From the NCBI GenBank assembly GCA_017460885.1, contig JAFUAB010000050.1, positions 1 through 64,000 of the forward strand: DNA of 64,000 bases, in the 5' to 3' direction. Under the pieces are notes generated by a model. That model was not told the DNA's origin. It saw only the letters and a program-made list of their open reading frames with translations, and did not search any database. This stretch comes from Lachnospiraceae bacterium (GTDB lineage Bacteria > Bacillota > Clostridia > Lachnospirales > Lachnospiraceae). This document shows, in pieces, positions 1-64,000 of this stretch. Numbering within the stretch: position 1 is the first letter of the stretch; each line of letters opens with the position of its first letter. Made by a program: the position numbers and the translations under genes.

Positions 1-89
1 ACAATTAGCCTCGCAAGGAGCCGTATACGGGAAATCCGTACGTACGGATCTGTGAGGGGTACGTCTCGCAAGGGGCGTGCCTACTCGAC
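1..89 (+). mobile_element. 3' end of a group II intron (domains V and VI)
   Basis: Bases 18-50 fold like a group II intron domain V. GAGCCGTA (18-25) pairs with TACGGATC (43-50), with a CG bulge at 41-42, an upper stem 26-30/36-40 and a GAAA-containing loop. The GTGAGGGG that follows is the linker typical of bacterial introns. Bases 53-86 can form domain VI, with GAG/CTC and GG/CC pairs and an unpaired A near 83 as branch point. The intron would end in AC at 88-89. The rest of the intron and any reverse transcriptase lie upstream of the window. One oddity is that the catalytic-triad wobble position is G20 opposite A48, where families normally carry G-U. The fold is read by eye. Confidence 0.8.
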
Positions 90-1148
90 TTGCTGATACA
101 TCATCCCGATATTGTGTTTAGTGGATTCACAAAGTTTGAATATGTTTTTATCATAGCTATCTTTTGTTTTGGTATATTTTTGTGTCTGGTATATGATCGT
201 TTGAAATATATTAAATTTGATTGGATATTGTTGATTGGAGTTAAAAGATTATTCAGAATTAATCTGAAACATACACTTCAAATTGCTATTTTAACCGGTA
301 TTTCCGTCTATGTAGTTGGAACAGTTTTCCCGGTTTACAAGCATCAAAGCAAAGTGTCGGGTATTCGTCAGTTACTGAGACATGAAAGAAGTATTGTGCA
401 CGCGCTGGGGTTCATGGATGGATATGATGGCAAGGAATATGATTATACCAATAGTTATGAAGCATTGATAAATATGTATGGATTAGGTAATAGAGTGGCG
501 GAGGTGGATTTCTCGTTTACAGACGATTGGGAATTAGTTTGTGCACATGATTTCAGTACATGGGACGGAGAAACGGAGGTTGTGGATTGCATCACGGGTA
601 AGGACTTTTCCGGTGGTAAGATATATTCTGAATTTACTCCATTGACATTTAGTGAATTAGCTGATTTCATGCGAAATAATCCGGATCTATATATTATTAC
701 CGATGTAAAGGAATTTAATTTACTTGCATGCGAAAGAATAAGTGAAATAGCTCCGGACTTAAAAGACAGATTTATTATACAAATCTATCACTCTGAAGAG
801 TATGAACCTGTACGACTATTGGGATTTCCTTATATAATTTGGACGCTATATATGACGGCAGGCCCGGAGTGGGATATACAGGTAATTAAGGATGCTTTTA
901 TTCGATATGACCTATTGGGGGTAACTATGAGGGAAGATTGGGCAGATGGAACTGCTGATTTTACAGGATGGAGTGATGATCCCGGTTGGATTCACGGAAC
1001 TGAATTGTTTGATTCTATGGTAAATATGAATGTTCCTGTATATGTATATACAGTGAACGATAAAAAAAAGATACAAGACCTTATCTACTATGGCGTAGAC
1101 GCGATTTATACGGATAATACGGATAATATATGGTTAAGAAAGTTGTAA
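90..1148 (+). CDS. Membrane-anchored glycerophosphodiester phosphodiesterase-like protein, probably a 3' exon
   Basis: The protein has hydrophobic segments at about residues 16-36 and 62-80, then a GDPD-type TIM-barrel domain from about residue 100. GDPD catalytic positions are visible: H104 (HALG), E138 and D140 (EVD), and H153-D154 (AHD). Later motifs are ITDVKE and a C-terminal IYTDN close. GDPD enzymes hydrolyse glycerophosphodiesters. An anchored version in a glycan locus could trim or transfer glycerophosphate groups (inference). The frame opens exactly where the group II intron ends; the first codon is TTG, with no ribosome binding site outside intron sequence and no in-frame ATG before residue 109. 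The true gene therefore probably starts in an upstream exon. A paralogue lies at 62907-63743. Confidence 0.75.
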   Translation: MLIHHPDIVFSGFTKFEYVFIIAIFCFGIFLCLVYDRLKYIKFDWILLIGVKRLFRINLKHTLQIAILTGISVYVVGTVFPVYKHQSKVSGIRQLLRHERSIVHALGFMDGYDGKEYDYTNSYEALINMYGLGNRVAEVDFSFTDDWELVCAHDFSTWDGETEVVDCITGKDFSGGKIYSEFTPLTFSELADFMRNNPDLYIITDVKEFNLLACERISEIAPDLKDRFIIQIYHSEEYEPVRLLGFPYIIWTLYMTAGPEWDIQVIKDAFIRYDLLGVTMREDWADGTADFTGWSDDPGWIHGTELFDSMVNMNVPVYVYTVNDKKKIQDLIYYGVDAIYTDNTDNIWLRKL

Positions 1149-1181
1149 GATTGGACAAAGGTTTATAAACAGAATTGTTTT

Positions 1182-2678
1182 ATGATGAACTTCAAAAAAA
1201 TTCAAAATACTATACAAAACACCTGGTCGAGGGAGAATGAGGATGTCATAAAGAGCATTCCGCTAATGATCCTGGCATTTGTAATGATCCTGCCTGTTCT
1301 GTACTATGCCCGTAAAAGCTTCCCTGCCGGCGATGATTTTGTGTATGCCACATCCATGAGAAGGTATCTGGCTGAATACGGATCATATCTGTCTGCTGCC
1401 TGGCATGAAAATGTGGATTATTACAAAAGCTTCAGCGGGCTTTATTTCGTGACATTTTTGAACTGCCTTATATCGCCGCTGCTTCGTGGAGGAACGAGAG
1501 GGATCCGCATTGTAAATACGATACTGCAGACAGTGTCGATTGCCTGTCTGTTTGTTTTTGTCAGAACTTTTGTGCGTGACATACTACGCAAAGGAAGTCG
1601 TATGACATGGTTCCTGTTCTGCGTGATTTTGTTCGCAATAATCAATAATGCTGCTAACTCCCAGATATATACATGGTTTTGCATTCTTGTGGGGTATAAT
1701 CTGCCGGTTGGCATAATTCTTCTCGGGCTGGCTTTCCTGATCCATGCATATGCAACGGATAACGCTAAACTGTATATTCCGGCAGCGTTCTGCGCATTTC
1801 TTGGAAGCGGAGCTAGCCTGAATATCACTGTATTGAACTGCGGCCTGTTCCTGATCTTTTGCTGTTACGGATTTGTGATGCTCCACAAAAAGAAGGGAAG
1901 CGTGGCTGTATTTGCCGGTGCCATGACGGGCGGTATCATCAATGCGGTATGTCCCGGGAATTTTACACGACATGATTCCATGAGCAACGGCATTAATTTG
2001 GCGGCTGTTATCAGAAAATCCGCTATGTACAGCCTTGACAGGATCATTAACAGACTGTTTAATCCTGCTTTTTTGGTGATAGTGATCGTTTTATTTGTGG
2101 TTTTACTGATATCCATCGATTATTCGGAATGCTCTTTCGGCTTCAGGTATCTGATCCCGGGGGCGCTCATAGTGTGGTTTGGCGTGTTTCTGGTAGACCT
2201 TCCGGTTTTTATGGGTTATGGAGGAACTTCGATACCCGACAGATGTAAATTTGTGCAGGATATGACCATATATCTGCTGTCATTTTTATGGCTGCTGTAT
2301 TTTACGGGCTGGGTGAAAAAACGATTCGGAAACTTCGTTTTTTCAAATGAGCATGGAATGATGCTTGCGGTGATATTGATTTTGGCGCTGTCCATATCGA
2401 TCAATATGGAAGATGACGGAATAATGCATTTTGGAACTCCGTATATGATATCCACTATCGTTAACGGAGATTTGGAGGATTATGTTCATTTTGAATATGG
2501 ACTGATGGATCGTATCCGGGACTATGACGGGGCTGATGTTGTATTTGATCCCGGTGAGATTCCGTATAACCCCTATATCCAGTATCTGTATATCGATACG
2601 GATCCGGAGCATTGGATGAATCAGGCGCTTGCGGAATATTACGGCAAAAATACAGTGCGTGTGGAGTATAATGATTAG
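1182..2678 (+). CDS. Multi-pass membrane protein, DUF6056/GT-C-like
   Basis: A roughly 500-residue protein with about ten or eleven hydrophobic segments and a short acidic C-terminal tail outside the membrane. After the first segment comes a GDDF motif (about residues 50-53), placed like the DD/TDD motifs at the first extracytoplasmic loop of polyprenyl-phosphate-dependent GT-C glycosyltransferases. The layout resembles the proteins at 38515, 54748 and 57481. Its likely role is adding a sugar on the outer face of the membrane, but the substrate cannot be read from sequence. Two ATG codons stand in tandem at the start, with only a weak ribosome binding site. A 6-bp hairpin (2681-2698) separates it from the next gene. 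Confidence 0.7.
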   Translation: MMNFKKIQNTIQNTWSRENEDVIKSIPLMILAFVMILPVLYYARKSFPAGDDFVYATSMRRYLAEYGSYLSAAWHENVDYYKSFSGLYFVTFLNCLISPLLRGGTRGIRIVNTILQTVSIACLFVFVRTFVRDILRKGSRMTWFLFCVILFAIINNAANSQIYTWFCILVGYNLPVGIILLGLAFLIHAYATDNAKLYIPAAFCAFLGSGASLNITVLNCGLFLIFCCYGFVMLHKKKGSVAVFAGAMTGGIINAVCPGNFTRHDSMSNGINLAAVIRKSAMYSLDRIINRLFNPAFLVIVIVLFVVLLISIDYSECSFGFRYLIPGALIVWFGVFLVDLPVFMGYGGTSIPDRCKFVQDMTIYLLSFLWLLYFTGWVKKRFGNFVFSNEHGMMLAVILILALSISINMEDDGIMHFGTPYMISTIVNGDLEDYVHFEYGLMDRIRDYDGADVVFDPGEIPYNPYIQYLYIDTDPEHWMNQALAEYYGKNTVRVEYND

Positions 2679-2711
2679 TTAGGATCTGCACGGATCCTTA
2701 GACCGACTGAA

Positions 2712-3446
2712 ATGAAGATATCGATAATAACTCCGTGTTTTAATTCGGAGAAAACAATACGGAACACATTGGATTCCGTGGAGGATCAGGAAGTGAATGA
2801 GATCGAGCATATCCTGATAGACGGAGGATCCACCGATGGCACCATTCGCATATTGAATGAATATGCACAAAGGGTTTCGTATGACGTTAAGATCATATCC
2901 GAACCCGATGACGGAATATACGATGCCATGAATAAAGGGGTTCGTATGGCTGCGGGTGAACTTGTCGGCATCATCAATTCGGATGACTGGTATGAAAGCG
3001 AAACCGTCAAAAGAGTATCCGGCGTATATGACGGCACTGATAGTGAGATAATATATGGAGCCATACGGGTTTACGAAGGAGAAAGGATCAGGTCTATAGA
3101 GTTTTATCACCATGATTTTTTGATGCAGAGGATGATCAATCATCCGGGATGCTTTGTCTCACGTGGAGTATATGAACGTGTTGGGCTGTTTGATACGACA
3201 TACAGATCAAGCGCGGATTATGACTGGATGAAAAGAGCTTACGATTCCGGCGCGGAGTTTGTTCCCGTATATGATGTGCTAGCCAACATCAGAACAGGAG
3301 GAATGTCATCATCTAATGTTGGCTTTAGGGAAACGCTGAAGCTGCAATATCAGTGGGGGCAGGTATCGGCACCCAGATATGCGGTATATACTATTAAAAG
3401 TTATGTCGGCGATATGTTGAGAAAACTGGTCGGGAAAAACAGATAG
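2712..3446 (+). CDS. GT2 family glycosyltransferase (WcaE-like)
   Basis: A GT-A fold enzyme of 244 residues, the usual size for single-domain family 2 transferases. The N-terminus IITPCFNSE is the nucleotide-binding strand. DGGSTDGT lies near residue 38, and NSDDW near residue 93 is the metal-binding DXD-type motif. The sequence between them (SEPDDGIYDAMNKG) is characteristic of the WcaE/PGL-type subgroup that acts in exopolysaccharide synthesis. It transfers a sugar from an NDP-sugar to a lipid-linked acceptor in the cytoplasm; donor unknown. It lies 33 bases after the membrane protein and 10 bases before the next gene, so it is in the same operon. Confidence 0.88.
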   Translation: MKISIITPCFNSEKTIRNTLDSVEDQEVNEIEHILIDGGSTDGTIRILNEYAQRVSYDVKIISEPDDGIYDAMNKGVRMAAGELVGIINSDDWYESETVKRVSGVYDGTDSEIIYGAIRVYEGERIRSIEFYHHDFLMQRMINHPGCFVSRGVYERVGLFDTTYRSSADYDWMKRAYDSGAEFVPVYDVLANIRTGGMSSSNVGFRETLKLQYQWGQVSAPRYAVYTIKSYVGDMLRKLVGKNR

Positions 3447-3456
3447 AGGCAGGATT

Positions 3457-5082
3457 ATGTATACACGTGCGGCATTGCTGTTAATACTGTTTATTTTGGG
3501 TGCATTTGAATATGCTGCCCTGACAGGGAAAATAAAAAGGGATATAAAGGCTCTTAGCTGCAAAGAGATAATGATCTCATCGGCATTATCTCTTGTGCTT
3601 ATGCTATTGTTTGCCGGAATGACGGGAATACTCGGGAGTGAATACCATTTTGTGGATGACCATGAACTGCTGGATATCAAGAATTCATTTCTGGTAAGAG
3701 GCTTTTGGGGTACGCTTGGCAAATTCATCCGGAATGACCTGACGATCAGGTTCAGGCCGACATACTATCTGATCCGGGTAATACAGACATGGCTATTCAG
3801 AGACAACTTTTTTGCATGGCACGTCATGTATGCCGTTATTGCGGCAGTTTGTTTAGAACTCCCATATGTATATGCCCGAAGCGGAGGCTGCCCTATGTGG
3901 CTCAGCTATGTTTTTTCTATGATGATATATGTTGGCGGCGGACAGTCCCCCGCACTTTGGAGACTGGGACCTCAGGAAGCATTTGGGATGATACTCCTTC
4001 TCCTGGTGATGATCGCATTAAGATCATTTTTTCAAAAGGGAGGAGCAGTCAGACTTGCGGCTTTCCTGATCACCATGATATTACTGGCAGGTGTAAAAGA
4101 GAGTTTTTTGGTTGTTTTGCCATTTCTGCCGGTAGTCCTGATCAAGTGGGAGGTTGAAAGATCCGGAGAATTTTCTTTTGCCGGTCTGAAAGCGGCGATA
4201 CAAAAATATGCGGTACTCACGGCTGTTACCCTGGTCGTTTTTGCTGCCTCCGTTTGTATCATTCTGTTTAAGGTTGGTACCAATGAGATAGGATATGCGG
4301 GAATCGACAGTTCTTTTGCCGTAATTGATTATATCATTGGCATATGTCGTATAGTGACGGGCAGTATGAGACCATATATTTTTGTCTGGATTGCAGGCAA
4401 TCTGCTTGTTGCAGCCTCACTATGGGTAAATTGGACAGATTTTGGTTCTACAGAAAAATTTTCCGTTATTACGGACACTGTTATATGTGATATGCTTATG
4501 GCGATGCAGCTGGTATTGTATGCCAAGAGCGGTATGACAGAGAGATACCTGCTGCCCGCTTCTTTGTTTGTTGGATCGTTCTGGTTTTTGACCATTTACA
4601 GGCTATATATGACCCAGCCTCTGCAAGGCAATATTTTTGTATATTCGGTTTTGTCATTGGCAATTGCTGTTATAATGATCTTTAACGTGAATGATGTCAA
4701 AAGAATACCATATATTTATACCGGACGAAATGACCAGCAGATGGCATTGAATTATGCCAGGGACGGTGCGGCTACCACAGAGATGCTGAATAAAGTGGGA
4801 GAGCTCGCCGGCAAAGAGGATAATATAGTTGCGGATATCATATATGAAGCGGATATTTCGGCAGCTGTTTATCTAAAAGACAGATTTGATCTTGATAATG
4901 TGTATGCTTATGGTGAATATGGCTCAGCTGAGGAGATTCCTGTGGATATGAAGGATGTGGTATTTTTTATCGGATATCCGGATGTGTTGGAGTCCAGGAT
5001 TGCCGAATACGGTATGCAGCGTGAAGACTTTACGGAATACAGATACTTCATATATGCGTTATGGGTAAAGAATGGTACATGA
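3457..5082 (+). CDS. Polytopic membrane protein, putative GT-C glycosyltransferase
   Basis: A 541-residue protein with ten or more predicted transmembrane helices and an extracytoplasmic-looking C-terminal domain of about 120 residues. The first large loop carries FVDDHE (near residue 67), an acidic pair at the position expected for a GT-C catalytic aspartate. I do not recognise a named family with certainty. The context, a GT2 upstream and a GT4 overlapping by ATGA downstream, supports a role in glycan assembly at the outer membrane face. The start has an AGGCAGGA ribosome binding site a few bases upstream. A membrane sensor or polymerase (Wzy-like) is an alternative reading. Confidence 0.65.
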   Translation: MYTRAALLLILFILGAFEYAALTGKIKRDIKALSCKEIMISSALSLVLMLLFAGMTGILGSEYHFVDDHELLDIKNSFLVRGFWGTLGKFIRNDLTIRFRPTYYLIRVIQTWLFRDNFFAWHVMYAVIAAVCLELPYVYARSGGCPMWLSYVFSMMIYVGGGQSPALWRLGPQEAFGMILLLLVMIALRSFFQKGGAVRLAAFLITMILLAGVKESFLVVLPFLPVVLIKWEVERSGEFSFAGLKAAIQKYAVLTAVTLVVFAASVCIILFKVGTNEIGYAGIDSSFAVIDYIIGICRIVTGSMRPYIFVWIAGNLLVAASLWVNWTDFGSTEKFSVITDTVICDMLMAMQLVLYAKSGMTERYLLPASLFVGSFWFLTIYRLYMTQPLQGNIFVYSVLSLAIAVIMIFNVNDVKRIPYIYTGRNDQQMALNYARDGAATTEMLNKVGELAGKEDNIVADIIYEADISAAVYLKDRFDLDNVYAYGEYGSAEEIPVDMKDVVFFIGYPDVLESRIAEYGMQREDFTEYRYFIYALWVKNGT

Positions 5083-6206
5083 AGAGACTTATTATCGATG
5101 CCACGGGCTCGTCTGCCTGGATCGGCGGTGTATATCACAAAAAGAATATGGTTTTTTCGCTGCTTCGGAATGACTGGATCCGTGACAACTGCAGGATAGT
5201 TCTGGTAACTGATCCTGATATGGCTGAAGTATTCAGGGAGTTTGAAACGGACGTTAAGCTTGTCACCGTTAAATACGACGGAGTGCGGCAAAAGAAGATA
5301 AAGTTGGCGCTTACCGCTCTTCGTACCGGATGCAGGTATGTCTTTCCGTGCTTTGATGTAAGGATATGCAGGCTGTTGGGCATCACTGGCATTAACTGGA
5401 TCCCTGACTACCAGCATTATCACTATCCGGAGTTCTTTACCGACGCGGAAAAATCTGATCGCAGGATGTTGGATCTGCGCACTGTGGATGATCGTGTCCC
5501 GCTCGTACTAAGCAGTAATGACTGCCTGAGTGATTTCAGGCAATACGTGTCGGGGACAAAACAGAATATCTATATTGTGCCCTTTGTGTCATATATCGAA
5601 AAGGAGGTCAGGGAGATCTCCGAAGAATATCTTAACGAGGTATGTAAAAAAATTGCCATTACGCCATACCTATACGCATGCGTTTCGAATCAGTTCTGGC
5701 AGCATAAGAATCACAAGGTGGTTCTGGAGGCATTAAAGTGTATTGCGGACAGACTTCCGGAAGGGGCAAGGTTTGTTTTTACCGGTAAGCTGAGCGACTA
5801 CCGTGACGGAGGATATGCGGATGAGATTCGCGGACTGCTTGATCTGCCCGAGTTATCCGGCAGGTGTGTATGCACCGGATTTATAGATCGAAGGGAACAG
5901 CTTGCGTTGATGCATGGAGCAAGATTTATCATACAGCCGTCCCTGTTTGAGGGATGGGGCACAGTTGTTGAGGATGCCAAGGTGCTGGACAAGACCATTC
6001 TGCTGTCAGACATTCCGGTTCATCATGAACAGATGAATGATAAGTGCACACTGTTTGATCCCCGTGATCCGCAGGCACTGGGTGAACTTATTCTGGACAG
6101 CTGGAGCCGTGATATCACTGATGACGTTGAAGCCGGGATCATAAGGATGCATGAGTCTGCTATCGGATATTCCCGGGAATTTGAGAGACTATTAAAGGAA
6201 AACTGA
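5079..6206 (+). CDS. GT4 family glycosyltransferase
   Basis: A GT-B fold retaining glycosyltransferase of 375 residues. The C-terminal half shows the family 4 signature: FVFTGKL, then PSLFEGWG followed by TVVEDAK, where the EX7E glutamates fall, and a typical ILLSDIPVHHEQ loop. The N-terminal half starts MKRLIIDATG, without the long glycine-rich loop of many GT4 enzymes. I place the start at 5079, where ATGA overlaps the upstream stop; an in-frame ATG at 5061 would add six residues inside the previous gene. It uses an NDP-sugar donor in the cytoplasm; donor and acceptor unknown. Confidence 0.85.
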   Translation: MKRLIIDATGSSAWIGGVYHKKNMVFSLLRNDWIRDNCRIVLVTDPDMAEVFREFETDVKLVTVKYDGVRQKKIKLALTALRTGCRYVFPCFDVRICRLLGITGINWIPDYQHYHYPEFFTDAEKSDRRMLDLRTVDDRVPLVLSSNDCLSDFRQYVSGTKQNIYIVPFVSYIEKEVREISEEYLNEVCKKIAITPYLYACVSNQFWQHKNHKVVLEALKCIADRLPEGARFVFTGKLSDYRDGGYADEIRGLLDLPELSGRCVCTGFIDRREQLALMHGARFIIQPSLFEGWGTVVEDAKVLDKTILLSDIPVHHEQMNDKCTLFDPRDPQALGELILDSWSRDITDDVEAGIIRMHESAIGYSREFERLLKEN

Positions 6207-6208
6207 TC

Positions 6209-7117
6209 TTGAACGTACTTATAACAGGAGCTTCGGGCTTCATAGGCAACTCCATATTGAGGTATTTCAGGGAAAAGGGAGCGGACGTTACCGGATGGGA
6301 CGTGCACGGATCCGAAGATGGGAGCGTGCAGTCCGTGGACATGTGTGTTCAGGCAAACGTTGAGCAGGCTCTTGGCAGTCCGAAGCCCGACGTGATAGTG
6401 CACTGTGCCGGAAGCGCAAACGTGAGCGATTCAATCGCCAATCCGGACCGCGACATGATGTTAAACGTCAACGTCACGCATAACCTGCTCTTTGCCATGC
6501 TTCATCACGAGCTTAAGAGTACACGGCTAATATATCTGTCAAGTGCCGGAGTTTACGGCAATCCCGTCAAGCTTCCGATCCGTGAGGACGATCCGAGGAC
6601 TCCTGTATCGCCATATGCCCTGCATAAGACCATGTGCGAAGACATGTGCAGGTATTTTAATGATAACCATGGGTTCGACGTGCGCGTTGCCAGGATTTTT
6701 TCGGCATACGGTGCGGGACTCAGGAAGCAGATTTTCTGGGACATGCACCGGAAGTACGTGGTTTCCGGCAGGCTTGAGATGTATGGGACCGGAGATGAGA
6801 GCCGGGACTTCATCAATATTGAAGACCTGAAAAGGGCAATTTATCTGCTGGCAGTTTCTGATTATGAACAGAAAACAGTAAATGTTGCCAACGGAGTTGA
6901 GGTAAGGATATGCGATGCAGTCAGAATCTTTGCCGCCAGATCCGGGATCCCCGAGTCAGCCATTTCATTTAACGGCAACACGCGTGCGGGCGATCCTATC
7001 AACTGGTGCGCGGACGTGAGCGTGCTTAAGTCCCTCGGCTATGAACAGCAGGTTACGCTGGAGGAAGGGATCGGGGCGTACGTGGAATGGCTCGGATGCT
7101 CGGGAAGTGCTCAATAA
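6209..7117 (+). CDS. NAD-dependent epimerase/dehydratase (extended SDR)
   Basis: A Rossmann-fold nucleotide-sugar enzyme of 302 residues. ITGASGFIGN at the N-terminus is the GXXGXXG dinucleotide loop. The active site is visible as LSSAGVYGNP (Ser) and SPYALHK (YX3K). Length and motifs match GalE/RfbB-type sugar epimerases and dehydratases, so it interconverts an NDP-sugar for the neighbouring transferases; the exact sugar is unclear. The start is TTG, two bases after the upstream stop and behind AAAGGA. It is the last gene before the accessory island, and the next gene has its own promoter. Confidence 0.85.
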   Translation: MNVLITGASGFIGNSILRYFREKGADVTGWDVHGSEDGSVQSVDMCVQANVEQALGSPKPDVIVHCAGSANVSDSIANPDRDMMLNVNVTHNLLFAMLHHELKSTRLIYLSSAGVYGNPVKLPIREDDPRTPVSPYALHKTMCEDMCRYFNDNHGFDVRVARIFSAYGAGLRKQIFWDMHRKYVVSGRLEMYGTGDESRDFINIEDLKRAIYLLAVSDYEQKTVNVANGVEVRICDAVRIFAARSGIPESAISFNGNTRAGDPINWCADVSVLKSLGYEQQVTLEEGIGAYVEWLGCSGSAQ

Positions 7118-7180
7118 AGAAGCCTCAGGCAGAAAATACTGTTCATTGTCGCAAATACTTCTATCAAATTCTACCAAAAC

Positions 7181-7209
7181 TTGACAAAACCTAATAAATC
7201 CCATATCAT
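7181..7209 (+). promoter_or_regulatory. Sigma-A type promoter for the accessory island
   Basis: TTGACA (7181-7186) and TATCAT (7204-7209) are separated by exactly 17 bases in an A/T-rich gap between the epimerase and the MerR-like gene. This is one of the strongest promoter matches in the window. It implies that the MerR/HipA genes are transcribed independently of the upstream glycan operon. Confidence 0.7.
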
Positions 7210-7247
7210 ATCCATAACATAATACTTTACCTTTGGGAGAAATCATT

Positions 7248-7760
7248 ATGAAAGAGTATATGAGCATCGGCCAGTTTGCATCAGAAATCGGAGTGTCGGA
7301 ATCTACGCTGCGTAACTGGGACAGGCAGGGCAAACTGCGCCCACATCACCTGACAAAGGGCGGTCAGAGGGTCTATTCTGCCGAACAGGCCAGGGAATTC
7401 CTGGGTCAGGAGGATGTAGTGCCTGAGGCGAGGAGCGATGCGGATAAAACCATAATGGAACCGGACTCCATTGTGGAATCTGTATTTGTTGAGGGATCGG
7501 ATGGCAATGACCGGATTGTAAAGATTCAGGGACGCAAGGGCAGGGATGTCTATTACTTCAACTACGCTGACAACTCCGTCACCGACAAGATCGGGAACCG
7601 CGTGATCCTGCAGGAAAACATTGACGGGGTGCAGGATATCGTACTTCAGGATTACCTTGATGATCTTTTTCATAAAATGTACCATACTGCAAATAGTGTA
7701 AGTGAAGGTTTTGTTACCATGAGAAAAATGAGGGATATACAATGGATAAGAATGACCTGA
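7248..7760 (+). CDS. MerR/excisionase-type DNA-binding protein, putative antitoxin-regulator
   Basis: A 170-residue protein. Residues 5-55 form a MerR-like winged helix-turn-helix (SIGQFASEIGVSESTLRNW, then KGGQRVYS). The remaining 110 residues contain a beta-rich stretch I do not recognise (FVEGSDGND, DVYYFNYAD) and a helical tail. The start is 7248, behind GGGAGA; an upstream in-frame TTG at 7233 lies inside that site. The gene overlaps the HipA-like gene by 19 bases, a strong sign of translational coupling. By analogy with HipB-HipA, it may repress the pair and neutralise the kinase (inference). The partner fold is MerR-like, not the Xre type usual for HipB. Confidence 0.75.
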   Translation: MKEYMSIGQFASEIGVSESTLRNWDRQGKLRPHHLTKGGQRVYSAEQAREFLGQEDVVPEARSDADKTIMEPDSIVESVFVEGSDGNDRIVKIQGRKGRDVYYFNYADNSVTDKIGNRVILQENIDGVQDIVLQDYLDDLFHKMYHTANSVSEGFVTMRKMRDIQWIRMT

Positions 7761-8920
7761 GATTTTTTTTGATGCATAAGGACATAGTGATAGCACAGAT
7801 GGAAATTGATGATGCAAGACCACATAAAATCACGTTCACCAAGGATGCATCTGAGCATTTGCCGCTTGGCGCTCAAATGAATATGGTACGGTTCCATGAA
7901 TGGTGGGAAGACAGGGCTGTCCCCAGGACGAGACAGGGGGCCAAAAGCGCATTGAGAAAACTGGGATATGCCAATACGGGGTACATGCTGGTTGATAATC
8001 TGGCATTGTCACTGACTGACTGCTATTGGATTAAACCATTTAAAGCTGACATATCCTGGTCGGACGTAAGTCTTTTCACCAATCCTTTTGTGGACTACTT
8101 TGGAGAGATCACTATCAACAGTAATGCTGACGTGGGCAGAAGATCCAGGTTTTCCCTGGCCACGTCTCAGGGAGAGGTACGTAAGAAGTGGGTCATTCGC
8201 ACGGATGGCACCAGGGCCATGGTCAAGGGCAATTGGGCAGATACTTATCAGCAGAGCATCAATGAAGCTTTTGCCTCCCTCGTGCACAGACTCCAGGGCG
8301 TGATGCCGTATACTGAATATGAGCTGCTTCCGCTTGAGACCAAGGACGACAAGGAGGGACTTGGCTGCATCTGTAATCTTTTTACTAACGAGGAAACCGA
8401 GTTCGTCAGTGCATGGGAAGTGCTGTGCAATGCCAAGAGACGCGGATCTGACAGCTATTATTCCCATTTCAAAAATCAGTGTCTGCGCCATGGCATGGAT
8501 GAGGAGTATTTTGAGAGGTTCATGTCCTACGAGATACTCACTGACATCCTGATCACAAATACGGACCGGCATATGAACAATATCGGCATATTACGTGATC
8601 CGGTCACGCTCAGATGGAAGGGGTTTGCCCCCATATACGACAATGGCAACTCCATGTTTTTCAGATTGGGCGATCTTCGCTATGTACGGTTTGACGAGAT
8701 CAAGATCAGTTCATTTTTGAACCGGGAGCAGAAGATGCTGAGGTATGTCAAATATCCCGAAATCGTTGACGTTGATAAGCTTCCCACCAAGGACGAGTTC
8801 GAGTCATTGTATCGGAGGGACAGGATTGACAGGCACGTGAGGATTGAGGATACATGGAGACTGTTTGAGCGAAAGGTAAACATGGTGTATACTTTTCAGC
8901 GAAGAAATCGGTCGGCTTAG
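7742..8920 (+). CDS. HipA-like protein kinase domain protein, putative toxin
   Basis: A 392-residue protein whose C-terminal half carries HipA-type kinase motifs: NTDRHMNN around residues 273-280 (catalytic Asp 275, metal-binding Asn 280), and IYDNGNSMFF with Asp 300 as the DFG-equivalent. HipA family members phosphorylate cytoplasmic targets, classically glutamyl-tRNA synthetase, and cause growth arrest. The N-terminal 130 residues lack an obvious HipA N1 domain, so the target may differ. It overlaps the MerR-like gene and is probably co-transcribed from 7181. Lineage-specific HipA-like proteins without toxin activity also exist, so the toxin role is inference. Confidence 0.75.
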   Translation: MDKNDLRFFLMHKDIVIAQMEIDDARPHKITFTKDASEHLPLGAQMNMVRFHEWWEDRAVPRTRQGAKSALRKLGYANTGYMLVDNLALSLTDCYWIKPFKADISWSDVSLFTNPFVDYFGEITINSNADVGRRSRFSLATSQGEVRKKWVIRTDGTRAMVKGNWADTYQQSINEAFASLVHRLQGVMPYTEYELLPLETKDDKEGLGCICNLFTNEETEFVSAWEVLCNAKRRGSDSYYSHFKNQCLRHGMDEEYFERFMSYEILTDILITNTDRHMNNIGILRDPVTLRWKGFAPIYDNGNSMFFRLGDLRYVRFDEIKISSFLNREQKMLRYVKYPEIVDVDKLPTKDEFESLYRRDRIDRHVRIEDTWRLFERKVNMVYTFQRRNRSA

Positions 8921-8994
8921 AGGAATCTGTGGGATCTTTTGCGTTAAATTGTGATATTGTTTGAAAGCAACCTGAACAAATTAGGAGCTGACAT

Positions 8995-10647
8995 ATGGGA
9001 ACGTACGTAAACCCGGGAAATAAGAGATTTATTCAAACCCTGAATTCCGATATTTACGTTGATAAGACAGGGCTTATTTCGAATCTCAACGCCATGATCA
9101 ATACGGAACAGAAATATGTGTGCATATCTCGTCCCAGGCGGTTTGGGAAGTCTGTCACCGTCGGAATGATAGGCGCTTATTATGATAAATATGCCGACAG
9201 CAGGTCTTTGTTTGAAAATCTGGAATTGTCAACAGTTGAGAATTGGGACAGATATATGGCCGGATTTGACGTACTTAGGATCGTCACTACCGATTTCATG
9301 AAAATAAAAAACAAAAAGTTGACGATCCCTGAGTTTATTGAAAACCTGCAGAGAAAAACTTCCGGAGACATAGTAAAGGCTTACCGTGACGTAGCTTATG
9401 ATGATGAAGAGGATCTGATGCAGACGATGGAAAATCTGTATCAGGAGAAGGGCAACCAGTTTGTCATCCTGATTGATGAATGGGACGCCGTATTCAGGGA
9501 GTACAAGGATGATCCGGATGGCCAGCGGTTATATTTGGACTTTCTTAGAGACTGGCTGAAGGATAAGCAGTACGTTGCGCTGGCATACATGACGGGGATA
9601 CTGCCGATCAAAAAGTATGGCAGACATTCGGCACTGAACATGTTTAATGAGTATTCGATGGTTGCTCCGCTTCAGTTTGCCAGATATACCGGATTTACTG
9701 AGGCAGAGGTCATCAAACTGTGCAATGACTACGGGAGACCGTTTGAAGATATTCGGGAATGGTATGACGGATATGTGGTGACTGATGCCGTTCCGCCTGA
9801 TCCGGAATACAGACTGCAGCGTCAGAGCGGCGAAAAGATTAGTCCCCGAAAATGGGAGCTGTACAGTCCGCTTTCCGTTGTAAAGGCAGTAACCTCCGGA
9901 GTGAATCAGGATTATTGGAATCAAACCGAGACATATGAGGCACTATCCGATTATGTCGCAAGGAATTACGATGGCCTGAGGGAAGACATAACGATCCTGA
10001 TGGCAGGCGAACGTAAAAAAATCTTTATCGGTAATTATCAAAATGACATGACGTCCTTTAATGGTAAGGATGACGTGCTGACATTGCTGATTCATTTGGG
10101 TTATCTGGGATATGATTTTGAACGGAGTGAAGTTTTTGTGCCCAACAGGGAGGTGATGGATGAGTTCAGGGCCTCAACCAGGGCGGGTGAATGGTCATAT
10201 CTGACGAGAATGCTTGATGATTCCGGAAAATTGCTGGAAGCCACGTGGAGGCTTGATGCCGATGAGGTGGCACACAGACTGGAAATGATTCATGACCGTG
10301 TGGCAAATGGAACATATAACAGCGAGGCGGCCTTAAGCTATGCGGTTCAGCTTGCTTATTACGGTGCACATAACTACTATATTCTGCTACCCGAATTGGA
10401 TTCAGGAAAAGGATACGTGGATCTTGCCTATATCCCGGCCCCCGAGTTTCCGGACAAACCGGCACTGGTCATAGAATTAAAGTACAATAAATCAGCGCAT
10501 ACCGCTTTGGATCAGATAAGGGACAGAAGGTATCCGGACAGGCTCGAGCATTACAAGGGCAATATCATCATTGTAGGCATCAATTATGACAAGGAAGCCG
10601 GATCCGGAGATTATAAGCATCATAGCTGCATTATAGAGCAAGCCTGA
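8995..10647 (+). CDS. AAA-ATPase-like protein with C-terminal PD-(D/E)XK nuclease domain
   Basis: A 550-residue protein of the AAA-ATPase_like plus PDDEXK_9 architecture, common in gut and rumen anaerobes. Residues 45-53 (SRPRRFGKS) form the Walker A region and FVILIDEWDAVF (about 156-167) is Walker B. The C-terminal nuclease fold shows GYVDLAY with Asp 476 and IELKYNK with Glu 494 and Lys 496, the D-EXK triad. The family's biological role is not settled; suggestions include defence or mobile-element functions. It starts behind TTAGGAG. It lies 74 bases after the HipA-like gene and 13 bases before the DUF4869 gene. Confidence 0.85.
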   Translation: MGTYVNPGNKRFIQTLNSDIYVDKTGLISNLNAMINTEQKYVCISRPRRFGKSVTVGMIGAYYDKYADSRSLFENLELSTVENWDRYMAGFDVLRIVTTDFMKIKNKKLTIPEFIENLQRKTSGDIVKAYRDVAYDDEEDLMQTMENLYQEKGNQFVILIDEWDAVFREYKDDPDGQRLYLDFLRDWLKDKQYVALAYMTGILPIKKYGRHSALNMFNEYSMVAPLQFARYTGFTEAEVIKLCNDYGRPFEDIREWYDGYVVTDAVPPDPEYRLQRQSGEKISPRKWELYSPLSVVKAVTSGVNQDYWNQTETYEALSDYVARNYDGLREDITILMAGERKKIFIGNYQNDMTSFNGKDDVLTLLIHLGYLGYDFERSEVFVPNREVMDEFRASTRAGEWSYLTRMLDDSGKLLEATWRLDADEVAHRLEMIHDRVANGTYNSEAALSYAVQLAYYGAHNYYILLPELDSGKGYVDLAYIPAPEFPDKPALVIELKYNKSAHTALDQIRDRRYPDRLEHYKGNIIIVGINYDKEAGSGDYKHHSCIIEQA

Positions 10648-10660
10648 TGAGGAGAACAAC

Positions 10661-11098
10661 ATGCTGAACGTTTATTACGGCAAGACTGATGAAGCCATAT
10701 ATAATACAGCGATGTATTTTGATAACGTGTTTCAGGTCACGTGGCTGGATGATCCCTATGTCAGAAGAATGATAAAAAACGTGGACAAGTCTGAGGTAAT
10801 CGGTGATTATCTGATCAGGAGCAGGGCATTGGGCATGATATCACCCAAACAGCTTTCAGGCGGCGTCAAAACCCTGATCCTTACGTATTTTAAGCCGGAA
10901 ACTCTTTTTAATGCATCCACATGCGGAGACAACTGCGCAAGGTGGTTCCTGGACATGTCGAGGAAAAATGACAGAACCATCAATCTGCGACACATAATGG
11001 ACTTTGGGAACGGGATTTTTGACATTCATGTATTAAATACCGATCAGGTCGTTCATTCCATGGATGAGCTGGTGCTGATAGCGGGTGACCTGATATGA
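10661..11098 (+). CDS. DUF4869 family protein
   Basis: A 145-residue soluble protein. Motifs recalled from DUF4869 are present: YYGKTDEAIYNT at the N-terminus, then SGGVKTLIL, NASTCGDNCA and INLRHIMDFG, ending VHSMDELV. The function of this family is unknown. The gene starts behind GAGGAG, 13 bases after the nuclease-ATPase gene, and overlaps the following ATPase by ATGA. The tight coupling suggests the two form a functional pair. The CGDNC motif is strikingly conserved from memory and could be a metal or redox site (inference). Confidence 0.85.
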   Translation: MLNVYYGKTDEAIYNTAMYFDNVFQVTWLDDPYVRRMIKNVDKSEVIGDYLIRSRALGMISPKQLSGGVKTLILTYFKPETLFNASTCGDNCARWFLDMSRKNDRTINLRHIMDFGNGIFDIHVLNTDQVVHSMDELVLIAGDLI

Positions 11099-12071
11099 CC
11101 GGCAGCTATGATATCGTCGTAAAGAACAGCATAGTTCAGTTCAAGTTCCGCGTATCCAGAAACATAACGATTCTCCGTGGGGACAGTGCCACCGGAAAGA
11201 CGACACTGGTAGACATGGTCAGGCAGCATGCGCTTGAGGGAGATGCGAGTGGAGTAAGCATTTCCTCACAAAAAGAATGCACAGTCCTTACCGGTATCAG
11301 ATGGCAGGATGAAATACGGGCATACATGACAGCATTGTATTCATCGATGAAGGCTTTAGTTTTGTCTCAAGTGATGAATTTGCAAGGGCGATAAGAGATA
11401 CAGACAATTATTACGTGATCGCGACCAGGGACAGCCTGTTTAATCTTCCATACAGCATTAAGGAGATTTACAGGATCAGAACTGTATCTCGCAGATCTAA
11501 ATACCAGGAGTATGACAGGATCTACAGTGAGTTTTATCCTATATATGATGATTCGGTTAAATACGTCAGGCCTGATGCAGTTATCGTAGAAGACTCAAAT
11601 GCCGCGTATGACTTTTTTAATGCATTGTGTCAAAAGGAAGGGATCAGGTGCATTTCGGCGGGTGGCAAGACCGGAATCTATTCAAAGATAAAGGAAACTG
11701 CGGATGAGGTTGTTCTCGTGATTGCGGACGGGACTGCATTTGGCCCTGAAATGGAAAGGGTAATGTCTCTTCGGAGAGTGCGGAATACGGTGCTGTTTTT
11801 GCCGGAATCATTCGAGTGGCTGATCTTAAGGTCGGGACTCATAGGCGGTGCTGAGGTACAGGATATATTGAAATCCCCTTATGATTATATAGAAAGCGAC
11901 AGGTACTTTAGCTGGGAAAGATTCTTTACGGTCCTGCTGACAGAACGAACCGTCGATACGCATCTTCAATACAGCAAGAGAAGGCTGAATCCGAATTATC
12001 TGAACGACAGGGAGACTTTGGCAATTCGTAAGGTGGTTTCTGATATGACCGTTGGAAACGGTCAAACGTGA
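11095..12071 (+). pseudogene. P-loop ATPase partner of DUF4869, frameshifted
   Basis: Two reading frames together encode one P-loop protein. Frame one (11095-11394) has the Walker A motif GDSATGKTT. Frame three, readable from about 11315 and open to 12071, begins with the Walker B segment IVFIDEG and continues with IATRDSLFNLPYS, ADGTAFGPEM and SWERFFTVLLTE. The switch is what a single-base loss would give. Adding one G to the GGG at about 11318-11320 joins the frames as ...DEIRGIHDSIVFIDEG, about 325 residues in all. So this is either a genuine inactivating deletion, a sequencing error at a G run, or less likely a programmed shift. The encoded function is unknown, and it is coupled to DUF4869 by ATGA. 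Confidence 0.8.
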
Positions 12072-12128
12072 TGGATGGATCATGGCATCTTGAGTGACGA
12101 TTAAACTTTCACGGTTCGAAGTTGTAAT

Positions 12129-13691
12129 ATGAAATTATTTGAACGCAGGCTGAATGCCGTTTTGCTGACAATATATCTTTTTCTGATCTGCTTTTCCTTC
12201 TGTTTTGTTTTTGTTACGGACAGGGGACTGTTCCTGCTGGTAATTTCAATTGTCCTTATTCCGGTGTTATTTGTTGTGTCGAATGCCGTTTTGAACCGGA
12301 TCAGCAGGCTTAACCCGATAGCGGCCAAGCCAAAAAGCGACAGACAGATCACGCGCTCCTTTTTTGCGGCAACGGTTAGTTCCTTTGTGATCCTGATGAT
12401 CTGGTTTGCAGCTTTTCGCCCCGGTTCCTTTCAAGGTGACTGCATCAATCAGGTTGGTCAGGCTTTGTCGGGTGAATATGACGACTGGCATCCCGTATGG
12501 CAGACGATTCTATTTTATACGCTTCCTCTGAAGCTGACCGGTGGAAAATTCTGGGCCATGACGTTTTTTCAGATGCTTTGGTTCAGCCTCGTCATGGGTT
12601 ATCTGATCAGAACCATATATAAATACGCAGGCAAATGGTGGGCAGCAGGCATCTGGGCATATATCATGCTGAATCCATATACCGGGCAGATGCTGTTGTA
12701 TCCATGGAAGGACAATGCGTTTACCATGGCGGGGACGATAGCTTTCATTATGGCCGTAGAGATATGCCTTTCCCACGGCAAATGGGCTGATAAATGGTGG
12801 AAATGCGTGCTGCTCGGCATAATGATGGCCAACTGTACCATATTCAGGCATAATGCTATAGCCTTGACGGCTTTTCTGGTCATTGGCCTGTTCTTTTTCA
12901 TGGACAGGATCAGATGGATACAGATGCTGATCGGATTCATGGCTTTTTTCGCCATGATCAAGGGACCGGTGTATGGCCTCCTGCATGTGCAGAGAACTCC
13001 GCAGCCGGTAGTTCAGGCGGTGGGACTTCCCATGGCAATGATAGGAAACGTGGTAGTGGAAACTCCGGAGCGATTGGATGATGAGGTTGCCGATTTTGCA
13101 TATCGCATAGCTCCTCGGGAAATCTGGGAGCGGGATTATGAAATGGGAAATTTTGGCGTAATGAAATACTATGGCGAAGTGAACCTGGAACCCATCGAAG
13201 AAGCAGGCACGGCCAAAGTGTTTGGGATGGCGCTTAATTGCATTAAGACTTCACCCGCGGCATCTCTCAAGGCGGCATTCGCGCTGACGGACATTGTGTA
13301 CGGTCCTGACATTAAGGATGAGGGGTACATAGGTACGCAGATTATTGACAATAATTATGGTATAATGTACCAGGGCAATGGCAGGCTTGCAGGATTTTTG
13401 GAATTGTATTATAAGCTTGTGCGGCTGCATGGCTTGAATTATACCAGACAGTTTGCTTTTTGCCTGCTGATTCTTACGACAGTGATACTTGGCCGTGCTG
13501 ATCTTCACAGTGCTGATGAACGGAAAATGCTTATAGTTGTTTTGAGCATATATGCATATTCCTTCGGAACCATGCTTTTACTGACCAGTGCGGATTCGAG
13601 GTTCTTTTATGTTGATTATCTGATATGCCCATTGGCTGTAATTATGATGATGTCAAAAAGAGGCGACAACGTAATAATACAGGAGAAATGA
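12129..13691 (+). CDS. DUF6020 family multi-pass membrane protein
   Basis: A 520-residue protein with about ten to twelve hydrophobic helices. The conserved core PGSFQGD...YDDWHPVWQT (from about residue 100) and later FRHNAIALTAF and SRFFYVDYL are shared with a paralogue at 36902-38446, so both belong to one family (DUF6020 as I recall it). The acidic/aromatic YDDWHP loop after the first helices suggests an extracytoplasmic active site, as in GT-C glycosyltransferases. The role in glycan assembly is inference. It lies 57 bases beyond the frameshifted ATPase, marking the return from accessory island to glycan genes. Only a weak ribosome binding site is visible. Confidence 0.75.
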   Translation: MKLFERRLNAVLLTIYLFLICFSFCFVFVTDRGLFLLVISIVLIPVLFVVSNAVLNRISRLNPIAAKPKSDRQITRSFFAATVSSFVILMIWFAAFRPGSFQGDCINQVGQALSGEYDDWHPVWQTILFYTLPLKLTGGKFWAMTFFQMLWFSLVMGYLIRTIYKYAGKWWAAGIWAYIMLNPYTGQMLLYPWKDNAFTMAGTIAFIMAVEICLSHGKWADKWWKCVLLGIMMANCTIFRHNAIALTAFLVIGLFFFMDRIRWIQMLIGFMAFFAMIKGPVYGLLHVQRTPQPVVQAVGLPMAMIGNVVVETPERLDDEVADFAYRIAPREIWERDYEMGNFGVMKYYGEVNLEPIEEAGTAKVFGMALNCIKTSPAASLKAAFALTDIVYGPDIKDEGYIGTQIIDNNYGIMYQGNGRLAGFLELYYKLVRLHGLNYTRQFAFCLLILTTVILGRADLHSADERKMLIVVLSIYAYSFGTMLLLTSADSRFFYVDYLICPLAVIMMMSKRGDNVIIQEK

Positions 13692-13694
13692 TCG

Positions 13695-14855
13695 TTGAGA
13701 TACCTGCTGATACAGTCCTGGAAGGATCTGGGAGGGGCCGAAAGACAGGCCATCAATCTGGCCGAGCATATAAAAAAGCGGGGCGATGAGGCCACGATAA
13801 TGTGTCTGACCGAACCGGGCAAGGTTAGTGCGATCTGTGCTGAAAAGGGGATAGATTATGTTTCGCTTCAGCCCAGGAATACACCGTACGTAATCTCGTA
13901 TAAGCTCCTTAATAAGCTCGGAATACGCCGGCTGTCTGCGGAGGAGGTGGCGCTGAAGGGCCTGATTAGGGATCTTAGGGATCATATTAAAAAAAATGGA
14001 TATGACATTTGCATATCATATTGTGCATATGCCAATACCGTCTTGGGAAATGCTCGGGCGGAAGGTGCGGATGCCATTTGCATATGGTCACAGAGAGATG
14101 CGGGATTTCATGATCACAAAAGAGGACTTCAGCAGAAAGCAGCCGATTCAGTTGATGGGATTTTTTCCAACAGCACTTCTGGAAGTGAATGGGTAAAGAA
14201 GACATATGGGCATGATCCCAAGCTCATTTATAATGGTGTGAATATCTCTGCGCCCATCCATGATCGCGAGGGGTGGCGCCGGAAGCTTGGAGCTTCAGAT
14301 ACAGATGTGGTATGTACAATGGTGGCCAATCTGACTCCCTTCAAGGATCATATGTTTTTGCTTAAGACATGGAAAAAGCTTAGGGCGATAGATGACAGGT
14401 TTGTTCTTGTGTTTGCCGGTAAATATGCTGCGGAATATGAGAATCTCAAAAAATATGCCGACGAAAATGGTCTAAATGATAAAGTCAGGTTTCTGGGACC
14501 CGTTGATGACGTATATGGACTATGGAATGCGACTGATATCTGCGTGCACAGTGCCAGGCCGCACTGTGAAGGAACTCCTAACGCAGTGATCGAGGCCGGT
14601 ATGTGCGGGCTTCCGGTTGTCGGACCTGATCTTCCGGAGATCTGTGAGGCCGTATCTGATGCAAATATCGCATATCTTCATGAATATGATGACGTTGACC
14701 GTGCGATCGAATTGCTCCGGCTGTTTGCCGATGACCGGGAACTGGCGGAAAAGCTTGGACGCGCTAATTCTGATTTTGCACATAACACCTATGATCCGGA
14801 GCGCAATCTGGACAGGATCATGGAATATGCGGAATCGCTGTTACAGAGAAGATAA
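13695..14855 (+). CDS. GT4 family glycosyltransferase
   Basis: A 386-residue GT-B enzyme. The N-terminal LGGAERQAINLA is the acceptor-side glycine-rich loop with its conserved glutamate. The C-terminal domain has NLTPFKDH, FVFAGKY-like strands and HCEGTPNAVIEAG, which carries the EX7E donor-binding glutamates. It transfers a sugar from an NDP donor, probably to a lipid-linked intermediate. It begins with TTG nine bases after AGGAG and three bases after the DUF6020 stop, so the two are co-transcribed. The donor sugar cannot be assigned from sequence. Confidence 0.87.
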   Translation: MRYLLIQSWKDLGGAERQAINLAEHIKKRGDEATIMCLTEPGKVSAICAEKGIDYVSLQPRNTPYVISYKLLNKLGIRRLSAEEVALKGLIRDLRDHIKKNGYDICISYCAYANTVLGNARAEGADAICIWSQRDAGFHDHKRGLQQKAADSVDGIFSNSTSGSEWVKKTYGHDPKLIYNGVNISAPIHDREGWRRKLGASDTDVVCTMVANLTPFKDHMFLLKTWKKLRAIDDRFVLVFAGKYAAEYENLKKYADENGLNDKVRFLGPVDDVYGLWNATDICVHSARPHCEGTPNAVIEAGMCGLPVVGPDLPEICEAVSDANIAYLHEYDDVDRAIELLRLFADDRELAEKLGRANSDFAHNTYDPERNLDRIMEYAESLLQRR

Positions 14856-14939
14856 ATAATAGTTTTCTCTATCAGATAAATGAGCGCAAATGTCGAAAGA
14901 ACATTCGCGAGTATTATAGGAAAGGTGCAATTATTTCAT

Positions 14940-15212
14940 ATGACATTTGATCAGATAATGACGGAAATAAGTCATATATGTCGTGATCAGGGAGTGGCCG
15001 GGTTATATCTTTTCGGATCGTATGCGACGGGAACCTATACCGATACCAGCGATATAGATATAATCGTTAAAGGCTGCACGGATATGGGCGCATTGAGAGA
15101 GAGACTGAGTAGTATCAGAACCTTAAAAAAAATAGACGTTTTTGATTACGATGCCATTACTAATAAGCATCTGAAGGAGGCAATAGATAGGGATGGACTC
15201 CAAATCTATTAA
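14940..15212 (+). CDS. MNT-domain nucleotidyltransferase antitoxin (MntA-like)
   Basis: A minimal nucleotidyltransferase. With the start at 14940, GS (residues 26-27) is followed ten residues later by DID (38-40), the GSX10DXD motif of MntA antitoxins. MntA adds AMP to a tyrosine of its HepT partner and so silences the toxin. An in-frame ATG at 14880 would add 20 residues but lacks a ribosome binding site; AGGAAAGG precedes 14940 at a rather long spacing, so the start is uncertain. The gene overlaps the HEPN gene by 20 bases, the typical arrangement of type VII toxin-antitoxin pairs. Confidence 0.85.
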   Translation: MTFDQIMTEISHICRDQGVAGLYLFGSYATGTYTDTSDIDIIVKGCTDMGALRERLSSIRTLKKIDVFDYDAITNKHLKEAIDRDGLQIY

Positions 15213-15600
15213 TCGATATTCGAGCTTTTGCGACAGCTTACGCAGTCTTGAAAAAGCAAAATACAGAGATGGATCAGACGAATTTGTGGTCAGCGGTACG
15301 GTGCAGAAATTTAATCTGACCTTTGATATATCGTGGAAGGTCATGAAAGACATAATCGTGAAGTATCATAAAATCAATGATTTCGCCACGGGTTCTCCGA
15401 GAGAGACACTTAGAACAGCGGCAAGTGTGGGTCTCATAGATGATGACAGATGGATGGATATGCTTGAACTCAGAAATACCCTGACTCATGATTATGATGG
15501 AGCGATCGCTGGGAAATCTTTCGGTTTGATAATCAATGAATATTATCTGATTTTTGAAAGGCTCCGGGATGCTGCCGGCAGATATATGGATCAGGATTGA
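15193..15600 (+). CDS. HEPN-family toxin / nucleotidyltransferase substrate-binding protein (HepT-like, HI0074 type)
   Basis: A 135-residue all-helical protein. RNTLTHDY at residues 94-101 is the RX4HXY motif of HepT toxins: Arg 94 and His 99 form the RNase centre and Tyr 101 is the residue that MntA adenylylates. The region around FDISWKVMKD matches the HI0074-type branch. HepT cleaves RNA, including tRNA in studied cases. Together with the overlapping MNT gene it forms a complete type VII toxin-antitoxin pair sitting between a GT4 gene and an ABC flippase gene. All key residues are intact, so the pair is probably functional. Confidence 0.87.
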   Translation: MDSKSINRYSSFCDSLRSLEKAKYRDGSDEFVVSGTVQKFNLTFDISWKVMKDIIVKYHKINDFATGSPRETLRTAASVGLIDDDRWMDMLELRNTLTHDYDGAIAGKSFGLIINEYYLIFERLRDAAGRYMDQD

Positions 15601-15645
15601 TGATAAAGCGGGGCATAACAGTAGTTCGTAGGATAGGATGACATA

Positions 15646-17409
15646 GTGCGACTAATAATAGATGTTTGCAAGAAATTCAATAAAATACTGTCAAAGCATC
15701 AGAAGATAAGGATCGCAGAGCTGATAATCATTATGCTGGTGGGAGGTCTTCTGGAGACTGTTTCGGTAACTGTCATCCTGCCTTTTATGCAGGTGGTGTT
15801 AAATCCGTCGCAGGTTATGGAAAAGCCTTTTGTAAAAGTGGCCTGTAGGTTTTTGGGAATAGAATCGGACAGGACTTTTTTGGTTTTTCTGGCACTGCTG
15901 ATCGCTGCAATGTATATTTTTAAAAATCTGTTTTTGATTTTGGAATATAATGTGCAATACAGATTTGTATATAATAATAAGTTCGCGTTGCAGCAAAGGC
16001 TTCTTCACACTATCATAAACCGCCCGTATCAGTATTTCCTGAAAGCGACTTCAGGAGAAATAATGAGACTGGTTCATGGTGACGTTGAAGCAGCATTTGA
16101 TGTACTCGTCAATCTTCTTAACCTGTTTACCGAACTGATAGTATCATTTATGCTGATAACCACTATTCTGATCGTTTCACCGGTTATCACGTTATGCATA
16201 GCAGGTGTACTGTTTATCCTGGTGGCAGCTATATATTTGTTTGTCAGACCCAGACAAACCGAGGCCGGAAAGACGGCTCAAAGAGCGGAAACCGGTAAGA
16301 ATAAATGGCTGTTGCAGTCAGTTCAGGGCATAAAGGAGATTAAAGTTAATTCAAAGGAGAAATTCTTCGAAAAGCAATATGCTCATTTCGGCCTGCTTGC
16401 AAACGTATCACGGAGAAAAAGTCAGATCCTGACTATGATGCCAAGATATTTTATAGAGGCCGTAAGTATGGCCAGCATGTTTATTGCAGTAGCTGTTTTT
16501 TTGTATTTCGGTGCGGATTTTGAGGTCATAGTTCCTACGCTGACCGTTGTTGCGATGGCGGCAATACGCATTCTTCCCTCTACCAACAGAATCTCATATA
16601 CTATGTCCAATATTTCCTTCCAGATGACGTATTTCAATACCTTTATGGATAACATCAACGATATTGACGGCAAGGGCGGCCGATTGACAACGGAGGGTGA
16701 AACAAAAATAGCAGGCGAGCATGTTGTTATGCCGCATATGAAGGAGCAAATAGAGTTTAAGAATATAGAATTCGCGTATTCGGCAGATTCTGATGCAGTA
16801 TTAAAGAAAGCTAACATGACGATCCGTAAAGGTGAGTCAGTCGGCATTATCGGCGAATCGGGAGCGGGCAAAACTACTGCGGTTGATATTATCCTCGGAT
16901 TGCTGGTACCGCAGTCCGGCGATATTTTGATCGACGGAGTTGACATCAGGTCAGATATGCATGGATGGCTTAGTCAGGTTGGTTACATTCCACAGATGAT
17001 CTTTATGATGGACGGCAGCATTCGGGAGAACATATTATTTGGAGAAGAAGAAACTCAGGATTCGGACGATAAAGTGTGGGATGCGCTACGGGAGGCATCA
17101 TTGGACGAATTTGTGCATTCCCTTCCCAAGGGACTTGATACCCGCATAGGTGAACGAGGGGTCAGGCTTTCGGGAGGACAGAGACAGAGGATAGGAATAG
17201 CCAGGGCATTATATCGCAATCCCGAGATTCTGATATTTGATGAGGCTACTTCCGCACTGGACAATGATACGGAAGCCTCGATCATGGAATCGATCAACAA
17301 TCTGTACGGTCAGAAGACCATGATAATAATTGCACACAGGCTTACGACTATAGAGAATTGTGATCATGTGTTCAGGGTGGAAAACAAACAGATTGTAAGG
17401 GATAGATAA
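15646..17409 (+). CDS. ABC transporter, fused permease-ATPase (MsbA/PglK-like flippase)
   Basis: A 587-residue half-transporter: six transmembrane helices in about 350 residues, then an ATPase domain. Walker A GESGAGKTT is near 403-411, the signature LSGGQRQ near 508, Walker B ILIFDEATSALD near 529, and an IIAHRLTT switch His follows. Size and order fit homodimeric flippases such as PglK or MsbA that move lipid-linked oligosaccharides or lipids. In this context it probably flips a glycan intermediate, in parallel with the Wzx-type protein at 44861. The start is GTG behind AGGATGA. It overlaps the next gene by one base. Confidence 0.88.
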   Translation: MRLIIDVCKKFNKILSKHQKIRIAELIIIMLVGGLLETVSVTVILPFMQVVLNPSQVMEKPFVKVACRFLGIESDRTFLVFLALLIAAMYIFKNLFLILEYNVQYRFVYNNKFALQQRLLHTIINRPYQYFLKATSGEIMRLVHGDVEAAFDVLVNLLNLFTELIVSFMLITTILIVSPVITLCIAGVLFILVAAIYLFVRPRQTEAGKTAQRAETGKNKWLLQSVQGIKEIKVNSKEKFFEKQYAHFGLLANVSRRKSQILTMMPRYFIEAVSMASMFIAVAVFLYFGADFEVIVPTLTVVAMAAIRILPSTNRISYTMSNISFQMTYFNTFMDNINDIDGKGGRLTTEGETKIAGEHVVMPHMKEQIEFKNIEFAYSADSDAVLKKANMTIRKGESVGIIGESGAGKTTAVDIILGLLVPQSGDILIDGVDIRSDMHGWLSQVGYIPQMIFMMDGSIRENILFGEEETQDSDDKVWDALREASLDEFVHSLPKGLDTRIGERGVRLSGGQRQRIGIARALYRNPEILIFDEATSALDNDTEASIMESINNLYGQKTMIIIAHRLTTIENCDHVFRVENKQIVRDR

Positions 17410-18605
17410 TGAATTACCTTATAACAGGTGGAGAATTTAACAATAAGGGTGCCGAAGCAATGACTTTGACGGCCATGAAAAACATATATGCAAATGATGA
17501 GAAAGCTCATATATATATGTTTAAGGGTATTGTGGAGCCACCATTTGAACTTAATGTGCCGCTGTCGTACGTTCATGTGCCGCACTGGATGTTTCTTAAG
17601 CTCTTAGGGAAAAGCCTGAAGGGATACGGATGGGTTTGCATAAAGGATGTTATCAAGGCTTTTTTACCCGGGTATTCCAACAGACCGGATAGCATAAAAA
17701 GAACGCTGACTATTCTTAAGTCCATTGACTACTGTATTGACGTGAGCGGATATGCCTTTGGATCCAAATGGTCCGATGAGCATAACAGAAATTGGCTTGA
17801 CTGGCTCTCCATTGCGGTAAAATTCAGTAAAAGTACTTACATGATGCCACAGTCTTTTGGCCCTATGGAATTTGAAGGAGATGATATTCCGAATCGAGCC
17901 AGACAGGTATTTGGCAAGTGTAAACGAATATATGCAAGGGAAAAGTCCGGGATGGAGTGCTTGCATAAATTGGGAGTGGAATGCATTAGGACGCCGGACT
18001 CCGTTTTGCTTGAAAAAGATTTTGTAGCTCCCTTGCTCATTAAGAATTATAAGCAGTATGAGGAAACAGTGGAGCTTGGCAGGGACAGGAATGTTGCTAT
18101 AATTCCAAATGGCCGACTAATTGATGTGGGTGGGGTTGATCGTGACGGACTTATGAGATTTTATTCAGAGGTTATAGACAGATTATGCGTTCAATATGAC
18201 ATCTATCTTGTTGCCCATGCAGGCGAAGACTTGGCAATATGTCATGAAATCAAGGAGAAGTATGCACATAATGATGCTGTAAGGCTTATCGATCACGTGA
18301 TGTTTTCCTTTAACTATGAGATGTTTGTCAGGAAAATGGATTTTATCATTGCATCAAGGTACCATTCCATTATTCACGCCTATAAAGAACATACTCCCGC
18401 GATCATATTAGGGTGGTCTGACAAATATTCGGGAGTAGCTGAAGATGTATGCCAGCAGGATTATCTCGCGGATATAAGAGAAAATGACAGAGCGTTGAGT
18501 ATTGTGGAAAGAATGGGAAAAAACTATGAGAGTGAAAGAGTGGTTATCCGCGAAAGAATAAAGATAATCCAGGAACAGTCGTGCTATGATTTTTTGAAGG
18601 AATGA
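17409..18605 (+). CDS. Polysaccharide pyruvyl transferase family protein
   Basis: A 398-residue enzyme of the CsaB/polysaccharide pyruvyl transferase fold. The N-terminus ITGGEFNNKGAEAM is the diagnostic NxGDxA-like loop. Further marks are IDVSGYAFGSKW, MMPQSFGP, a PDSVLLEKD strand and a late ASRYHSIIHA carrying the conserved R-H pair. The family adds a pyruvate ketal from phosphoenolpyruvate to a sugar, giving an acidic group on cell wall or secreted polysaccharide. It overlaps the ABC gene by one base and is followed after three bases by a nitroreductase-like gene. Confidence 0.87.
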   Translation: MNYLITGGEFNNKGAEAMTLTAMKNIYANDEKAHIYMFKGIVEPPFELNVPLSYVHVPHWMFLKLLGKSLKGYGWVCIKDVIKAFLPGYSNRPDSIKRTLTILKSIDYCIDVSGYAFGSKWSDEHNRNWLDWLSIAVKFSKSTYMMPQSFGPMEFEGDDIPNRARQVFGKCKRIYAREKSGMECLHKLGVECIRTPDSVLLEKDFVAPLLIKNYKQYEETVELGRDRNVAIIPNGRLIDVGGVDRDGLMRFYSEVIDRLCVQYDIYLVAHAGEDLAICHEIKEKYAHNDAVRLIDHVMFSFNYEMFVRKMDFIIASRYHSIIHAYKEHTPAIILGWSDKYSGVAEDVCQQDYLADIRENDRALSIVERMGKNYESERVVIRERIKIIQEQSCYDFLKE

Positions 18606-18608
18606 CAA

Positions 18609-19586
18609 ATGAGCAATATTTTCGGGAAGATTAAAGGCAAAGCTAAGCGCATATATTATGACCGGTTTATTGATAGGGAAAAACACATGTTTCATGCTTA
18701 TCAGAAAAGGTTCTTTCAATACGCTTTTCATGTAGATAAATGCAACTCTAAAATGCAGTATGAAACCATCATAACCAAGTATTATCATGCGATTGAGAAA
18801 GGCCTCGCTTTTACCGATTACAGAGCCGGATTTGGTCGAGATAACATAAATACGCTTATCAGACTCATGGAGGAATATTCTCAAAAGTATGACGTGAATT
18901 CGTTCTGCTATAAGACCTCATTATGTACGCTATATACGTATGTTGAAAAAAATAGAAAATATGGGCTTGAAGATACCGAGTTGGAAAAACGAATTAATTC
19001 GTTGCCCGGAACAGCGAATCAGCAGGGCGGGGTTCTTGAGTTTGCTCCGATAAGTGATGGACAGGAATGTAATTATGAAAGTCTGGTAATGGGCAGACAT
19101 AGCATCAGACATTTTTCTGACATACCTGTAGACATGGATATCTTGAACAGAGCGCTATCTTTGGCACAGCAAACGCCCTCGGCATGTAATAGACAGGGGT
19201 GGGGAACCATAGTCATACAGGATAAAAACAAGATCAGTGATATGCTGAACTACCAAAATGGTAATGCCGGTTTTGGCGGTGAGATTGACGTTTTGCTCCT
19301 TGTTGTGGCAGAACTTCAGGCGTTTAATTGTGATAGGGAGGTGTTCCAGCCATATGTGGATGGGGGAATGTACGCCATGCGCCTGTTGGATAGCCTGTGC
19401 TATCATGGAATAGCGACATGTCCATTGTCGGCCGCATTGACTCCGGAACAGGAAGAGAATGTGAGACGCATTGCAGAAATAAATGAGTCTGAAATACCGA
19501 TCCTTTTTATAGGAATCGGCAATTATCCTGAAACCTGTCAGACCACGAAATCTGAAAGACATAATCCGCTGACCAGATACGTCTGA
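18609..19586 (+). CDS. Nitroreductase family protein
   Basis: A 325-residue protein with about 150 N-terminal residues of unassigned helical sequence followed by a nitroreductase FMN-binding domain. Recognisable elements are MGRHSIRHFSD (flavin-phosphate Arg/Ser loop), QQTPSACNRQGW and the late SAALTPEQEENV. Such domains occur in surface-polysaccharide loci next to pyruvyl transferases, but their reaction there is not known to me. Ordinary nitroreductases are about 200 residues, so the N-terminal extension is notable. It starts behind AAGGA three bases after the pyruvyl transferase and is the last gene before the leftward GT2. Confidence 0.8.
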   Translation: MSNIFGKIKGKAKRIYYDRFIDREKHMFHAYQKRFFQYAFHVDKCNSKMQYETIITKYYHAIEKGLAFTDYRAGFGRDNINTLIRLMEEYSQKYDVNSFCYKTSLCTLYTYVEKNRKYGLEDTELEKRINSLPGTANQQGGVLEFAPISDGQECNYESLVMGRHSIRHFSDIPVDMDILNRALSLAQQTPSACNRQGWGTIVIQDKNKISDMLNYQNGNAGFGGEIDVLLLVVAELQAFNCDREVFQPYVDGGMYAMRLLDSLCYHGIATCPLSAALTPEQEENVRRIAEINESEIPILFIGIGNYPETCQTTKSERHNPLTRYV

Positions 19587-20519
19587 TCATTTACCTGCTT
19601 GGTGATATCTGATCTGGTACCAAACACATAACTTCAAAAGAGTAATAACCTGGGTGAATGATTTTTTTATGACTTTTACTGATGGCCATGTTAACATGGC
19701 TTTTGATGAATATCGTATAGTGTCATTATATCGTTTGAGAGTTAAAGCCAAATCAGCCAGAAACAGATATTGTTGTGCAATCCATCCTTTTTTATTCGGA
19801 GCAAGATCTGCATGAGTCCTGATCATATATGAGATCCCCTCAAACTTGCTATCCCAATTCATAGAGATGTTTGCTCCTGGAGTCCAGTAATATTTTGTCA
19901 GGGCTTTAGGTATTCGTACTGCAGTTCCCGTGGCCAGCATCCTTATCCATAAGTCCCAATCCTGACAGGCTTTCAGACCCTCGGTAAATCCTCCGGCGTT
20001 GATAAAGCAATCCCTTCGCATCAGAGGGAATGAGGCTCCGCCAATGACATTGCCCTGAGTGAAAAGATCCTCGCGGGTTATTGTGACACTCTCCGTATAT
20101 GATGAGTCTTCCTCAAATGGATTTCCGTCATTATCAAACTGTACGAGGTTTGAATCACAGGTAACCATAGCACAGTTTTTGCTTTCGATCACGGCAACCT
20201 GTTCGGCTATTTTGTCAGGCAGCCATTCGTCATCATCATCTAAAAAGGATATATAATCTCCAATGGTATTTTTCACTCCGTAGTTTCTGGCGAAGCAAGC
20301 GCCTTTGCTGCCTTTATACGATAAGTATAGTATTTTTTTACCGTACGTATCATTGAGTAGCCGTATCGTGTCATCCGATAATTTGTCATTGTCAGGATTA
20401 TCATCGACAATTGCCAGATTAATATCGGGATATGTCTGTGCAGCCACGCTTGCAACCGCACGGCAAAGGGTTTTGGCAGGGCGATTATATGTTGTTATAA
20501 TGACCGATACTTCTCGCAT
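19587..20519 (-). CDS. GT2 family glycosyltransferase, leftward
   Basis: A family 2 GT-A transferase of about 310 residues. VIITTYNRP opens the donor-binding strand, FLDDDDEWLPDKI carries the DXD metal site, and ACQDWDLWIRM is the acceptor-side ED/W motif. I place the start at 20519 (MREVSV); an ATG at 20546 would add nine residues and falls in the centre of the left recombination site. Neither has a good ribosome binding site. It runs against every neighbour and starts beside the recombinase segment, so its transcription may depend on the orientation of that segment. It converges with the nitroreductase gene, and their stop codons abut at 19586/19587. Confidence 0.85.
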   Translation of the reverse strand: MREVSVIITTYNRPAKTLCRAVASVAAQTYPDINLAIVDDNPDNDKLSDDTIRLLNDTYGKKILYLSYKGSKGACFARNYGVKNTIGDYISFLDDDDEWLPDKIAEQVAVIESKNCAMVTCDSNLVQFDNDGNPFEEDSSYTESVTITREDLFTQGNVIGGASFPLMRRDCFINAGGFTEGLKACQDWDLWIRMLATGTAVRIPKALTKYYWTPGANISMNWDSKFEGISYMIRTHADLAPNKKGWIAQQYLFLADLALTLKRYNDTIRYSSKAMLTWPSVKVIKKSFTQVITLLKLCVWYQIRYHQAGK

Positions 20520-20522
20520 GTA

Positions 20523-20551
20523 TTGATAATGGTTAACATTTTGCATAAAAT
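20523..20551 (+). promoter_or_regulatory. Promoter-like sequence spanning the left recombination site
   Basis: TTGATA (20523-20528) and TAAAAT (20546-20551) are 17 bases apart and lie upstream of the recombinase gene. The -35 element is outside the site and the -10 element inside its right arm, so recombinase bound here would block the promoter. Autoregulation is inference. Confidence 0.45.
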
Positions 20552-20560
20552 GTTAACCAT
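20529..20560 (+). repeat. Left core-type recombination site (IR-A)
   Basis: This is a perfect inverted repeat with 14-base arms, ATGGTTAACATTTT and its complement, around the asymmetric centre GCAT (20543-20546). The form matches a tyrosine-recombinase core site. The 20-base core TTAACATTTTGCATAAAATG (20533-20552) recurs exactly, in inverted orientation, at 21209-21228. Confidence 0.8.
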
Positions 20561-20576
20561 CGCACGGAGGATTAAA

Positions 20577-21146
20577 ATGAGCACTACGGAACCCATTAGA
20601 AAAGAACATGACATTTATCTGCTTAAGGAACTTTTGATCAATCAGAACTATAGGGATTACTGCTTGTTTGTGGTTGGAATAAATATCCCATTACGTATAA
20701 GCGACTTATTGAGGCTTAAGTGGAACGACGTATATGATTATCCACACAACCTTCCAAAAACGCATTTGCGGATTTTCGAGAAAAAAACGCAAAAACAAAA
20801 CCAGATGCGAATAAATCATCAGGCAGCCATGGCATTAATGACATATAGGGAAATCATTAATCCCATGCCCAACCAGTTTGTTTTTTCTCCAAAGGATAAC
20901 CATGACGTCCCATTATCACGTGTATCTGCTTATAAGATTATAAAAAAGGCTGCCACGAAAATTGGACTGGAAAACGTGAGTTGTCACTCACTCAGAAAAA
21001 CTTTTGGATATCAGGCAATGAGCAAAGGTGCAAATATAGCTGTGATCATGGAAATCTATAATCATTCATCCTACGAGATCACCCGCAGGTACTTAGGAAT
21101 CGATCAGGACGAAAAGGACCGGGTATTTGAATTGATGGCATTATAA
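20577..21146 (+). CDS. Small tyrosine recombinase (FimB-like size, no arm-binding domain)
   Basis: A 189-residue catalytic-domain recombinase, about the length of FimB/FimE-type invertases and shorter than the roughly 300-400 residues of phage integrases. The expected catalytic residues are visible: Arg 40 in IPLRISDLL, a Lys in the EKKTQK beta-hairpin, His 137 and Arg 140 in CHSLRKTFG, His 163 in YNHSS and nucleophile Tyr 172 in TRRYLGI. The start at 20577 follows a strong ACGGAGG site. The gene is flanked by inverted core-like sites at 20529 and 21204, and its promoter-like sequence overlaps the left site. This suggests a phase-variation invertase acting on its own segment. Confidence 0.88.
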   Translation: MSTTEPIRKEHDIYLLKELLINQNYRDYCLFVVGINIPLRISDLLRLKWNDVYDYPHNLPKTHLRIFEKKTQKQNQMRINHQAAMALMTYREIINPMPNQFVFSPKDNHDVPLSRVSAYKIIKKAATKIGLENVSCHSLRKTFGYQAMSKGANIAVIMEIYNHSSYEITRRYLGIDQDEKDRVFELMAL

Positions 21147-21164
21147 TCATATTTCGTGTATAAT
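21142..21164 (+). promoter_or_regulatory. Tandem TATAAT boxes facing the rightward operon
   Basis: Two consensus -10 hexamers stand at 21142-21147 (overlapping the recombinase stop) and 21159-21164. The second is preceded by GTG. The -35 match is poor at standard spacing (TGGCAT at 21136). They lie inside the putative invertible segment, about 80-100 bases before the GT4 start. This makes them candidates for the orientation-dependent promoter. Confidence 0.4.
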
Positions 21165-21203
21165 AGTCGTGTTTTTGTTGATGCGTTTTATGTGTCCTGA
21201 ACA

Positions 21204-21230
21204 GTTACCATTTTATGCAAAATGTTAATT
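21204..21230 (-). repeat. Right core-type recombination site (IR-B)
   Basis: CATTTTATGCAAAATGTTAA (21209-21228) is the exact reverse complement of the 20-base core of IR-A. The left arm has one extra mismatch (TTACC against TTAAC), so this copy is slightly less palindromic. It ends just before the GGAG ribosome binding site of the GT4 gene at 21243. Confidence 0.78.
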
Positions 21231-21242
21231 GGAGAGTGATCT

Positions 21243-22436
21243 GTGAAAATTGTTTTCGTTACGTTTGAGTTTGTAACCGAAAAAGTAAAAGGCGGTGGCC
21301 TGGCATCATATCTTGCTAATATTTCCTCCATTCTGGCAGATGCGGGTCATTCCGTCACCATTATAACATTGTCACATGTTAATGATTCTTTTGAATGGAA
21401 AAATCGCATTCGTGTTGAAAGAGTATGTGTTCCTCCGTTGCTGATCGGTAAGGGACGAGTATGGCTTAGTCTTATAAATCAAAGCAGATATTTAAACAGG
21501 CGCTTACGGAAACTGATCAGATCGGGACAGCATTTTGACATTGTTCAATATCCCAATACAAATGCCGTAGGTCTGTTTAGAACCGGAATTCCCTCGGTCG
21601 TTCGGATCTCTAATGACTCGCTATTGTGGAGAAACAGTAATATAGAGGGCTTTGACGTTGATAAAGCATATAAATGTGAAACAGTACAGGATAAACTGGA
21701 GGATATAGCACTAAAGAAGGCAGATCGGGTTTTTGGTCCGTCTTCCCGAATTGCCGGTATAATTTCGACACGTACCGGACGTAAGATAGATATCGTTGAA
21801 TCCCCATATATCCAGTTTGACGATGATCCTGATTTCGTATCCGATTATCTTAACTTGATCAAAGATAAAAAATATTTTCTTACTTTCGGACAGTTGAGCA
21901 GGATGAAAGGAATCCAGGTTATTGGTGAATCAATTTATCGTCTTTTAGATACCCATCAGGAATATTACTATATTTTTTCCGGGCCGGACCGAAGTATAGT
22001 TTCCGACGGACAGTATATTACATGTATGGAATATATATCTGAAAATGCCAAGGAGTATGCTGACAGGATAATCTATCTTGGGAGTTTGCCGAGACAGGAT
22101 CTGTATCCGGTGATAAGGGCTGCTAAAATGGTCATCCTCACATCAAGGATTGACAATATGCCAAATACCTGTCTTGAAGCAATGTATTTGAAAAAGCCCG
22201 TCATAGGGACGAATGGAGCCGGGTTTGAACAATTGATTACAGACGGCGTAAACGGCTTTCTGATAGGTCGTGACAGTGCGGATGATCTGGTTAAGACGGC
22301 AGACCGGATTATTAATATGTCCGATGAAGAGCTGAATATTATCGGGGAAAAAGCCTTCGAAAGGATCCGGCAAATGAAGCCGAAGGATACGTTGGATAAA
22401 ACTCTTGGGATATACAGTGAAGTTCTATCGAAGTGA
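21243..22436 (+). CDS. GT4 family glycosyltransferase
   Basis: A 397-residue GT-B enzyme. The N-terminal KGGGLASYLANIS is the glycine-rich loop; TFGQLSRMKGIQVI and SRIDNMPNTCLEAMYLKKPVIGT form the donor-binding half. The usual first EX7E glutamate is replaced by Asp in DNMPNTCLE, a tolerated variant in some GT4 enzymes. The GTG start lies eight bases after GGAG, immediately downstream of the right recombination site. This gene and the co-transcribed ATP-grasp gene are therefore the first that an orientation-dependent promoter would drive to the right. Confidence 0.85.
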   Translation: MKIVFVTFEFVTEKVKGGGLASYLANISSILADAGHSVTIITLSHVNDSFEWKNRIRVERVCVPPLLIGKGRVWLSLINQSRYLNRRLRKLIRSGQHFDIVQYPNTNAVGLFRTGIPSVVRISNDSLLWRNSNIEGFDVDKAYKCETVQDKLEDIALKKADRVFGPSSRIAGIISTRTGRKIDIVESPYIQFDDDPDFVSDYLNLIKDKKYFLTFGQLSRMKGIQVIGESIYRLLDTHQEYYYIFSGPDRSIVSDGQYITCMEYISENAKEYADRIIYLGSLPRQDLYPVIRAAKMVILTSRIDNMPNTCLEAMYLKKPVIGTNGAGFEQLITDGVNGFLIGRDSADDLVKTADRIINMSDEELNIIGEKAFERIRQMKPKDTLDKTLGIYSEVLSK

Positions 22437-23386
22437 TTGGTGAAGGAATGAAAAACACTATAATAAAAATAAAACATATGGGCAAGATGATTCTTGACGA
22501 AGACTATCGATTCAGAACACTGTATGATCAGGGAAAGTATGATCATATGAGTGATGGCAGATTCATCAGGAGACAATGGAAATATGAATTGGGGAAGGAA
22601 CAGTCCTTGAATTTGGAGGATCCCCAAAGCTTTAATGAAAAGATTCAATGGTTGAAATTGAATGACCGTGATCCCGTGTATCATATATTGGCGGATAAGG
22701 TAGAAGTTAAAAAATGGGTGGCGGAGAGGCTCGGAGAAGAATACGTCATTCCTACTATCGGAATATGGGATAATGCGGATGAGGTTGATTTTGAAGCATT
22801 ACCTGAAAGATTTGTAATTAAATGTTCTCATAATTCCGGATTGGGCAATTGCGTATGTACGGATAAAACTAAACTGGATTATTCACTTGTTCGAAACGAG
22901 TTAAACCGGTATCTGGAACAGGATTATTATCTTCTGTATAGAGAATGGGTTTATAAAGATATCGTACCACGCGTGATCGCGGAGAAATATATGGGTCCGG
23001 GTGGAACAGAAAGCCTGGTTGATTATAAGGTGCACTGTTTCTCGGGAAAACCCCGATTTATTCAAGTCATTGGCGGCAGAGATTATAAGACACATAATGC
23101 CTGGCAAGTTGTTTATGACACAGATTGGAATGAGCAGACATGGACTTTTGGAACATTCCATAAAACCGATGAGGTCATATCTCAACCATCCTGCCTTGCT
23201 GAACTTCTGGAGGCAGCGGAAAGTCTTTCTGATGGATTGAGATATGTTCGTGTGGATTTTTATATAATTAACAACAGGATATTTTTTGGAGAAATGACTT
23301 TCTATCCTCATGCTGGAATGTATCGGCATAATAGGTATTTTACACCTGAAATCAACAGATTCCTGGGAGATCTTATTATTTTGTAG
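22433..23386 (+). CDS. TupA-like ATP-grasp protein
   Basis: A 317-residue protein of the TupA-like ATP-grasp family found in surface-polysaccharide clusters. Typical elements are NEKIQWLKLND, ADKVEVKKWV, FVIKCSHNSGLGNCV (the ATP-binding strand-loop), DYKVHCFSG and a late VDFYIINNRIFFGEMTFYPH bearing metal-binding acids. Members are thought to form an amide or peptide-like bond that attaches an amino acid or similar group to teichuronopeptide or polysaccharide. The start is uncertain: GTG at 22433 overlaps the previous stop, and ATG at 22448 follows GGTGAAGGA too closely. An AsnB-type amidotransferase lies nearby at 24698. Confidence 0.82.
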   Translation: MIGEGMKNTIIKIKHMGKMILDEDYRFRTLYDQGKYDHMSDGRFIRRQWKYELGKEQSLNLEDPQSFNEKIQWLKLNDRDPVYHILADKVEVKKWVAERLGEEYVIPTIGIWDNADEVDFEALPERFVIKCSHNSGLGNCVCTDKTKLDYSLVRNELNRYLEQDYYLLYREWVYKDIVPRVIAEKYMGPGGTESLVDYKVHCFSGKPRFIQVIGGRDYKTHNAWQVVYDTDWNEQTWTFGTFHKTDEVISQPSCLAELLEAAESLSDGLRYVRVDFYIINNRIFFGEMTFYPHAGMYRHNRYFTPEINRFLGDLIIL

Positions 23387-23432
23387 TAGCATATACGGTC
23401 TAATCCTCCACAATAACTCATATATTGCAAAT

Positions 23433-23458
23433 AAAAAACCCTGAAGCAAGCTGCAGGG
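23433..23458 (-). terminator. Intrinsic terminator, mainly leftward
   Basis: CCCTG...CAGGG arms (23439-23443, 23454-23458) with an inner AGC/GCT pairing are preceded by six A residues on the + strand. The classic hairpin-plus-U-tract therefore reads on the - strand. The + side has only a weak T-rich tail (TGATTCTTG). It may work as a bidirectional terminator after the ATP-grasp gene. Confidence 0.5.
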
Positions 23459-23521
23459 TGATTCTTGTATTAGGTTGTCGGACTGATGACTTTATTATTG
23501 TGACAATAGTTGCGCTGTACG

Positions 23522-23605
23522 GTAATAAAGTGTAATATGGCAGTAAAAGTGTAATAAAGTGTAGTACAACAACAAAAGTGTAATAAAGTGTAATAAAGCG
23601 TAATA
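23522..23605 (+). repeat. Iteron-like direct repeats upstream of an ATPase gene
   Basis: The 16-base unit GTAATAAAGTGTAATA occurs at 23522, 23551, 23580 and 23590; the copies at 23551 and 23590 each carry one mismatch. The first three are spaced exactly 29 bases apart and the fourth overlaps by a 10-base step. Each 29-base period ends in AAAAGT. An inverted partial copy (ACTTTATTA) begins at 23489. The array fills the leader of the ATPase at 23643, so it is most likely an operator for that protein. Confidence 0.75.
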
Positions 23606-23642
23606 CAGATAAGAGTTTTATTATTTGAAGAGGCGAAACGAA

Positions 23643-24692
23643 ATGGCATACAACAATCCATTCACCCTGGATTTCGGTGCTAAACCGAACTTATATGTTT
23701 CCAGAAATGAAGAGAGAAACAAGATATTGAACACTTTTTTGGCAGAGATGCCATCGACCCATATTTTTATCCTGATGGGGGCGAGAGGCACCGGTAAGAC
23801 AGTGCTTATGACTGAAGTGGCCCACGATATCAGGGATCATAAAGGGTGGCACCATGTGGATCTGGGCACGGACGGAGATATGCTCAATGCTCTTGCCGGT
23901 TATTTATATAAAAAGTATCAGATGCTCGATCCCAAGATTAAATTGGACGTAAGCCTGAAGGGTATAGGCATATCTGTTGAAAAAGGATCAAAATACAGTG
24001 ACATACACGCGGATCTGGATGAGATTATCAATGGATTCAAAAAAAAGGGCATAAAGATTCTGGTCACCGTAGATGAGGTTTCCAACTCCCCATCCGTCAG
24101 AGCGTTCATGTCGTATTTTCAGCATTGCATCCGTGAGGAAATGGATATATTTGTGATAGGAACCGGACTATATAAAAATGTCAGAGCTTTGCAGAATAAC
24201 AAGACCATGACATTCCTTAAAAGGGCTCCAAAGATCATGATCGGAGCATTGAATCTGATGAGAATATCCAGATATTATCAGGAAGTTTTTGATATTGACT
24301 ATGACAAGGCGTCCGTTTTGGCTCGATTAACGGATGGCTATTCTTATGCATTCCAGACGCTGGGATATATTCTGTGCGATAAGGGCAAAAAGGAGGCAGA
24401 TGAGGATGTTCTGACCGAGTATATGGTAAATCTTTCCGAGTGCTCTTATGATAAAATATGGGAGGAATTATCAGGCGAGGAAAGAAGGGTTGTAATGGCT
24501 GTAGCTGATTCTGAACCAGTGACTGCTGTCAATGAGATACGGAACAAGCTTGAGATGGATTCAAACAGCTTTTCAACATATAAAGACACATTGATCAAGA
24601 GCGGCATACTTTCAGACAGGAGTTCCCGGGGATATGTTTCCTTTAGCCTGCCCTTTTTCAGGGAGTTTGTAATTCAACAATACACGGAGTAG
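23643..24692 (+). CDS. AAA-type ATPase (STAND-like ATP-binding protein)
   Basis: A 349-residue protein. GARGTGKT (residues 46-53) is Walker A and ILVTVDEV (139-146) is Walker B; SRNEERNKIL just upstream is typical of orc1/AAA_16-type ATPases. The C-terminal 100 residues look like a winged helix (YDKIWEELSGEERRVV, then NKLEMDSNSFSTYKDTLIKSGIL), so DNA binding is likely. I know of no experimentally established function. The start at 23643 is behind GAAGAGG. Upstream lie iteron-like repeats, which the winged helix might bind for self-regulation. The gene is unlike its glycan neighbours and may be a passenger element. Confidence 0.8.
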   Translation: MAYNNPFTLDFGAKPNLYVSRNEERNKILNTFLAEMPSTHIFILMGARGTGKTVLMTEVAHDIRDHKGWHHVDLGTDGDMLNALAGYLYKKYQMLDPKIKLDVSLKGIGISVEKGSKYSDIHADLDEIINGFKKKGIKILVTVDEVSNSPSVRAFMSYFQHCIREEMDIFVIGTGLYKNVRALQNNKTMTFLKRAPKIMIGALNLMRISRYYQEVFDIDYDKASVLARLTDGYSYAFQTLGYILCDKGKKEADEDVLTEYMVNLSECSYDKIWEELSGEERRVVMAVADSEPVTAVNEIRNKLEMDSNSFSTYKDTLIKSGILSDRSSRGYVSFSLPFFREFVIQQYTE

Positions 24693-24697
24693 AGCTT

Positions 24698-26416
24698 ATG
24701 TGCGGCATTATAGGCGGCAACAACCCTAAATGGGATTATAAATCTGGAATAGATACTATGCGCTACAGGGGGCCTGACGGACAGCGAGTCAGGTCTTTTG
24801 GCGACGTAACGTTTGCGTTTGCCAGGCTTGCCATCATGGACTTGAATGAGCGGGCCATGCAGCCGATGGATTCAGCCGACGGACTTGTGCATATAGTATT
24901 TAACGGTGAGATATACGGCTTTGGCGGAATTCGAAATGAACTCGCCAAAGAGTATAAGTTTAATACTACCTCCGATACTGAGGTGATCCTGAATGCATAT
25001 CTGAAGTATGGGGACAGCTTTATTGATCATATTGACGGCATGTTCGCGATAGCTTTATATGACGAGCGGGATAGACGTATCAGACTGTACCGTGACCGTC
25101 CCGGGATCAAGCCTTTGTATTACTATTTCCAGGACGGAGAATTTGCTTTTTCTTCCGAACTGAAAGGCATAGTAAGCCTTATTGGAGAGGAGAGGCTTGA
25201 CATAGATGATACCGCCATCTGTGATTATCTGCATTATCAGTACATCCCGTGCCCCAAAAGCCTGTTTAAAAACGTATATAAGCTGCCGCCCGCCCATAGG
25301 CTGGTATTTGACACTGAACAAAAAAGACTGTTCGAAGCGGAACCATATTGGGAGCTTAAGGTAAACGGTAACGCGGCTCGTAAAAGAACAGAAGCAGAAG
25401 TTTCGGATACCCTGCGCATGCTGATCCGCAGATCGGTTAAGGATCAGATGGTGGCAGATGTGCCAGTCGGTACCTTTTTGAGCGGTGGAGTTGACTCAAG
25501 CATTGTTACATACGAATCCAGCAGATTGAAACCCGATATCTGTGCCTTTACCATGGGATTTGAGGATAAGGCTTTTGATGAGACTGACTATGCCCGGCTT
25601 ATGACTGACAGATATCAGCTCAATGCCATAGGTGAGATCCTCGGAGATAAAGATCTGAAGGATACCAAGGGCAAGCTTAAGGAATGGTATGACGAGCCAT
25701 TTGCCGATACCTCCGCTTATCCTACATACAGAGTATCCGCGTTGGCAAAAAAACATGTGACGGTTGTACTTACCGGAGACGGCGGAGATGAGCTCTTCGG
25801 CGGATATGACAGATATGAACGCTACCTGAATTATCTCAAAAGCCCCGGTCGCGAATGGAGAACAGTTAAGCAGCTCGTAAAGTATATACTGCGTTATGGG
25901 GGGATTACAAACAGACTGGCAGAAGTAACTGAAACCGCATTTAATATATATAAGCGGGAACAGGGAATGAATCTGCTCTATCCCAATCCTGCCGTGTCAA
26001 ACTATCTGAAGCAATACGATGTCCCGGATGACTATGACCGTGCATGGTATTATCGTCAATATTGGGATGAAGATCTGCCGCCTATGACCAGGGTGCGGTA
26101 CCTGGATTTTAAGACCTATATGCATGATGCAGTACTTACCAAGGTTGACAGGGTCAGTATGCAGGTCTCTCTGGAGTCCAGAGTCCCGCTTTTGTCAAAA
26201 GAAATCATAGAATATGCATTCTCGCTTTCCTCAGAAGAGTGCTGCCCCGGAAGCAGACTGAAGGAATGTCTGAAACAGGCATATATAAACGAAATCCCCG
26301 GCGAAATCCTGTATCGTCCCAAGATGGGGTTTGGCGTTCCGTATGAATATATGCGGAACGAGATGATGCATGGGCATATGTGGCTGGGAGTATTGATCAA
26401 TGAATGGGGAATATAA
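24698..26416 (+). CDS. asnB: Asparagine synthase (glutamine-hydrolysing), AsnB-type
   Basis: A two-domain amidotransferase of about 570 residues. The N-terminal Ntn-type glutaminase begins MCGIIGG with catalytic Cys 2 and has RYRGPDG and FNGEIYGF. The synthetase domain has the PPi-loop FLSGGVDSS and LTGDGGDELFGGYDRY. It uses glutamine and ATP to amidate a carboxylate, in primary metabolism aspartate. Copies in polysaccharide loci often amidate uronic acids or other acidic groups of the glycan, which fits with the nearby TupA-like ATP-grasp gene. The five-base gap to the ATPase stop suggests co-transcription. Confidence 0.9.
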   Translation: MCGIIGGNNPKWDYKSGIDTMRYRGPDGQRVRSFGDVTFAFARLAIMDLNERAMQPMDSADGLVHIVFNGEIYGFGGIRNELAKEYKFNTTSDTEVILNAYLKYGDSFIDHIDGMFAIALYDERDRRIRLYRDRPGIKPLYYYFQDGEFAFSSELKGIVSLIGEERLDIDDTAICDYLHYQYIPCPKSLFKNVYKLPPAHRLVFDTEQKRLFEAEPYWELKVNGNAARKRTEAEVSDTLRMLIRRSVKDQMVADVPVGTFLSGGVDSSIVTYESSRLKPDICAFTMGFEDKAFDETDYARLMTDRYQLNAIGEILGDKDLKDTKGKLKEWYDEPFADTSAYPTYRVSALAKKHVTVVLTGDGGDELFGGYDRYERYLNYLKSPGREWRTVKQLVKYILRYGGITNRLAEVTETAFNIYKREQGMNLLYPNPAVSNYLKQYDVPDDYDRAWYYRQYWDEDLPPMTRVRYLDFKTYMHDAVLTKVDRVSMQVSLESRVPLLSKEIIEYAFSLSSEECCPGSRLKECLKQAYINEIPGEILYRPKMGFGVPYEYMRNEMMHGHMWLGVLINEWGI

Positions 26417-26425
26417 GGTAGGGTT

Positions 26426-28366
26426 TTATTTTAATCTTAAGTAATTGCTTGCATATATGGCGGTATCCCCGGAGCGAAGTTCGGTATCATCGGACAGCTT
26501 GCCATTATGCCAGTTATATACGGTGTAATAGTCTACATTTTCATAAGTCAGGCAGAGTTTGACATATTTTTGGAATGTTTCGCTTCCGCCTACAAGCGCT
26601 ACAACGTTTTGATCTGCGTAATCCCGCTCGTCAAAATTCAATATGTAGTCGATTTTTGTATCTGACTCCATCTGGGGATAGTAATATCCCATCTGCATGA
26701 TTCCGTAGTCATCAGTTATTATATTTCCTATTCTGAGTCCAAGAGCACTGATCTGACAGATCAGGAATATGCCGGACACGAGCATCAGGGGAAGATGTCT
26801 CAGACTGTATTTATAGGAAGTGCTGTTTAGTCCGAAGGCATTTTGAGGAGTCTGCATAATTAATAGCATTACCGGCATGGCAAACATGATGTAAAGGAAA
26901 TGTGATGTGAACATCAGGGTTTTTGCACCGGTAAAAAATTTCCTTCCGGCAATGCAGACGGCAAAAAAGCATATAGATAATAATGAGCAGAATAATATGG
27001 CTGATCTGAAGAAAGAATTATTATCATCTTTCCGGTGTATGGCATGATATGCGGAACAGGCGACCAGACCTATGACTCCGATTGACAAGAAAGCCATGGC
27101 CAGTAACCACAGGCAGATGATCACGCGATGGATACCGGAGTAAATTGGGGTGAGCATATACATACCACTCCATCCGGGGATGATCGTAAGAATCTTTTTG
27201 ATCAGTGCTCCCGGTTCACTGGATGCAATGAATTCGTGATACCCAAGCCAATAGTTATAGAAGCCGCTCCAGTTCTGATTTGAACTCATTGTGGCAAATA
27301 ATATATGTCCAAAGGCACATTTGAAGGTACCCGGATGAGAAATATAACATAATGTAAGCATAAAAAACGGTATGATCACGGCTTTGAGCAGTTCTTTGCA
27401 TTTTTGCAGTGATCTGTATCCCAAAAACATGATAATCGTGACTGAGATCAGTACTAATCCATGCAACCATGTATTTTCCGCATATATCATAAATGCTCCC
27501 GTTCCGGTTAAGCCCAACAGAATAATATCTTTAACGTTGATTTTTCCATCCAGGATCAATATGTTATTCAATTTTATCAGCCACAATACTGTGAATGAAA
27601 TGAGGATTGATGAGGCACATTGCTGCGACCAGGTATCCATATCATTTTGAATCTGACAGTATACGCAGAATGTGTAGATCAGAGAAAAGACAAGGTATTT
27701 CCATTTTTTCATGCCCGGGAACAGGATTTCCAGCATTGCGGTCATGGGGGCGGAGATAAATGCCCAGATCATGCTCACGTAGAGGTGAGTAAGAACAAAC
27801 AGTTCGCCTCCGGTTGCCATTACGGCACAGATCAGGCTTACGAGAGGACGGTCATTGACTATGTAATAGTATCCCTGATAAAGCACATCAGGATAGTACT
27901 CCTCGTTTGTCATGTCAAAATCGCCGTAATGAACGTCATGGTTGACCATGTAAGAGATTTCGGATACGTAGGCCAGCTTGTCGTAGGGGTTTCCCTTATA
28001 CGCATAGTAATTGGCTCCCTTGTATAACCCCGGCATAATCATTATGATGAATAATGCCAGTAAGAGCCAGAGTGCGTTTAGATCCCTGAAAAAAGAGTGT
28101 AATTTCTTTCGATTACAGATCAAAATGTAAAGCAGGGACAGCAGAGAGATCACGCCCCAGACGATTTTGATACTGCCGGCTGACCATTCCAGTCTGAAAT
28201 AAAAGAATGCGGCGATCACGCCGTAGACCGACATGCCCAGAGGCGCCGATACATAATGTATGAGCCTGTATTCCGAATCAATGACACCGGACCAGGTCAG
28301 CAGGGCATATCCGAATAAATATGAACTGATGATGAACAGGATGATTGCAATAAAATTTGACAGCAT
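26426..28366 (-). CDS. Large multi-pass membrane protein, leftward, GT-C-like
   Basis: A 646-residue protein with about 12-14 hydrophobic segments and a soluble C-terminal domain of roughly 90 residues with an EMP-like ESDTKIDYILNFDERD stretch. After the third or fourth helix comes GNPYDKLAYVSEISYM, an acidic loop placed as in GT-C transferases. I start it at 28366 (MLSNFIAI), ten bases after AAGGAG; an in-frame ATG 33 bases further upstream has no such site. It has its own leftward promoter and is convergent with asnB, so its expression is separate from the + strand operon. Its function as a glycosyltransferase is inference. Confidence 0.68.
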   Translation of the reverse strand: MLSNFIAIILFIISSYLFGYALLTWSGVIDSEYRLIHYVSAPLGMSVYGVIAAFFYFRLEWSAGSIKIVWGVISLLSLLYILICNRKKLHSFFRDLNALWLLLALFIIMIMPGLYKGANYYAYKGNPYDKLAYVSEISYMVNHDVHYGDFDMTNEEYYPDVLYQGYYYIVNDRPLVSLICAVMATGGELFVLTHLYVSMIWAFISAPMTAMLEILFPGMKKWKYLVFSLIYTFCVYCQIQNDMDTWSQQCASSILISFTVLWLIKLNNILILDGKINVKDIILLGLTGTGAFMIYAENTWLHGLVLISVTIIMFLGYRSLQKCKELLKAVIIPFFMLTLCYISHPGTFKCAFGHILFATMSSNQNWSGFYNYWLGYHEFIASSEPGALIKKILTIIPGWSGMYMLTPIYSGIHRVIICLWLLAMAFLSIGVIGLVACSAYHAIHRKDDNNSFFRSAILFCSLLSICFFAVCIAGRKFFTGAKTLMFTSHFLYIMFAMPVMLLIMQTPQNAFGLNSTSYKYSLRHLPLMLVSGIFLICQISALGLRIGNIITDDYGIMQMGYYYPQMESDTKIDYILNFDERDYADQNVVALVGGSETFQKYVKLCLTYENVDYYTVYNWHNGKLSDDTELRSGDTAIYASNYLRLK

Positions 28367-28426
28367 ATAAACATTGCTCCTTAGATGGAAATGTACCATT
28401 GTGCATGATCATCAGATGTCCCCATC

Positions 28427-28456
28427 ATTTTATTATGATTTACATAACAAAATCAA
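28427..28456 (-). promoter_or_regulatory. Leftward promoter for the 26426-28366 gene
   Basis: On the - strand TTGATT (28456-28451) and TAAAAT (28432-28427) are separated by 18 bases, about 60 bases before the chosen start codon. No other candidate this good is seen in the gap. Confidence 0.5.
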
Positions 28457-28531
28457 TCGTCGACTTTGTGTATTGATTGCCTAATCGACTGTGCGATGAA
28501 ATCAACGAATATTAGTCATTTCAAGGTCATA

Positions 28532-28560
28532 TTGTTTTTTGAACATGCGTATGATAGAAT
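28532..28560 (+). promoter_or_regulatory. Rightward promoter for the small coiled-coil gene
   Basis: TTGTTT (28532-28537) and TAGAAT (28555-28560) have a 17-base spacer and stand 55 bases before the ATG at 28616. Together with the leftward promoter this makes 28427-28560 a divergent promoter region. Confidence 0.45.
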
Positions 28561-28615
28561 GTTCTCACGCGCAGGTGGCTGAATTATAATGTGCGAATAA
28601 TCGTGAAAGATTGAA

Positions 28616-28759
28616 ATGTCTGAAAATGAAAAATTTGACTTGATTTTGAACAAATTAAACGATTTCGATGAGCGTTTTGAGAGAATTGATGAAAATTTTA
28701 AGAAAATTGATGAGAGATTCAAGAAAATTGACGAGAGATTTGAGAAAATAGGTTACTAA
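28616..28759 (+). CDS. Small coiled-coil protein with seven-residue repeats (47 aa), possibly truncated
   Basis: The 47-residue product consists of four near-identical heptads: FERIDEN, FKKIDER, FKKIDER, FEKIG. The pattern has hydrophobic Phe and Ile at the a and d positions and alternating charges, so it should form a stable coiled coil. Longer relatives in Firmicutes have the same N-terminus (MSENEKFDLIL) followed by further segments. Here a stop follows at GGTTAC, and the next frame continues VTNLEQKIS. This suggests a one-base insertion cut off a slightly longer protein. Start context is weak (AAAGATTGAA). It may be a remnant; function unknown. Confidence 0.5.
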   Translation: MSENEKFDLILNKLNDFDERFERIDENFKKIDERFKKIDERFEKIGY

Positions 28760-28795
28760 TCTTGAACAGAAAATATCGTAAATGAAATGCATGAC

Positions 28796-28817
28796 CGGAG
28801 GTCAGATCTGATCTCCG
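28796..28817. promoter_or_regulatory. 22-base palindrome, operator or weak terminator
   Basis: The sequence is symmetric around CAGATCTG with one mismatched pair: arms CGGAGGTCAGA and its near-complement. It lies between the two small coiled-coil genes and upstream of the second promoter. There is no T run after it, so an operator is as likely as a terminator. Confidence 0.4.
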
Positions 28818-28866
28818 ATCTCTATTAAAGAATCGTGCGTAGATGAATTTGTAATATGCAGATCTG

Positions 28867-28896
28867 TTGACATCCGAATCCTTAAATTTGGATAAC
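28867..28896 (+). promoter_or_regulatory. Promoter for the 70-aa gene
   Basis: A consensus TTGACA (28867-28872) is followed after 18 bases by GATAAC (28891-28896), just before the GGGAGG ribosome binding site of the gene starting at 28917. Confidence 0.45.
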
Positions 28897-28916
28897 AGGC
28901 ATGTGGGAGGTTTATA

Positions 28917-29129
28917 ATGGGAATAAAGCTTAATGATAGCGAAAAACTTGATTTTTTGGTCGACAGATTGATTGACATTGAGAGGGAGGTTACTCTTATC
29001 CGTTATCATTTGGAAGCACAGGAAAGAGGAAGACGTTTGGAGAATGAAATTCGCAGTAGCGAAATTAACAGGGAGATACAAGCCATTGCGGATAAGTATA
29101 GGACTGAAAGACATTATGATCGCGTGTGA
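28917..29129 (+). CDS. Small charged helical protein (70 aa), unknown function
   Basis: The product is 70 residues, rich in Glu, Arg, Ile and Leu, and predicted to be one or two long helices (KLDFLVDRLIDIEREVTLIR, then RLENEIRSSEINREI). The N-terminal third resembles that of the 47-residue coiled-coil protein just upstream, so they may be diverged copies. GGGAGG six or seven bases before the ATG is a strong ribosome binding site, and a TTGACA promoter precedes it, which argues that the gene is real. No membrane segment or known domain is seen. Confidence 0.6.
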   Translation: MGIKLNDSEKLDFLVDRLIDIEREVTLIRYHLEAQERGRRLENEIRSSEINREIQAIADKYRTERHYDRV

Positions 29130-29208
29130 TTGCAGCCATCAATGAAAGAATTGGCATCGCAGCTTGGCTTACAATTAACATAAGGATTGATAATACGGAA
29201 CATTGATA

Positions 29209-30147
29209 ATGGACAAGATTTCCATCGTGATCCCCTGTTATAATGAACAGGACACGATACCATATCTTAAAGAAGAGTTATATAAACTGATGGAATCCAT
29301 GCCACAGGTGGCGTTTGAGATCGTTCTTGTGGATAATTGCTCCAAGGATGGTACTTTGAACCTTATGAAACAGCTCCATGATGGAGATCCGAGGTTTGAG
29401 TATATTTCCTTCTCCAGGAATTTTGGCAAGGACTCATCCATGTACGCCGGCCTCAAGGCCAGCACGGGTGATTACGTGACGGTTATGGATGCCGATCTCC
29501 AGGATCCACCGGAGCTGCTGGCGGAGATGTATGAGACGCTCAAAACCGGCGAGTACGACTGCGCAGCGGCCTTTCGTAAGGACCGCAAAGGAGAACCCTG
29601 GCTTAGATCGGTTCTTGCCGGGGCCTTTTATCGCATGATGAGCCGAATATCCGATTCTGACATGGTCAATGGAGCCCGTGATTTCAGGCTCATGACACGT
29701 CACATGGTGGATGCCGTTCTTGAACTTGAAGAAAGCGAACGATTTACCAAAGGCATTTTTTCATGGGTTGGATTCAGGATCAAGTGGATACCGTTTGAGA
29801 ATCGTGAGCGTGTTGCCGGCAAGACCAAGCTTCCGATGAAAAATGCTTTTTCATATGCCATAAAAGGCATAGTGGCGTTTTCCACGGCTCCCTTGGTGGC
29901 CATATCGGTTCTGGGCTTTATTTTTTGCATAATCGCACTTGTGTATACGATCGTGATTGTCGTGAAGCAACTGGTTTTGCATGAGGCTGTTGCAGGGTAT
30001 CCTTCAATCATGTGCATATTGCTTTTCGGATTTGGCATGATTTTTTTGGTATTGGGCATTATTGGACAGTATCTTGCCCAAATGTATCTTGAGATTAAGC
30101 GGAGACCTAAGTATATCGTAAGGGAGACCAGCGTTGATCATATCTAA
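29209..30147 (+). CDS. Polyprenyl-phosphate glycosyltransferase (GtrB/DPM1-like GT2)
   Basis: A GT2 enzyme of 312 residues with two C-terminal transmembrane helices (around residues 225-250 and 265-290), the GtrB layout. SIVIPCYNE starts the fold, VDNCSKDGT and VMDADLQDPPE carry the metal-binding aspartates, and SFSRNFGKDSS matches the family. It transfers a sugar, often glucose, to undecaprenyl phosphate; the product is flipped and used by GT-C enzymes outside. This is the class of donor that DUF6020 and DUF6056-type proteins could use. The start is 29209; an upstream TTG at 29203 adds two residues. A second GtrB-like protein is at 61910. Confidence 0.87.
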   Translation: MDKISIVIPCYNEQDTIPYLKEELYKLMESMPQVAFEIVLVDNCSKDGTLNLMKQLHDGDPRFEYISFSRNFGKDSSMYAGLKASTGDYVTVMDADLQDPPELLAEMYETLKTGEYDCAAAFRKDRKGEPWLRSVLAGAFYRMMSRISDSDMVNGARDFRLMTRHMVDAVLELEESERFTKGIFSWVGFRIKWIPFENRERVAGKTKLPMKNAFSYAIKGIVAFSTAPLVAISVLGFIFCIIALVYTIVIVVKQLVLHEAVAGYPSIMCILLFGFGMIFLVLGIIGQYLAQMYLEIKRRPKYIVRETSVDHI

Positions 30148-31120
30148 GACACCTCTCAGAGCCTCTTTTTTCGGTGGAGGCAGTGATTTTTCCGATTACT
30201 ACCTAAACAGTGCAATGGGGCACGGAGCAGTATTGAGCGCCGGTTTGGACATGCACGTGTATATCACGGTAAATAAAAAGTTTGATGATAAGATAAGGGT
30301 TGTCTATTCGGGCAACGAACTTGTAGACAGCATAGACGAGGTTAAGCACAATATAATCAGAGAGGCACTTAAGCTTACCGGCATTACCAAGGGAATAGAA
30401 GTAATATACATGGCGGACATACCTCTTAGCGGAGCCGGGGTTGGGCTGGCTTCTTCCAGTGCCCTGGCGGTTGGCGTTCTCAATGCGCTGCACGCATATA
30501 ATGGTGAGTATGCAGCCCCCAAACAGCTGGCTGAAGAAGCGTGTCATATTGAGATCGACCTTATAGGACAGGCCATCGGCATTCAGGATCAGTATGCCGT
30601 GGCTCATGGCGGGATCAACAGGTATTATTTCAACAATGACGGCTCTGTTTGTGTCACGCCGGTAGTGTGTTCTTCTGAGACGCTGCGGCTGTTACGGGAA
30701 CGATTTCTGCTGTATTATACCGGGAATGCCAGAGATTCGCGTGAGATATTCAGGGAACAGAATGCAACCAGACATGATAAAACTGCCATGCTGGATGATC
30801 TGGTTGCTACCGTGGACCGCATGTATGAGCGGCTTACGGATTCTGACCTTGATTCCTGGGGCCGGGAACTGGATCGTACGTGGATGATCAAAAAGCAATT
30901 TGCTTCGGGTGTCAGCAATCCGGACATAGACAGCATGTATGCCAGGGCCAGGGCTGCCGGCGCGCTCGGAGGCAAGATTCTCGGGGCAGGCGGTGGCGGC
31001 TTTATGCTTTTGTACGTTCCGGAGGAGGCAGGAGGATCGGTGAGAGCTGCCATGAGCGATTACCGGGAAATGCCGTTTGATTTTGACATGCAGGGCAGCC
31101 GAATCATATTCGTGGACTGA
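30134..31120 (+). CDS. hddA: D-glycero-D-manno-heptose 7-phosphate kinase (GHMP kinase, HddA-like)
   Basis: A GHMP kinase of 328 residues. ISKTPLRASFFGGGSD is the heptose-kinase N-terminal signature, GVGLASSSALAVGVLNAL is the ATP-binding GLGSSA loop, and GGKILGAGGGGFMLL is motif 3. HddA phosphorylates D-glycero-D-manno-heptose 7-phosphate at C1 as a step to GDP-heptose. The start is TTG, overlapping the end of the GtrB-like gene by 14 bases. The next genes encode the isomerase and the fused phosphatase-guanylyltransferase, so the assignment is supported by context. Related fucose/galactose kinases are the main alternative. Confidence 0.87.
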   Translation: MIISKTPLRASFFGGGSDFSDYYLNSAMGHGAVLSAGLDMHVYITVNKKFDDKIRVVYSGNELVDSIDEVKHNIIREALKLTGITKGIEVIYMADIPLSGAGVGLASSSALAVGVLNALHAYNGEYAAPKQLAEEACHIEIDLIGQAIGIQDQYAVAHGGINRYYFNNDGSVCVTPVVCSSETLRLLRERFLLYYTGNARDSREIFREQNATRHDKTAMLDDLVATVDRMYERLTDSDLDSWGRELDRTWMIKKQFASGVSNPDIDSMYARARAAGALGGKILGAGGGGFMLLYVPEEAGGSVRAAMSDYREMPFDFDMQGSRIIFVD

Positions 31121-31132
31121 TCAGGAGAGCTT

Positions 31133-31732
31133 ATGGGATATCAGGAGCAGATAAGAGAGTATATTGAGCTTGAAAAAAGCGTGTTGGATAAGCTGGATGT
31201 TGACGCCATAGATCAGGTCCTGGAGATGATAGTGCAAACCCTGGATGACGAGAGCATGATTTACATTTTCGGAAACGGGGGGAGCGCCGTGACGGCTTCT
31301 CATTTTCAGAATGACTTCAATAAGGGCCTGTCAGAGGGAATGGAACGCAAATTCAAATTTTGCTGTCTGAGCGATAACATAGCTACTGTCACTGCAATAG
31401 CCAATGACATAGGCTATGAGGAGGTCTATCGCGAACAGCTCAGGGGCAGACTCAAAAGCAGGGACATATGCATCGCGATCTCCGGCAGCGGTAATTCCAC
31501 AAATATCATTAATGCCGTGGAATATGCCAGGGAACTGGGCGTTAAGGTCATAGGATTGTCCGGATATGACGGAGGCAGGCTTAAAAGACTGGCAGACGTA
31601 TCCGTTCACGTGCCCGTCATGAGCATGCAGGTTACGGAGGACGTGCATATGATAATGGATCATCTGATGATGTCGGTTCTCTATAAATCATTATGCGGCA
31701 TCAGTCATATCAGACAGGAAGGACAGACATGA
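31133..31732 (+). CDS. gmhA: Phosphoheptose isomerase (SIS domain)
   Basis: A 199-residue single SIS-domain protein, the GmhA size. FGNGGSAVTASHFQNDF is the GmhA phosphate and metal loop, and ISGSGNSTNIINAVEYA is the second SIS signature. GmhA converts sedoheptulose 7-phosphate to D-glycero-D-manno-heptose 7-phosphate, the substrate of the kinase encoded immediately upstream. It starts 12 bases after hddA behind AGGAGA, and overlaps the epimerase by ATGA. The grouping with hddA and the fused enzyme makes a complete GDP-heptose pathway. Confidence 0.9.
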   Translation: MGYQEQIREYIELEKSVLDKLDVDAIDQVLEMIVQTLDDESMIYIFGNGGSAVTASHFQNDFNKGLSEGMERKFKFCCLSDNIATVTAIANDIGYEEVYREQLRGRLKSRDICIAISGSGNSTNIINAVEYARELGVKVIGLSGYDGGRLKRLADVSVHVPVMSMQVTEDVHMIMDHLMMSVLYKSLCGISHIRQEGQT

Positions 31733-32766
31733 AAAAGATATTGGTTACCGGAGCGGCAGGTTTCATTGGTTCTCAGCTGGCACACAGGTTATGGAAGGAT
31801 GGGGAGTACGTCGTTCTCCTGGATAATTTTTCTTATGGTCTTGAGGATAATCTGATATTCGATGACGTTGATTTCAGAAACGAGATTCTGCGCATGGACG
31901 TCAGGGACCGTAAGTCGGTTTTGGATCTTTTCCGCGACAATGAATTTGACGTGGTATACCATATCGCCGGGATCACGCCATTGCCGGACTGTCAGATGGA
32001 TCCGGCGAAAGCGGTGGAAGTTAACGTGATGGGAACGGTGGTGATATTGGAGGCAGCCAGACGGTTTGGCGCCGGCAAGGTGATCTTTGCCAGTACCTCG
32101 GCAGTATACGAGAACAATGATGACTTTCCGTCGGTTGAAGGACACGTCGTTCCACCGGGACTCATATATCCGAATACCAAATACTCTGCAGAGAGTTTCT
32201 GCAGGTCTTATGCGGAGACATATGGAATGAATGTTACCTGCCTGCGGTTTGCCAATGTTTTCGGTCCGCATATTGACTGTCTTCGCAAGCAGCCGCCGGT
32301 TTTGGGATATTTGATCCGTGAGTTTTATTATGATCGCAGTCCGGTTCTTCATTCTACCGGTGAACAGAAGCGGGATTTTGTATACGTGGATGATCTGGTC
32401 GATCTGGCCGTGAGGGTACAGGACGGTACGGGATTTGACGTCGTGAACGTTTCGACCAATGCCGTACACAGCATCAATGAGATGACCGGGATCACTGCCA
32501 GGGCCATGGGCAAGGAACACATACGGCCGACATACGTGTCCTCTGACAATTACTGGAAGAAGTATCCTGAGCTGTATGAGGGAGCATACGTAATATCGGA
32601 GAAGGCTTTGAACGGGGAAGTGGAGAAATACACCTGTCTGGACAATTCACATGCGCGTGATCGGTATGGATGGACGCCCAAGGTGGATTTTGAAACGGGA
32701 ATATACCGCACCGTGACATTCGGCGTTGAAGCCATCAGGAGAAGAGGCGGTGAAAACGATGGATAG
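31729..32766 (+). CDS. NAD-dependent sugar epimerase/dehydratase in the heptose cassette
   Basis: An extended SDR of 345 residues. VTGAAGFIGSQ is the nucleotide loop, FASTSAVYENN has the catalytic Ser/Thr region and YPNTKYS the YX3K. Length and motifs suit an NDP-hexose or heptose epimerase/dehydratase. Because the gene sits inside the GDP-heptose cassette, with ATGA overlap to gmhA and an 8-base overlap with the guanylyltransferase gene, it may modify GDP-heptose, for example toward a 6-deoxy or epimerised form (inference). A UDP-glucose 4-epimerase function is equally compatible with the sequence. I start it at 31729, not at an upstream in-frame ATG inside gmhA. Confidence 0.83.
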   Translation: MKKILVTGAAGFIGSQLAHRLWKDGEYVVLLDNFSYGLEDNLIFDDVDFRNEILRMDVRDRKSVLDLFRDNEFDVVYHIAGITPLPDCQMDPAKAVEVNVMGTVVILEAARRFGAGKVIFASTSAVYENNDDFPSVEGHVVPPGLIYPNTKYSAESFCRSYAETYGMNVTCLRFANVFGPHIDCLRKQPPVLGYLIREFYYDRSPVLHSTGEQKRDFVYVDDLVDLAVRVQDGTGFDVVNVSTNAVHSINEMTGITARAMGKEHIRPTYVSSDNYWKKYPELYEGAYVISEKALNGEVEKYTCLDNSHARDRYGWTPKVDFETGIYRTVTFGVEAIRRRGGENDG

Positions 32767-33949
32767 GGACATAACCCAAGCCGTCGTTTTTGCAGGAGGG
32801 CTGGGCAAGCGACTGGCGCCGTTTACTGATTATAACCCCAAGCCCATGTATGAAATAGCAGGCAAACCATACATAGAATACCTGATCAGGCAGATACGGG
32901 ATTTTGGAATACGCGACGTGATCATGCTTTTGGGTTACCTGCCGGAGAAGATCATGGATTACCTTGGTGACGGCAGCGGCTTTGACCTGTCGATCAGGTA
33001 CGTGGTGACTCCCGTCGAATATGATACCCAAAAGAGGCTTCTTGAAGCTGCTCCGTTGCTTGAGAAGCATTTTTTGATGATGTACTGTGATAATTACTGT
33101 CCCGTTGATTATGATCTTTTGGTCAATTCATTTTTTGATAATGATGCACTGATCCAGATAAGCGCATATGCCAATAAGGATGGATATACCAGAAGCAACT
33201 TAAAAATTCGTGATGATGGCTGCGTGATCGTCTATGACAAAAAAAGGCAGACCGAAGGACTTGCCGGGGTAGACATCGGATATGCGATAATGGACAGGGA
33301 CGTTCTGAAACTGACCAACGATGAAAATGCCAATTTTGAGGCCGTTGTGTATCCGCAGGTAGTTGACAAAGGCAGAATGTACGCTGCCGTTACGGAACAC
33401 AGATACTACTCCATAGGATCTTTTGAACGGATTAATCTGACCGAGGAGTTTTTTAGGGACAAAAAAGTCGTATTTCTGGATCGCGACGGAACGCTCAACG
33501 TCAGACCGCCAAAGGCGCATTACGTGGAGACTCCCGATGAATTCATATGGATTGACGGCGCCCGGGAAGCGATCAGGAAACTGAATGAAGCCGGATGGAT
33601 AACCGTTATGGTGTCCAATCAGCCCGGCATTGCCAGGGGCAGGCTTACGGAGCGGACTCTCCGGGCAATACATGATAAAATGCAGAAGGACCTGGCAGAG
33701 ATTGGGGCACGCATAGATCATGTCTATTACTGTCCGCATAACTGGGATGAGGGATGTGATTGCCGTAAGCCGAAGCCGGGGATGCTTTATCAGGCGCAAA
33801 AAGATCTTTCTGTTAATCTGAGGGAATCCGTGCTCATAGGTGATGATGAACGCGATATTGAGGCAGGTGAGGCAGCAGGCTGCAAAAAATGCATCCTGGT
33901 GAACGAAGATAATTCGCTCGCAGATGCCGTGGAAGAGTTGCTGAAATGA
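32759..33949 (+). CDS. Fused heptose-1-phosphate guanylyltransferase and heptose-bisphosphate phosphatase (HddC-GmhB type)
   Basis: The 396 residues make two enzymes. Residues 5-230 are a nucleotidyltransferase: VFAGGLGKRLAPFT then PKPM, with YCDNY as the metal site. Residues 235-396 are a HAD phosphatase of the GmhB type: FLDRDGTLN with nucleophile Asp 241 and acid Asp 243, VSNQPGIARG, zinc-site CPHNWDEGCDCRKPKPGM and GDDERDI. GmhB removes the 7-phosphate from heptose 1,7-bisphosphate, and the partner then activates heptose 1-phosphate, giving GDP-heptose. The fusion therefore performs consecutive steps. The start is 32759, behind GAGGCGG. Confidence 0.88.
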   Translation: MDRDITQAVVFAGGLGKRLAPFTDYNPKPMYEIAGKPYIEYLIRQIRDFGIRDVIMLLGYLPEKIMDYLGDGSGFDLSIRYVVTPVEYDTQKRLLEAAPLLEKHFLMMYCDNYCPVDYDLLVNSFFDNDALIQISAYANKDGYTRSNLKIRDDGCVIVYDKKRQTEGLAGVDIGYAIMDRDVLKLTNDENANFEAVVYPQVVDKGRMYAAVTEHRYYSIGSFERINLTEEFFRDKKVVFLDRDGTLNVRPPKAHYVETPDEFIWIDGAREAIRKLNEAGWITVMVSNQPGIARGRLTERTLRAIHDKMQKDLAEIGARIDHVYYCPHNWDEGCDCRKPKPGMLYQAQKDLSVNLRESVLIGDDERDIEAGEAAGCKKCILVNEDNSLADAVEELLK

Positions 33950-35169
33950 ATATGACTAAGCAGTCCAAATACAGATTACTTGCGTTAGCTTTGTCGTGCG
34001 CCGTTGCCGCAGTTTATATGTACGACTTTTTTTTCATGGTTGGAGAGCATGGAGTTAGCGGAAGTGACGTCAAGACGCAGATCGGATATATTGAGAGCTG
34101 GTGGGAGAACGGATCCCTGCCGCCGATGTGTCAAGTATATCCTCTATACTATTATATCATTAACGCGATGTTTCACGTCCTGCATTATTGGACTCCCGTC
34201 ATTCTGGTTTTCGCCGGGGTATGGTCATTTGTGACCAATCTTGTGCAGATTGATTTTGTCAGGCATCTTTGCGGCGACAATTCCGGACTGTATCCCGTGC
34301 TTACGGGTACCGCATTGAGCTTTGCCTGGCCGGTCTCCCTTCAGTATTCCTTCTTTGGCGGAGTTGCTTTTTGGGAGATGCCGATGGAACAGGTCTTCCT
34401 TACGTCGGGGGCCACCAGTCCCAATCACAGTCTTACGTTTCTCTGTGTCAAACCATTTGCGCTTTTGAGCATTTATTTGTTTCTCCGTATTTTGGATCAT
34501 GAAGAAGCACAAGGGCAAAGGGAGCTGATGCTCCTGCTTGTCGCGTTCTCCGGAGCACTTTTTCTTTCCGTTATCGCAAAACCAAATTTCTATCAGGCAT
34601 TTGCTCCCGCGGGCGCAGTTGCGACAGTGACGTATTTCGTCAAAAAGGGACGCAGGTCTTTTGGCAGATGCATCAGCATGGCGGCAGCTTATCTACCGGC
34701 TACGTTTTGGGTTTTATATGGGATGACGAAGAAACTCAACACTTTTGCCATATCCCCCTTGGAAGGGATTCGGCTCTTTGGAAACGATACTCCGCTTTGG
34801 ATCGTTCTGGCCAGGGCGATCGTATTCTGCATCTTTGTGACTGCTTGCCTTCTCGCTTATCATAAGGCTGACGACAGACTGCTTCTGGGCTGGCTGGTAT
34901 ATGCGTTTGGAACCGCGGAATTCCTGCTTCTGATAGAACCTGATGACATTTTGACACTCAGCATGAGCTGGGGGTATTATATAGGTCAGTACGTGCTGTT
35001 TGCCGTCACCGCCGGGGGGTTCAGGCAATTATGCATGAACGTAAGAAATAGGACCATGGCCATCTTAAGCCGGACGGGATGTTTGCTGCTTGCCGTCCAT
35101 GCGGCCTTCGGCCTGCTTGTTTTTCTCGTGACGTGGTGGCCATGGTGGAGGTCGTTCCTAGGTATCTGA
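33946..35169 (+). CDS. Multi-pass membrane protein, GT-C-like
   Basis: A 407-residue protein with about nine or ten hydrophobic segments. After the first helix the loop GVSGSDVKTQIGYIESWW carries an aspartate in the position of the GT-C catalytic acid. No named domain is recognised with confidence. It starts by ATGA overlap with the GDP-heptose fusion gene and is followed after three bases by another membrane glycosyltransferase-like gene. It may therefore act in assembling the heptose-containing glycan; a polymerase role is also possible. Confidence 0.6.
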   Translation: MNMTKQSKYRLLALALSCAVAAVYMYDFFFMVGEHGVSGSDVKTQIGYIESWWENGSLPPMCQVYPLYYYIINAMFHVLHYWTPVILVFAGVWSFVTNLVQIDFVRHLCGDNSGLYPVLTGTALSFAWPVSLQYSFFGGVAFWEMPMEQVFLTSGATSPNHSLTFLCVKPFALLSIYLFLRILDHEEAQGQRELMLLLVAFSGALFLSVIAKPNFYQAFAPAGAVATVTYFVKKGRRSFGRCISMAAAYLPATFWVLYGMTKKLNTFAISPLEGIRLFGNDTPLWIVLARAIVFCIFVTACLLAYHKADDRLLLGWLVYAFGTAEFLLLIEPDDILTLSMSWGYYIGQYVLFAVTAGGFRQLCMNVRNRTMAILSRTGCLLLAVHAAFGLLVFLVTWWPWWRSFLGI

Positions 35170-35172
35170 TTT

Positions 35173-36921
35173 ATGAATAAAAAGCTTGTGATAGTTTGCT
35201 TTATATATGTGCTGATCATTTCAGCGGCCTTTTGGATCATCACGCCGATCGGAATTGATTTTGAAACCAATGCCTTGAGGATAGGAGAGCTGGCAGTCGA
35301 GCTGGCTCGACCGAATGGCGGTTTCCCTGTATATATTTATAGAAACCTGTATAATCATTACGGGTATCCGATTCCGTTATTCTACGGAAGCATATCGCTG
35401 CTCCCGTTTGCGCTGTTCGTCAGAATGGGCATGGGCGTGCTGACTGCATATAAGTTTATGATACTTACGGTATTCTGGATGAGTTTTTGCAGTGCATATC
35501 TGTGCCTTGGCTCTTTCATCAGGGAACGGACCACGGTGTTCCTCGGCGCTTTTCTCTACATGATCCAGCCGTTTTTTCTTACGGAGATATTTGTCAGGTC
35601 AGCCAACAGCGGCGGCCTTGTTTTTGTGTTCATTCCCTTGGTTATTACCGGATATCTTAAGATCACGGCTGATGATCCGGATTATCGACGGGGCATCATG
35701 CTGCTGGCGGTCGGAATGTCCGGGGTCATCACCAGTCACGTGACTTCAACTGTCTTGGTTACGATAGCGCTTTTTGTGCTGTTTGTGATTCAGCTTCCTA
35801 ACATGAGCCGCAGATTATGCAAGACCCTGATGATCGTTCTTGCGGCGATCCTGTGTTTTGCATTGACTGCGTGGTATCTGATGCCGATGCTTGAACAGAT
35901 GATCGGAGGGAACTTCGTGGGATCTTCCGTCCACGAACTGATGATACCCAACGAAAACCTGTTTGGTCTTCTGATTCCCATGCATCTGAGCCTGGCCTTA
36001 TCGTCGATCATGAAGGCTGACCTGCCGCTTTCGATGATAGGCGGAACCGTGCTGACCATGTGTGCAACCGTCATATGGCTGGCGATACGAGGACGCGGGG
36101 AACTTGCAAAGGCTACGCCTGATTCAGATGGTGCCGTACCGGGAAAGACAGAAAAGCTGCTTGGGTGCACATATTTTTTTATTGTATTTCTACTGCTGTT
36201 TCATTGGACGATCGTGGAAAGCCGGATTGCGTTCATACAGTTTGCCTGGAGGATTTTTCTCATTGCCTCGGTGGCTGAATCGGTGCTGAACGTCATTCTG
36301 ATCCACAGACTTCGAAGTAGGGCCTTTAACAGATTTCGGCTGATCGCGGGGATGGCCGTGGGAATATATGTGATAGTGTTTTTTTTCGGATACCATGCCA
36401 TTAAGAATACGATCCCGGCCCTGATCGGAAGCATTGGCGGAAGGGACGTCAGTACCTACGAGTACGTGTATGAATCTTATACCGCGGATGATCTGTATCT
36501 GCCAACATGCGTTGACAAGGAATACGTTTATGAGAATGAACGAGAAGTAACCGCAACCACTGCGGATGGTATCGACTGCTCCGACGTGGTGGAATATCAG
36601 ATTGATGAGACCCGGGGAACGGTGACTTTTGGTTTTGGAGAAGAAGCCCTGACCGAAGACGTTACCGTTACTTGTCCATTTATTATGTATAAAGGATATA
36701 GTGCGGTCAATACCGGCTCGGGCGAAAGATTTGACATGGAAATGAATGGAGAAGGGATGGCGAACGTAATCATTCCTGCCGGATCAAAGGGGGAATGCAT
36801 CGTGAGCTATACGGGTACGACCCTTCAAAGGGCATCTTACGTGATCAGTCTTGTCGCCGGCCTGGGGTGCCTGATATACTGTGGAACGTTTGGATTTAAA
36901 CATGCGATTAAAGTTAAATGA
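35173..36921 (+). CDS. Membrane glycosyltransferase-like protein (PTPS-related / YfhO-like)
   Basis: A 582-residue protein with about 11-12 transmembrane helices and an extracytoplasmic C-terminal beta-rich domain (about 420-560) before a final helix. The motifs TPIGIDFETNALRI and YNHYGYPIPLFYGSI match the 6-pyruvoyl-tetrahydropterin-synthase-related membrane family, a GT-C-like group named for domain context and not for pterin chemistry. A role transferring a sugar outside the cell from a polyprenyl-phosphate donor is plausible. It overlaps the DUF6020 gene downstream by 20 bases, suggesting translational coupling of two membrane glycosyltransferases. Confidence 0.72.
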   Translation: MNKKLVIVCFIYVLIISAAFWIITPIGIDFETNALRIGELAVELARPNGGFPVYIYRNLYNHYGYPIPLFYGSISLLPFALFVRMGMGVLTAYKFMILTVFWMSFCSAYLCLGSFIRERTTVFLGAFLYMIQPFFLTEIFVRSANSGGLVFVFIPLVITGYLKITADDPDYRRGIMLLAVGMSGVITSHVTSTVLVTIALFVLFVIQLPNMSRRLCKTLMIVLAAILCFALTAWYLMPMLEQMIGGNFVGSSVHELMIPNENLFGLLIPMHLSLALSSIMKADLPLSMIGGTVLTMCATVIWLAIRGRGELAKATPDSDGAVPGKTEKLLGCTYFFIVFLLLFHWTIVESRIAFIQFAWRIFLIASVAESVLNVILIHRLRSRAFNRFRLIAGMAVGIYVIVFFFGYHAIKNTIPALIGSIGGRDVSTYEYVYESYTADDLYLPTCVDKEYVYENEREVTATTADGIDCSDVVEYQIDETRGTVTFGFGEEALTEDVTVTCPFIMYKGYSAVNTGSGERFDMEMNGEGMANVIIPAGSKGECIVSYTGTTLQRASYVISLVAGLGCLIYCGTFGFKHAIKVK

Positions 36922-38446
36922 ATCCCTGTTAACCTTATATCTTACCTTTATGTCGTTTTCGTCGATTTATTTGTACGTAACGAGGAATAAGACACGGCTG
37001 CTCCTGATAGTTTTGGGGTTATTGGTAGTTTTTTACGTCTTATCGACCTTTCTGTGTAACATAACGAACCGTCTGACCCTTAAACCCGTATCAAACGTTT
37101 CCAAGCGCGGCTTATGGCTGATTTTTGCTGCGGCTTTTCTGATCGTGTTTGCTGTCTTTATCATTGCTTTTTCTGCTGCGTTCCCGGGTTCATTTGAAAA
37201 TGACAGCATAGCTCAGATGAGACAGGCCGTTACGGGAATATATGATGACTGGCATCCGATATGGCATACGCTGGTATATTTTACTCTTCCGTACAGAGCC
37301 TTCGGCACGCCTTCAGCGGTTGTCGTGCTTCAGATCACGTACCTGTCACTGGCAATCGCTTATATGACCCTGATCATCCTGAAGCATGCTGGCGTGACCT
37401 GGAGCCTGATTTCGTTTACGTATCTGGTCTTTAATCCATTTACGCTGTTTTTGGTGGTGGCTCCTCTAAAGGACGTCGGGTTTGCCACTGCATCCCTGAT
37501 CTCCATGTCGATCGGAGTGGATATATATTTTTCCGGGAATTCCCGGAAAACGCCCATGATCAAATGCGTGATACTGGGGTTCATGCTGGCTAATGCGGCT
37601 ATTTTCAGACATAACGGGATTTTGTTCAGCGCGTTTGTGCTTATCGCACTGTTCTTTATCCGTGAAAAGAGAAAATGGCTGGTGGTGGTGATTGCATTTG
37701 CCGCATCCATGGTGATAATTCAAGTGTCGGCATACAGGCTGACGGACGCGACTCATATTGATACTGCGGTAATACAGGTGACTGGTCTGCCATTGTCGAT
37801 CATCGGTAACGTGGCTAAGGATACGCCGGAACTATTGGATGAAGAGACGAAGGAATTCGTGTATGGGATCGCGCCGGCTGAAGTCTGGCAGGAACGGTAT
37901 TCAAGGGGAAACTTTAATCTCATCAAATACGGCGGAATACATGATCCCGACGTGATAGAAGAAGCCGGAACCCTAAATATCGTTAAGATGGCACTGAGAA
38001 GTGCGACAGCTTCTCCACAGGCAGCACTTGAAGCTTTTTTTGCGCTGACGGATTTTGTTTACGGATTCGACGTCCAGGATAAGGCTGACATAGACGTGAT
38101 CTGCTTTTCCATTTCGGATAATGATCTGGGCATATCGTATGAGGGAAACGAACGGATAGCCGGCCTGCTGAATGTATATTACCGGGTTCTTAAGCTCCAT
38201 GGCTGGAATTTTATACGGAAGCTTGGCTTTACGGTGTTTATGCCGATACTTGTTATTGCCGCGTCATGCCGGCTCAATTCTCTAAAGGACTGGAGAAGGA
38301 TCCTGTGGTCATTTCCGCTTCTTGCGTATGATTTTGGAACAATGCTGCTGCTTAGCGGACATGACGCGAGATTTTTTTACGTCAGTTTCCTGATCTGGCC
38401 GTTAACCATTATTGCTCTGCTGAATAAGCATAATGAAGGAGCATGA
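36902..38446 (+). CDS. DUF6020 family membrane protein (second copy)
   Basis: A 514-residue multi-pass membrane protein homologous along its length to the one at 12129. Shared landmarks are PGSFENDSIAQ, YDDWHPIWHTL, FRHNGILFSAF and ARFFYVSFLIWPL. The paired copies may use different donors or acceptors in the same surface glycan. I start it at the ATG at 36902; a GTG at 36881 would add seven residues inside the previous gene. It is the last gene of the heptose operon. The 68-base gap that follows has no clear terminator. Confidence 0.77.
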   Translation: MRLKLNESLLTLYLTFMSFSSIYLYVTRNKTRLLLIVLGLLVVFYVLSTFLCNITNRLTLKPVSNVSKRGLWLIFAAAFLIVFAVFIIAFSAAFPGSFENDSIAQMRQAVTGIYDDWHPIWHTLVYFTLPYRAFGTPSAVVVLQITYLSLAIAYMTLIILKHAGVTWSLISFTYLVFNPFTLFLVVAPLKDVGFATASLISMSIGVDIYFSGNSRKTPMIKCVILGFMLANAAIFRHNGILFSAFVLIALFFIREKRKWLVVVIAFAASMVIIQVSAYRLTDATHIDTAVIQVTGLPLSIIGNVAKDTPELLDEETKEFVYGIAPAEVWQERYSRGNFNLIKYGGIHDPDVIEEAGTLNIVKMALRSATASPQAALEAFFALTDFVYGFDVQDKADIDVICFSISDNDLGISYEGNERIAGLLNVYYRVLKLHGWNFIRKLGFTVFMPILVIAASCRLNSLKDWRRILWSFPLLAYDFGTMLLLSGHDARFFYVSFLIWPLTIIALLNKHNEGA

Positions 38447-38514
38447 ATGCTTTGCATAGGGAAACGCTGCCGTTGCCGTAGCGAATAATCCCGTGAACTG
38501 TTATACTGAATAAT

Positions 38515-39822
38515 ATGAGTCGTAAATACGTTAAACTATTATTATTTAATATTTTCTGGTTTGCAGTCATTGCTTTTTTGTCATACCTCATGCCTTTTTA
38601 TACCGATGATTATCTTCATCGCACTTCTTTTGAGACAGGTGAGGACATAACTAACGTAGCGATGATCTTCCCTTCGGTCATGAAGTATTATCAGATATGG
38701 GGAGGCCGCGCTGTCTCAATGTTCCTCATCCAGCTTATGCTTATGCTGCCCAGGTGGGTATATGCGGTTCTGAATGGGCTGATCTACGTTGCGATACTCA
38801 ACGTGACTTATGAATATGCACGTTCGGCCGGAAAAAGTTCCGTAGAGGATGGGAGGCTCATCGTAACGTCTTTTATAAGCTTTCTGTTATGGTTTTTTAT
38901 GCCGGATTTTGAGGGTGTCGTTACGTGGACCACTGGTACGGTTACATATCTGTGGATGAATCTGATAATACTTGTTTTTGGTTTATGGTATTACAGGGAT
39001 TACCTGTATAAGATTGGCAGGCTGAATCCCGACGTTACTCATGACGACATGGCTTCAGGATGGAAGAGGACGGCCGGTTTTGCAGGGTACGCGTGTTTGG
39101 GACTCTGTGCCGGCATGTCTGATGAGGCGGGAGCATGCGCTCTCATGCTGGGACTTGCGCTGTACGTCTTTATCCTTCTTAAGAGGCATAAACCCATAGA
39201 ACCCGCAAAATGGATCGGCATTTTTTCGTGCGCGGCCGGGTTCGGTTTGCTGATGCTGGCTCCGGGCAACAGGGTCAGATCGGCTGCGGCGAGCGGGGCT
39301 GCGGAGGCAGGCGCTTCCCTGATATCCGTCGGGTTGCACCGCGTAGGCAGGGAAACCTTTTACACGTTGCTGTATCTGACCATTCCGGTAGCCATATGCC
39401 TGATCCTGTGGGTCCTGGCAGAAAAAAAGAAACTCAGGCTGGCAAGCATGATCACCGACATATCTGCGGGCGGCACGTTTATGTATCTGGCTCTTGCGTT
39501 TGTCAGCATATACGTAATGACGTTCGCCTCCGGATTTGCAGACAGGATTTTTCAGTTTCCGCTTTTAATGATCACCATAGCTGCCGGCATTTCCCTGGTA
39601 AGGCTGATATCCGGAGCTACGGATGGCAAAATGGACAAAACGGTACGTACGGCCGTCGAGATCGCTGTTTTGCTTTTGCTCATCATGGTACTTACGGAAG
39701 TTACGGCGGGAACGTTGTATGCCTGCCAGTCAGGTACCTTTTTTGACAGGAAAATGCTGCTTTATCGCATTGATGACCTGGCGGTTGACGGACTCATGCC
39801 GGGAAACGGGATCAGCCGGTGA
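38515..39822 (+). CDS. DUF6056 family membrane protein
   Basis: A 435-residue protein with about ten or eleven hydrophobic helices. FYTDDYLHR (about residues 29-37) is the acidic loop after helix one, and LAPGNRVR in the middle is a recurrent DUF6056 landmark. Relatives are common in polysaccharide loci of Firmicutes and are probably GT-C-type glycosyltransferases, though biochemical proof is lacking to my knowledge. Only a weak ribosome binding site is visible. A leftover IS element lies directly downstream, and the stop falls about 110 bases before its left inverted repeat. Confidence 0.72.
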   Translation: MSRKYVKLLLFNIFWFAVIAFLSYLMPFYTDDYLHRTSFETGEDITNVAMIFPSVMKYYQIWGGRAVSMFLIQLMLMLPRWVYAVLNGLIYVAILNVTYEYARSAGKSSVEDGRLIVTSFISFLLWFFMPDFEGVVTWTTGTVTYLWMNLIILVFGLWYYRDYLYKIGRLNPDVTHDDMASGWKRTAGFAGYACLGLCAGMSDEAGACALMLGLALYVFILLKRHKPIEPAKWIGIFSCAAGFGLLMLAPGNRVRSAAASGAAEAGASLISVGLHRVGRETFYTLLYLTIPVAICLILWVLAEKKKLRLASMITDISAGGTFMYLALAFVSIYVMTFASGFADRIFQFPLLMITIAAGISLVRLISGATDGKMDKTVRTAVEIAVLLLLIMVLTEVTAGTLYACQSGTFFDRKMLLYRIDDLAVDGLMPGNGISR

Positions 39823-39911
39823 TCGTATGCCTGGTTTCATATGCCCGGGAGTAATAAGATTGACCGGTTTTCAAGGTGCGGACAGAGGCAATAATAGGAG
39901 TACATGTGCAA

Positions 39912-39933
39912 ATGAATGATTATAGTGCAAAAT
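39912..39933 (-). repeat. Left copy of a 22-base inverted repeat around the IS remnant
   Basis: ATGATTATAGTGCAAAAT (39916-39933) matches the reverse complement of 41800-41817 at 17 of 18 positions, with partial match for four more bases. Both copies contain TATAAT on their outward-facing strand. The repeat touches the IS terminal repeat on this side but lies about 126 bases outside it on the other. Confidence 0.55.
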
Positions 39934-41674
39934 ACTTGATACAATCGCCACCAAATCCTCAACATGTAGTAAAATATAAAAGTAAGGAATACTACATTTT
40001 GAGAGGTTGATCTATGGGTCGCAAAGCAAAGTCGCCTGACATGCAAATGAAGCTTGATGACAGATTTCTCATGTTGCCATTGCGTGCACAGGATGCCATA
40101 CGCAACAGTCGACTGGGGCATTTCGGTGATGAAATATTTCCGTTAATTGATCCCGATGATTTCATGGTGCTGTATTCAGATAACGGAAGAGGTCCGTCCT
40201 ATCTTCAGGGATACGTCGGCCTTTATCTCCTGCACCTGATGCTGCATGAAACTGCAGATGACTTGATGCTGCGCGCACAAACCGACGTTTCCGTTCAGTA
40301 CGCATTACACACGACAAGTTTCGATAAACAGCCATTTTCACGTAGAAATTACTTTCTGTTTATGTCGAGGTTGGATGATTATGAGCAAGAAACTGAGGTC
40401 AACCTGATCGAAAGACTGTTTGAAAAAATCACTGCAAAACTTGTTTCCCAAATGGGATTGGATCAACCGGGTTCATCCGGACGGATTACAAGGCGTATGG
40501 ACAGTTTGATGATCAATTCAAGTGTCGCCCGTCTTACCAGACCGGGAATCATATATGCCGTAAATCGTGATGCGCTTGCCCTTTATAGCAGCCTGCAGGG
40601 GATGGATAACATTGTTCCTTCCCTTTAACCATTATTTTGATGAAAGCGATCGCAATGCCGTTGTTTATCATAACAAGGATGCGTCCGAAGAAAAAATCGC
40701 AGCATTGCTTGTGGAATCCAGGCTGATTCTTGATCTTCTCGAAGATGAGGAATGGCATTTCTTCCAAGAGTACCGAAACCTCGAGCGCGTTTATGATGAG
40801 CAGACCAAAGAGGACGGAGCCGGCAACCGAATTCCTAAAAGCAACCATGAAATAAAAGGTTCCAGCCTGCAGTCTCCGAACGATCCGGACGCAACAGCCA
40901 GGACGAAAGCCGGGAAGACGTTTGTCGGTAGCGTCGGCAACGTTACTGAAACATACAACGAGTCAGGAGCAAGCCTCATTACTGATGCCGACATCCAGAA
41001 CAACTTGCATAGTGATTCAGACTTCATGAAGGAATACATCGATTCAAAACCTGATCCCGAATCTGATCCGGAAGTTGACGTTGTCGAGGAACAGGTAATA
41101 ACGGATGGTGCCTACTACTCCTCCGATAATGCGGAAGCTGCCGGCAGAAAGGGCATTCTGATAATCCCCACTTCCCTGACCGGATCCGAAACACTGCCGT
41201 TGACTGCTGAATTCGAATTAACCGAAGATGGAACAAAGATAAGGCATTGTCCCAACGGTGAAGAGCCGGATGAACAAAAATACAATGAAAGAACCGGCAA
41301 AATTGACGCTAAATTCAGCCACGACAAGTGCGGCAGCTGTCCCCTTCGGGATCAGTGTCCTGGCGTAAACCAAAAACGGGCCGTGAAGGTAAGCTTATCA
41401 AAGCAAATGGTCAACCGTGCTGAAATGCAGGAGTCTCTTGGAACTGAAGAGCACAAGCAGTTTGCACGAGAACGTAATGCCATTGAGGGAATCCCGTCCG
41501 TGCTTCGAAGGTTCTATGAAATCGATCAGTTAAGAACAACCATAACAACAAGGGTGAAGTCTGCCTTTTTTGGAATTCTCATTTCCTATAACAGCAGAAA
41601 GCACCAGAAATTCCTGGCTGATCGGAGTCATGCAATTGCATAAGTCATAGATGCATGGTGAAATATCAAGTATT
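39931..41674 (+). mobile_element. IS1182-like insertion sequence with a broken transposase
   Basis: An 11-base inverted repeat, AATACTTGATA (39931-39941) and TATCAAGTATT (41664-41674), brackets a transposase of the IS1182 type. The true ends may extend a few bases outward, since the flanks diverge gradually. Element length is about 1.74 kb. The transposase is frameshifted, so the element is probably immobile by itself. Confidence 0.72.
40014..41643 (+). pseudogene. IS1182-family transposase, frameshifted
   Basis: The first frame (40014-40628, behind TTGAGAGG) has the IS1182/DUF772 N-terminal domain: RFLMLPLRAQDAI, VLYSDNGRG and SYLQGYVGLYLLH. It stops at CCCTTTAA. The second frame, open to 41643, resumes in the same place with FNHYFDESDRN and ends with the DDE-type C-terminal part, including CGSCPLRDQCPG, ARERNAIEGIPSVL and YNSRKHQKF. 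Removing one C from the CCC near 40622 joins the frames, so this looks like a one-base insertion. IS1182 transposases are normally one uninterrupted frame, which makes inactivation more likely than programmed shifting. Confidence 0.82.
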
Positions 41675-41799
41675 CAGTTGACAAGGAACAAACCAACGAT
41701 AAAAGGCAGACAAAACACTCATCTCTTAAAATGAGATGCAGCTGCCATGATTGTCGTTAGTAACATATTTGCCCTCGAAGGGGTAAATATTAACTATTC

Positions 41800-41821
41800 A
41801 TTTTGCATTATAATCATGAAT
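41800..41821 (+). repeat. Right copy of the inverted repeat, with TATAAT box
   Basis: ATTTTGCATTATAATCAT (41800-41817) pairs with 39916-39933. It contains TATAAT at 41809-41814 and ends in the ATG of the acyltransferase gene. If it were a promoter for that gene the message would be leaderless. It also shares CATTTTGCAT with the recombination site at 20529. Confidence 0.5.
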
Positions 41822-42934
41822 AAAAAGTTTTACAATTCATTACAGATCCTGCGCGTACTCGCAATGACCGGTATATATCTGTTTCATCAGGGATTGGCAG
41901 ACGAACTGTTCTCCAGATGGGGAGTATGCGTATTCTTTGTACTCAGTGGTTTTTTGAGTATTTACAGCAGATATGACAGAGTACAGCCCGTATCCGTCAT
42001 TGATTGCATCAGATCCGGGTTAATGAGGATCAGACACATCTTTCCTCTTCATGTAGTGATGCTCTTGGCGGCTTTCGTGATGCAGATTGCGGGGCGAACC
42101 GGTAATCTGATCCCGGGTTCGCCTGATATCGGTATTCAGACGTGCATTAAGTTTTTGCTTAATCTCTTTTTGCTGTCAGACTGGATTCCGCATACCGACT
42201 TATTGAGAGGCATTAATGGAGAATATAACATAGTAACATGGTTCTTGTCGGCCACGTTGCTTTTTTATATGATCACGCCTCCCGTTATCGACATAATGCG
42301 TCGGATATATTCCGATAAAAATCACGCGAGACCGGTGATAGTGGTGTTATCGATTCTCGCATTTACCATTACGATAAATCTGTGTTTTATATATCTGATG
42401 GGTGAAGTGGGATCATTTTGGTATATTTATGAATCGCCGCTTTCACGTATTGGTGATTATCTGATCGGAGCTCAGCTGGGGTATATTTGTCTTAGTAAAA
42501 GGGCGACCGGGACAGGAAACGGGTATAAGCCGGCAATGCATATCGTAATCCCGGCTGCCGCAATTATTCTTAACATTGTTTTTATCTGTATTGGACTTAC
42601 ACCGCAATTTTATAAATATAAATATCTGGTATCGAGCGGATTCTATTTCACAATTCCGGTCTGCATGCTTATAATGGCGGCTGTATGGATGGAAAGTGAG
42701 GATCACTGCAGAGCTGAAAAACCACAGCCCATGGCTTTGAGGGGGGTATATTTGCTGGGAGATCTTTCTTCGTACATCTTTCTGATTCATTATCCGGTGA
42801 TCACGGGAATACATGGAGTGTTGAAGCGTCTTGGAACGGACAATATCGCATTATGGAGTATGGCATCTGTTGTTCTGACGCTTGTTTTGACGGTTTTGTG
42901 GGATATGCTTTTTAAAAAAATATGTGAGGGTTGA
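41816..42934 (+). CDS. Acyltransferase 3 family membrane protein
   Basis: A 372-residue protein with about ten membrane helices, the usual size for acyltransferase-3 proteins. The N-terminus has LRVLAMTGIYLFHQG, with the conserved Arg and His, followed by WGVCVFFVLSGFL. The late LGDLSSYIFLIHYPV is also typical. These enzymes O-acetylate or otherwise acylate sugars of surface glycans. An in-frame ATG at 41747 lies upstream of the TATAAT box; 41816 fits the family N-terminus better. No clear ribosome binding site precedes it. It is followed by a GT-C-like gene with a one-base gap. Confidence 0.82.
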   Translation: MNKKFYNSLQILRVLAMTGIYLFHQGLADELFSRWGVCVFFVLSGFLSIYSRYDRVQPVSVIDCIRSGLMRIRHIFPLHVVMLLAAFVMQIAGRTGNLIPGSPDIGIQTCIKFLLNLFLLSDWIPHTDLLRGINGEYNIVTWFLSATLLFYMITPPVIDIMRRIYSDKNHARPVIVVLSILAFTITINLCFIYLMGEVGSFWYIYESPLSRIGDYLIGAQLGYICLSKRATGTGNGYKPAMHIVIPAAAIILNIVFICIGLTPQFYKYKYLVSSGFYFTIPVCMLIMAAVWMESEDHCRAEKPQPMALRGVYLLGDLSSYIFLIHYPVITGIHGVLKRLGTDNIALWSMASVVLTLVLTVLWDMLFKKICEG

Positions 42935-42935
42935 T

Positions 42936-44864
42936 ATGGGTATATTGGCTGCGTTGTTACCGGCTGCCGCGATTTCGGTCAGGTTTAAAAAAAGAATAGA
43001 AGAAACCATAGCACCGGCTGTGATGATCATTCTGCTTGCAATCTATCTGCCGGGATTATGGACCGTACTGACGGTTGGATATGCAGCGGCACTGTTGCTT
43101 ATCGCCGGATCAACGGTTTATTGCGCTTATGTTTTTTTCAAAAACAGGCAGAGGCTTGCTGACAGTCTGGTCACATGGGGGATGGCAGCTTTTCTGGTAT
43201 ATATTGCCTTCTTTGCATACTATGCATACCACAGGGATTTTTCTCATCCGGATGAACTGTACTGCTGGGGGCTTATGGCCAAAAATTTTTATTACTATGA
43301 CAGATTATTCAGTCCGCTTTCTACTGCCATGTCTGCGGATCAGACACCTCTGATGCCGATCCTGGGGTACTTCTCAGCAAAAACATGGATCGGATTCAAT
43401 GACAGTATTTGCTATTTTGGGCAGGATCTGTTTACGGTTTCATTACTGATTCCGATGTTTGCCCATATTCGCAGCAGGATCAAGGCTCCGACGTTTTTGC
43501 TCATCACACTGGCAATCCCTTCGGTGTTTGTGCTTTCCGGTCTGGAAGCCTTCAGATATGTGCTGGGAGATATGGTTATAGCGGGCAGTATTTGTTTTTT
43601 TGTTCTCAATATAATTAAGTATTCGGAGACCGATGATCATTATTATTATGCCGCTGCTCTCGTTTCACTGATGTCCATGTGCCTTACCAAGAGACTGGGA
43701 TCCGTGTTTGCTGCGATCTGTATTTTTATTGCGGTTCCCGTCTGTATCAGGGGTTCTGTGAGCAGACTGCGGGAACTCTCGGGACTGATGGCAGCTGTAA
43801 GTATCATTACGGTTTCGTGGTTTGGAATATCAGTGTATGATCTGATTCCTATCGCCGGTTTGGTTGGCGGGATTACGGTATATTGGCTGGTCGGAAGGGT
43901 TACCGCAGTGTCAGTCGTAAACAGGGAGCTATTCAGGGTGGCGGTCATACTGGCCCTTGTCGGACTGGTATTTATATTTATGATCTCCGTTCCGGGAAGG
44001 AGTTCCTATGGATATGCCGTAATGGCCCGGTTTATGGAGGATCTTTTTAAGATTACTGTTGATGAAGGTTATATATGCCTGTCCTATGGTATATATACCG
44101 TAGTGGCTTTTGGCATGGCAGTTTGGTTCAGATCCTTGCGTACCCAAAAGCCTGCCGGGTTTTCCGGATCGGATCCGGTTGAATTTGAAAACCTGTTTAC
44201 GTGGACCGGGATCGCCATGATAATATATGCCCTTCTTATGCTGACTATCCATGTCTGGCAGATCGGTCCCATGAATGATAATATGGAAGGCCTGATTCCC
44301 AGGTATATGATCCCGTGGGAGATTCTTGTGGTATTTCTGGTGATATATGTCCTGCTGAGCGGATTTGAAGAGATAGGACTACTCCCACTGATCACCGGTG
44401 TACTTGTTCTTTTTTGTATTTCGGATACCGGAGAACTGTACAGACAGATGTTTGCCAAACACCAATGTGTGGGCTATAACGCCCTGTCGGACGCGGGTAT
44501 TTCTCTTGAAACCGGTGATATGGTTTATTTTATCGATGAGCAGAACTATTTTACTTATTCGGACAGAGAATTCTATTATCGCTCCTGGCCTGCCAGAACC
44601 AACTTTATAGATCAGATCTTTATGGGCAATAACGGCAGGGTGGAGTTTACCGTGGAAGAACTTGAACAGATGATCGCAAGTGATCAGTACATGGAGATAC
44701 CTTATGACTATCTGTATCTTCAGACTATAGATGATGATTTTGCGGACAGATATTCGACACTTTTTGAAGATCCGTCGGATATAGCTCCGGGCAGTGCCTA
44801 TTATGTGATCACCGAAGGGGATCACGTCGTACTCCGCTCAGTCAATACAAATAAAACTGAATGA
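42936..44864 (+). CDS. Large multi-pass membrane protein, GT-C-like
   Basis: A 642-residue protein with about 12-13 hydrophobic helices and a soluble C-terminal region of about 140 residues. A loop after helix three or four carries YHRDFSHPDELYCWG, an Asp-Glu pair at the GT-C catalytic position. The ending (VYFIDEQNYFTYSDREFYY) resembles extracytoplasmic domains of oligosaccharide-lipid transferases. The exact family is not recognised. The start at 42936 follows GAGGG; a GTG at 42924 lies upstream inside the acyltransferase. It overlaps the flippase gene by ATGA. Confidence 0.65.
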   Translation: MGILAALLPAAAISVRFKKRIEETIAPAVMIILLAIYLPGLWTVLTVGYAAALLLIAGSTVYCAYVFFKNRQRLADSLVTWGMAAFLVYIAFFAYYAYHRDFSHPDELYCWGLMAKNFYYYDRLFSPLSTAMSADQTPLMPILGYFSAKTWIGFNDSICYFGQDLFTVSLLIPMFAHIRSRIKAPTFLLITLAIPSVFVLSGLEAFRYVLGDMVIAGSICFFVLNIIKYSETDDHYYYAAALVSLMSMCLTKRLGSVFAAICIFIAVPVCIRGSVSRLRELSGLMAAVSIITVSWFGISVYDLIPIAGLVGGITVYWLVGRVTAVSVVNRELFRVAVILALVGLVFIFMISVPGRSSYGYAVMARFMEDLFKITVDEGYICLSYGIYTVVAFGMAVWFRSLRTQKPAGFSGSDPVEFENLFTWTGIAMIIYALLMLTIHVWQIGPMNDNMEGLIPRYMIPWEILVVFLVIYVLLSGFEEIGLLPLITGVLVLFCISDTGELYRQMFAKHQCVGYNALSDAGISLETGDMVYFIDEQNYFTYSDREFYYRSWPARTNFIDQIFMGNNGRVEFTVEELEQMIASDQYMEIPYDYLYLQTIDDDFADRYSTLFEDPSDIAPGSAYYVITEGDHVVLRSVNTNKTE

Positions 44865-46315
44865 AGCGTAGATCATTGAAAAAAAATGCCATATTGAATG
44901 CACTCAGAAGTATTATCGCAGTCATTTTTCCGCTTGTGACATATCCTTACGCCGCTCGCGTAGTCGGTGTGGAACATATCGGCAGGGTGGATTACGTTGC
45001 TCATTATATGGAGTATTTTACACTTTTGGCTACGTTTGGAACCACAACCTTTGCCATAAGAGAGTGTGCTGCCGTGCGTGATGACCGCCGGACTGCGGAT
45101 GAACAGGCTTCCGAGATATGGACGTTCAGCCTGTGTACCACTCTGATATCTCTGGTGCTGATGGTAATTTTGATACTGGTATACGGAAGGCTGCATTCGT
45201 ATGCTCCGATCTTTGCTATACAGTGCACAAGCGTTGTATTTACTACACTCGGTGCCGACTGGATCAATGTTGTTTATGAGAACTTTGGATATGTCACAGT
45301 CAGAGGAGTTGTTATAAATATTCTGAATATGGTGCTTCTGTTTACATTTGTCAGGAGTCCGGAGGATTATCTGGTTTATGCATTCCTGAACATTGCAACA
45401 CCTGTGTTTATCGGGATCAGCAATATGTTTTATATCAGGCGGTTTGTAACTCTTAGGCCGTTTTTTTCATCCCGGTTAAAGGAACTGACGGGCAGACTGT
45501 GGCCGTTTTTCATTAACGAGTTCAGTATTGCCATCTATGTCGGTGCTGACTCTATTATCCTGGGCATCATACGGGGCGATTATCTGGTGGGCATTTATTC
45601 TGTGGCCGTCAAGATATACACGATAGTAAAAAGCGTGTTCATTGCGATATTCTCGGTCACTTTAAGCCGTTTATCGGAACATGCCGCACACAGGGAAGAG
45701 GATCAGTTCAGAGCAATCCTGTCGGGGGTAATATCTGTATTTATCATTCTGGGGATTCCTGCAATGACAGGGATGATCCTGTATGCCGAGCCTATAGTCC
45801 TGCTTGTTGGAGGAGATGATTATGTAAGGGCCGCCGGTTCCCTGAGATTATTGGCGATAGCCCTTATTTTTGCCGTTTTCGGAGGGATAGTGACCAACTG
45901 TATTGATGTTCCGCTGGGATTTGAGAAGGTAAACAGCCGTGCGACCGTAATAGCTTCGGTCGAGAACATTGTCCTGAATATCCCGTTTATCTTTTTGTGG
46001 GATGAATACGGAGCAGCAGCCTCTACAATAATGGCTGAGATGACGGTTTTGGTATATTGTATAGTGATGCTAAAAAGGAGCGGAGTCTCCCTGCCCGGGA
46101 TCATAAGCGGCAGATGCCTGAGAGATTCGGCTGTGGGAGTGCTGTTTATGATCGCGGTATATTTTCCCGTTCGGCTGTTGGATAATTATGTGGCGGTGAT
46201 CATAGCAGGTGTGCTTCTGTCGGTAGTGGTATATTTTGGAGCCATTCTGATCCTTAAGAATCCGATAATCCTCGAGGGTAAAGAAAAACTGCTTAATAAA
46301 TTACAACATCGTTGA
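44861..46315 (+). CDS. Wzx-type polysaccharide flippase
   Basis: A 484-residue protein with about 12-14 helices, typical of PST/MATE-type oligosaccharide flippases. The N-terminal NALRSIIAVIFPLVTYPYAARVVG matches the conserved first two helices, in which a YxAR-type motif recurs; GADSIILGII and RLLAIALIFAVFGG are later family marks. It moves lipid-linked repeat units across the membrane. With the ABC flippase at 15646 the locus has two export routes, which suggests two different glycans or lipid-linked intermediates. It starts by ATGA overlap with the upstream gene. Confidence 0.87.
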   Translation: MKRRSLKKNAILNALRSIIAVIFPLVTYPYAARVVGVEHIGRVDYVAHYMEYFTLLATFGTTTFAIRECAAVRDDRRTADEQASEIWTFSLCTTLISLVLMVILILVYGRLHSYAPIFAIQCTSVVFTTLGADWINVVYENFGYVTVRGVVINILNMVLLFTFVRSPEDYLVYAFLNIATPVFIGISNMFYIRRFVTLRPFFSSRLKELTGRLWPFFINEFSIAIYVGADSIILGIIRGDYLVGIYSVAVKIYTIVKSVFIAIFSVTLSRLSEHAAHREEDQFRAILSGVISVFIILGIPAMTGMILYAEPIVLLVGGDDYVRAAGSLRLLAIALIFAVFGGIVTNCIDVPLGFEKVNSRATVIASVENIVLNIPFIFLWDEYGAAASTIMAEMTVLVYCIVMLKRSGVSLPGIISGRCLRDSAVGVLFMIAVYFPVRLLDNYVAVIIAGVLLSVVVYFGAILILKNPIILEGKEKLLNKLQHR

Positions 46316-46366
46316 TTTATGTTATGATAATGGATACGGAATAGAAGTGGTTTAGGAGATACAGAT

Positions 46367-47305
46367 ATGCGTAAAACAAGAGTATTGGTAACGGGAGGTG
46401 CGGGATTCCTCGGATCACATCTGTGCGACAGGCTCGTAAGGGAGGGATATGATGTCATCTGTGTCGACAACCTGTTTACCGGCAGCAAAGACAATATCAG
46501 GCACCTGATAGGTAATCCGTATTTTGAATTCATCAGACATGACGTGATCCAGCCGATATTTGTGGAGTGTGATCAGATATACAACCTGGCATGCCCCGCC
46601 AGTCCTCTTTGGTATCAGAAAGACCCAATATATACGACCAAAACCTCCATTTATGGAGCCTTTAATACTCTTGGTCTGGCAAAAAGAACCGGTGCCCGTA
46701 TTCTCCAGTCATCCACGTCGGAGGTGTATGGCGATCCGGAATGCAATCCTCAGCCGGAGGAGTACAGGGGATGTGTCAATACGATTGGTATCAGATCCTG
46801 TTATGACGAAGGCAAGCGCGTGGCGGAGACACTGTTTTTTGATTACCACAGAAAGCACGGCGTAGACATCAAGGTTATGAGGATATTCAATACATATGGC
46901 CCGAGAATGGATATCGGAGACGGGCGTGTGGTATCCAACTTCATAGTCCAGGCGCTTAAGGGTGAAGATATTACTATCTACGGTGATGGATCGCAGACAA
47001 GAAGCTTTTGTTATGTCGATGATCTTATCGAGGGTATGGTGCGGCTTATGAACAGCCGTGACGGCTTTACGGGGCCGGTTAATATCGGTAATCCCGGAGA
47101 GTTTACGATCAAACAGCTGGCCGAAATTGTGATCGAACTTACTGATTCAAGGTCTCAGATAGTATACAGAGAGCTCCCCCAGGATGACCCTACACAGAGA
47201 AGACCGGATATTACTCTTGCAAAGAAGGAATTGAATTGGGAACCGACTATTCAGCTCAGAGAAGGCCTGGAGTCTACTATAAAATATTTTGAGAGGGTTA
47301 TTTAG
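46367..47305 (+). CDS. uxs: UDP-glucuronate decarboxylase (UDP-xylose synthase)
   Basis: An extended SDR of 312 residues. [16 protein letters not shown] is the nucleotide loop, [10 protein letters not shown] and RSCYDEGKR give the catalytic Ser/Tyr/Lys, and [19 protein letters not shown] is strongly characteristic of UXS enzymes. It converts UDP-glucuronate to UDP-xylose, implying a xylose (or derived pentose) unit in the glycan. No UDP-glucose dehydrogenase is seen in this window, so UDP-glucuronate must come from elsewhere. It starts behind AGGAG. The 51-base gap before it is longer than most in this operon. Confidence 0.92.
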
Positions 47306-47381
47306 TAAGCCTCATGTGAACCTTTGACGGAAACCGATAGACTATTTCCGCTGTGATCTATCAGGCGATATGGGAGACATA

Positions 47382-48482
47382 ATGAAAGTAATCACTCTGC
47401 TGACGGCAGGTCATATAGGCGGCATAGAGACACTCTGTATGGACTATGCCGTACATTCGCGCCATGATAATCTGATGCTTATACTCTGGGGTGACGGACA
47501 TGTTGATGAGCTTATGAGAGCTAAAGGGATCAGAGTGTTGAATCTGCATGCCTCTAAACGCAATGTGGCCGCCACGGTAGGCAGGGTAATGCAGGTCATA
47601 AGAGATGAAAAAGCGGATGTTCTGATAGCGCAGCATGAGGCATCCATGTCACACCTTTGCCTGATGAGGGCAAAGATGCTTTTTCCGAATATTCATACTA
47701 TCGCCTATGCGCAGTTGAATGCAGTAGATATGATAAGGGCTGATGAGAAAAAGGGACTTTGGCTGCGCAGGGCAGTGATCGGTTCTTCACTGAAAAGAGC
47801 GGACGATGTGGTTGCGATTTCCCAATCCGTTAAACAGAGCCTGTTGGACGTACTCAATACTCCTGAGGATAAGATATCCGTTATTTATAATGGTACGGAT
47901 CTGGCAGTTTTTCCATATGTTCCCAGAAATCATTCCGCTGAGATCATGGAATTGATGTTTACGGGCCGGCTGATCCCCGAGAAGGGAGTTCAGCTGACGA
48001 TCAGGGCGCTCAGCGAGGTCGATGACATATCCCATTATCATTTCAGGATAGTCGGAGACGGTCCGTACAGAAGGGATTTGGAAAAACTTGCCGAAGAACT
48101 CGGAGTCGGAGATATAACGGAGTTTCTTGGCAGCCGAAGTGATGTTCCGGAACTGATAAAGACTGCTGATGTCTTCATCCATATGCCGATCTGGGCGGAG
48201 GGATTCGGCATATCTGTAACAGAGGCTATGTCATCCGGATGTATATGTGTCTGTGCGGATAACGGAGCTATGCCGGAGTTGATAACCGATGGTGAAGACG
48301 GATACCTGGTCGGTAAGGAGGATCATATTGCCCTTGCTCACAAACTGGAAGAGATATACCGGATGTCCGCTGCGGACAAAGAACGGATTGCCATGGCGGC
48401 TCATGCTAAAGCCGGTGTGTTTTCTATAGAACGATTCGTGCGAGACCTGGATGAGCTGGCATTACGCGGTATGAACAGATGA
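47382..48482 (+). CDS. GT4 family glycosyltransferase
   Basis: A 366-residue GT-B enzyme. TAGHIGGIETLCMDY is the N-terminal loop; FTGRLIPEKGVQLTIRA is the linker strand, and IWAEGFGISVTEAMSSG carries the EX7E pair. It probably extends a lipid-linked oligosaccharide with a sugar such as xylose or glucose; the donor cannot be read. I start it at 47382 behind GGGAGA, with an in-frame ATG at 47370 upstream of that site. It overlaps the following GT2 gene by ATGA. The 76-base gap before it contains only a short CGGAAA/TTTCCG hairpin (47328-47350). Confidence 0.87.
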   Translation: MKVITLLTAGHIGGIETLCMDYAVHSRHDNLMLILWGDGHVDELMRAKGIRVLNLHASKRNVAATVGRVMQVIRDEKADVLIAQHEASMSHLCLMRAKMLFPNIHTIAYAQLNAVDMIRADEKKGLWLRRAVIGSSLKRADDVVAISQSVKQSLLDVLNTPEDKISVIYNGTDLAVFPYVPRNHSAEIMELMFTGRLIPEKGVQLTIRALSEVDDISHYHFRIVGDGPYRRDLEKLAEELGVGDITEFLGSRSDVPELIKTADVFIHMPIWAEGFGISVTEAMSSGCICVCADNGAMPELITDGEDGYLVGKEDHIALAHKLEEIYRMSAADKERIAMAAHAKAGVFSIERFVRDLDELALRGMNR

Positions 48483-49363
48483 TCTTAAGCAGCCTTGCTC
48501 TTATTATATTAAACTATAACTCCTATGACGATACCGTGCATTTGGTGGATCAGCTGATTGAATTTGGTGCTGACTATCACGTGATAATTGTTGACAATGC
48601 TTCTCCTGACGGATCGGGTAAGCGATTGATGTCGCGATACGAGGACATGAGGATCGTTGATGTTGTCATGGCCGGAGTCAACGGAGGATATGGGGCGGGG
48701 AATAACGTCGGGTTTCGTTATGCCGAGGATAAATATGGAGCTGATGTGATGGCAGTGTTGAATCCTGACGTTGAGATACCTGATCTCGGTGTGATCAATA
48801 CCATGCATGAGACGCTGATGAGCGATGAAAGGATTGGCATCGTGGGATCTGTGATCGGAGATCGTGAGTCTAATGCAGATCTGAATCATTCTGCATGGCC
48901 GGTTGTAACTGCAAGGCAATTTGCCCGGAAACAATCTCTTTTTAGCAGGCGGTATGCGGTTCCGTTTGAGTGTATCCACATTACCGCTGACATTGTGCGC
49001 GTCGGCTGCGTGGCTGGATGCTTTTTTATGATACGGACTGAAACCTTGCATGACGTGGGATATTATGATGAGGACATGTTCCTCTATAACGAGGAGGACG
49101 TGCTAGGCATTAAATGTCAGCTAAAAGGCTGGAAGGTAGTGCTGGCGTTAAGTTGTGCGTACTTTCATAACCATCATGATAGTGATGGTATTCTCACGTT
49201 TGATCAAAAAATACATGCGACTAATGCATCATATGTATCAGCAAAATATGTTTGCAGAGAATATTATGATGGCAGGGGACTGGTTACGTTATGGATGGCT
49301 GAGGCCACGAACATGCTGTATCTTGCGGCAGCGTATTTCAGAAATAAACTGATCGGAAGATGA
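48479..49363 (+). CDS. GT2 family glycosyltransferase (rhamnosyltransferase-like)
   Basis: A 294-residue GT-A enzyme. ALIILNYNSYDDT opens the fold, VDNASPDGSG is the first acidic loop, GYGAGNNVGFRYA is characteristic of rhamnosyltransferase-type GT2s, and LNPDVEIPD is the DXD motif. EEDVLGIKCQLKGWKV near residue 205 is the acceptor-side ED motif. It uses an NDP-sugar such as dTDP-rhamnose (inference; no rhamnose synthesis genes are in the window). It overlaps the GT4 upstream by ATGA and is one base before the TagA fusion gene. Confidence 0.87.
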   Translation: MILSSLALIILNYNSYDDTVHLVDQLIEFGADYHVIIVDNASPDGSGKRLMSRYEDMRIVDVVMAGVNGGYGAGNNVGFRYAEDKYGADVMAVLNPDVEIPDLGVINTMHETLMSDERIGIVGSVIGDRESNADLNHSAWPVVTARQFARKQSLFSRRYAVPFECIHITADIVRVGCVAGCFFMIRTETLHDVGYYDEDMFLYNEEDVLGIKCQLKGWKVVLALSCAYFHNHHDSDGILTFDQKIHATNASYVSAKYVCREYYDGRGLVTLWMAEATNMLYLAAAYFRNKLIGR

Positions 49364-49364
49364 G

Positions 49365-50792
49365 ATGAATCAAAAAAATTACGGAAGATATCCCAAAAGA
49401 AGAGTGCTTTTGGCAGATCTGGCCTCGCTGGTTCTGGCATGGTTTTTTTCACTCATGATTCGGTATGACAATTGGCCGGATCGCTTTTCGGAGCTCTATA
49501 TTTCCCTGATCATTACGATGTGTCTTTTCCGGGTAATAATATTTCTGGTGATCGATCTCAAGCATTCATCCATATTTGAAATGGATCCTGTTGAGAACCT
49601 TACCTCTGTTCTCAGGGACGGAACCATCATCATAGTTTTCGCTGTAATATATCTGTTTGCCTCACAGCGTGGGGAGATGGCGTCAAGGCTTATCATTGGC
49701 ATGATGTACGTCATGAACGTCATTTTTGACTTCGTGCTTCGCATGCTGCTTAGGCAGTCGCTGCTCAGAAAGGCCGGCCATGGACGAGAGTCGCATGTTA
49801 TTACGATCTCGTATCCATATCCCGACGTGGATAGCCTGCGTGATCAGATACGGAGCGGTAATTATGATGAGCTGATAGTGTATCGCGGAGGGGCATCGGA
49901 TGAAGAATATGAGCAGGCGCTTAAGGAGGTATCTTCATTTGGGCTCAGGACATATGCAGGTCTTTCGATACCCGGATATTCAATAAAGAGTGGTATAGCC
50001 TGTGATGTTGATGGGCGTACTTCGATCCCGGTAAGCGTGCGCGATGAACGATTTGAACTGTTTGGAGTGAGTTATGCCATTGCACGTACTGAAGAGGCGG
50101 TGCTGCATGTGATCAGGCACTTGCGGGAGCTCTCCGGCAAATACATTTGCTTTTCCAATACGCACACATTGGTGATGGGCAGGGAAAATGCTGAATACAG
50201 GGAGGTTCTGAACGGTGCGGCGTTTACCTTTGCTGACGGTAATCCGATAGCCAGGCTTCAGCTTAAATCCGGATTGCCTGGAGCTGAAAGGGTGGCCGGT
50301 CCTGATTTCATGGAACACATGTTCATGGATTCCACTGAAGCGTCGGTGAGTCATTATTTCTACGGGGCTGCTCCGGAAACGCTTTCGGAACTGGATAAGA
50401 GTTTACGTGAAAAATATCCCGGAATAGACATCCGAGGTATGTATTCTCCGCCATACAGGGAGCTTACGCCTGAAGAGGATGCGGAAGTTATTAGCAGGAT
50501 CAATGGATCCGGTGCGGATATTGTCTGGATCGGTCTTGGAGCTCCAAAGCAGGAAAAATGGATGGCAGCTCATAAAGGGAAGATAAAGGGCGTCATGATG
50601 GGGGTCGGAGCCGGTTTTGATTTTCATGCGGGCACGATCAGGAGGGCGCCGACATGGATGCAGAAGATCGGATTGGAATGGCTTTACAGACTATTTCAGG
50701 ATCCGGGACGACTGTTCAAGAGATATGTGGTGACTAATTGTAAGTTTTATTTTTACAGGATCATCGACTTGTTTGGCAGATCAGGCAAATGA
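49365..50792 (+). CDS. Membrane-domain/WecG-TagA fusion glycosyltransferase (GT26)
   Basis: A 475-residue protein with two parts. Residues 1-135 form four membrane helices like the N-terminal region of polyprenyl-phosphate sugar transferases (LLADLASLVLAWFFSLMIRYD), and a linker to about 225 resembles their cytoplasmic Rossmann-like segment. Residues 230-455 are a WecG/TagA domain: FGVSYA, NTHTLVMGREN, FADGNPIARL, RVAGPDFM and IWIGLGAPKQEKWM. TagA/WecG adds ManNAc-type sugars to lipid-linked GlcNAc. The normal catalytic bac_transf domain is absent and replaced by TagA. No separate initiating enzyme is visible in this window. Confidence 0.83.
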   Translation: MNQKNYGRYPKRRVLLADLASLVLAWFFSLMIRYDNWPDRFSELYISLIITMCLFRVIIFLVIDLKHSSIFEMDPVENLTSVLRDGTIIIVFAVIYLFASQRGEMASRLIIGMMYVMNVIFDFVLRMLLRQSLLRKAGHGRESHVITISYPYPDVDSLRDQIRSGNYDELIVYRGGASDEEYEQALKEVSSFGLRTYAGLSIPGYSIKSGIACDVDGRTSIPVSVRDERFELFGVSYAIARTEEAVLHVIRHLRELSGKYICFSNTHTLVMGRENAEYREVLNGAAFTFADGNPIARLQLKSGLPGAERVAGPDFMEHMFMDSTEASVSHYFYGAAPETLSELDKSLREKYPGIDIRGMYSPPYRELTPEEDAEVISRINGSGADIVWIGLGAPKQEKWMAAHKGKIKGVMMGVGAGFDFHAGTIRRAPTWMQKIGLEWLYRLFQDPGRLFKRYVVTNCKFYFYRIIDLFGRSGK

Positions 50793-50865
50793 CATGACGC
50801 GGTGCGATCCTTTGCATTTAATCACGCAATAAGGTACAACATACGATTACAGAAAACGTTGTAGC

Positions 50866-51813
50866 ATGAAAATAAAAACGCTTTTAAAAAAAATAAAGAA
50901 ACTGGGATTCAGACTCGGATTCAAGAAGTTTATGGGATATGAGGCTATATTTTCGTGTGCTTTCAGAGGGAGAGAAAACCGGGAATGGATAGTGCTATCT
51001 CATTCAGACGATTACTGGTATGCCGATCCCTTGATATACGCCGGGAGTGGGCAGGAGATCGTGTTTATGGAGCGTGTAAACCGACACACCGGAACAGGAT
51101 CCATTGTGGCCTCAGATATAACGGATGGTGAGTGGAAACCTGAAATTCCTGTTATTGACGAAGAGTTCCATATGTCCTTTCCTATGATATTTGAATGGGG
51201 TAATGAACTCTACATGATCCCTGAGACCGAAATGAACCGCGGGATAAATTTATACAGATGCGCAAAATTTCCATATGCATGGGAGCATGTCGGCAGATAT
51301 CTGGATGGCACAAGAATCGTAGATACCGTGGTTGAATGTGTAACGGATGATCATGTCAGACTCCTTGGATCGGATTTCAAGAAGGATGATGACTTTTATA
51401 CGCGATTCCATGCTTACAGTCTTCGATTGGATGGGGAAGGAATAATATCGGCGACGGATGACGGAATCATGACACAGGATTACACGCTTCAGTCGCGCAT
51501 GGCAGGGTATCCGCTTGATGAAAATGGTGCGAGGATATACCCTGTGCAGCGCAGCACGTCAGGTATATACGGCTATTCAGTGATGTTTAAGAAGGATCAT
51601 CCCACTGGCAGAGAAACTGTGCGTGAGATATTGCCGTCGGACGTACAGAGTGAGCTTCCCGCCGGGAGTCCCCGATTGATCGGCGTTCACACCTACAGCA
51701 GATCCGACAGGTATGAGGTCATCGATATACAATATCTGGTCAAAAAGAGTCCGAAGACCAAAGATAAGAGAACAGCAGATAAGGAGAGGTGCGGATTAGA
51801 AATAAAACCCTGA
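50866..51813 (+). CDS. GINT1-like beta-propeller protein of glycan loci
   Basis: A 315-residue soluble protein whose motifs repeat like blades: WYADPLIYAGSGQEIVFME, SFPMIFEWGNELYMIPET and NLYRCAKFPYAWEHV. These match the domain seen at the N-terminus of glucosamine inositolphosphorylceramide transferase 1 and in stand-alone bacterial proteins near glycosyltransferases. The fold resembles five-bladed glycosidase-like propellers. The bacterial reaction is unknown to me; a transferase or glycan-binding function is inferred. The start follows a 73-base gap containing TACAAC and its inverted copy GTTGTA. The last 25 residues are highly charged. Confidence 0.75.
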   Translation: MKIKTLLKKIKKLGFRLGFKKFMGYEAIFSCAFRGRENREWIVLSHSDDYWYADPLIYAGSGQEIVFMERVNRHTGTGSIVASDITDGEWKPEIPVIDEEFHMSFPMIFEWGNELYMIPETEMNRGINLYRCAKFPYAWEHVGRYLDGTRIVDTVVECVTDDHVRLLGSDFKKDDDFYTRFHAYSLRLDGEGIISATDDGIMTQDYTLQSRMAGYPLDENGARIYPVQRSTSGIYGYSVMFKKDHPTGRETVREILPSDVQSELPAGSPRLIGVHTYSRSDRYEVIDIQYLVKKSPKTKDKRTADKERCGLEIKP

Positions 51814-51836
51814 TCGGGGCAACATAGTGATTCTGT

Positions 51837-53036
51837 ATGAATAGGATAGACAAAGGCAATTATATACTCGAGGTTTCGTGGGGGTGTCCTTCCGACAGGT
51901 ACCCATTGCATGGACTTTTTCAGTTTGATCAGGCTAAGGCTCTGACAGACGTCGGAGAAAAAATAGTTTTCCTTGCACTTGACATGAGATCGATCCGCAG
52001 ATGGCGCAAATGGGGAGTGAGCTTTCGGACGAGGTATGGAATCCCCGTGTGCGAATACAGTTTTCCATATGGCCCGTTTTCCCCCGAAAAGAAATACAGG
52101 ATTCAGGACAGGGGATTTGACAGGAGCATGGCGAAGATTGAACGCCGGTATGGTAAACCCGGATGCGTTCATTTTCACGGAGTTATGGAAGCAATATCCG
52201 GGATGGCTTATTGCGTTGAGCGTGGCATACCTTATGTCATAACTGAGCATATTACCCCGGTGGAAGAAGGTGAAAAAGTGCACAGCCGAATGGTGGATGC
52301 TTATGCACATGCAAGCAGGATAATTGCCGTAAGCAATAGATTGGCTGAGGATGTCAGGATTGTTTATGGGGCACATGCTGATGCCGTGATACCAAACATA
52401 GTTGACCTGGAGATTTTCTGCCGCGCGGCAAATGATCATAGTGAGATGGCTTCCTTCACCGGAGATGCTGATAAGCAAAGAGAACATGACGAGTTTGTTT
52501 TTATCACTGCAGCCAGACTTGTTGGGGGTAAAGGATTGTCAGTATTGCTTAATGCATTTTCGACACTTCCCGATACTACGAGACTGATCGTTATGGGCGA
52601 TGGACCGCTCAAGGCTGAGCTGGAACATGAGGCGGGATTATTAGGGATCACGGATAGGGTCAGTTTCACGGGAGCGTACCTACGTCCGGAATTTGCCGGA
52701 AGGCTTCAGGATGCTGATTGTTTCGTTCTGCCGAGCGAATCGGAAACGTTTGGAATAGTTTATGTTGAGGCAATGGCAGCAGGCGTGCCGGTGATAGCAA
52801 CCAAATGTGGAGGACCGGAGGATTTCGTGGATGAATTCAGCGGCATCCTGGTTCCCGTAGGTGACGTGGGCGGACTCATCTTAGCCATGAAAAAGATGAT
52901 TGACTCTGCGTACAAATATGATCGTCTCCAAATTTCGGAAAAGTGCAGATGCCGATTTAGTCCTGATGTCATAGCGACACAAATCAAACAGGTAGTGGCG
53001 GATGCCCTGAATGTTTATGACGCGTCTTCAAAGTAA
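51837..53036 (+). CDS. GT4 family glycosyltransferase
   Basis: A 399-residue GT-B enzyme. The N-terminal half has YPLHGLFQFDQAKAL, the acceptor-side loop, and HFHGVMEA; the C-terminal half has FITAARLVGGKGLSVLL, VMGDGPLKAELE and PSESETFGIVYVEAMAAGVPVIAT with the EX7E glutamates. VPVGDVGGLILAM closes the donor site. It resembles WcaL/AmsK-type enzymes. Its 3' end overlaps the next GT4 by 26 bases. Donor and acceptor are unknown. Confidence 0.87.
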   Translation: MNRIDKGNYILEVSWGCPSDRYPLHGLFQFDQAKALTDVGEKIVFLALDMRSIRRWRKWGVSFRTRYGIPVCEYSFPYGPFSPEKKYRIQDRGFDRSMAKIERRYGKPGCVHFHGVMEAISGMAYCVERGIPYVITEHITPVEEGEKVHSRMVDAYAHASRIIAVSNRLAEDVRIVYGAHADAVIPNIVDLEIFCRAANDHSEMASFTGDADKQREHDEFVFITAARLVGGKGLSVLLNAFSTLPDTTRLIVMGDGPLKAELEHEAGLLGITDRVSFTGAYLRPEFAGRLQDADCFVLPSESETFGIVYVEAMAAGVPVIATKCGGPEDFVDEFSGILVPVGDVGGLILAMKKMIDSAYKYDRLQISEKCRCRFSPDVIATQIKQVVADALNVYDASSK

Positions 53037-54165
53037 TAATGACAGAAAAAAGAAAAATAAATGCAAGGTGGTCATGATCGGTCATAAGATCATCCCATCC
53101 AGACAGGGAGGTGTGGAGATAGTCGTGGACAGGCTTGCCACCGGCCTTGCCGCTGATGGATATGAGGTTGAGGCATATAATCGTGGCAGGTCGGATAATT
53201 CCGAAGACTACCACAACGGTGTGCAAATACGCCATATCCCGACACCGGCAAGCAGCGGCTTGAATGCATTCGTATATGCCTGTCTGGCGACTATTCGTGC
53301 AACTGTTGCGGGTTTTGACATATATCATTTTCATGCCGAAGGTCCATGCGTCATGTTGTGGATGCCGGCCCTGATGCGCAGACGGAGCCGCATAATAGTT
53401 ACGATACATGGTCTTGACTGGCAGCGAGCCAAATGGGGCAGATTTGCCTCTCTTGTGATCAGAACGGGAGAAAAGCAGGCTGTCAAGCATGCTGATAGGA
53501 TCATAGTTCTGTCTCGTAACATCCAGCAGTATTTTGCTGATGCTTATGGACGAAAAACCGAATATGTACCCAATGGGGTTGATCGGCCGGAACGGGTTTC
53601 TCCGGAGCTGATAACGGAGCGGTTCGGGCTTAATGGTGATGACTATATACTTTTTGTAGCACGTATCGTGCCTGAAAAAGGGCTTCATTATCTTATTGAG
53701 GCATTTAAGAAGATTAAGACGGACAAGAAACTTGTGATTGCCGGCGGAAGCGGTCAGGCGGATGATTACATGCGCCGGATCACGGAGATGACGTCAGGTG
53801 ATGACCGCATCATACTGACCGGATTCGTGGAAGGGAAAACATTAGCAGAACTATATTCAAATGCTTATCTTTACGTTTGCCCTTCGGACGTGGAGGGAAT
53901 GTCCCTGAGTTTGCTGGAGGCTGCATCCTATGGCAACTGCTGCCTGATCAGCGACATACCGGAGAACGTCGAAGTCATGGAAGACCATTCCGTAACGTTT
54001 CTGCATGGCAATACGGAAGACTTAAGATCCAGGCTGGAGGCACTCATTAAGTCCACCGGGCGCGTTGATTCCCTGCGTGGGGTCACGGCGGACTTCATCT
54101 GCTCCAAATATGACTGGAACAGGATGATCACGGATACAGAGGAATTGTACGACGATTTGCAATGA
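53011..54165 (+). CDS. GT4 family glycosyltransferase
   Basis: A 384-residue GT-B enzyme. IPSRQGGVEIVVDRLATGLA is the N-terminal Gly-rich loop, VTIHGLDWQRAKWGR a family mark of the DUF1972/WcfI-like branch, and FVARIVPEKGLHYLIEAF plus SDVEGMSLSLLEAASYG complete the donor-binding domain. ATG codons at 53011 and 53017 are both possible starts; residues 4-18 are very basic, which may aid membrane association. It overlaps both neighbours, showing tight translational coupling. Confidence 0.87.
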   Translation: MFMTRLQSNNDRKKKNKCKVVMIGHKIIPSRQGGVEIVVDRLATGLAADGYEVEAYNRGRSDNSEDYHNGVQIRHIPTPASSGLNAFVYACLATIRATVAGFDIYHFHAEGPCVMLWMPALMRRRSRIIVTIHGLDWQRAKWGRFASLVIRTGEKQAVKHADRIIVLSRNIQQYFADAYGRKTEYVPNGVDRPERVSPELITERFGLNGDDYILFVARIVPEKGLHYLIEAFKKIKTDKKLVIAGGSGQADDYMRRITEMTSGDDRIILTGFVEGKTLAELYSNAYLYVCPSDVEGMSLSLLEAASYGNCCLISDIPENVEVMEDHSVTFLHGNTEDLRSRLEALIKSTGRVDSLRGVTADFICSKYDWNRMITDTEELYDDLQ

Positions 54166-54743
54166 AATGGCTGGTGCATATCATGAATTCAAAAAAACTA
54201 AATGATTCCAGATTCATCACAAGGGCGATCTGCGTGATCATGCTGCTGGTCACAGTGGTTTTTGTCTCGTATCAGTATTTCTATTATCAGAGGTTTTCTG
54301 TAGTACACCTACACGAGTATAATGAAATAGCGGTGGACTGGCAGATTGATGACATTCATTGGAAGGATCCGGATTATGATTATATAACGGGACGGTTGTC
54401 AATTGACGGAAGTGAGATGACTACTTTTCCGACACGCATCGTCTTTTACAATGATGAGGATGACGTGGCGTTCGCCCTTCCCGTTAAACTGACAAAGGAC
54501 GTTCCGGCGGAGCGGGAACGAGAGAACATAGAGAATAAGGATCTTAGAGATTTTATCAATCATGACGTGGAATATATCTATAATGCAGGTGAAGATGCAG
54601 AAGATTCCCGGTTTTACTGCCTGATCACGAGGGACAATGTGTTGCGCAATTATTTTAAGATAGCATTTTTGATCAACACGGATGATGGTCCCGGCTTGGT
54701 GAAGACGGACCGGATGTATAAGTACCCGGAAACTCAGGAGTGA
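54162..54743 (+). CDS. Single-pass membrane protein with extracytoplasmic domain, unknown
   Basis: A 193-residue protein with one hydrophobic segment (about residues 22-40) and an acidic, aromatic-rich domain of about 150 residues predicted to lie outside (EYNEIAVDWQIDD, then YITGRLSIDGSEM). No signal-peptidase site is evident, so it is probably a type II membrane protein. No family is recognised. It begins by ATGA overlap with the GT4 gene, and ends four bases before the next membrane gene. Because it is locked into the operon it may assist glycan modification or membrane assembly (inference). A second in-frame ATG at 54183 is an alternative start. Confidence 0.6.
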   Translation: MKWLVHIMNSKKLNDSRFITRAICVIMLLVTVVFVSYQYFYYQRFSVVHLHEYNEIAVDWQIDDIHWKDPDYDYITGRLSIDGSEMTTFPTRIVFYNDEDDVAFALPVKLTKDVPAERERENIENKDLRDFINHDVEYIYNAGEDAEDSRFYCLITRDNVLRNYFKIAFLINTDDGPGLVKTDRMYKYPETQE

Positions 54744-54747
54744 GAAT

Positions 54748-56199
54748 ATGCTATCCAGGTTTTTTCAGTATGTAAAAAAGAATAAGTATGTTCAATACAT
54801 GTTGGTCTATGTTGCCATCATGGCGATTCTTCATGTGTTCATGAGAGAATATGACAGCGACACGGTTGGCTATTATTCCCGGGCGTCCTGGGAAGAACCC
54901 AGTTTTGGGATCGGAGCTCTATACAGACTGCTTAAATATCGGTACGAGTCCTGGACGTCCAGGATTGTGCTTGAGGCTCCGTTATTTGTCCTGACTCATG
55001 GGATGCATCAGCTTCTGTGGAGCGTGATCAATCTGATCATGCACGGAATCCTTTACGTGGCACTCGATTGTCTGACCGATCATAAGCATAGCAGATTGCT
55101 GTTACTTACAATTCTGCTCTATCCGGTCTATGAGATGGGAACGGCAGGTTGGATAACATGCTATATCATATACTGGTGGACGCTGACACTGGTTTCCATT
55201 TCGCTTTTGTCCTTAAAGGTCATGCATGAGGACGGGAGATTGTCTGTCGTTCAAATGATTATCTGTGTGATGTGTGAGTTTTATGCCACTTCACTGGAAC
55301 AATTTGCCGGATTGTATCTGGGGATTCTGGTTCTTTTTACCATGTTGATGATCGCTGATCAAAGGTTTACGCCTTCACGCGTGGCATTCACGGTGATCCA
55401 GTATGTCATATGCATCGGCAACATAGTCTTTGCGCTTACCGGTCCGGGTAATCACGTAAAGGAAGGTTATGGTGTCTGGTACTGGTTTCCGGATTACGAT
55501 TCACTCACCATAGTGGACAAAATGGTCATGGCTGTTAACACCACGATGAGTTTTCTTACGGAGAAAAGCATCATTTGGTTTGTTTTTGTCGTGCTTATAC
55601 TGATGATCGTTTTGGTGAAGTATCCCCGAGACGTTTTTAGATCCGCCGTAGCGGCATTCCCGGTTGCAATCACGATAATCAGATCTTTTCTGAGTACTGC
55701 AGGCAAAGCGTATTTCCCGGATTACATGTATATTTTGGATGTGTATTCGGATGCCGCCCGTGTGGATCCCACCAATTATAACAGTCCATCAGGATATATC
55801 CCTTTTATTCTGTATATGACGGTTGTTACCGCGGTTTTATGCAGTATTGTATGGATTTGCATCCCGGATTCAGATGTCACATCGGATGTACCGTCTTTGG
55901 ATCGCATTGCCGATGTCCGGGAGACCTGGGTTTTGTTGTACGTTATTATTTTGGGATTTGCGGTCCGAGGAGTCATGGGTTTCTCTCCTACGATATATGC
56001 GTCCTCACAGCGTACCTTTATGGTAACGGAGTTCGTACTGATCTATCTTATTCAGCGATTGTATGGCAGGCAGATGAAATTATTTGACGTGCTGCCGGGG
56101 CAGTTTCCCAGGCTGTGCAGAATTGGGATGATATGTCTGGCTGTGTTATCGGTGATCAACAACCTGTTGACTATTACCAATAGGTACTATTATGGTTAG
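54748..56199 (+). CDS. DUF6056-like multi-pass membrane protein
   Basis: A 483-residue protein with about eleven or twelve hydrophobic helices. After the first helix, EYDSDTVGYY gives the acidic loop and RYESWTSR the following basic one, the layout of DUF6056-like GT-C proteins. FALTGPGNHVK in the middle corresponds to the LAPGNRVR segment of the protein at 38515. A strong AGGAGTGAG site precedes the ATG. It is the third of four such proteins in the window, consistent with several distinct side-branch sugars being added outside the cell. Confidence 0.7.
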   Translation: MLSRFFQYVKKNKYVQYMLVYVAIMAILHVFMREYDSDTVGYYSRASWEEPSFGIGALYRLLKYRYESWTSRIVLEAPLFVLTHGMHQLLWSVINLIMHGILYVALDCLTDHKHSRLLLLTILLYPVYEMGTAGWITCYIIYWWTLTLVSISLLSLKVMHEDGRLSVVQMIICVMCEFYATSLEQFAGLYLGILVLFTMLMIADQRFTPSRVAFTVIQYVICIGNIVFALTGPGNHVKEGYGVWYWFPDYDSLTIVDKMVMAVNTTMSFLTEKSIIWFVFVVLILMIVLVKYPRDVFRSAVAAFPVAITIIRSFLSTAGKAYFPDYMYILDVYSDAARVDPTNYNSPSGYIPFILYMTVVTAVLCSIVWICIPDSDVTSDVPSLDRIADVRETWVLLYVIILGFAVRGVMGFSPTIYASSQRTFMVTEFVLIYLIQRLYGRQMKLFDVLPGQFPRLCRIGMICLAVLSVINNLLTITNRYYYG

Positions 56200-56207
56200 G
56201 TCATGAC

Positions 56208-57491
56208 ATGAAAATCCTGATAGTAAATAAATTCCTCCACCCCAATGGCGGATCGGAGACATACATATTTGAGATTGGTAAATGCCTTCAGTCGATGGGA
56301 CATGAAGTGCAGTATTTTGGAATGGAGCATGCGGGACGGGTTGTTGGTAATCATGCAGGGATATATACTTCCGACATGGATTTTCATGGTAGCGGGCTTA
56401 AGGGAAAACTGTCCAAACTGACATATCCGTTTAAGATCATCCATTCAAGGGACGCCGCTCGCCGGATAAGCCGGGTTCTTGATGACTTTCACCCGGATGT
56501 TGTGCATTTCAATAATATCAATTTTCAGCTCACTCCGTCCGTGATCGAGGCAGTGGCTGATCATGATATCAGAAACAGAACAACGACCCGTATGATATAT
56601 ACGGCACATGACTCGCAGTGGGTATGTCCGAACCATCTGCTGATGCGCCCTGACGGACACAGGTGCTTTGAATGTAATGGCGGTAAATACGGCTGCTGTA
56701 TTCGTAACAGGTGCATTCACGGAAATAGGCTACGCAGTATTCTGGGAGCATATGAAGCATTTTATTATCGGTACAGAAAGACATACGGGCTGATCGACGT
56801 GATAATTGCCCCCAGCAGGTTTATGAAGGAGACTCTCGAGTCGGATCCGGTGTTAAAAGGTAAGTGCACGGTAATGCATAATTTTATACCCGGACATAAT
56901 GGGGCTGACGGTAATATCCGACAAAATCTTCGAGACGCATGTGAACGTAAATACGTTCTGTATTTCGGACGTTTTTCCGAGGAAAAAGGTGTTACTGTTT
57001 TGCTTAAAAGCATTTCAGAGCTGCCGGATATAGATTTCGTTTTTGCAGGCTCCGGTCCGATGGAAGAAGAGGTTAACGGACTGAAAAACATTGATAACGT
57101 CGGATTTATAAAGGGAGCTGAACTTGAGCATCTGGTGAAAAATGCAGAATTTACCGTGTTTCCATCGATCTGTCATGAAAACTGTTCCTTCACGGTAATG
57201 GAATCGATCTCATACGGTACTCCGATCATAGCTTCAAATACCGGAGGAACACCCGAATTGGTGGAAAACGGTATAAATGGTCTGATATTTGAAGCAGGAG
57301 ATCAGAATGCGCTGACGAAAACAATCCGTAGGCTGTGGGATGACAGGGAAGAAACAGATCGTCTGAAAAAGGGCTGCGAGCTGACACATTATCCGTCCGT
57401 TGAAGATTATTGTGACAGACTGCTTGAGATTTATAAAACCGGAGATTTGGATGAAGCATCCACTGAAAAAGGATCAGGTGATGAAGAATAG
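56208..57491 (+). CDS. GT4 family glycosyltransferase with cysteine-rich insert
   Basis: A 427-residue GT-B enzyme. LHPNGGSETYIFEIGKCL is the N-terminal loop; YFGRFSEEKGVTVLL and CHENCSFTVMESISYGTPII make up the donor side, with Glu to Ser/Glu pattern kept around the EX7E region. An insert near residues 145-175 (CPNHLLM, CFECNGGKYGCCIRNRC) holds six cysteines in CX2C-type spacings and could bind zinc. Such inserts occur in one GT4 subgroup that acts in EPS synthesis. It lies eight bases after the membrane gene and overlaps the next start by 11 bases. Confidence 0.85.
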   Translation: MKILIVNKFLHPNGGSETYIFEIGKCLQSMGHEVQYFGMEHAGRVVGNHAGIYTSDMDFHGSGLKGKLSKLTYPFKIIHSRDAARRISRVLDDFHPDVVHFNNINFQLTPSVIEAVADHDIRNRTTTRMIYTAHDSQWVCPNHLLMRPDGHRCFECNGGKYGCCIRNRCIHGNRLRSILGAYEAFYYRYRKTYGLIDVIIAPSRFMKETLESDPVLKGKCTVMHNFIPGHNGADGNIRQNLRDACERKYVLYFGRFSEEKGVTVLLKSISELPDIDFVFAGSGPMEEEVNGLKNIDNVGFIKGAELEHLVKNAEFTVFPSICHENCSFTVMESISYGTPIIASNTGGTPELVENGINGLIFEAGDQNALTKTIRRLWDDREETDRLKKGCELTHYPSVEDYCDRLLEIYKTGDLDEASTEKGSGDEE

Positions 57492-58905
57492 AAGAACGGG
57501 AATCATAAGGTTTTGTTTTTTTGCAGTATTGACCGGGTTTACAGCATTGTTTTTCATCAGGATGCACCCACTCATTCTGCACACTCCGGATGATTGGAGA
57601 TATTTAAATTACTGGAGAGATTTTGCATTTACGGTTATCGGCAGGGGATGGAATCCCGGACGGGTTCTGCCCGAAATACTTATGCCGGTCGGAGCCTGGA
57701 TCGGAGTATATTTTCTGATGCCGCTCGGTACCGGTTTTGTCCGTGCGACCGCGATCGGTCTTGCGGTCATTGTAACACTTGCTATCCTGCTGTATATGCT
57801 GTCATTTGATTTCCTGATCAGGAGAAAGACCGGATTGGGGTTATATTCCGAGCTGTCTGTTACCCTTTTATTTTTTCTCATGCACTTTTGGATATTCAGA
57901 AGTGCTCAGTCAGGTAATACGTATCTGTTTGACGGATATGATCCAAACCTCTATTTTTACTATGTAATCCCATATATGTTGAATTTCTCAGTATGTTTTA
58001 TCTGGTACGCGATGGGAGAAACCGATGGATTCAGGGAGATTACCGGAATTAAAAAAGGGCTTTGGTGGCTGATCATATATCTGGCGGTTTTCTCCAATAT
58101 GTTTGTCAGCATTATTCTGGCTGTTTTTACGGCTATTCGATGCCTGAGTATCGTTCTGAAAAACCGAGGAAAACAGAACCTCAGATCCACAGCAGTTTCA
58201 CTTAGATACGAGCTGGCGGTTATAGTTCTCTGGCTGTATTCGCTTGCAGCCGAGGCTACGGGTGGAAATGCCGGACATATTTCGGAGGAGAATAGTGTTC
58301 ATTTTGCGGCTGCCATAAAAGATGCTGTAGCCGGTTCGATAGCACTTTGTAAACAGATCAACAAGTATTTCGCTATGTTTGTGGTTTTGATGGTGATCAT
58401 ATTGATCTGTATAATGATCACGAAGAAGAAAAGCCTTGGAACCTGTATCGGGATCATTTTATGGGGAGTGATGGATTATAGCTATCTTATCCTTTTATGC
58501 GGGGTTGTCGGATCAGAGTATATTTCTCGTGCCATGGTCAGTGCATGTTATCTTATTCCTGTGCTGCTGATAATTTCTCTGTCCGCAGTATCGGCACTGG
58601 AGCTCAGGGAGGATCTTATAACCCTGATGCCACTTGTGGTTTTGATCATAGTATCGTTGATCAATACCACAAAACCGGTGTTTGCGGAATCTCCCGGCAC
58701 GGTTCGTATGAAAGAGAAGCTGGACAACTATTTTGTGGAAGAGTTTATGCAAGCAGATCTTGCGGGTTCAAATGAGATCAGGATAAAGATCCCTGACTGG
58801 TATGCTTATGAACTGGAGGATTATGATCTGTATTCAGTATATATCCCATCTACTCTGTATAAGTACGGCATTATTTCCGGTGAAATAAGCTGTGTTATCG
58901 AATGA
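57481..58905 (+). CDS. DUF6056-like multi-pass membrane protein
   Basis: A 474-residue protein with about eleven helices. HTPDDWRYLNYW (about residue 29) is the acidic loop after helix one and RGWNPGRVLPEIL the following conserved-looking Arg/Trp stretch of this family. The middle lacks the APGN landmark seen in its relative at 38515, so it is a more distant member. I start it at 57481, eight bases after AAGGA; upstream in-frame codons (57400, 57451) lie deeper in the GT4 gene. It overlaps the CotH-like gene by ATGA. Role inferred as extracytoplasmic glycosyltransferase. Confidence 0.68.
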   Translation: MKNRRTGIIRFCFFAVLTGFTALFFIRMHPLILHTPDDWRYLNYWRDFAFTVIGRGWNPGRVLPEILMPVGAWIGVYFLMPLGTGFVRATAIGLAVIVTLAILLYMLSFDFLIRRKTGLGLYSELSVTLLFFLMHFWIFRSAQSGNTYLFDGYDPNLYFYYVIPYMLNFSVCFIWYAMGETDGFREITGIKKGLWWLIIYLAVFSNMFVSIILAVFTAIRCLSIVLKNRGKQNLRSTAVSLRYELAVIVLWLYSLAAEATGGNAGHISEENSVHFAAAIKDAVAGSIALCKQINKYFAMFVVLMVIILICIMITKKKSLGTCIGIILWGVMDYSYLILLCGVVGSEYISRAMVSACYLIPVLLIISLSAVSALELREDLITLMPLVVLIIVSLINTTKPVFAESPGTVRMKEKLDNYFVEEFMQADLAGSNEIRIKIPDWYAYELEDYDLYSVYIPSTLYKYGIISGEISCVIE

Positions 58906-60845
58906 ACAAATTTCTGGTCAGTATAAACGGTATATATATGCACGTATTGGTTCTTATAGTTATCATTATTTTTTGCCTGTTGCTGGTTAACTGTGCGATC
59001 AGCCGGTTTACGGTTCTGGAAGACCGGGGGACACATTATTTGTTAAGCCTTCTGATTGTTGTCCTTGTTCTGAGCGTGTATCTGATGCATAACGGCAGCA
59101 AGAGTATAGCCGTTACTCAAACCGATTATTCGGATTCCTTTATGATCTTTACGGACGGACCGAAGTTCTCAAGGCTCCCGGGTTTCTATGATCGGGAGTT
59201 TGATCTTAGTTTATCATATCTGCCCGGGTGGACTATATATTATACGACAGATGGCAGCATTCCGAACGAAAGCTCTGTGCAGTATTTGGAGCCGATCCAT
59301 ATTTATGACCGGAGTAATGAGCCCAATGTCTACAGATCGATTCCGAATTTTACGCTTGACTGGTATTATGATGAGATCGATACCACTCCCGTGTCAAAAG
59401 GCGTTGTAGTCAGAGCGGTTGCATTCGGACCTCAGGGAGAATGCAGCGATGTGGTAACCGGTACTTATTTTGTGAACCAGTCATCTGATGGTTTGGCTGT
59501 TTTGTCGCTGGTGGGAGATCCTGATGATCTGTTCGGAGATAATGGGATTTATTCGACCGGCCGGCTATATGACGAATGGTATCAGGGTGATCGTACCGGA
59601 GAGGAACCGGAGGCAAATTTTAATATTCATGGCTTGGAGGTTCCTGCGGATGCGGAGTTGTTTTTGGATGAAACACTATATATGTCTCAGCCGGTTGGAC
59701 TTCGGATCCTGGGAGCGTCGCAGAGGGCACAGAGGTTTAAACGTATGTCCGTGATCTCGCGTAAGCAGTACAGCGGCAGCAAGGTTTTCTATAAGGAGAT
59801 CTTTCCTGACAAGAAGACGCATGCTTTTGGACTCAGATCCGGTTTTGAAAATGCTTTTTCCATGTACCTTTCTCAGGACAGGGATGTTGCATACCAGGCG
59901 AGTTTTCCCGTCAGGGTTTATTTGAATGGCGAGTTCTGGTATGATACATACCTTCAGGAGAGATACAATGAAACTTTCTTTAGGGAAACATACGGAGTAA
60001 AGTCCGCGGAATTCATTAAACAGGGGATGACCGACGAGATAACGGAGTTTCTGTCAAAGAACGATCTTTCCGACGATTCGGCTTACAGAGAATTTGACAG
60101 AATAGTTGATATTCAGAGCTATATTGATTATCTGTGCATAAATATCTATCTTGCCAATGCAGACTACAGTGATATGGATAATATAGCTATGTGGCGATCC
60201 CTGAATATAAATAACAGAAATAAATATGCGGATGGAAGGTGGAGATACTGCCTGTATGATCTTGATCTTGAAACGGCTCTGATAAGGAGTGAATCCGGGA
60301 TGGAGGACATAAGTGATGCGGAATACGATTCCTTTCATAATATGGCCGATTGGTCACAGCCGGTGAGTGAGTGGCCGATGTTTACGGCCCTTAAGAAGAA
60401 TGAGAATTTTTGCCGTCAGTTTGTGCTGTCTTTTATGGATATGGTGAATACGGATTTTGATCCGGAGCGTGTGGAGAAACTCCTTAAAGACTGGGATCGG
60501 GATATTACATATGACAATGGATTCTTTTTGGACAGACCGGAACTCATAACGGGATATATGGCTGATGAGTTCGGACTTACAGGTACTCCGGAGAGCTTGA
60601 AGATTTCCGTTAACGGCAGTCATAAGGGAATAATAATCGTTAATACATGTGCTCCCGAATTGAAAAACGGAAAGTGGGAGGGAAAGTATTTCACGGATTA
60701 TCCTGTTACACTAAAGGCGGTACCTAAAGAGGGGTACAGATTTGCCAGATGGGAGGGCGGTGTGGCTTCGGATGCAGACACCATAGAAGTCACCGTCCCG
60801 GAGGGCGGAATATCGGTCAAAGCTGTATTTAGGCGTGATTTATGA
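58902..60845 (+). CDS. CotH-family protein with chitobiase-type and repeat domains
   Basis: A 647-residue surface or membrane protein. Two hydrophobic segments (about 12-30 and 42-62) anchor it. Residues 80-190 form a chitobiase/beta-hexosaminidase C-terminal-like domain (WTIYYTTDGSIPNESS). Residues 195-520 are a CotH fold: LRILGASQRAQRFK, FALRSGFENAF-like core, YLQERYN and RWRYCLYDLDLE, containing the acidic kinase-like site. Residues 590-645 resemble a bacterial repeat (FARWEGG). CotH proteins are atypical protein kinases in spore coats and also occur in EPS loci with unknown targets. It starts by ATGA overlap. Confidence 0.83.
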   Translation: MNKFLVSINGIYMHVLVLIVIIIFCLLLVNCAISRFTVLEDRGTHYLLSLLIVVLVLSVYLMHNGSKSIAVTQTDYSDSFMIFTDGPKFSRLPGFYDREFDLSLSYLPGWTIYYTTDGSIPNESSVQYLEPIHIYDRSNEPNVYRSIPNFTLDWYYDEIDTTPVSKGVVVRAVAFGPQGECSDVVTGTYFVNQSSDGLAVLSLVGDPDDLFGDNGIYSTGRLYDEWYQGDRTGEEPEANFNIHGLEVPADAELFLDETLYMSQPVGLRILGASQRAQRFKRMSVISRKQYSGSKVFYKEIFPDKKTHAFGLRSGFENAFSMYLSQDRDVAYQASFPVRVYLNGEFWYDTYLQERYNETFFRETYGVKSAEFIKQGMTDEITEFLSKNDLSDDSAYREFDRIVDIQSYIDYLCINIYLANADYSDMDNIAMWRSLNINNRNKYADGRWRYCLYDLDLETALIRSESGMEDISDAEYDSFHNMADWSQPVSEWPMFTALKKNENFCRQFVLSFMDMVNTDFDPERVEKLLKDWDRDITYDNGFFLDRPELITGYMADEFGLTGTPESLKISVNGSHKGIIIVNTCAPELKNGKWEGKYFTDYPVTLKAVPKEGYRFARWEGGVASDADTIEVTVPEGGISVKAVFRRDL

Positions 60846-60899
60846 TATGATATTAGGGTCCAAAGGTACGAAACGGAACATATGAAAGGTTGATTATAT

Positions 60900-61910
60900 A
60901 TGTCACGCAGAAAACTATACGGAACAGTAATAGTAACATACAGATGTAACGCAAGATGTAATATGTGCGATTGCTTTAAGGATCCTACCAAACCGGAGGA
61001 AGAGATCACTCTTGAGGATATCAAAAAGCTTCCTGAGATGGCCTTTACCAATATTACCGGCGGAGAACCCTTTGTGCGTCAGGATATACCGGATATAGTC
61101 AGGGAATTGTACAAAAAATCCGACAGGATCGTCATATCTACCAACGGATATTTTACGGACAGGATTATTAATTTGTGCAAGGAATTTCCCAAGGTTGGAA
61201 TAAGGATCAGTATCGAGGGCCTTCAGGCTACCAATGATGCGATACGAGGCATTCCCAACGGATTTGAAAGGGGATATACTACTCTTAAGACACTTGTTGA
61301 GATGGGACATCCTGATGTGGGTTTTGGTATGACGGTGCAGGATATGAACTGCGAGGATCTTGTTCCACTGTATGAGATATCGAATGACCTTGGCATGGAA
61401 TTCGCTACGGCAACTCTTCACAATTCCTTTTATTTTCGCAAGACTGATAATAAGATCAACGAAAAATATAAGGTTGCACAAAACTTTGAGAAGCTGATCA
61501 ACGAACTGCTAAAGAGCAAGTCTCCGAAGAAATGGTTCAGGGCATATTTCAATCATGGCCTGATCAACTATATTTATGGCAATAAAAGACTGCTTCCATG
61601 CGACATGAGCAAGGATGCCTTTTTTATAGATCCTTTTTGTGATGTTATTCCATGTAATGGAATGGCGCAGAAGGCTGTTATGGGCAACCTGCGTGAAACT
61701 GACTGGGACACACTGTGGCATTCCGAACAGGCTGAAAAGGTCAGGGAATGTACACGTAACTGTGATCGTAACTGCTGGATGATAGGCAGTGCATCTCCTG
61801 CCATGCACAGATATATATGGATACCGGGCTGGTGGGTGATCAAACATAAATTTTTCAAACGGGGTTATAGCCTGTCAGAGAACAAATTCATTCCGGAGGC
61901 GCGGAAATAA
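60900..61910 (+). CDS. Radical SAM protein with C-terminal SPASM-like region
   Basis: A 336-residue enzyme. CNARCNMC (Cys 16, 20, 23) is the CX3CX2C motif for the 4Fe-4S cluster that cleaves S-adenosylmethionine; NITGGEPFVR is the GGE motif. The C-terminal part has PCDMS, CDVIPCNGM, GNLRETDWDTLWHS and CTRNCDRNCW, the cysteine pattern of SPASM/Twitch auxiliary clusters. In glycan loci such proteins may modify a sugar or lipid. The start is behind AAAGG. It overlaps the GtrB-like gene by one base, suggesting they serve the same product. Substrate unknown. Confidence 0.85.
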   Translation: MSRRKLYGTVIVTYRCNARCNMCDCFKDPTKPEEEITLEDIKKLPEMAFTNITGGEPFVRQDIPDIVRELYKKSDRIVISTNGYFTDRIINLCKEFPKVGIRISIEGLQATNDAIRGIPNGFERGYTTLKTLVEMGHPDVGFGMTVQDMNCEDLVPLYEISNDLGMEFATATLHNSFYFRKTDNKINEKYKVAQNFEKLINELLKSKSPKKWFRAYFNHGLINYIYGNKRLLPCDMSKDAFFIDPFCDVIPCNGMAQKAVMGNLRETDWDTLWHSEQAEKVRECTRNCDRNCWMIGSASPAMHRYIWIPGWWVIKHKFFKRGYSLSENKFIPEARK

Positions 61911-62905
61911 TGGAGAAGCGAAATCAAATTCCAACATTGTACCTGATCTTGCCTTGCTATAACGAAGAGGCGGTATTGGAGAAGACATCGCTGGTTGTTA
62001 AAGATAAGATGACCAGACTGATGAAGGAGGGGAAGATCACAAACGTCAGCAAAGCTCTTTTTGTGAATGATGGCAGTCGGGATGCCACACTCAGGATGCT
62101 TTATGATATTGCCCAAAAGGACAGCTTCTACGGGGTGCTTTCTTTTGCCGGTAATTACGGACACCAGAGTGCAATATTGGCCGGAATGCTGGAGGCCAGA
62201 CTGCACGCGGATGCGGCAGTCACCATAGATGCGGATCTGCAGCAGGATATTGAAGCCCTTGATCGGTTTCTGGAGTGTTATATGGACGGATGCGATGTTG
62301 TGTACGGTGTACGTAATGATCGTGATACGGATGGCTTCTTTAAAAAGCTGACTGCTACAACGTACTATAAGCTTATGCATCTGCTGGGAAGCGGGGCATT
62401 GACCAATTCCGCAGATTACAGGCTGATGTCAAAAAAAGCATTAAATGCACTTGCCGAATACGGTGAGAGCAGTCTGTTCCTTCGAGGCCTGATCCCCACC
62501 ATGGGGTTTGAATCTGATATAGTATATTTTGATGTAAAGGCTCGTGAAGCGGGTGAATCAAAGTATACGTTCAAAAAAATGCTTAACCTGGCTATGGATG
62601 GCATCACTTCGTCGAGTATCAGACCGATACACATGATAGGCGGACTGGGCTTCATTACCGTCCTGGCCGCGCTCGTGATGATAATCTTTTCCATAGTGGA
62701 CTGGGCGAGAGGCAATGCTGTACAGGGTTACACTACTTCACTGATAGTGACACTGATCCTGGGCGGTGTTATCCTGGTCAGTCTGTCAGTGATAGGCGAA
62801 TATGTTGGTAAAACCTATATGGAAGCCAAGCACCGGCCGAGGTATATCATTGATAATGTGATCCTGCGGGATGTATCTTATGAGGATAATACGATCGAGG
62901 AGTGA
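61910..62905 (+). CDS. Polyprenyl-phosphate glycosyltransferase (GtrB-like GT2), second copy
   Basis: A 331-residue GT2 enzyme with two C-terminal helices (about 240-262 and 280-305). YLILPCYNEE, VNDGSRDAT, FAGNYGHQSAI and IDADLQQD are the family motifs, and YVGKTYMEAKHRPRYI closes the membrane domain. It makes polyprenyl-phosphate-linked sugars for use outside. It differs from the copy at 29209 in subfamily (NYGHQ versus NFGKD), so the donor sugars may differ. It lies between the radical SAM gene and the second GDPD-like gene, with one-base spacings. Confidence 0.87.
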   Translation: MEKRNQIPTLYLILPCYNEEAVLEKTSLVVKDKMTRLMKEGKITNVSKALFVNDGSRDATLRMLYDIAQKDSFYGVLSFAGNYGHQSAILAGMLEARLHADAAVTIDADLQQDIEALDRFLECYMDGCDVVYGVRNDRDTDGFFKKLTATTYYKLMHLLGSGALTNSADYRLMSKKALNALAEYGESSLFLRGLIPTMGFESDIVYFDVKAREAGESKYTFKKMLNLAMDGITSSSIRPIHMIGGLGFITVLAALVMIIFSIVDWARGNAVQGYTTSLIVTLILGGVILVSLSVIGEYVGKTYMEAKHRPRYIIDNVILRDVSYEDNTIEE

Positions 62906-62906
62906 C

Positions 62907-63743
62907 ATGGCGGGCGATCGTCAGAAGCTTCATATTCCATACGGAATGCTTCCGGTGGCTATCGGATTGATCCTTGCCGGATCGGCGATAGTTTATGTCA
63001 ATGTGGTAGAAAATTACCAACAGGATGTTCAGGAGATCCGGGAAAAACTGGATTATGAAAAGACCATACTTCATGCGGCCGGAGGATTGTATGGTTCTGA
63101 CGGAAATTTTTACACATATACCAATTCCGTAGAGGCGATGCAGAACGGGATTGATGAGGGTAATCATTTTTTTGAGATTGATTTTATTAAGACCCCTGAT
63201 AAGGGGATGATCTGTTCCGGTGATGAACGTAACTTTGAAATAAGTGAAGATGAGTTTATGCATTCCGGGATTGATGGAGAGTTTACCCCCATGAATATCG
63301 ATTCTCTTGCGGAATTTATGTATAACTACCCCGATATCTATGTGATAACCGATGTCAAAAACGGAAACTACTGGGGCTGCAAAAGCATTTACGAGCGCTA
63401 TCCCGATCTTGCGGACCGTTTTATAATACAGGTGTATCATGACAGTGAGTATGAGGAAATACGTGGGATTGGTTTTAAATATATTATATTTACGCTGTAC
63501 GCCACGGAAGAAGCGGAAAGAGATATAGATGTTTTATCCCAAAATGTTAAGAATCATGATTATGTCGGTATAACATTCTGGGAGGACTGGATGTATGATC
63601 ACGTTTTTTTTGGTGGCGTAAAAAGCTTAAACGTACCGTTGTATGTGCATACTGTGGATGATTACGACAGTATTAAATACGATCTTTCTCAAGGCATTAG
63701 TGCAGTGTACACCGATAATACTGATAATGAATGGGTAAGATGA
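62907..63743 (+). CDS. GDPD-like membrane-anchored protein lacking a catalytic histidine
   Basis: A 278-residue protein with one N-terminal membrane segment (about 11-31) and a GDPD-type domain. His 56 (LHAAGG), Glu 90 and Asp 92 (EID) match the first gene of the window, but the second His-Asp pair reads CSGD, so the usual general-acid histidine is replaced by Gly 105. ITDVKN and IIQVYHDSEYEEIRGIGF are retained. It may therefore be a binding protein or a lysophospholipase/transferase-like variant. The start at 62907 is behind GAGGAG. It stands directly before an LTA-synthase-like gene, pointing to glycerophosphate chemistry. Confidence 0.78.
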   Translation: MAGDRQKLHIPYGMLPVAIGLILAGSAIVYVNVVENYQQDVQEIREKLDYEKTILHAAGGLYGSDGNFYTYTNSVEAMQNGIDEGNHFFEIDFIKTPDKGMICSGDERNFEISEDEFMHSGIDGEFTPMNIDSLAEFMYNYPDIYVITDVKNGNYWGCKSIYERYPDLADRFIIQVYHDSEYEEIRGIGFKYIIFTLYATEEAERDIDVLSQNVKNHDYVGITFWEDWMYDHVFFGGVKSLNVPLYVHTVDDYDSIKYDLSQGISAVYTDNTDNEWVR

Positions 63744-63744
63744 T

Positions 63745-64000
63745 ATGTTAAAAAGGGTTTTGAAGGCTCTGTACCTGACGACCTTCCTGACCGTGGTGTT
63801 TATTTCTCTTGTTGTTTCTTCGGTCATCATCTGGTATAGGAATAACTTTGGCGAACGATTGACGATGCTCATATTTACCTTAAAGCATGCGGAAGGGGCA
63901 AATATGGAGATCGTAAAGGAAGTTATTACTTCCTGCATTCCGTCTTTGATCGTATGGCTTCTGATAAGCTGGGTTGCTATTCTCATGTTTATCAAAAAAG
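63745..64000 (+). CDS. N-terminus of an LTA synthase/phosphoglycerol-transferase-like membrane protein (partial)
   Basis: Eighty-five residues are in the window and the frame runs off the end. The first helix (about 9-28) is followed by YRNNFGERLTMLIFTLKH and then a second helix. This is the pattern of the first loop in LtaS/MdoB-type phosphoglycerol transferases, in which a conserved phrase around FG...F.L...G precedes helix two. I therefore expect a sulfatase-type catalytic domain beyond the window. Coupled with the GDPD-like gene one base upstream, it suggests transfer of glycerophosphate to a glycan. The assignment rests on a short N-terminus and should be treated as provisional. Confidence 0.55.
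   Translation, partial: MLKRVLKALYLTTFLTVVFISLVVSSVIIWYRNNFGERLTMLIFTLKHAEGANMEIVKEVITSCIPSLIVWLLISWVAILMFIKK

Follow-up and report, generated by a model that had tools for sequence, protein, structure and literature searches.

The stretch analysed here (the window) comprises 64,000 nucleotides from a Lachnospiraceae bacterium, and the locus of interest lies between two divergent sets of glycosyltransferase genes (Table 1). A GT2 gene is read leftward on one side and a GT4 gene, followed by a gene for an ATP-grasp protein, is read rightward on the other. This arrangement had been proposed in an earlier, sequence-only reading of the same DNA, and both the gene layout and the Pfam assignments agree with it. 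The interval between them holds a gene for a small tyrosine recombinase, bracketed by two sites in inverted orientation. At the left end of the window, positions 16–89 match a group II intron family of Rfam.

Table 1. Features of the locus (window coordinates; promoters and invertible segment are predictions)
Feature	Position	Strand	Description
Candidate recombinase promoter TTGGCA-N17-TATAAT	20473..20501	+	Outside the segment, antisense in the GT2 5' end; consensus match without control
GT2 glycosyltransferase, proposed left target	19587..20519	-	PF00535, 4e-25; ORF opens at 20546
Alternative candidate recombinase promoter over the left site	20523..20551	+	TTGATA outside and TAAAAT inside the site; consensus match without control
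Left recombination site	20529..20560	+	ATGGTTAACATTTT-GCAT-AAAATGTTAACCAT; perfect 14-nt inverted arms
Predicted invertible segment	20543..21218	.	Site centre to site centre; exact crossover point presumed
Tyrosine recombinase, 189 aa	20577..21146	+	Catalytic domain only; ATG start; PF00589
Candidate outward promoter ATGGCA-N18-TATAAT	21135..21164	+	Over the 3' end of the recombinase gene; in the present orientation directed at the rightward genes; consensus match
Right recombination site	21204..21228	-	24/25 nt as in the left site, inverted
GT4 glycosyltransferase, proposed right target	21243..22436	+	PF00534, 2.5e-24
TupA-like ATP-grasp protein	22433..23386	+	PF14305, 1.5e-59; overlaps the GT4 end

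The recombinase matches PF00589 over residues 22–175 (E 1.4e-21; 77.5 bits, cut-off 27.1) and its best PHROGs match is phrog_216 (6.4e-51). Alignment of 14 sequences reveals that R40, K70, K73, H137, R140, H163 and Y172 are invariant, and we take these to be the catalytic positions. The domain match and the seven residues bear out the earlier description of a 189-residue tyrosine recombinase with the expected residues. The protein stays below threshold for two NCBIfam models of tyrosine-type DNA invertases of the FimB/FimE kind, NF007370 (25.3 bits, cut-off 221) and NF007371 (E 9e-10, 38.4 bits, cut-off 222), which are presumably the FimE and FimB models, respectively. PF00589 was the sole family found in the Pfam scan at E 0.001, and no serine recombinase domain of the Hin/Gin kind was present.

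The two sites share the 20-bp core TTAACATTTTGCATAAAATG, located at 20533–20552 (+) and, inverted, at 21209–21228 (−), both copies being identical, and the match stretches to 25 nucleotides with 24 of them in common. The 20 identical inverted bases and the GCAT and ATGC centres of the sequence-only reading were thus found in place. The plan of the left site, AACA-N12-TGTT, is common to the sites of relatives; the right site, centred on ATGC, has imperfect arms. No other exact inverted 20-mer pair with a spacing of 100–3000 bp occurs in the 64-kb window. Two inverted core sites around the element proposed to be switched, as in DNA inversion, and a recombinase of the family within inverted AACA-N12/13-TGTT sites, the arrangement by which we recognise the cassette family (a motif-free control was run too), are both present in the window. 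The G+C content of the cassette is 37%, against 42% in each 5-kb flank.

Both TATAAT boxes reported earlier inside the segment are present, at 21142–21147 and 21159–21164, and the better-scoring promoter, ATGGCA-N18-TATAAT, uses the second of them. It faces GT4 at present and a flip would point it to GT2. Its fit to the consensus is moderate, six of 100 mononucleotide shuffles scoring as high; that it works as a promoter is a prediction. The motif TTGCAA-N17-TATAAT is similarly placed in three related loci (L243, L244 and L247, where 0, 5 and 1 of 100 shuffles were as good), as is TTGAAA-N17-TATAAT in L113 (0 of 100), but in the other 7 of the 12 non-flagellin loci tested the sigma-A-like promoter did not rise above the background, being equalled by 14 to 74 of 100 shuffles. 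All of these shuffles permute single bases and are a mild control. The recombinase start codon begins 17 bases downstream of the left site, a distance too short to accommodate a promoter, and the best candidates for its expression are the two given in Table 1. Since one of these is situated entirely, and the other in part, in the left flank, which does not move, one may speculate that recombinase expression in the window depends on orientation. A recombinase promoter across the left site was read, partly by eye, in just two of the 12 loci, the window and L113; as a trait of the family it was reduced to a hint.

GT4 is preceded by GGAGAG at 21231–21236. For GT2 no ribosome-binding site is visible on reading the sequence in either orientation. 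The ATG that had been placed inside the left site exists, but the protein sequence makes the ATG at 20517–20519, outside the core, the more likely start. GT2 is presumably translated; the missing ribosome-binding site is the weakest point of a two-sided reading.

The host genome is 3.6 Mb in 55 contigs, with a listed contamination of 6.64%. The exact site pair occurs elsewhere in it on contig C38 only, which repeats the window contig (C32) in reverse with 99.995% identity over 82,492 bases and has the segment in the same orientation. The repetition looks like assembly redundancy, and a second switch in this genome was rejected, the C38 copy being a duplicate contig. Other site pairs within 3 mismatches of the core were absent from the host genome, so that the proposed search for site-like sequences at other loci gave the duplicate pair and no further one. 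A near-match to the core on C51, with 3 mismatches and without a partner among the matches listed, was set aside after its open reading frames were listed. In the genus (7 genomes, host included) there is no orthologue of the window recombinase, only matches of 24–32%, and the ATP-grasp gene led to no comparable locus, with matches of only 36–41% besides the window's own two copies.

More distant relatives are plentiful. A scan of genome contigs yielded 63 relative loci, and matches were found in 38 of 397 genomes of the family (E 1e-20) and, with a different query, in 52 of 392 of the order (E 1e-25), the host being counted in both; in genus g60 the recombinase is present in 40 of 77 genomes. 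Among 91 full-length loci (window included), 23 have a bracketing pair, 20 have a pair upstream of the recombinase and 48 have no pair, whereas none of 455 shuffled regions gave one (non-overlapping dinucleotides permuted, a mild control, as for the sigma-28 shuffles below). A second set of 121 recombinases from 120 loci, overlapping the 91, gave 69 bracketed, 13 upstream and 39 without a pair. Because the pair rule applied to both sets demands AACA-N11-14-TGTT in at least one arm, it is unable to prove the motif, and the search was repeated free of it: a pair scoring at least 17 was found in 49 of the 91 loci, and 35 of these best-scoring pairs contained AACA-N12/13-TGTT. In the tree a single clade of 50 rows takes in every one of the 20 upstream rows and 1 of the 23 bracketed ones. 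The layout changes twice if pairless rows are excluded and 26 times (shuffled mean 37.6) if they are treated as a third state. The exact placement of the window is unsure because its row is long-branched.

In the upstream form a small inverted-repeat segment, mostly of about 140 bp, precedes the recombinase (for example L016, L026, L033, L058, L257 and L271), and some bins hold multiple copies of it per genome. Of 16 loci on viral contigs, 14 were tested (all except L293 and L294), giving 3 upstream pairs and no bracketed one. One record named Bacteriophage sp. (L278, MT837916.1) has a bracketed cassette together with csrA and flagellin genes and is for this reason probably bacterial. Relatives below 60% identity were found in 1204 plasmid and 146 phage records (E 1e-10), and their annotation, among the matches listed, is mostly integrase or recombinase. 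In L123 a TATAAT-bearing stretch (6661–6731, recombinase-oriented) is mirrored on either side of the distal site.

The bracketed form occurs in two settings, the first of them next to csrA-flagellin. Seventy-two of the 120 loci (among L112–L151, L198–L242 and L252–L269) are adjacent to csrA or flagellin, and 62 of these are bracketed; the Pfam check covered csrA at two of the loci and flagellin at a single one. In genus g60, 45 of 54 fetched copies are at csrA or flagellin. An outward sigma-28-like motif, TWAA-N16-18-CGWWA, is located at the 3' end of the recombinase in 59 of the 72 loci. Each of the three alternative placements had a match in 4 to 5 of 72, shuffling produced one in 93 of 1440 cases, and among the non-flagellin loci it was present in 2 of 48. 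The motif closely resembles the consensus TAAA...MCGATAa quoted for Butyrivibrio in PMC3720852. With OFF denoting a promoter that points away from csrA-flagellin, the automatic call gave 59 OFF, 3 ON, 1 with both and 9 without a match. Reading confirmed ON for L240 and L263, the latter with its promoter toward csrA-flagellin and a bracketing pair scoring 33; the third ON call, L115, is ambiguous because of a further match deep within its long segment. Thus, 59 of the 61 loci of clear state are OFF, with 11 of the 72 set aside. The excess of OFF may reflect selection, biased recombination or sampling.

Other cassettes are located, like that of the window, beside sugar genes. Twelve sugar-linked loci (window included) were chosen by their sugar-like neighbours, and each has at least one sugar-related family (GT2, GT4, NeuB, epimerase, Glyphos_transf, PS_pyruv_trans, SIS, or a sugar nucleotidyl or IspD-like transferase). 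Since the loci were chosen in this way, the Pfam results confirm the choice and are no measure of enrichment. A bracketing inverted pair is present in 10 of the 12, the exceptions being L121 and L113, the latter cut by a contig end, and 9 of the 12 resemble the window in that the nearest gene on either side points away from the cassette. The second set has 7 bracketed loci without a flagellin link, all within these twelve. Among the non-flagellin loci the Pfam scan of neighbours covered these twelve, with L116, L120, L128, L248, L135 and others lying outside it.

An indication of inversion comes from two congeners at csrA-flagellin. Between L240 and L241 the csrA side aligns on the same strand (L240 3044–3326, 78%) while the adjoining segment of about 780 bp (L240 3344–4124, 75%) aligns in reverse; L242, L237 and L239 match the orientation of L241. 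Compared base by base, the inner half-sites have moved together with the segment and the outer ones have stayed in the flanks, a pattern which, on this alignment, is as predicted by site-specific inversion and which supplies comparative breakpoints for the segment predicted in the window. One outer half-site being degenerate, the automatic rule counts both loci as pairless; their sites were identified by eye. The far flank of L240 is unalignable to the four congeners, which leaves some room for re-insertion. The comparison of orientations in related genomes that had been suggested as a check has found a reversed segment between these congeners. The flipped state of the window copy was not seen between C32 and C38, which as near-identical duplicates rather than independent strains are uninformative on flipping, and no opposite orientation emerged between L246 and L247, whose left flanks both carry epimerase and CBS genes. 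In the family, 11 of 33 loci have the cassette within 700 bp of a contig end, where 2.2 would be expected; the figures for genus g60 are 3 of 45 and 1.45, a difference that is not significant. Such an enrichment could arise from mixed orientations or may stem from repeats.

Taken together, it is very probable that 20543–21218 is a self-contained DNA-inversion switch with phase variation of a glycan as its outcome. The sequence-only reading had arrived at the same switch, and the bracketed layout in relatives, the inverted state of L240 and the cassettes beside other sugar genes speak for it. In such a switch the encoded tyrosine recombinase would act on both inverted sites and flip the segment between them. 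The outward promoter near the recombinase 3' end would drive GT4 and the ATP-grasp gene now and be turned toward GT2 after a flip, so that a surface glycan would become phase-variable. We infer that the window copy flips; its product is presumably a surface glycan.

It is possible, though unlikely, that the locus is a relic in which sites and recombinase persist but switching has ceased, the right site having diverged, for instance, or the signal for GT2 translation having been lost. The mismatch in the 25-nt pair, the imperfect arms of the right site, the missing ribosome-binding site of GT2 and the long branch of the recombinase would fit a relic. However, the recombinase frame is intact with its conserved residues kept, the central 20 bp are the same in both sites, and the arms of the left site match without a mismatch. 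It is also unlikely that the locus is a small mobile element, a transposon or integrating cassette with a tyrosine recombinase, which would have the inverted repeats as its termini, travel between glycan and flagellin loci and invert only incidentally. Such an element would account for finding no close relative among the 6 further genomes of the genus, for the several copies in some related genomes, for the lower G+C of the cassette, for the relatives on plasmid and phage records and for the dissimilar far flank of L240. Yet the host genome has a single pair apart from the duplicate contig, the promoter position is conserved at flagellin-linked cassettes, and the frequency of the recombinase in genus g60 and its place at csrA or flagellin there look like a switch that has been kept. 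That a chance inverted repeat surrounds an ordinary integrase or multimer-resolution recombinase is highly improbable: the sites are AT-rich, most of the listed relatives from phages and plasmids carry an integrase or recombinase annotation and 48 of the 91 relatives are pairless, but shuffling produced no pair, the pair is unique in the window, the motif-free search recovers the same motif in bracketed and upstream forms, and L240 is found inverted.

Flagellins and surface sugars are the first contact of bacteria with immune systems and phages. If the inversion switch is real, the flagellin copies caught OFF would be a genetic means of hiding flagellin, and the on/off heterogeneity of flagellin and surface sugars would find an explanation in a compact cassette that carries its recombinase, sites and promoter together. 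Ordinary long-read data would suffice to read the state of a cassette. A short recombinase within inverted AACA-N12/13-TGTT sites would serve as a search rule for phase-variable genes in many species, and the family would allow a direct test of why flagellin is mostly found OFF.

No description of such self-inverting cassettes was found in the open-licence literature, outside which lie most subscription papers and all bioRxiv preprints, and with this partial coverage the novelty is provisional. On balance we lean towards the view that the host family and order hold undescribed, Hin-like self-inverting tyrosine-recombinase cassettes which reached the H-segment layout independently and switch flagellin (csrA-fliC) or surface glycans. 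In the fim system of E. coli a small, catalytic-domain-only tyrosine recombinase (FimB/FimE) flips a promoter segment, as proposed in the window, but the recombinase genes are located outside the segment, and fim is resembled more by the relatives with an upstream switch (20 of 91) than by the window. The layout of the window cassette is that of Hin in Salmonella, with an unrelated recombinase. According to PMC9368917 and PMC5903667, the H-segment likewise has its recombinase inside, an outward promoter and a site at each end, and its flagellin target is that of many relatives here. Recombinases usually adjoin their switch and only occasionally, as with Hin, lie inside it (PMC5903667). The contrast drawn earlier with fim is fair, but a recombinase within its own segment is not new in itself. 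Hin belongs to the serine recombinases and has an enhancer bound by Fis, whereas the window cassette encodes a tyrosine recombinase and lies between sugar genes; the cassette would work like Hin but, because of its tyrosine recombinase, is not a member of that system, and it would show convergence upon the Hin layout by an unrelated enzyme. RecV of C. difficile (cwpV, flgB) is also a tyrosine recombinase acting on short inverted-repeat segments at flagellar and surface targets, as described in PMC5386303. RecV, however, serves several switches, its repeats have no recognisable identity and its flagellar switch, at 154 bp, is too short for a recombinase gene (same text). Mpi of Bacteroides similarly governs inversion switches at capsular polysaccharide loci, but according to PMC5386303 and PMC5903667 it is one serine-type master recombinase for at least 13 switches that are not self-contained, unlike the cassette in the window.
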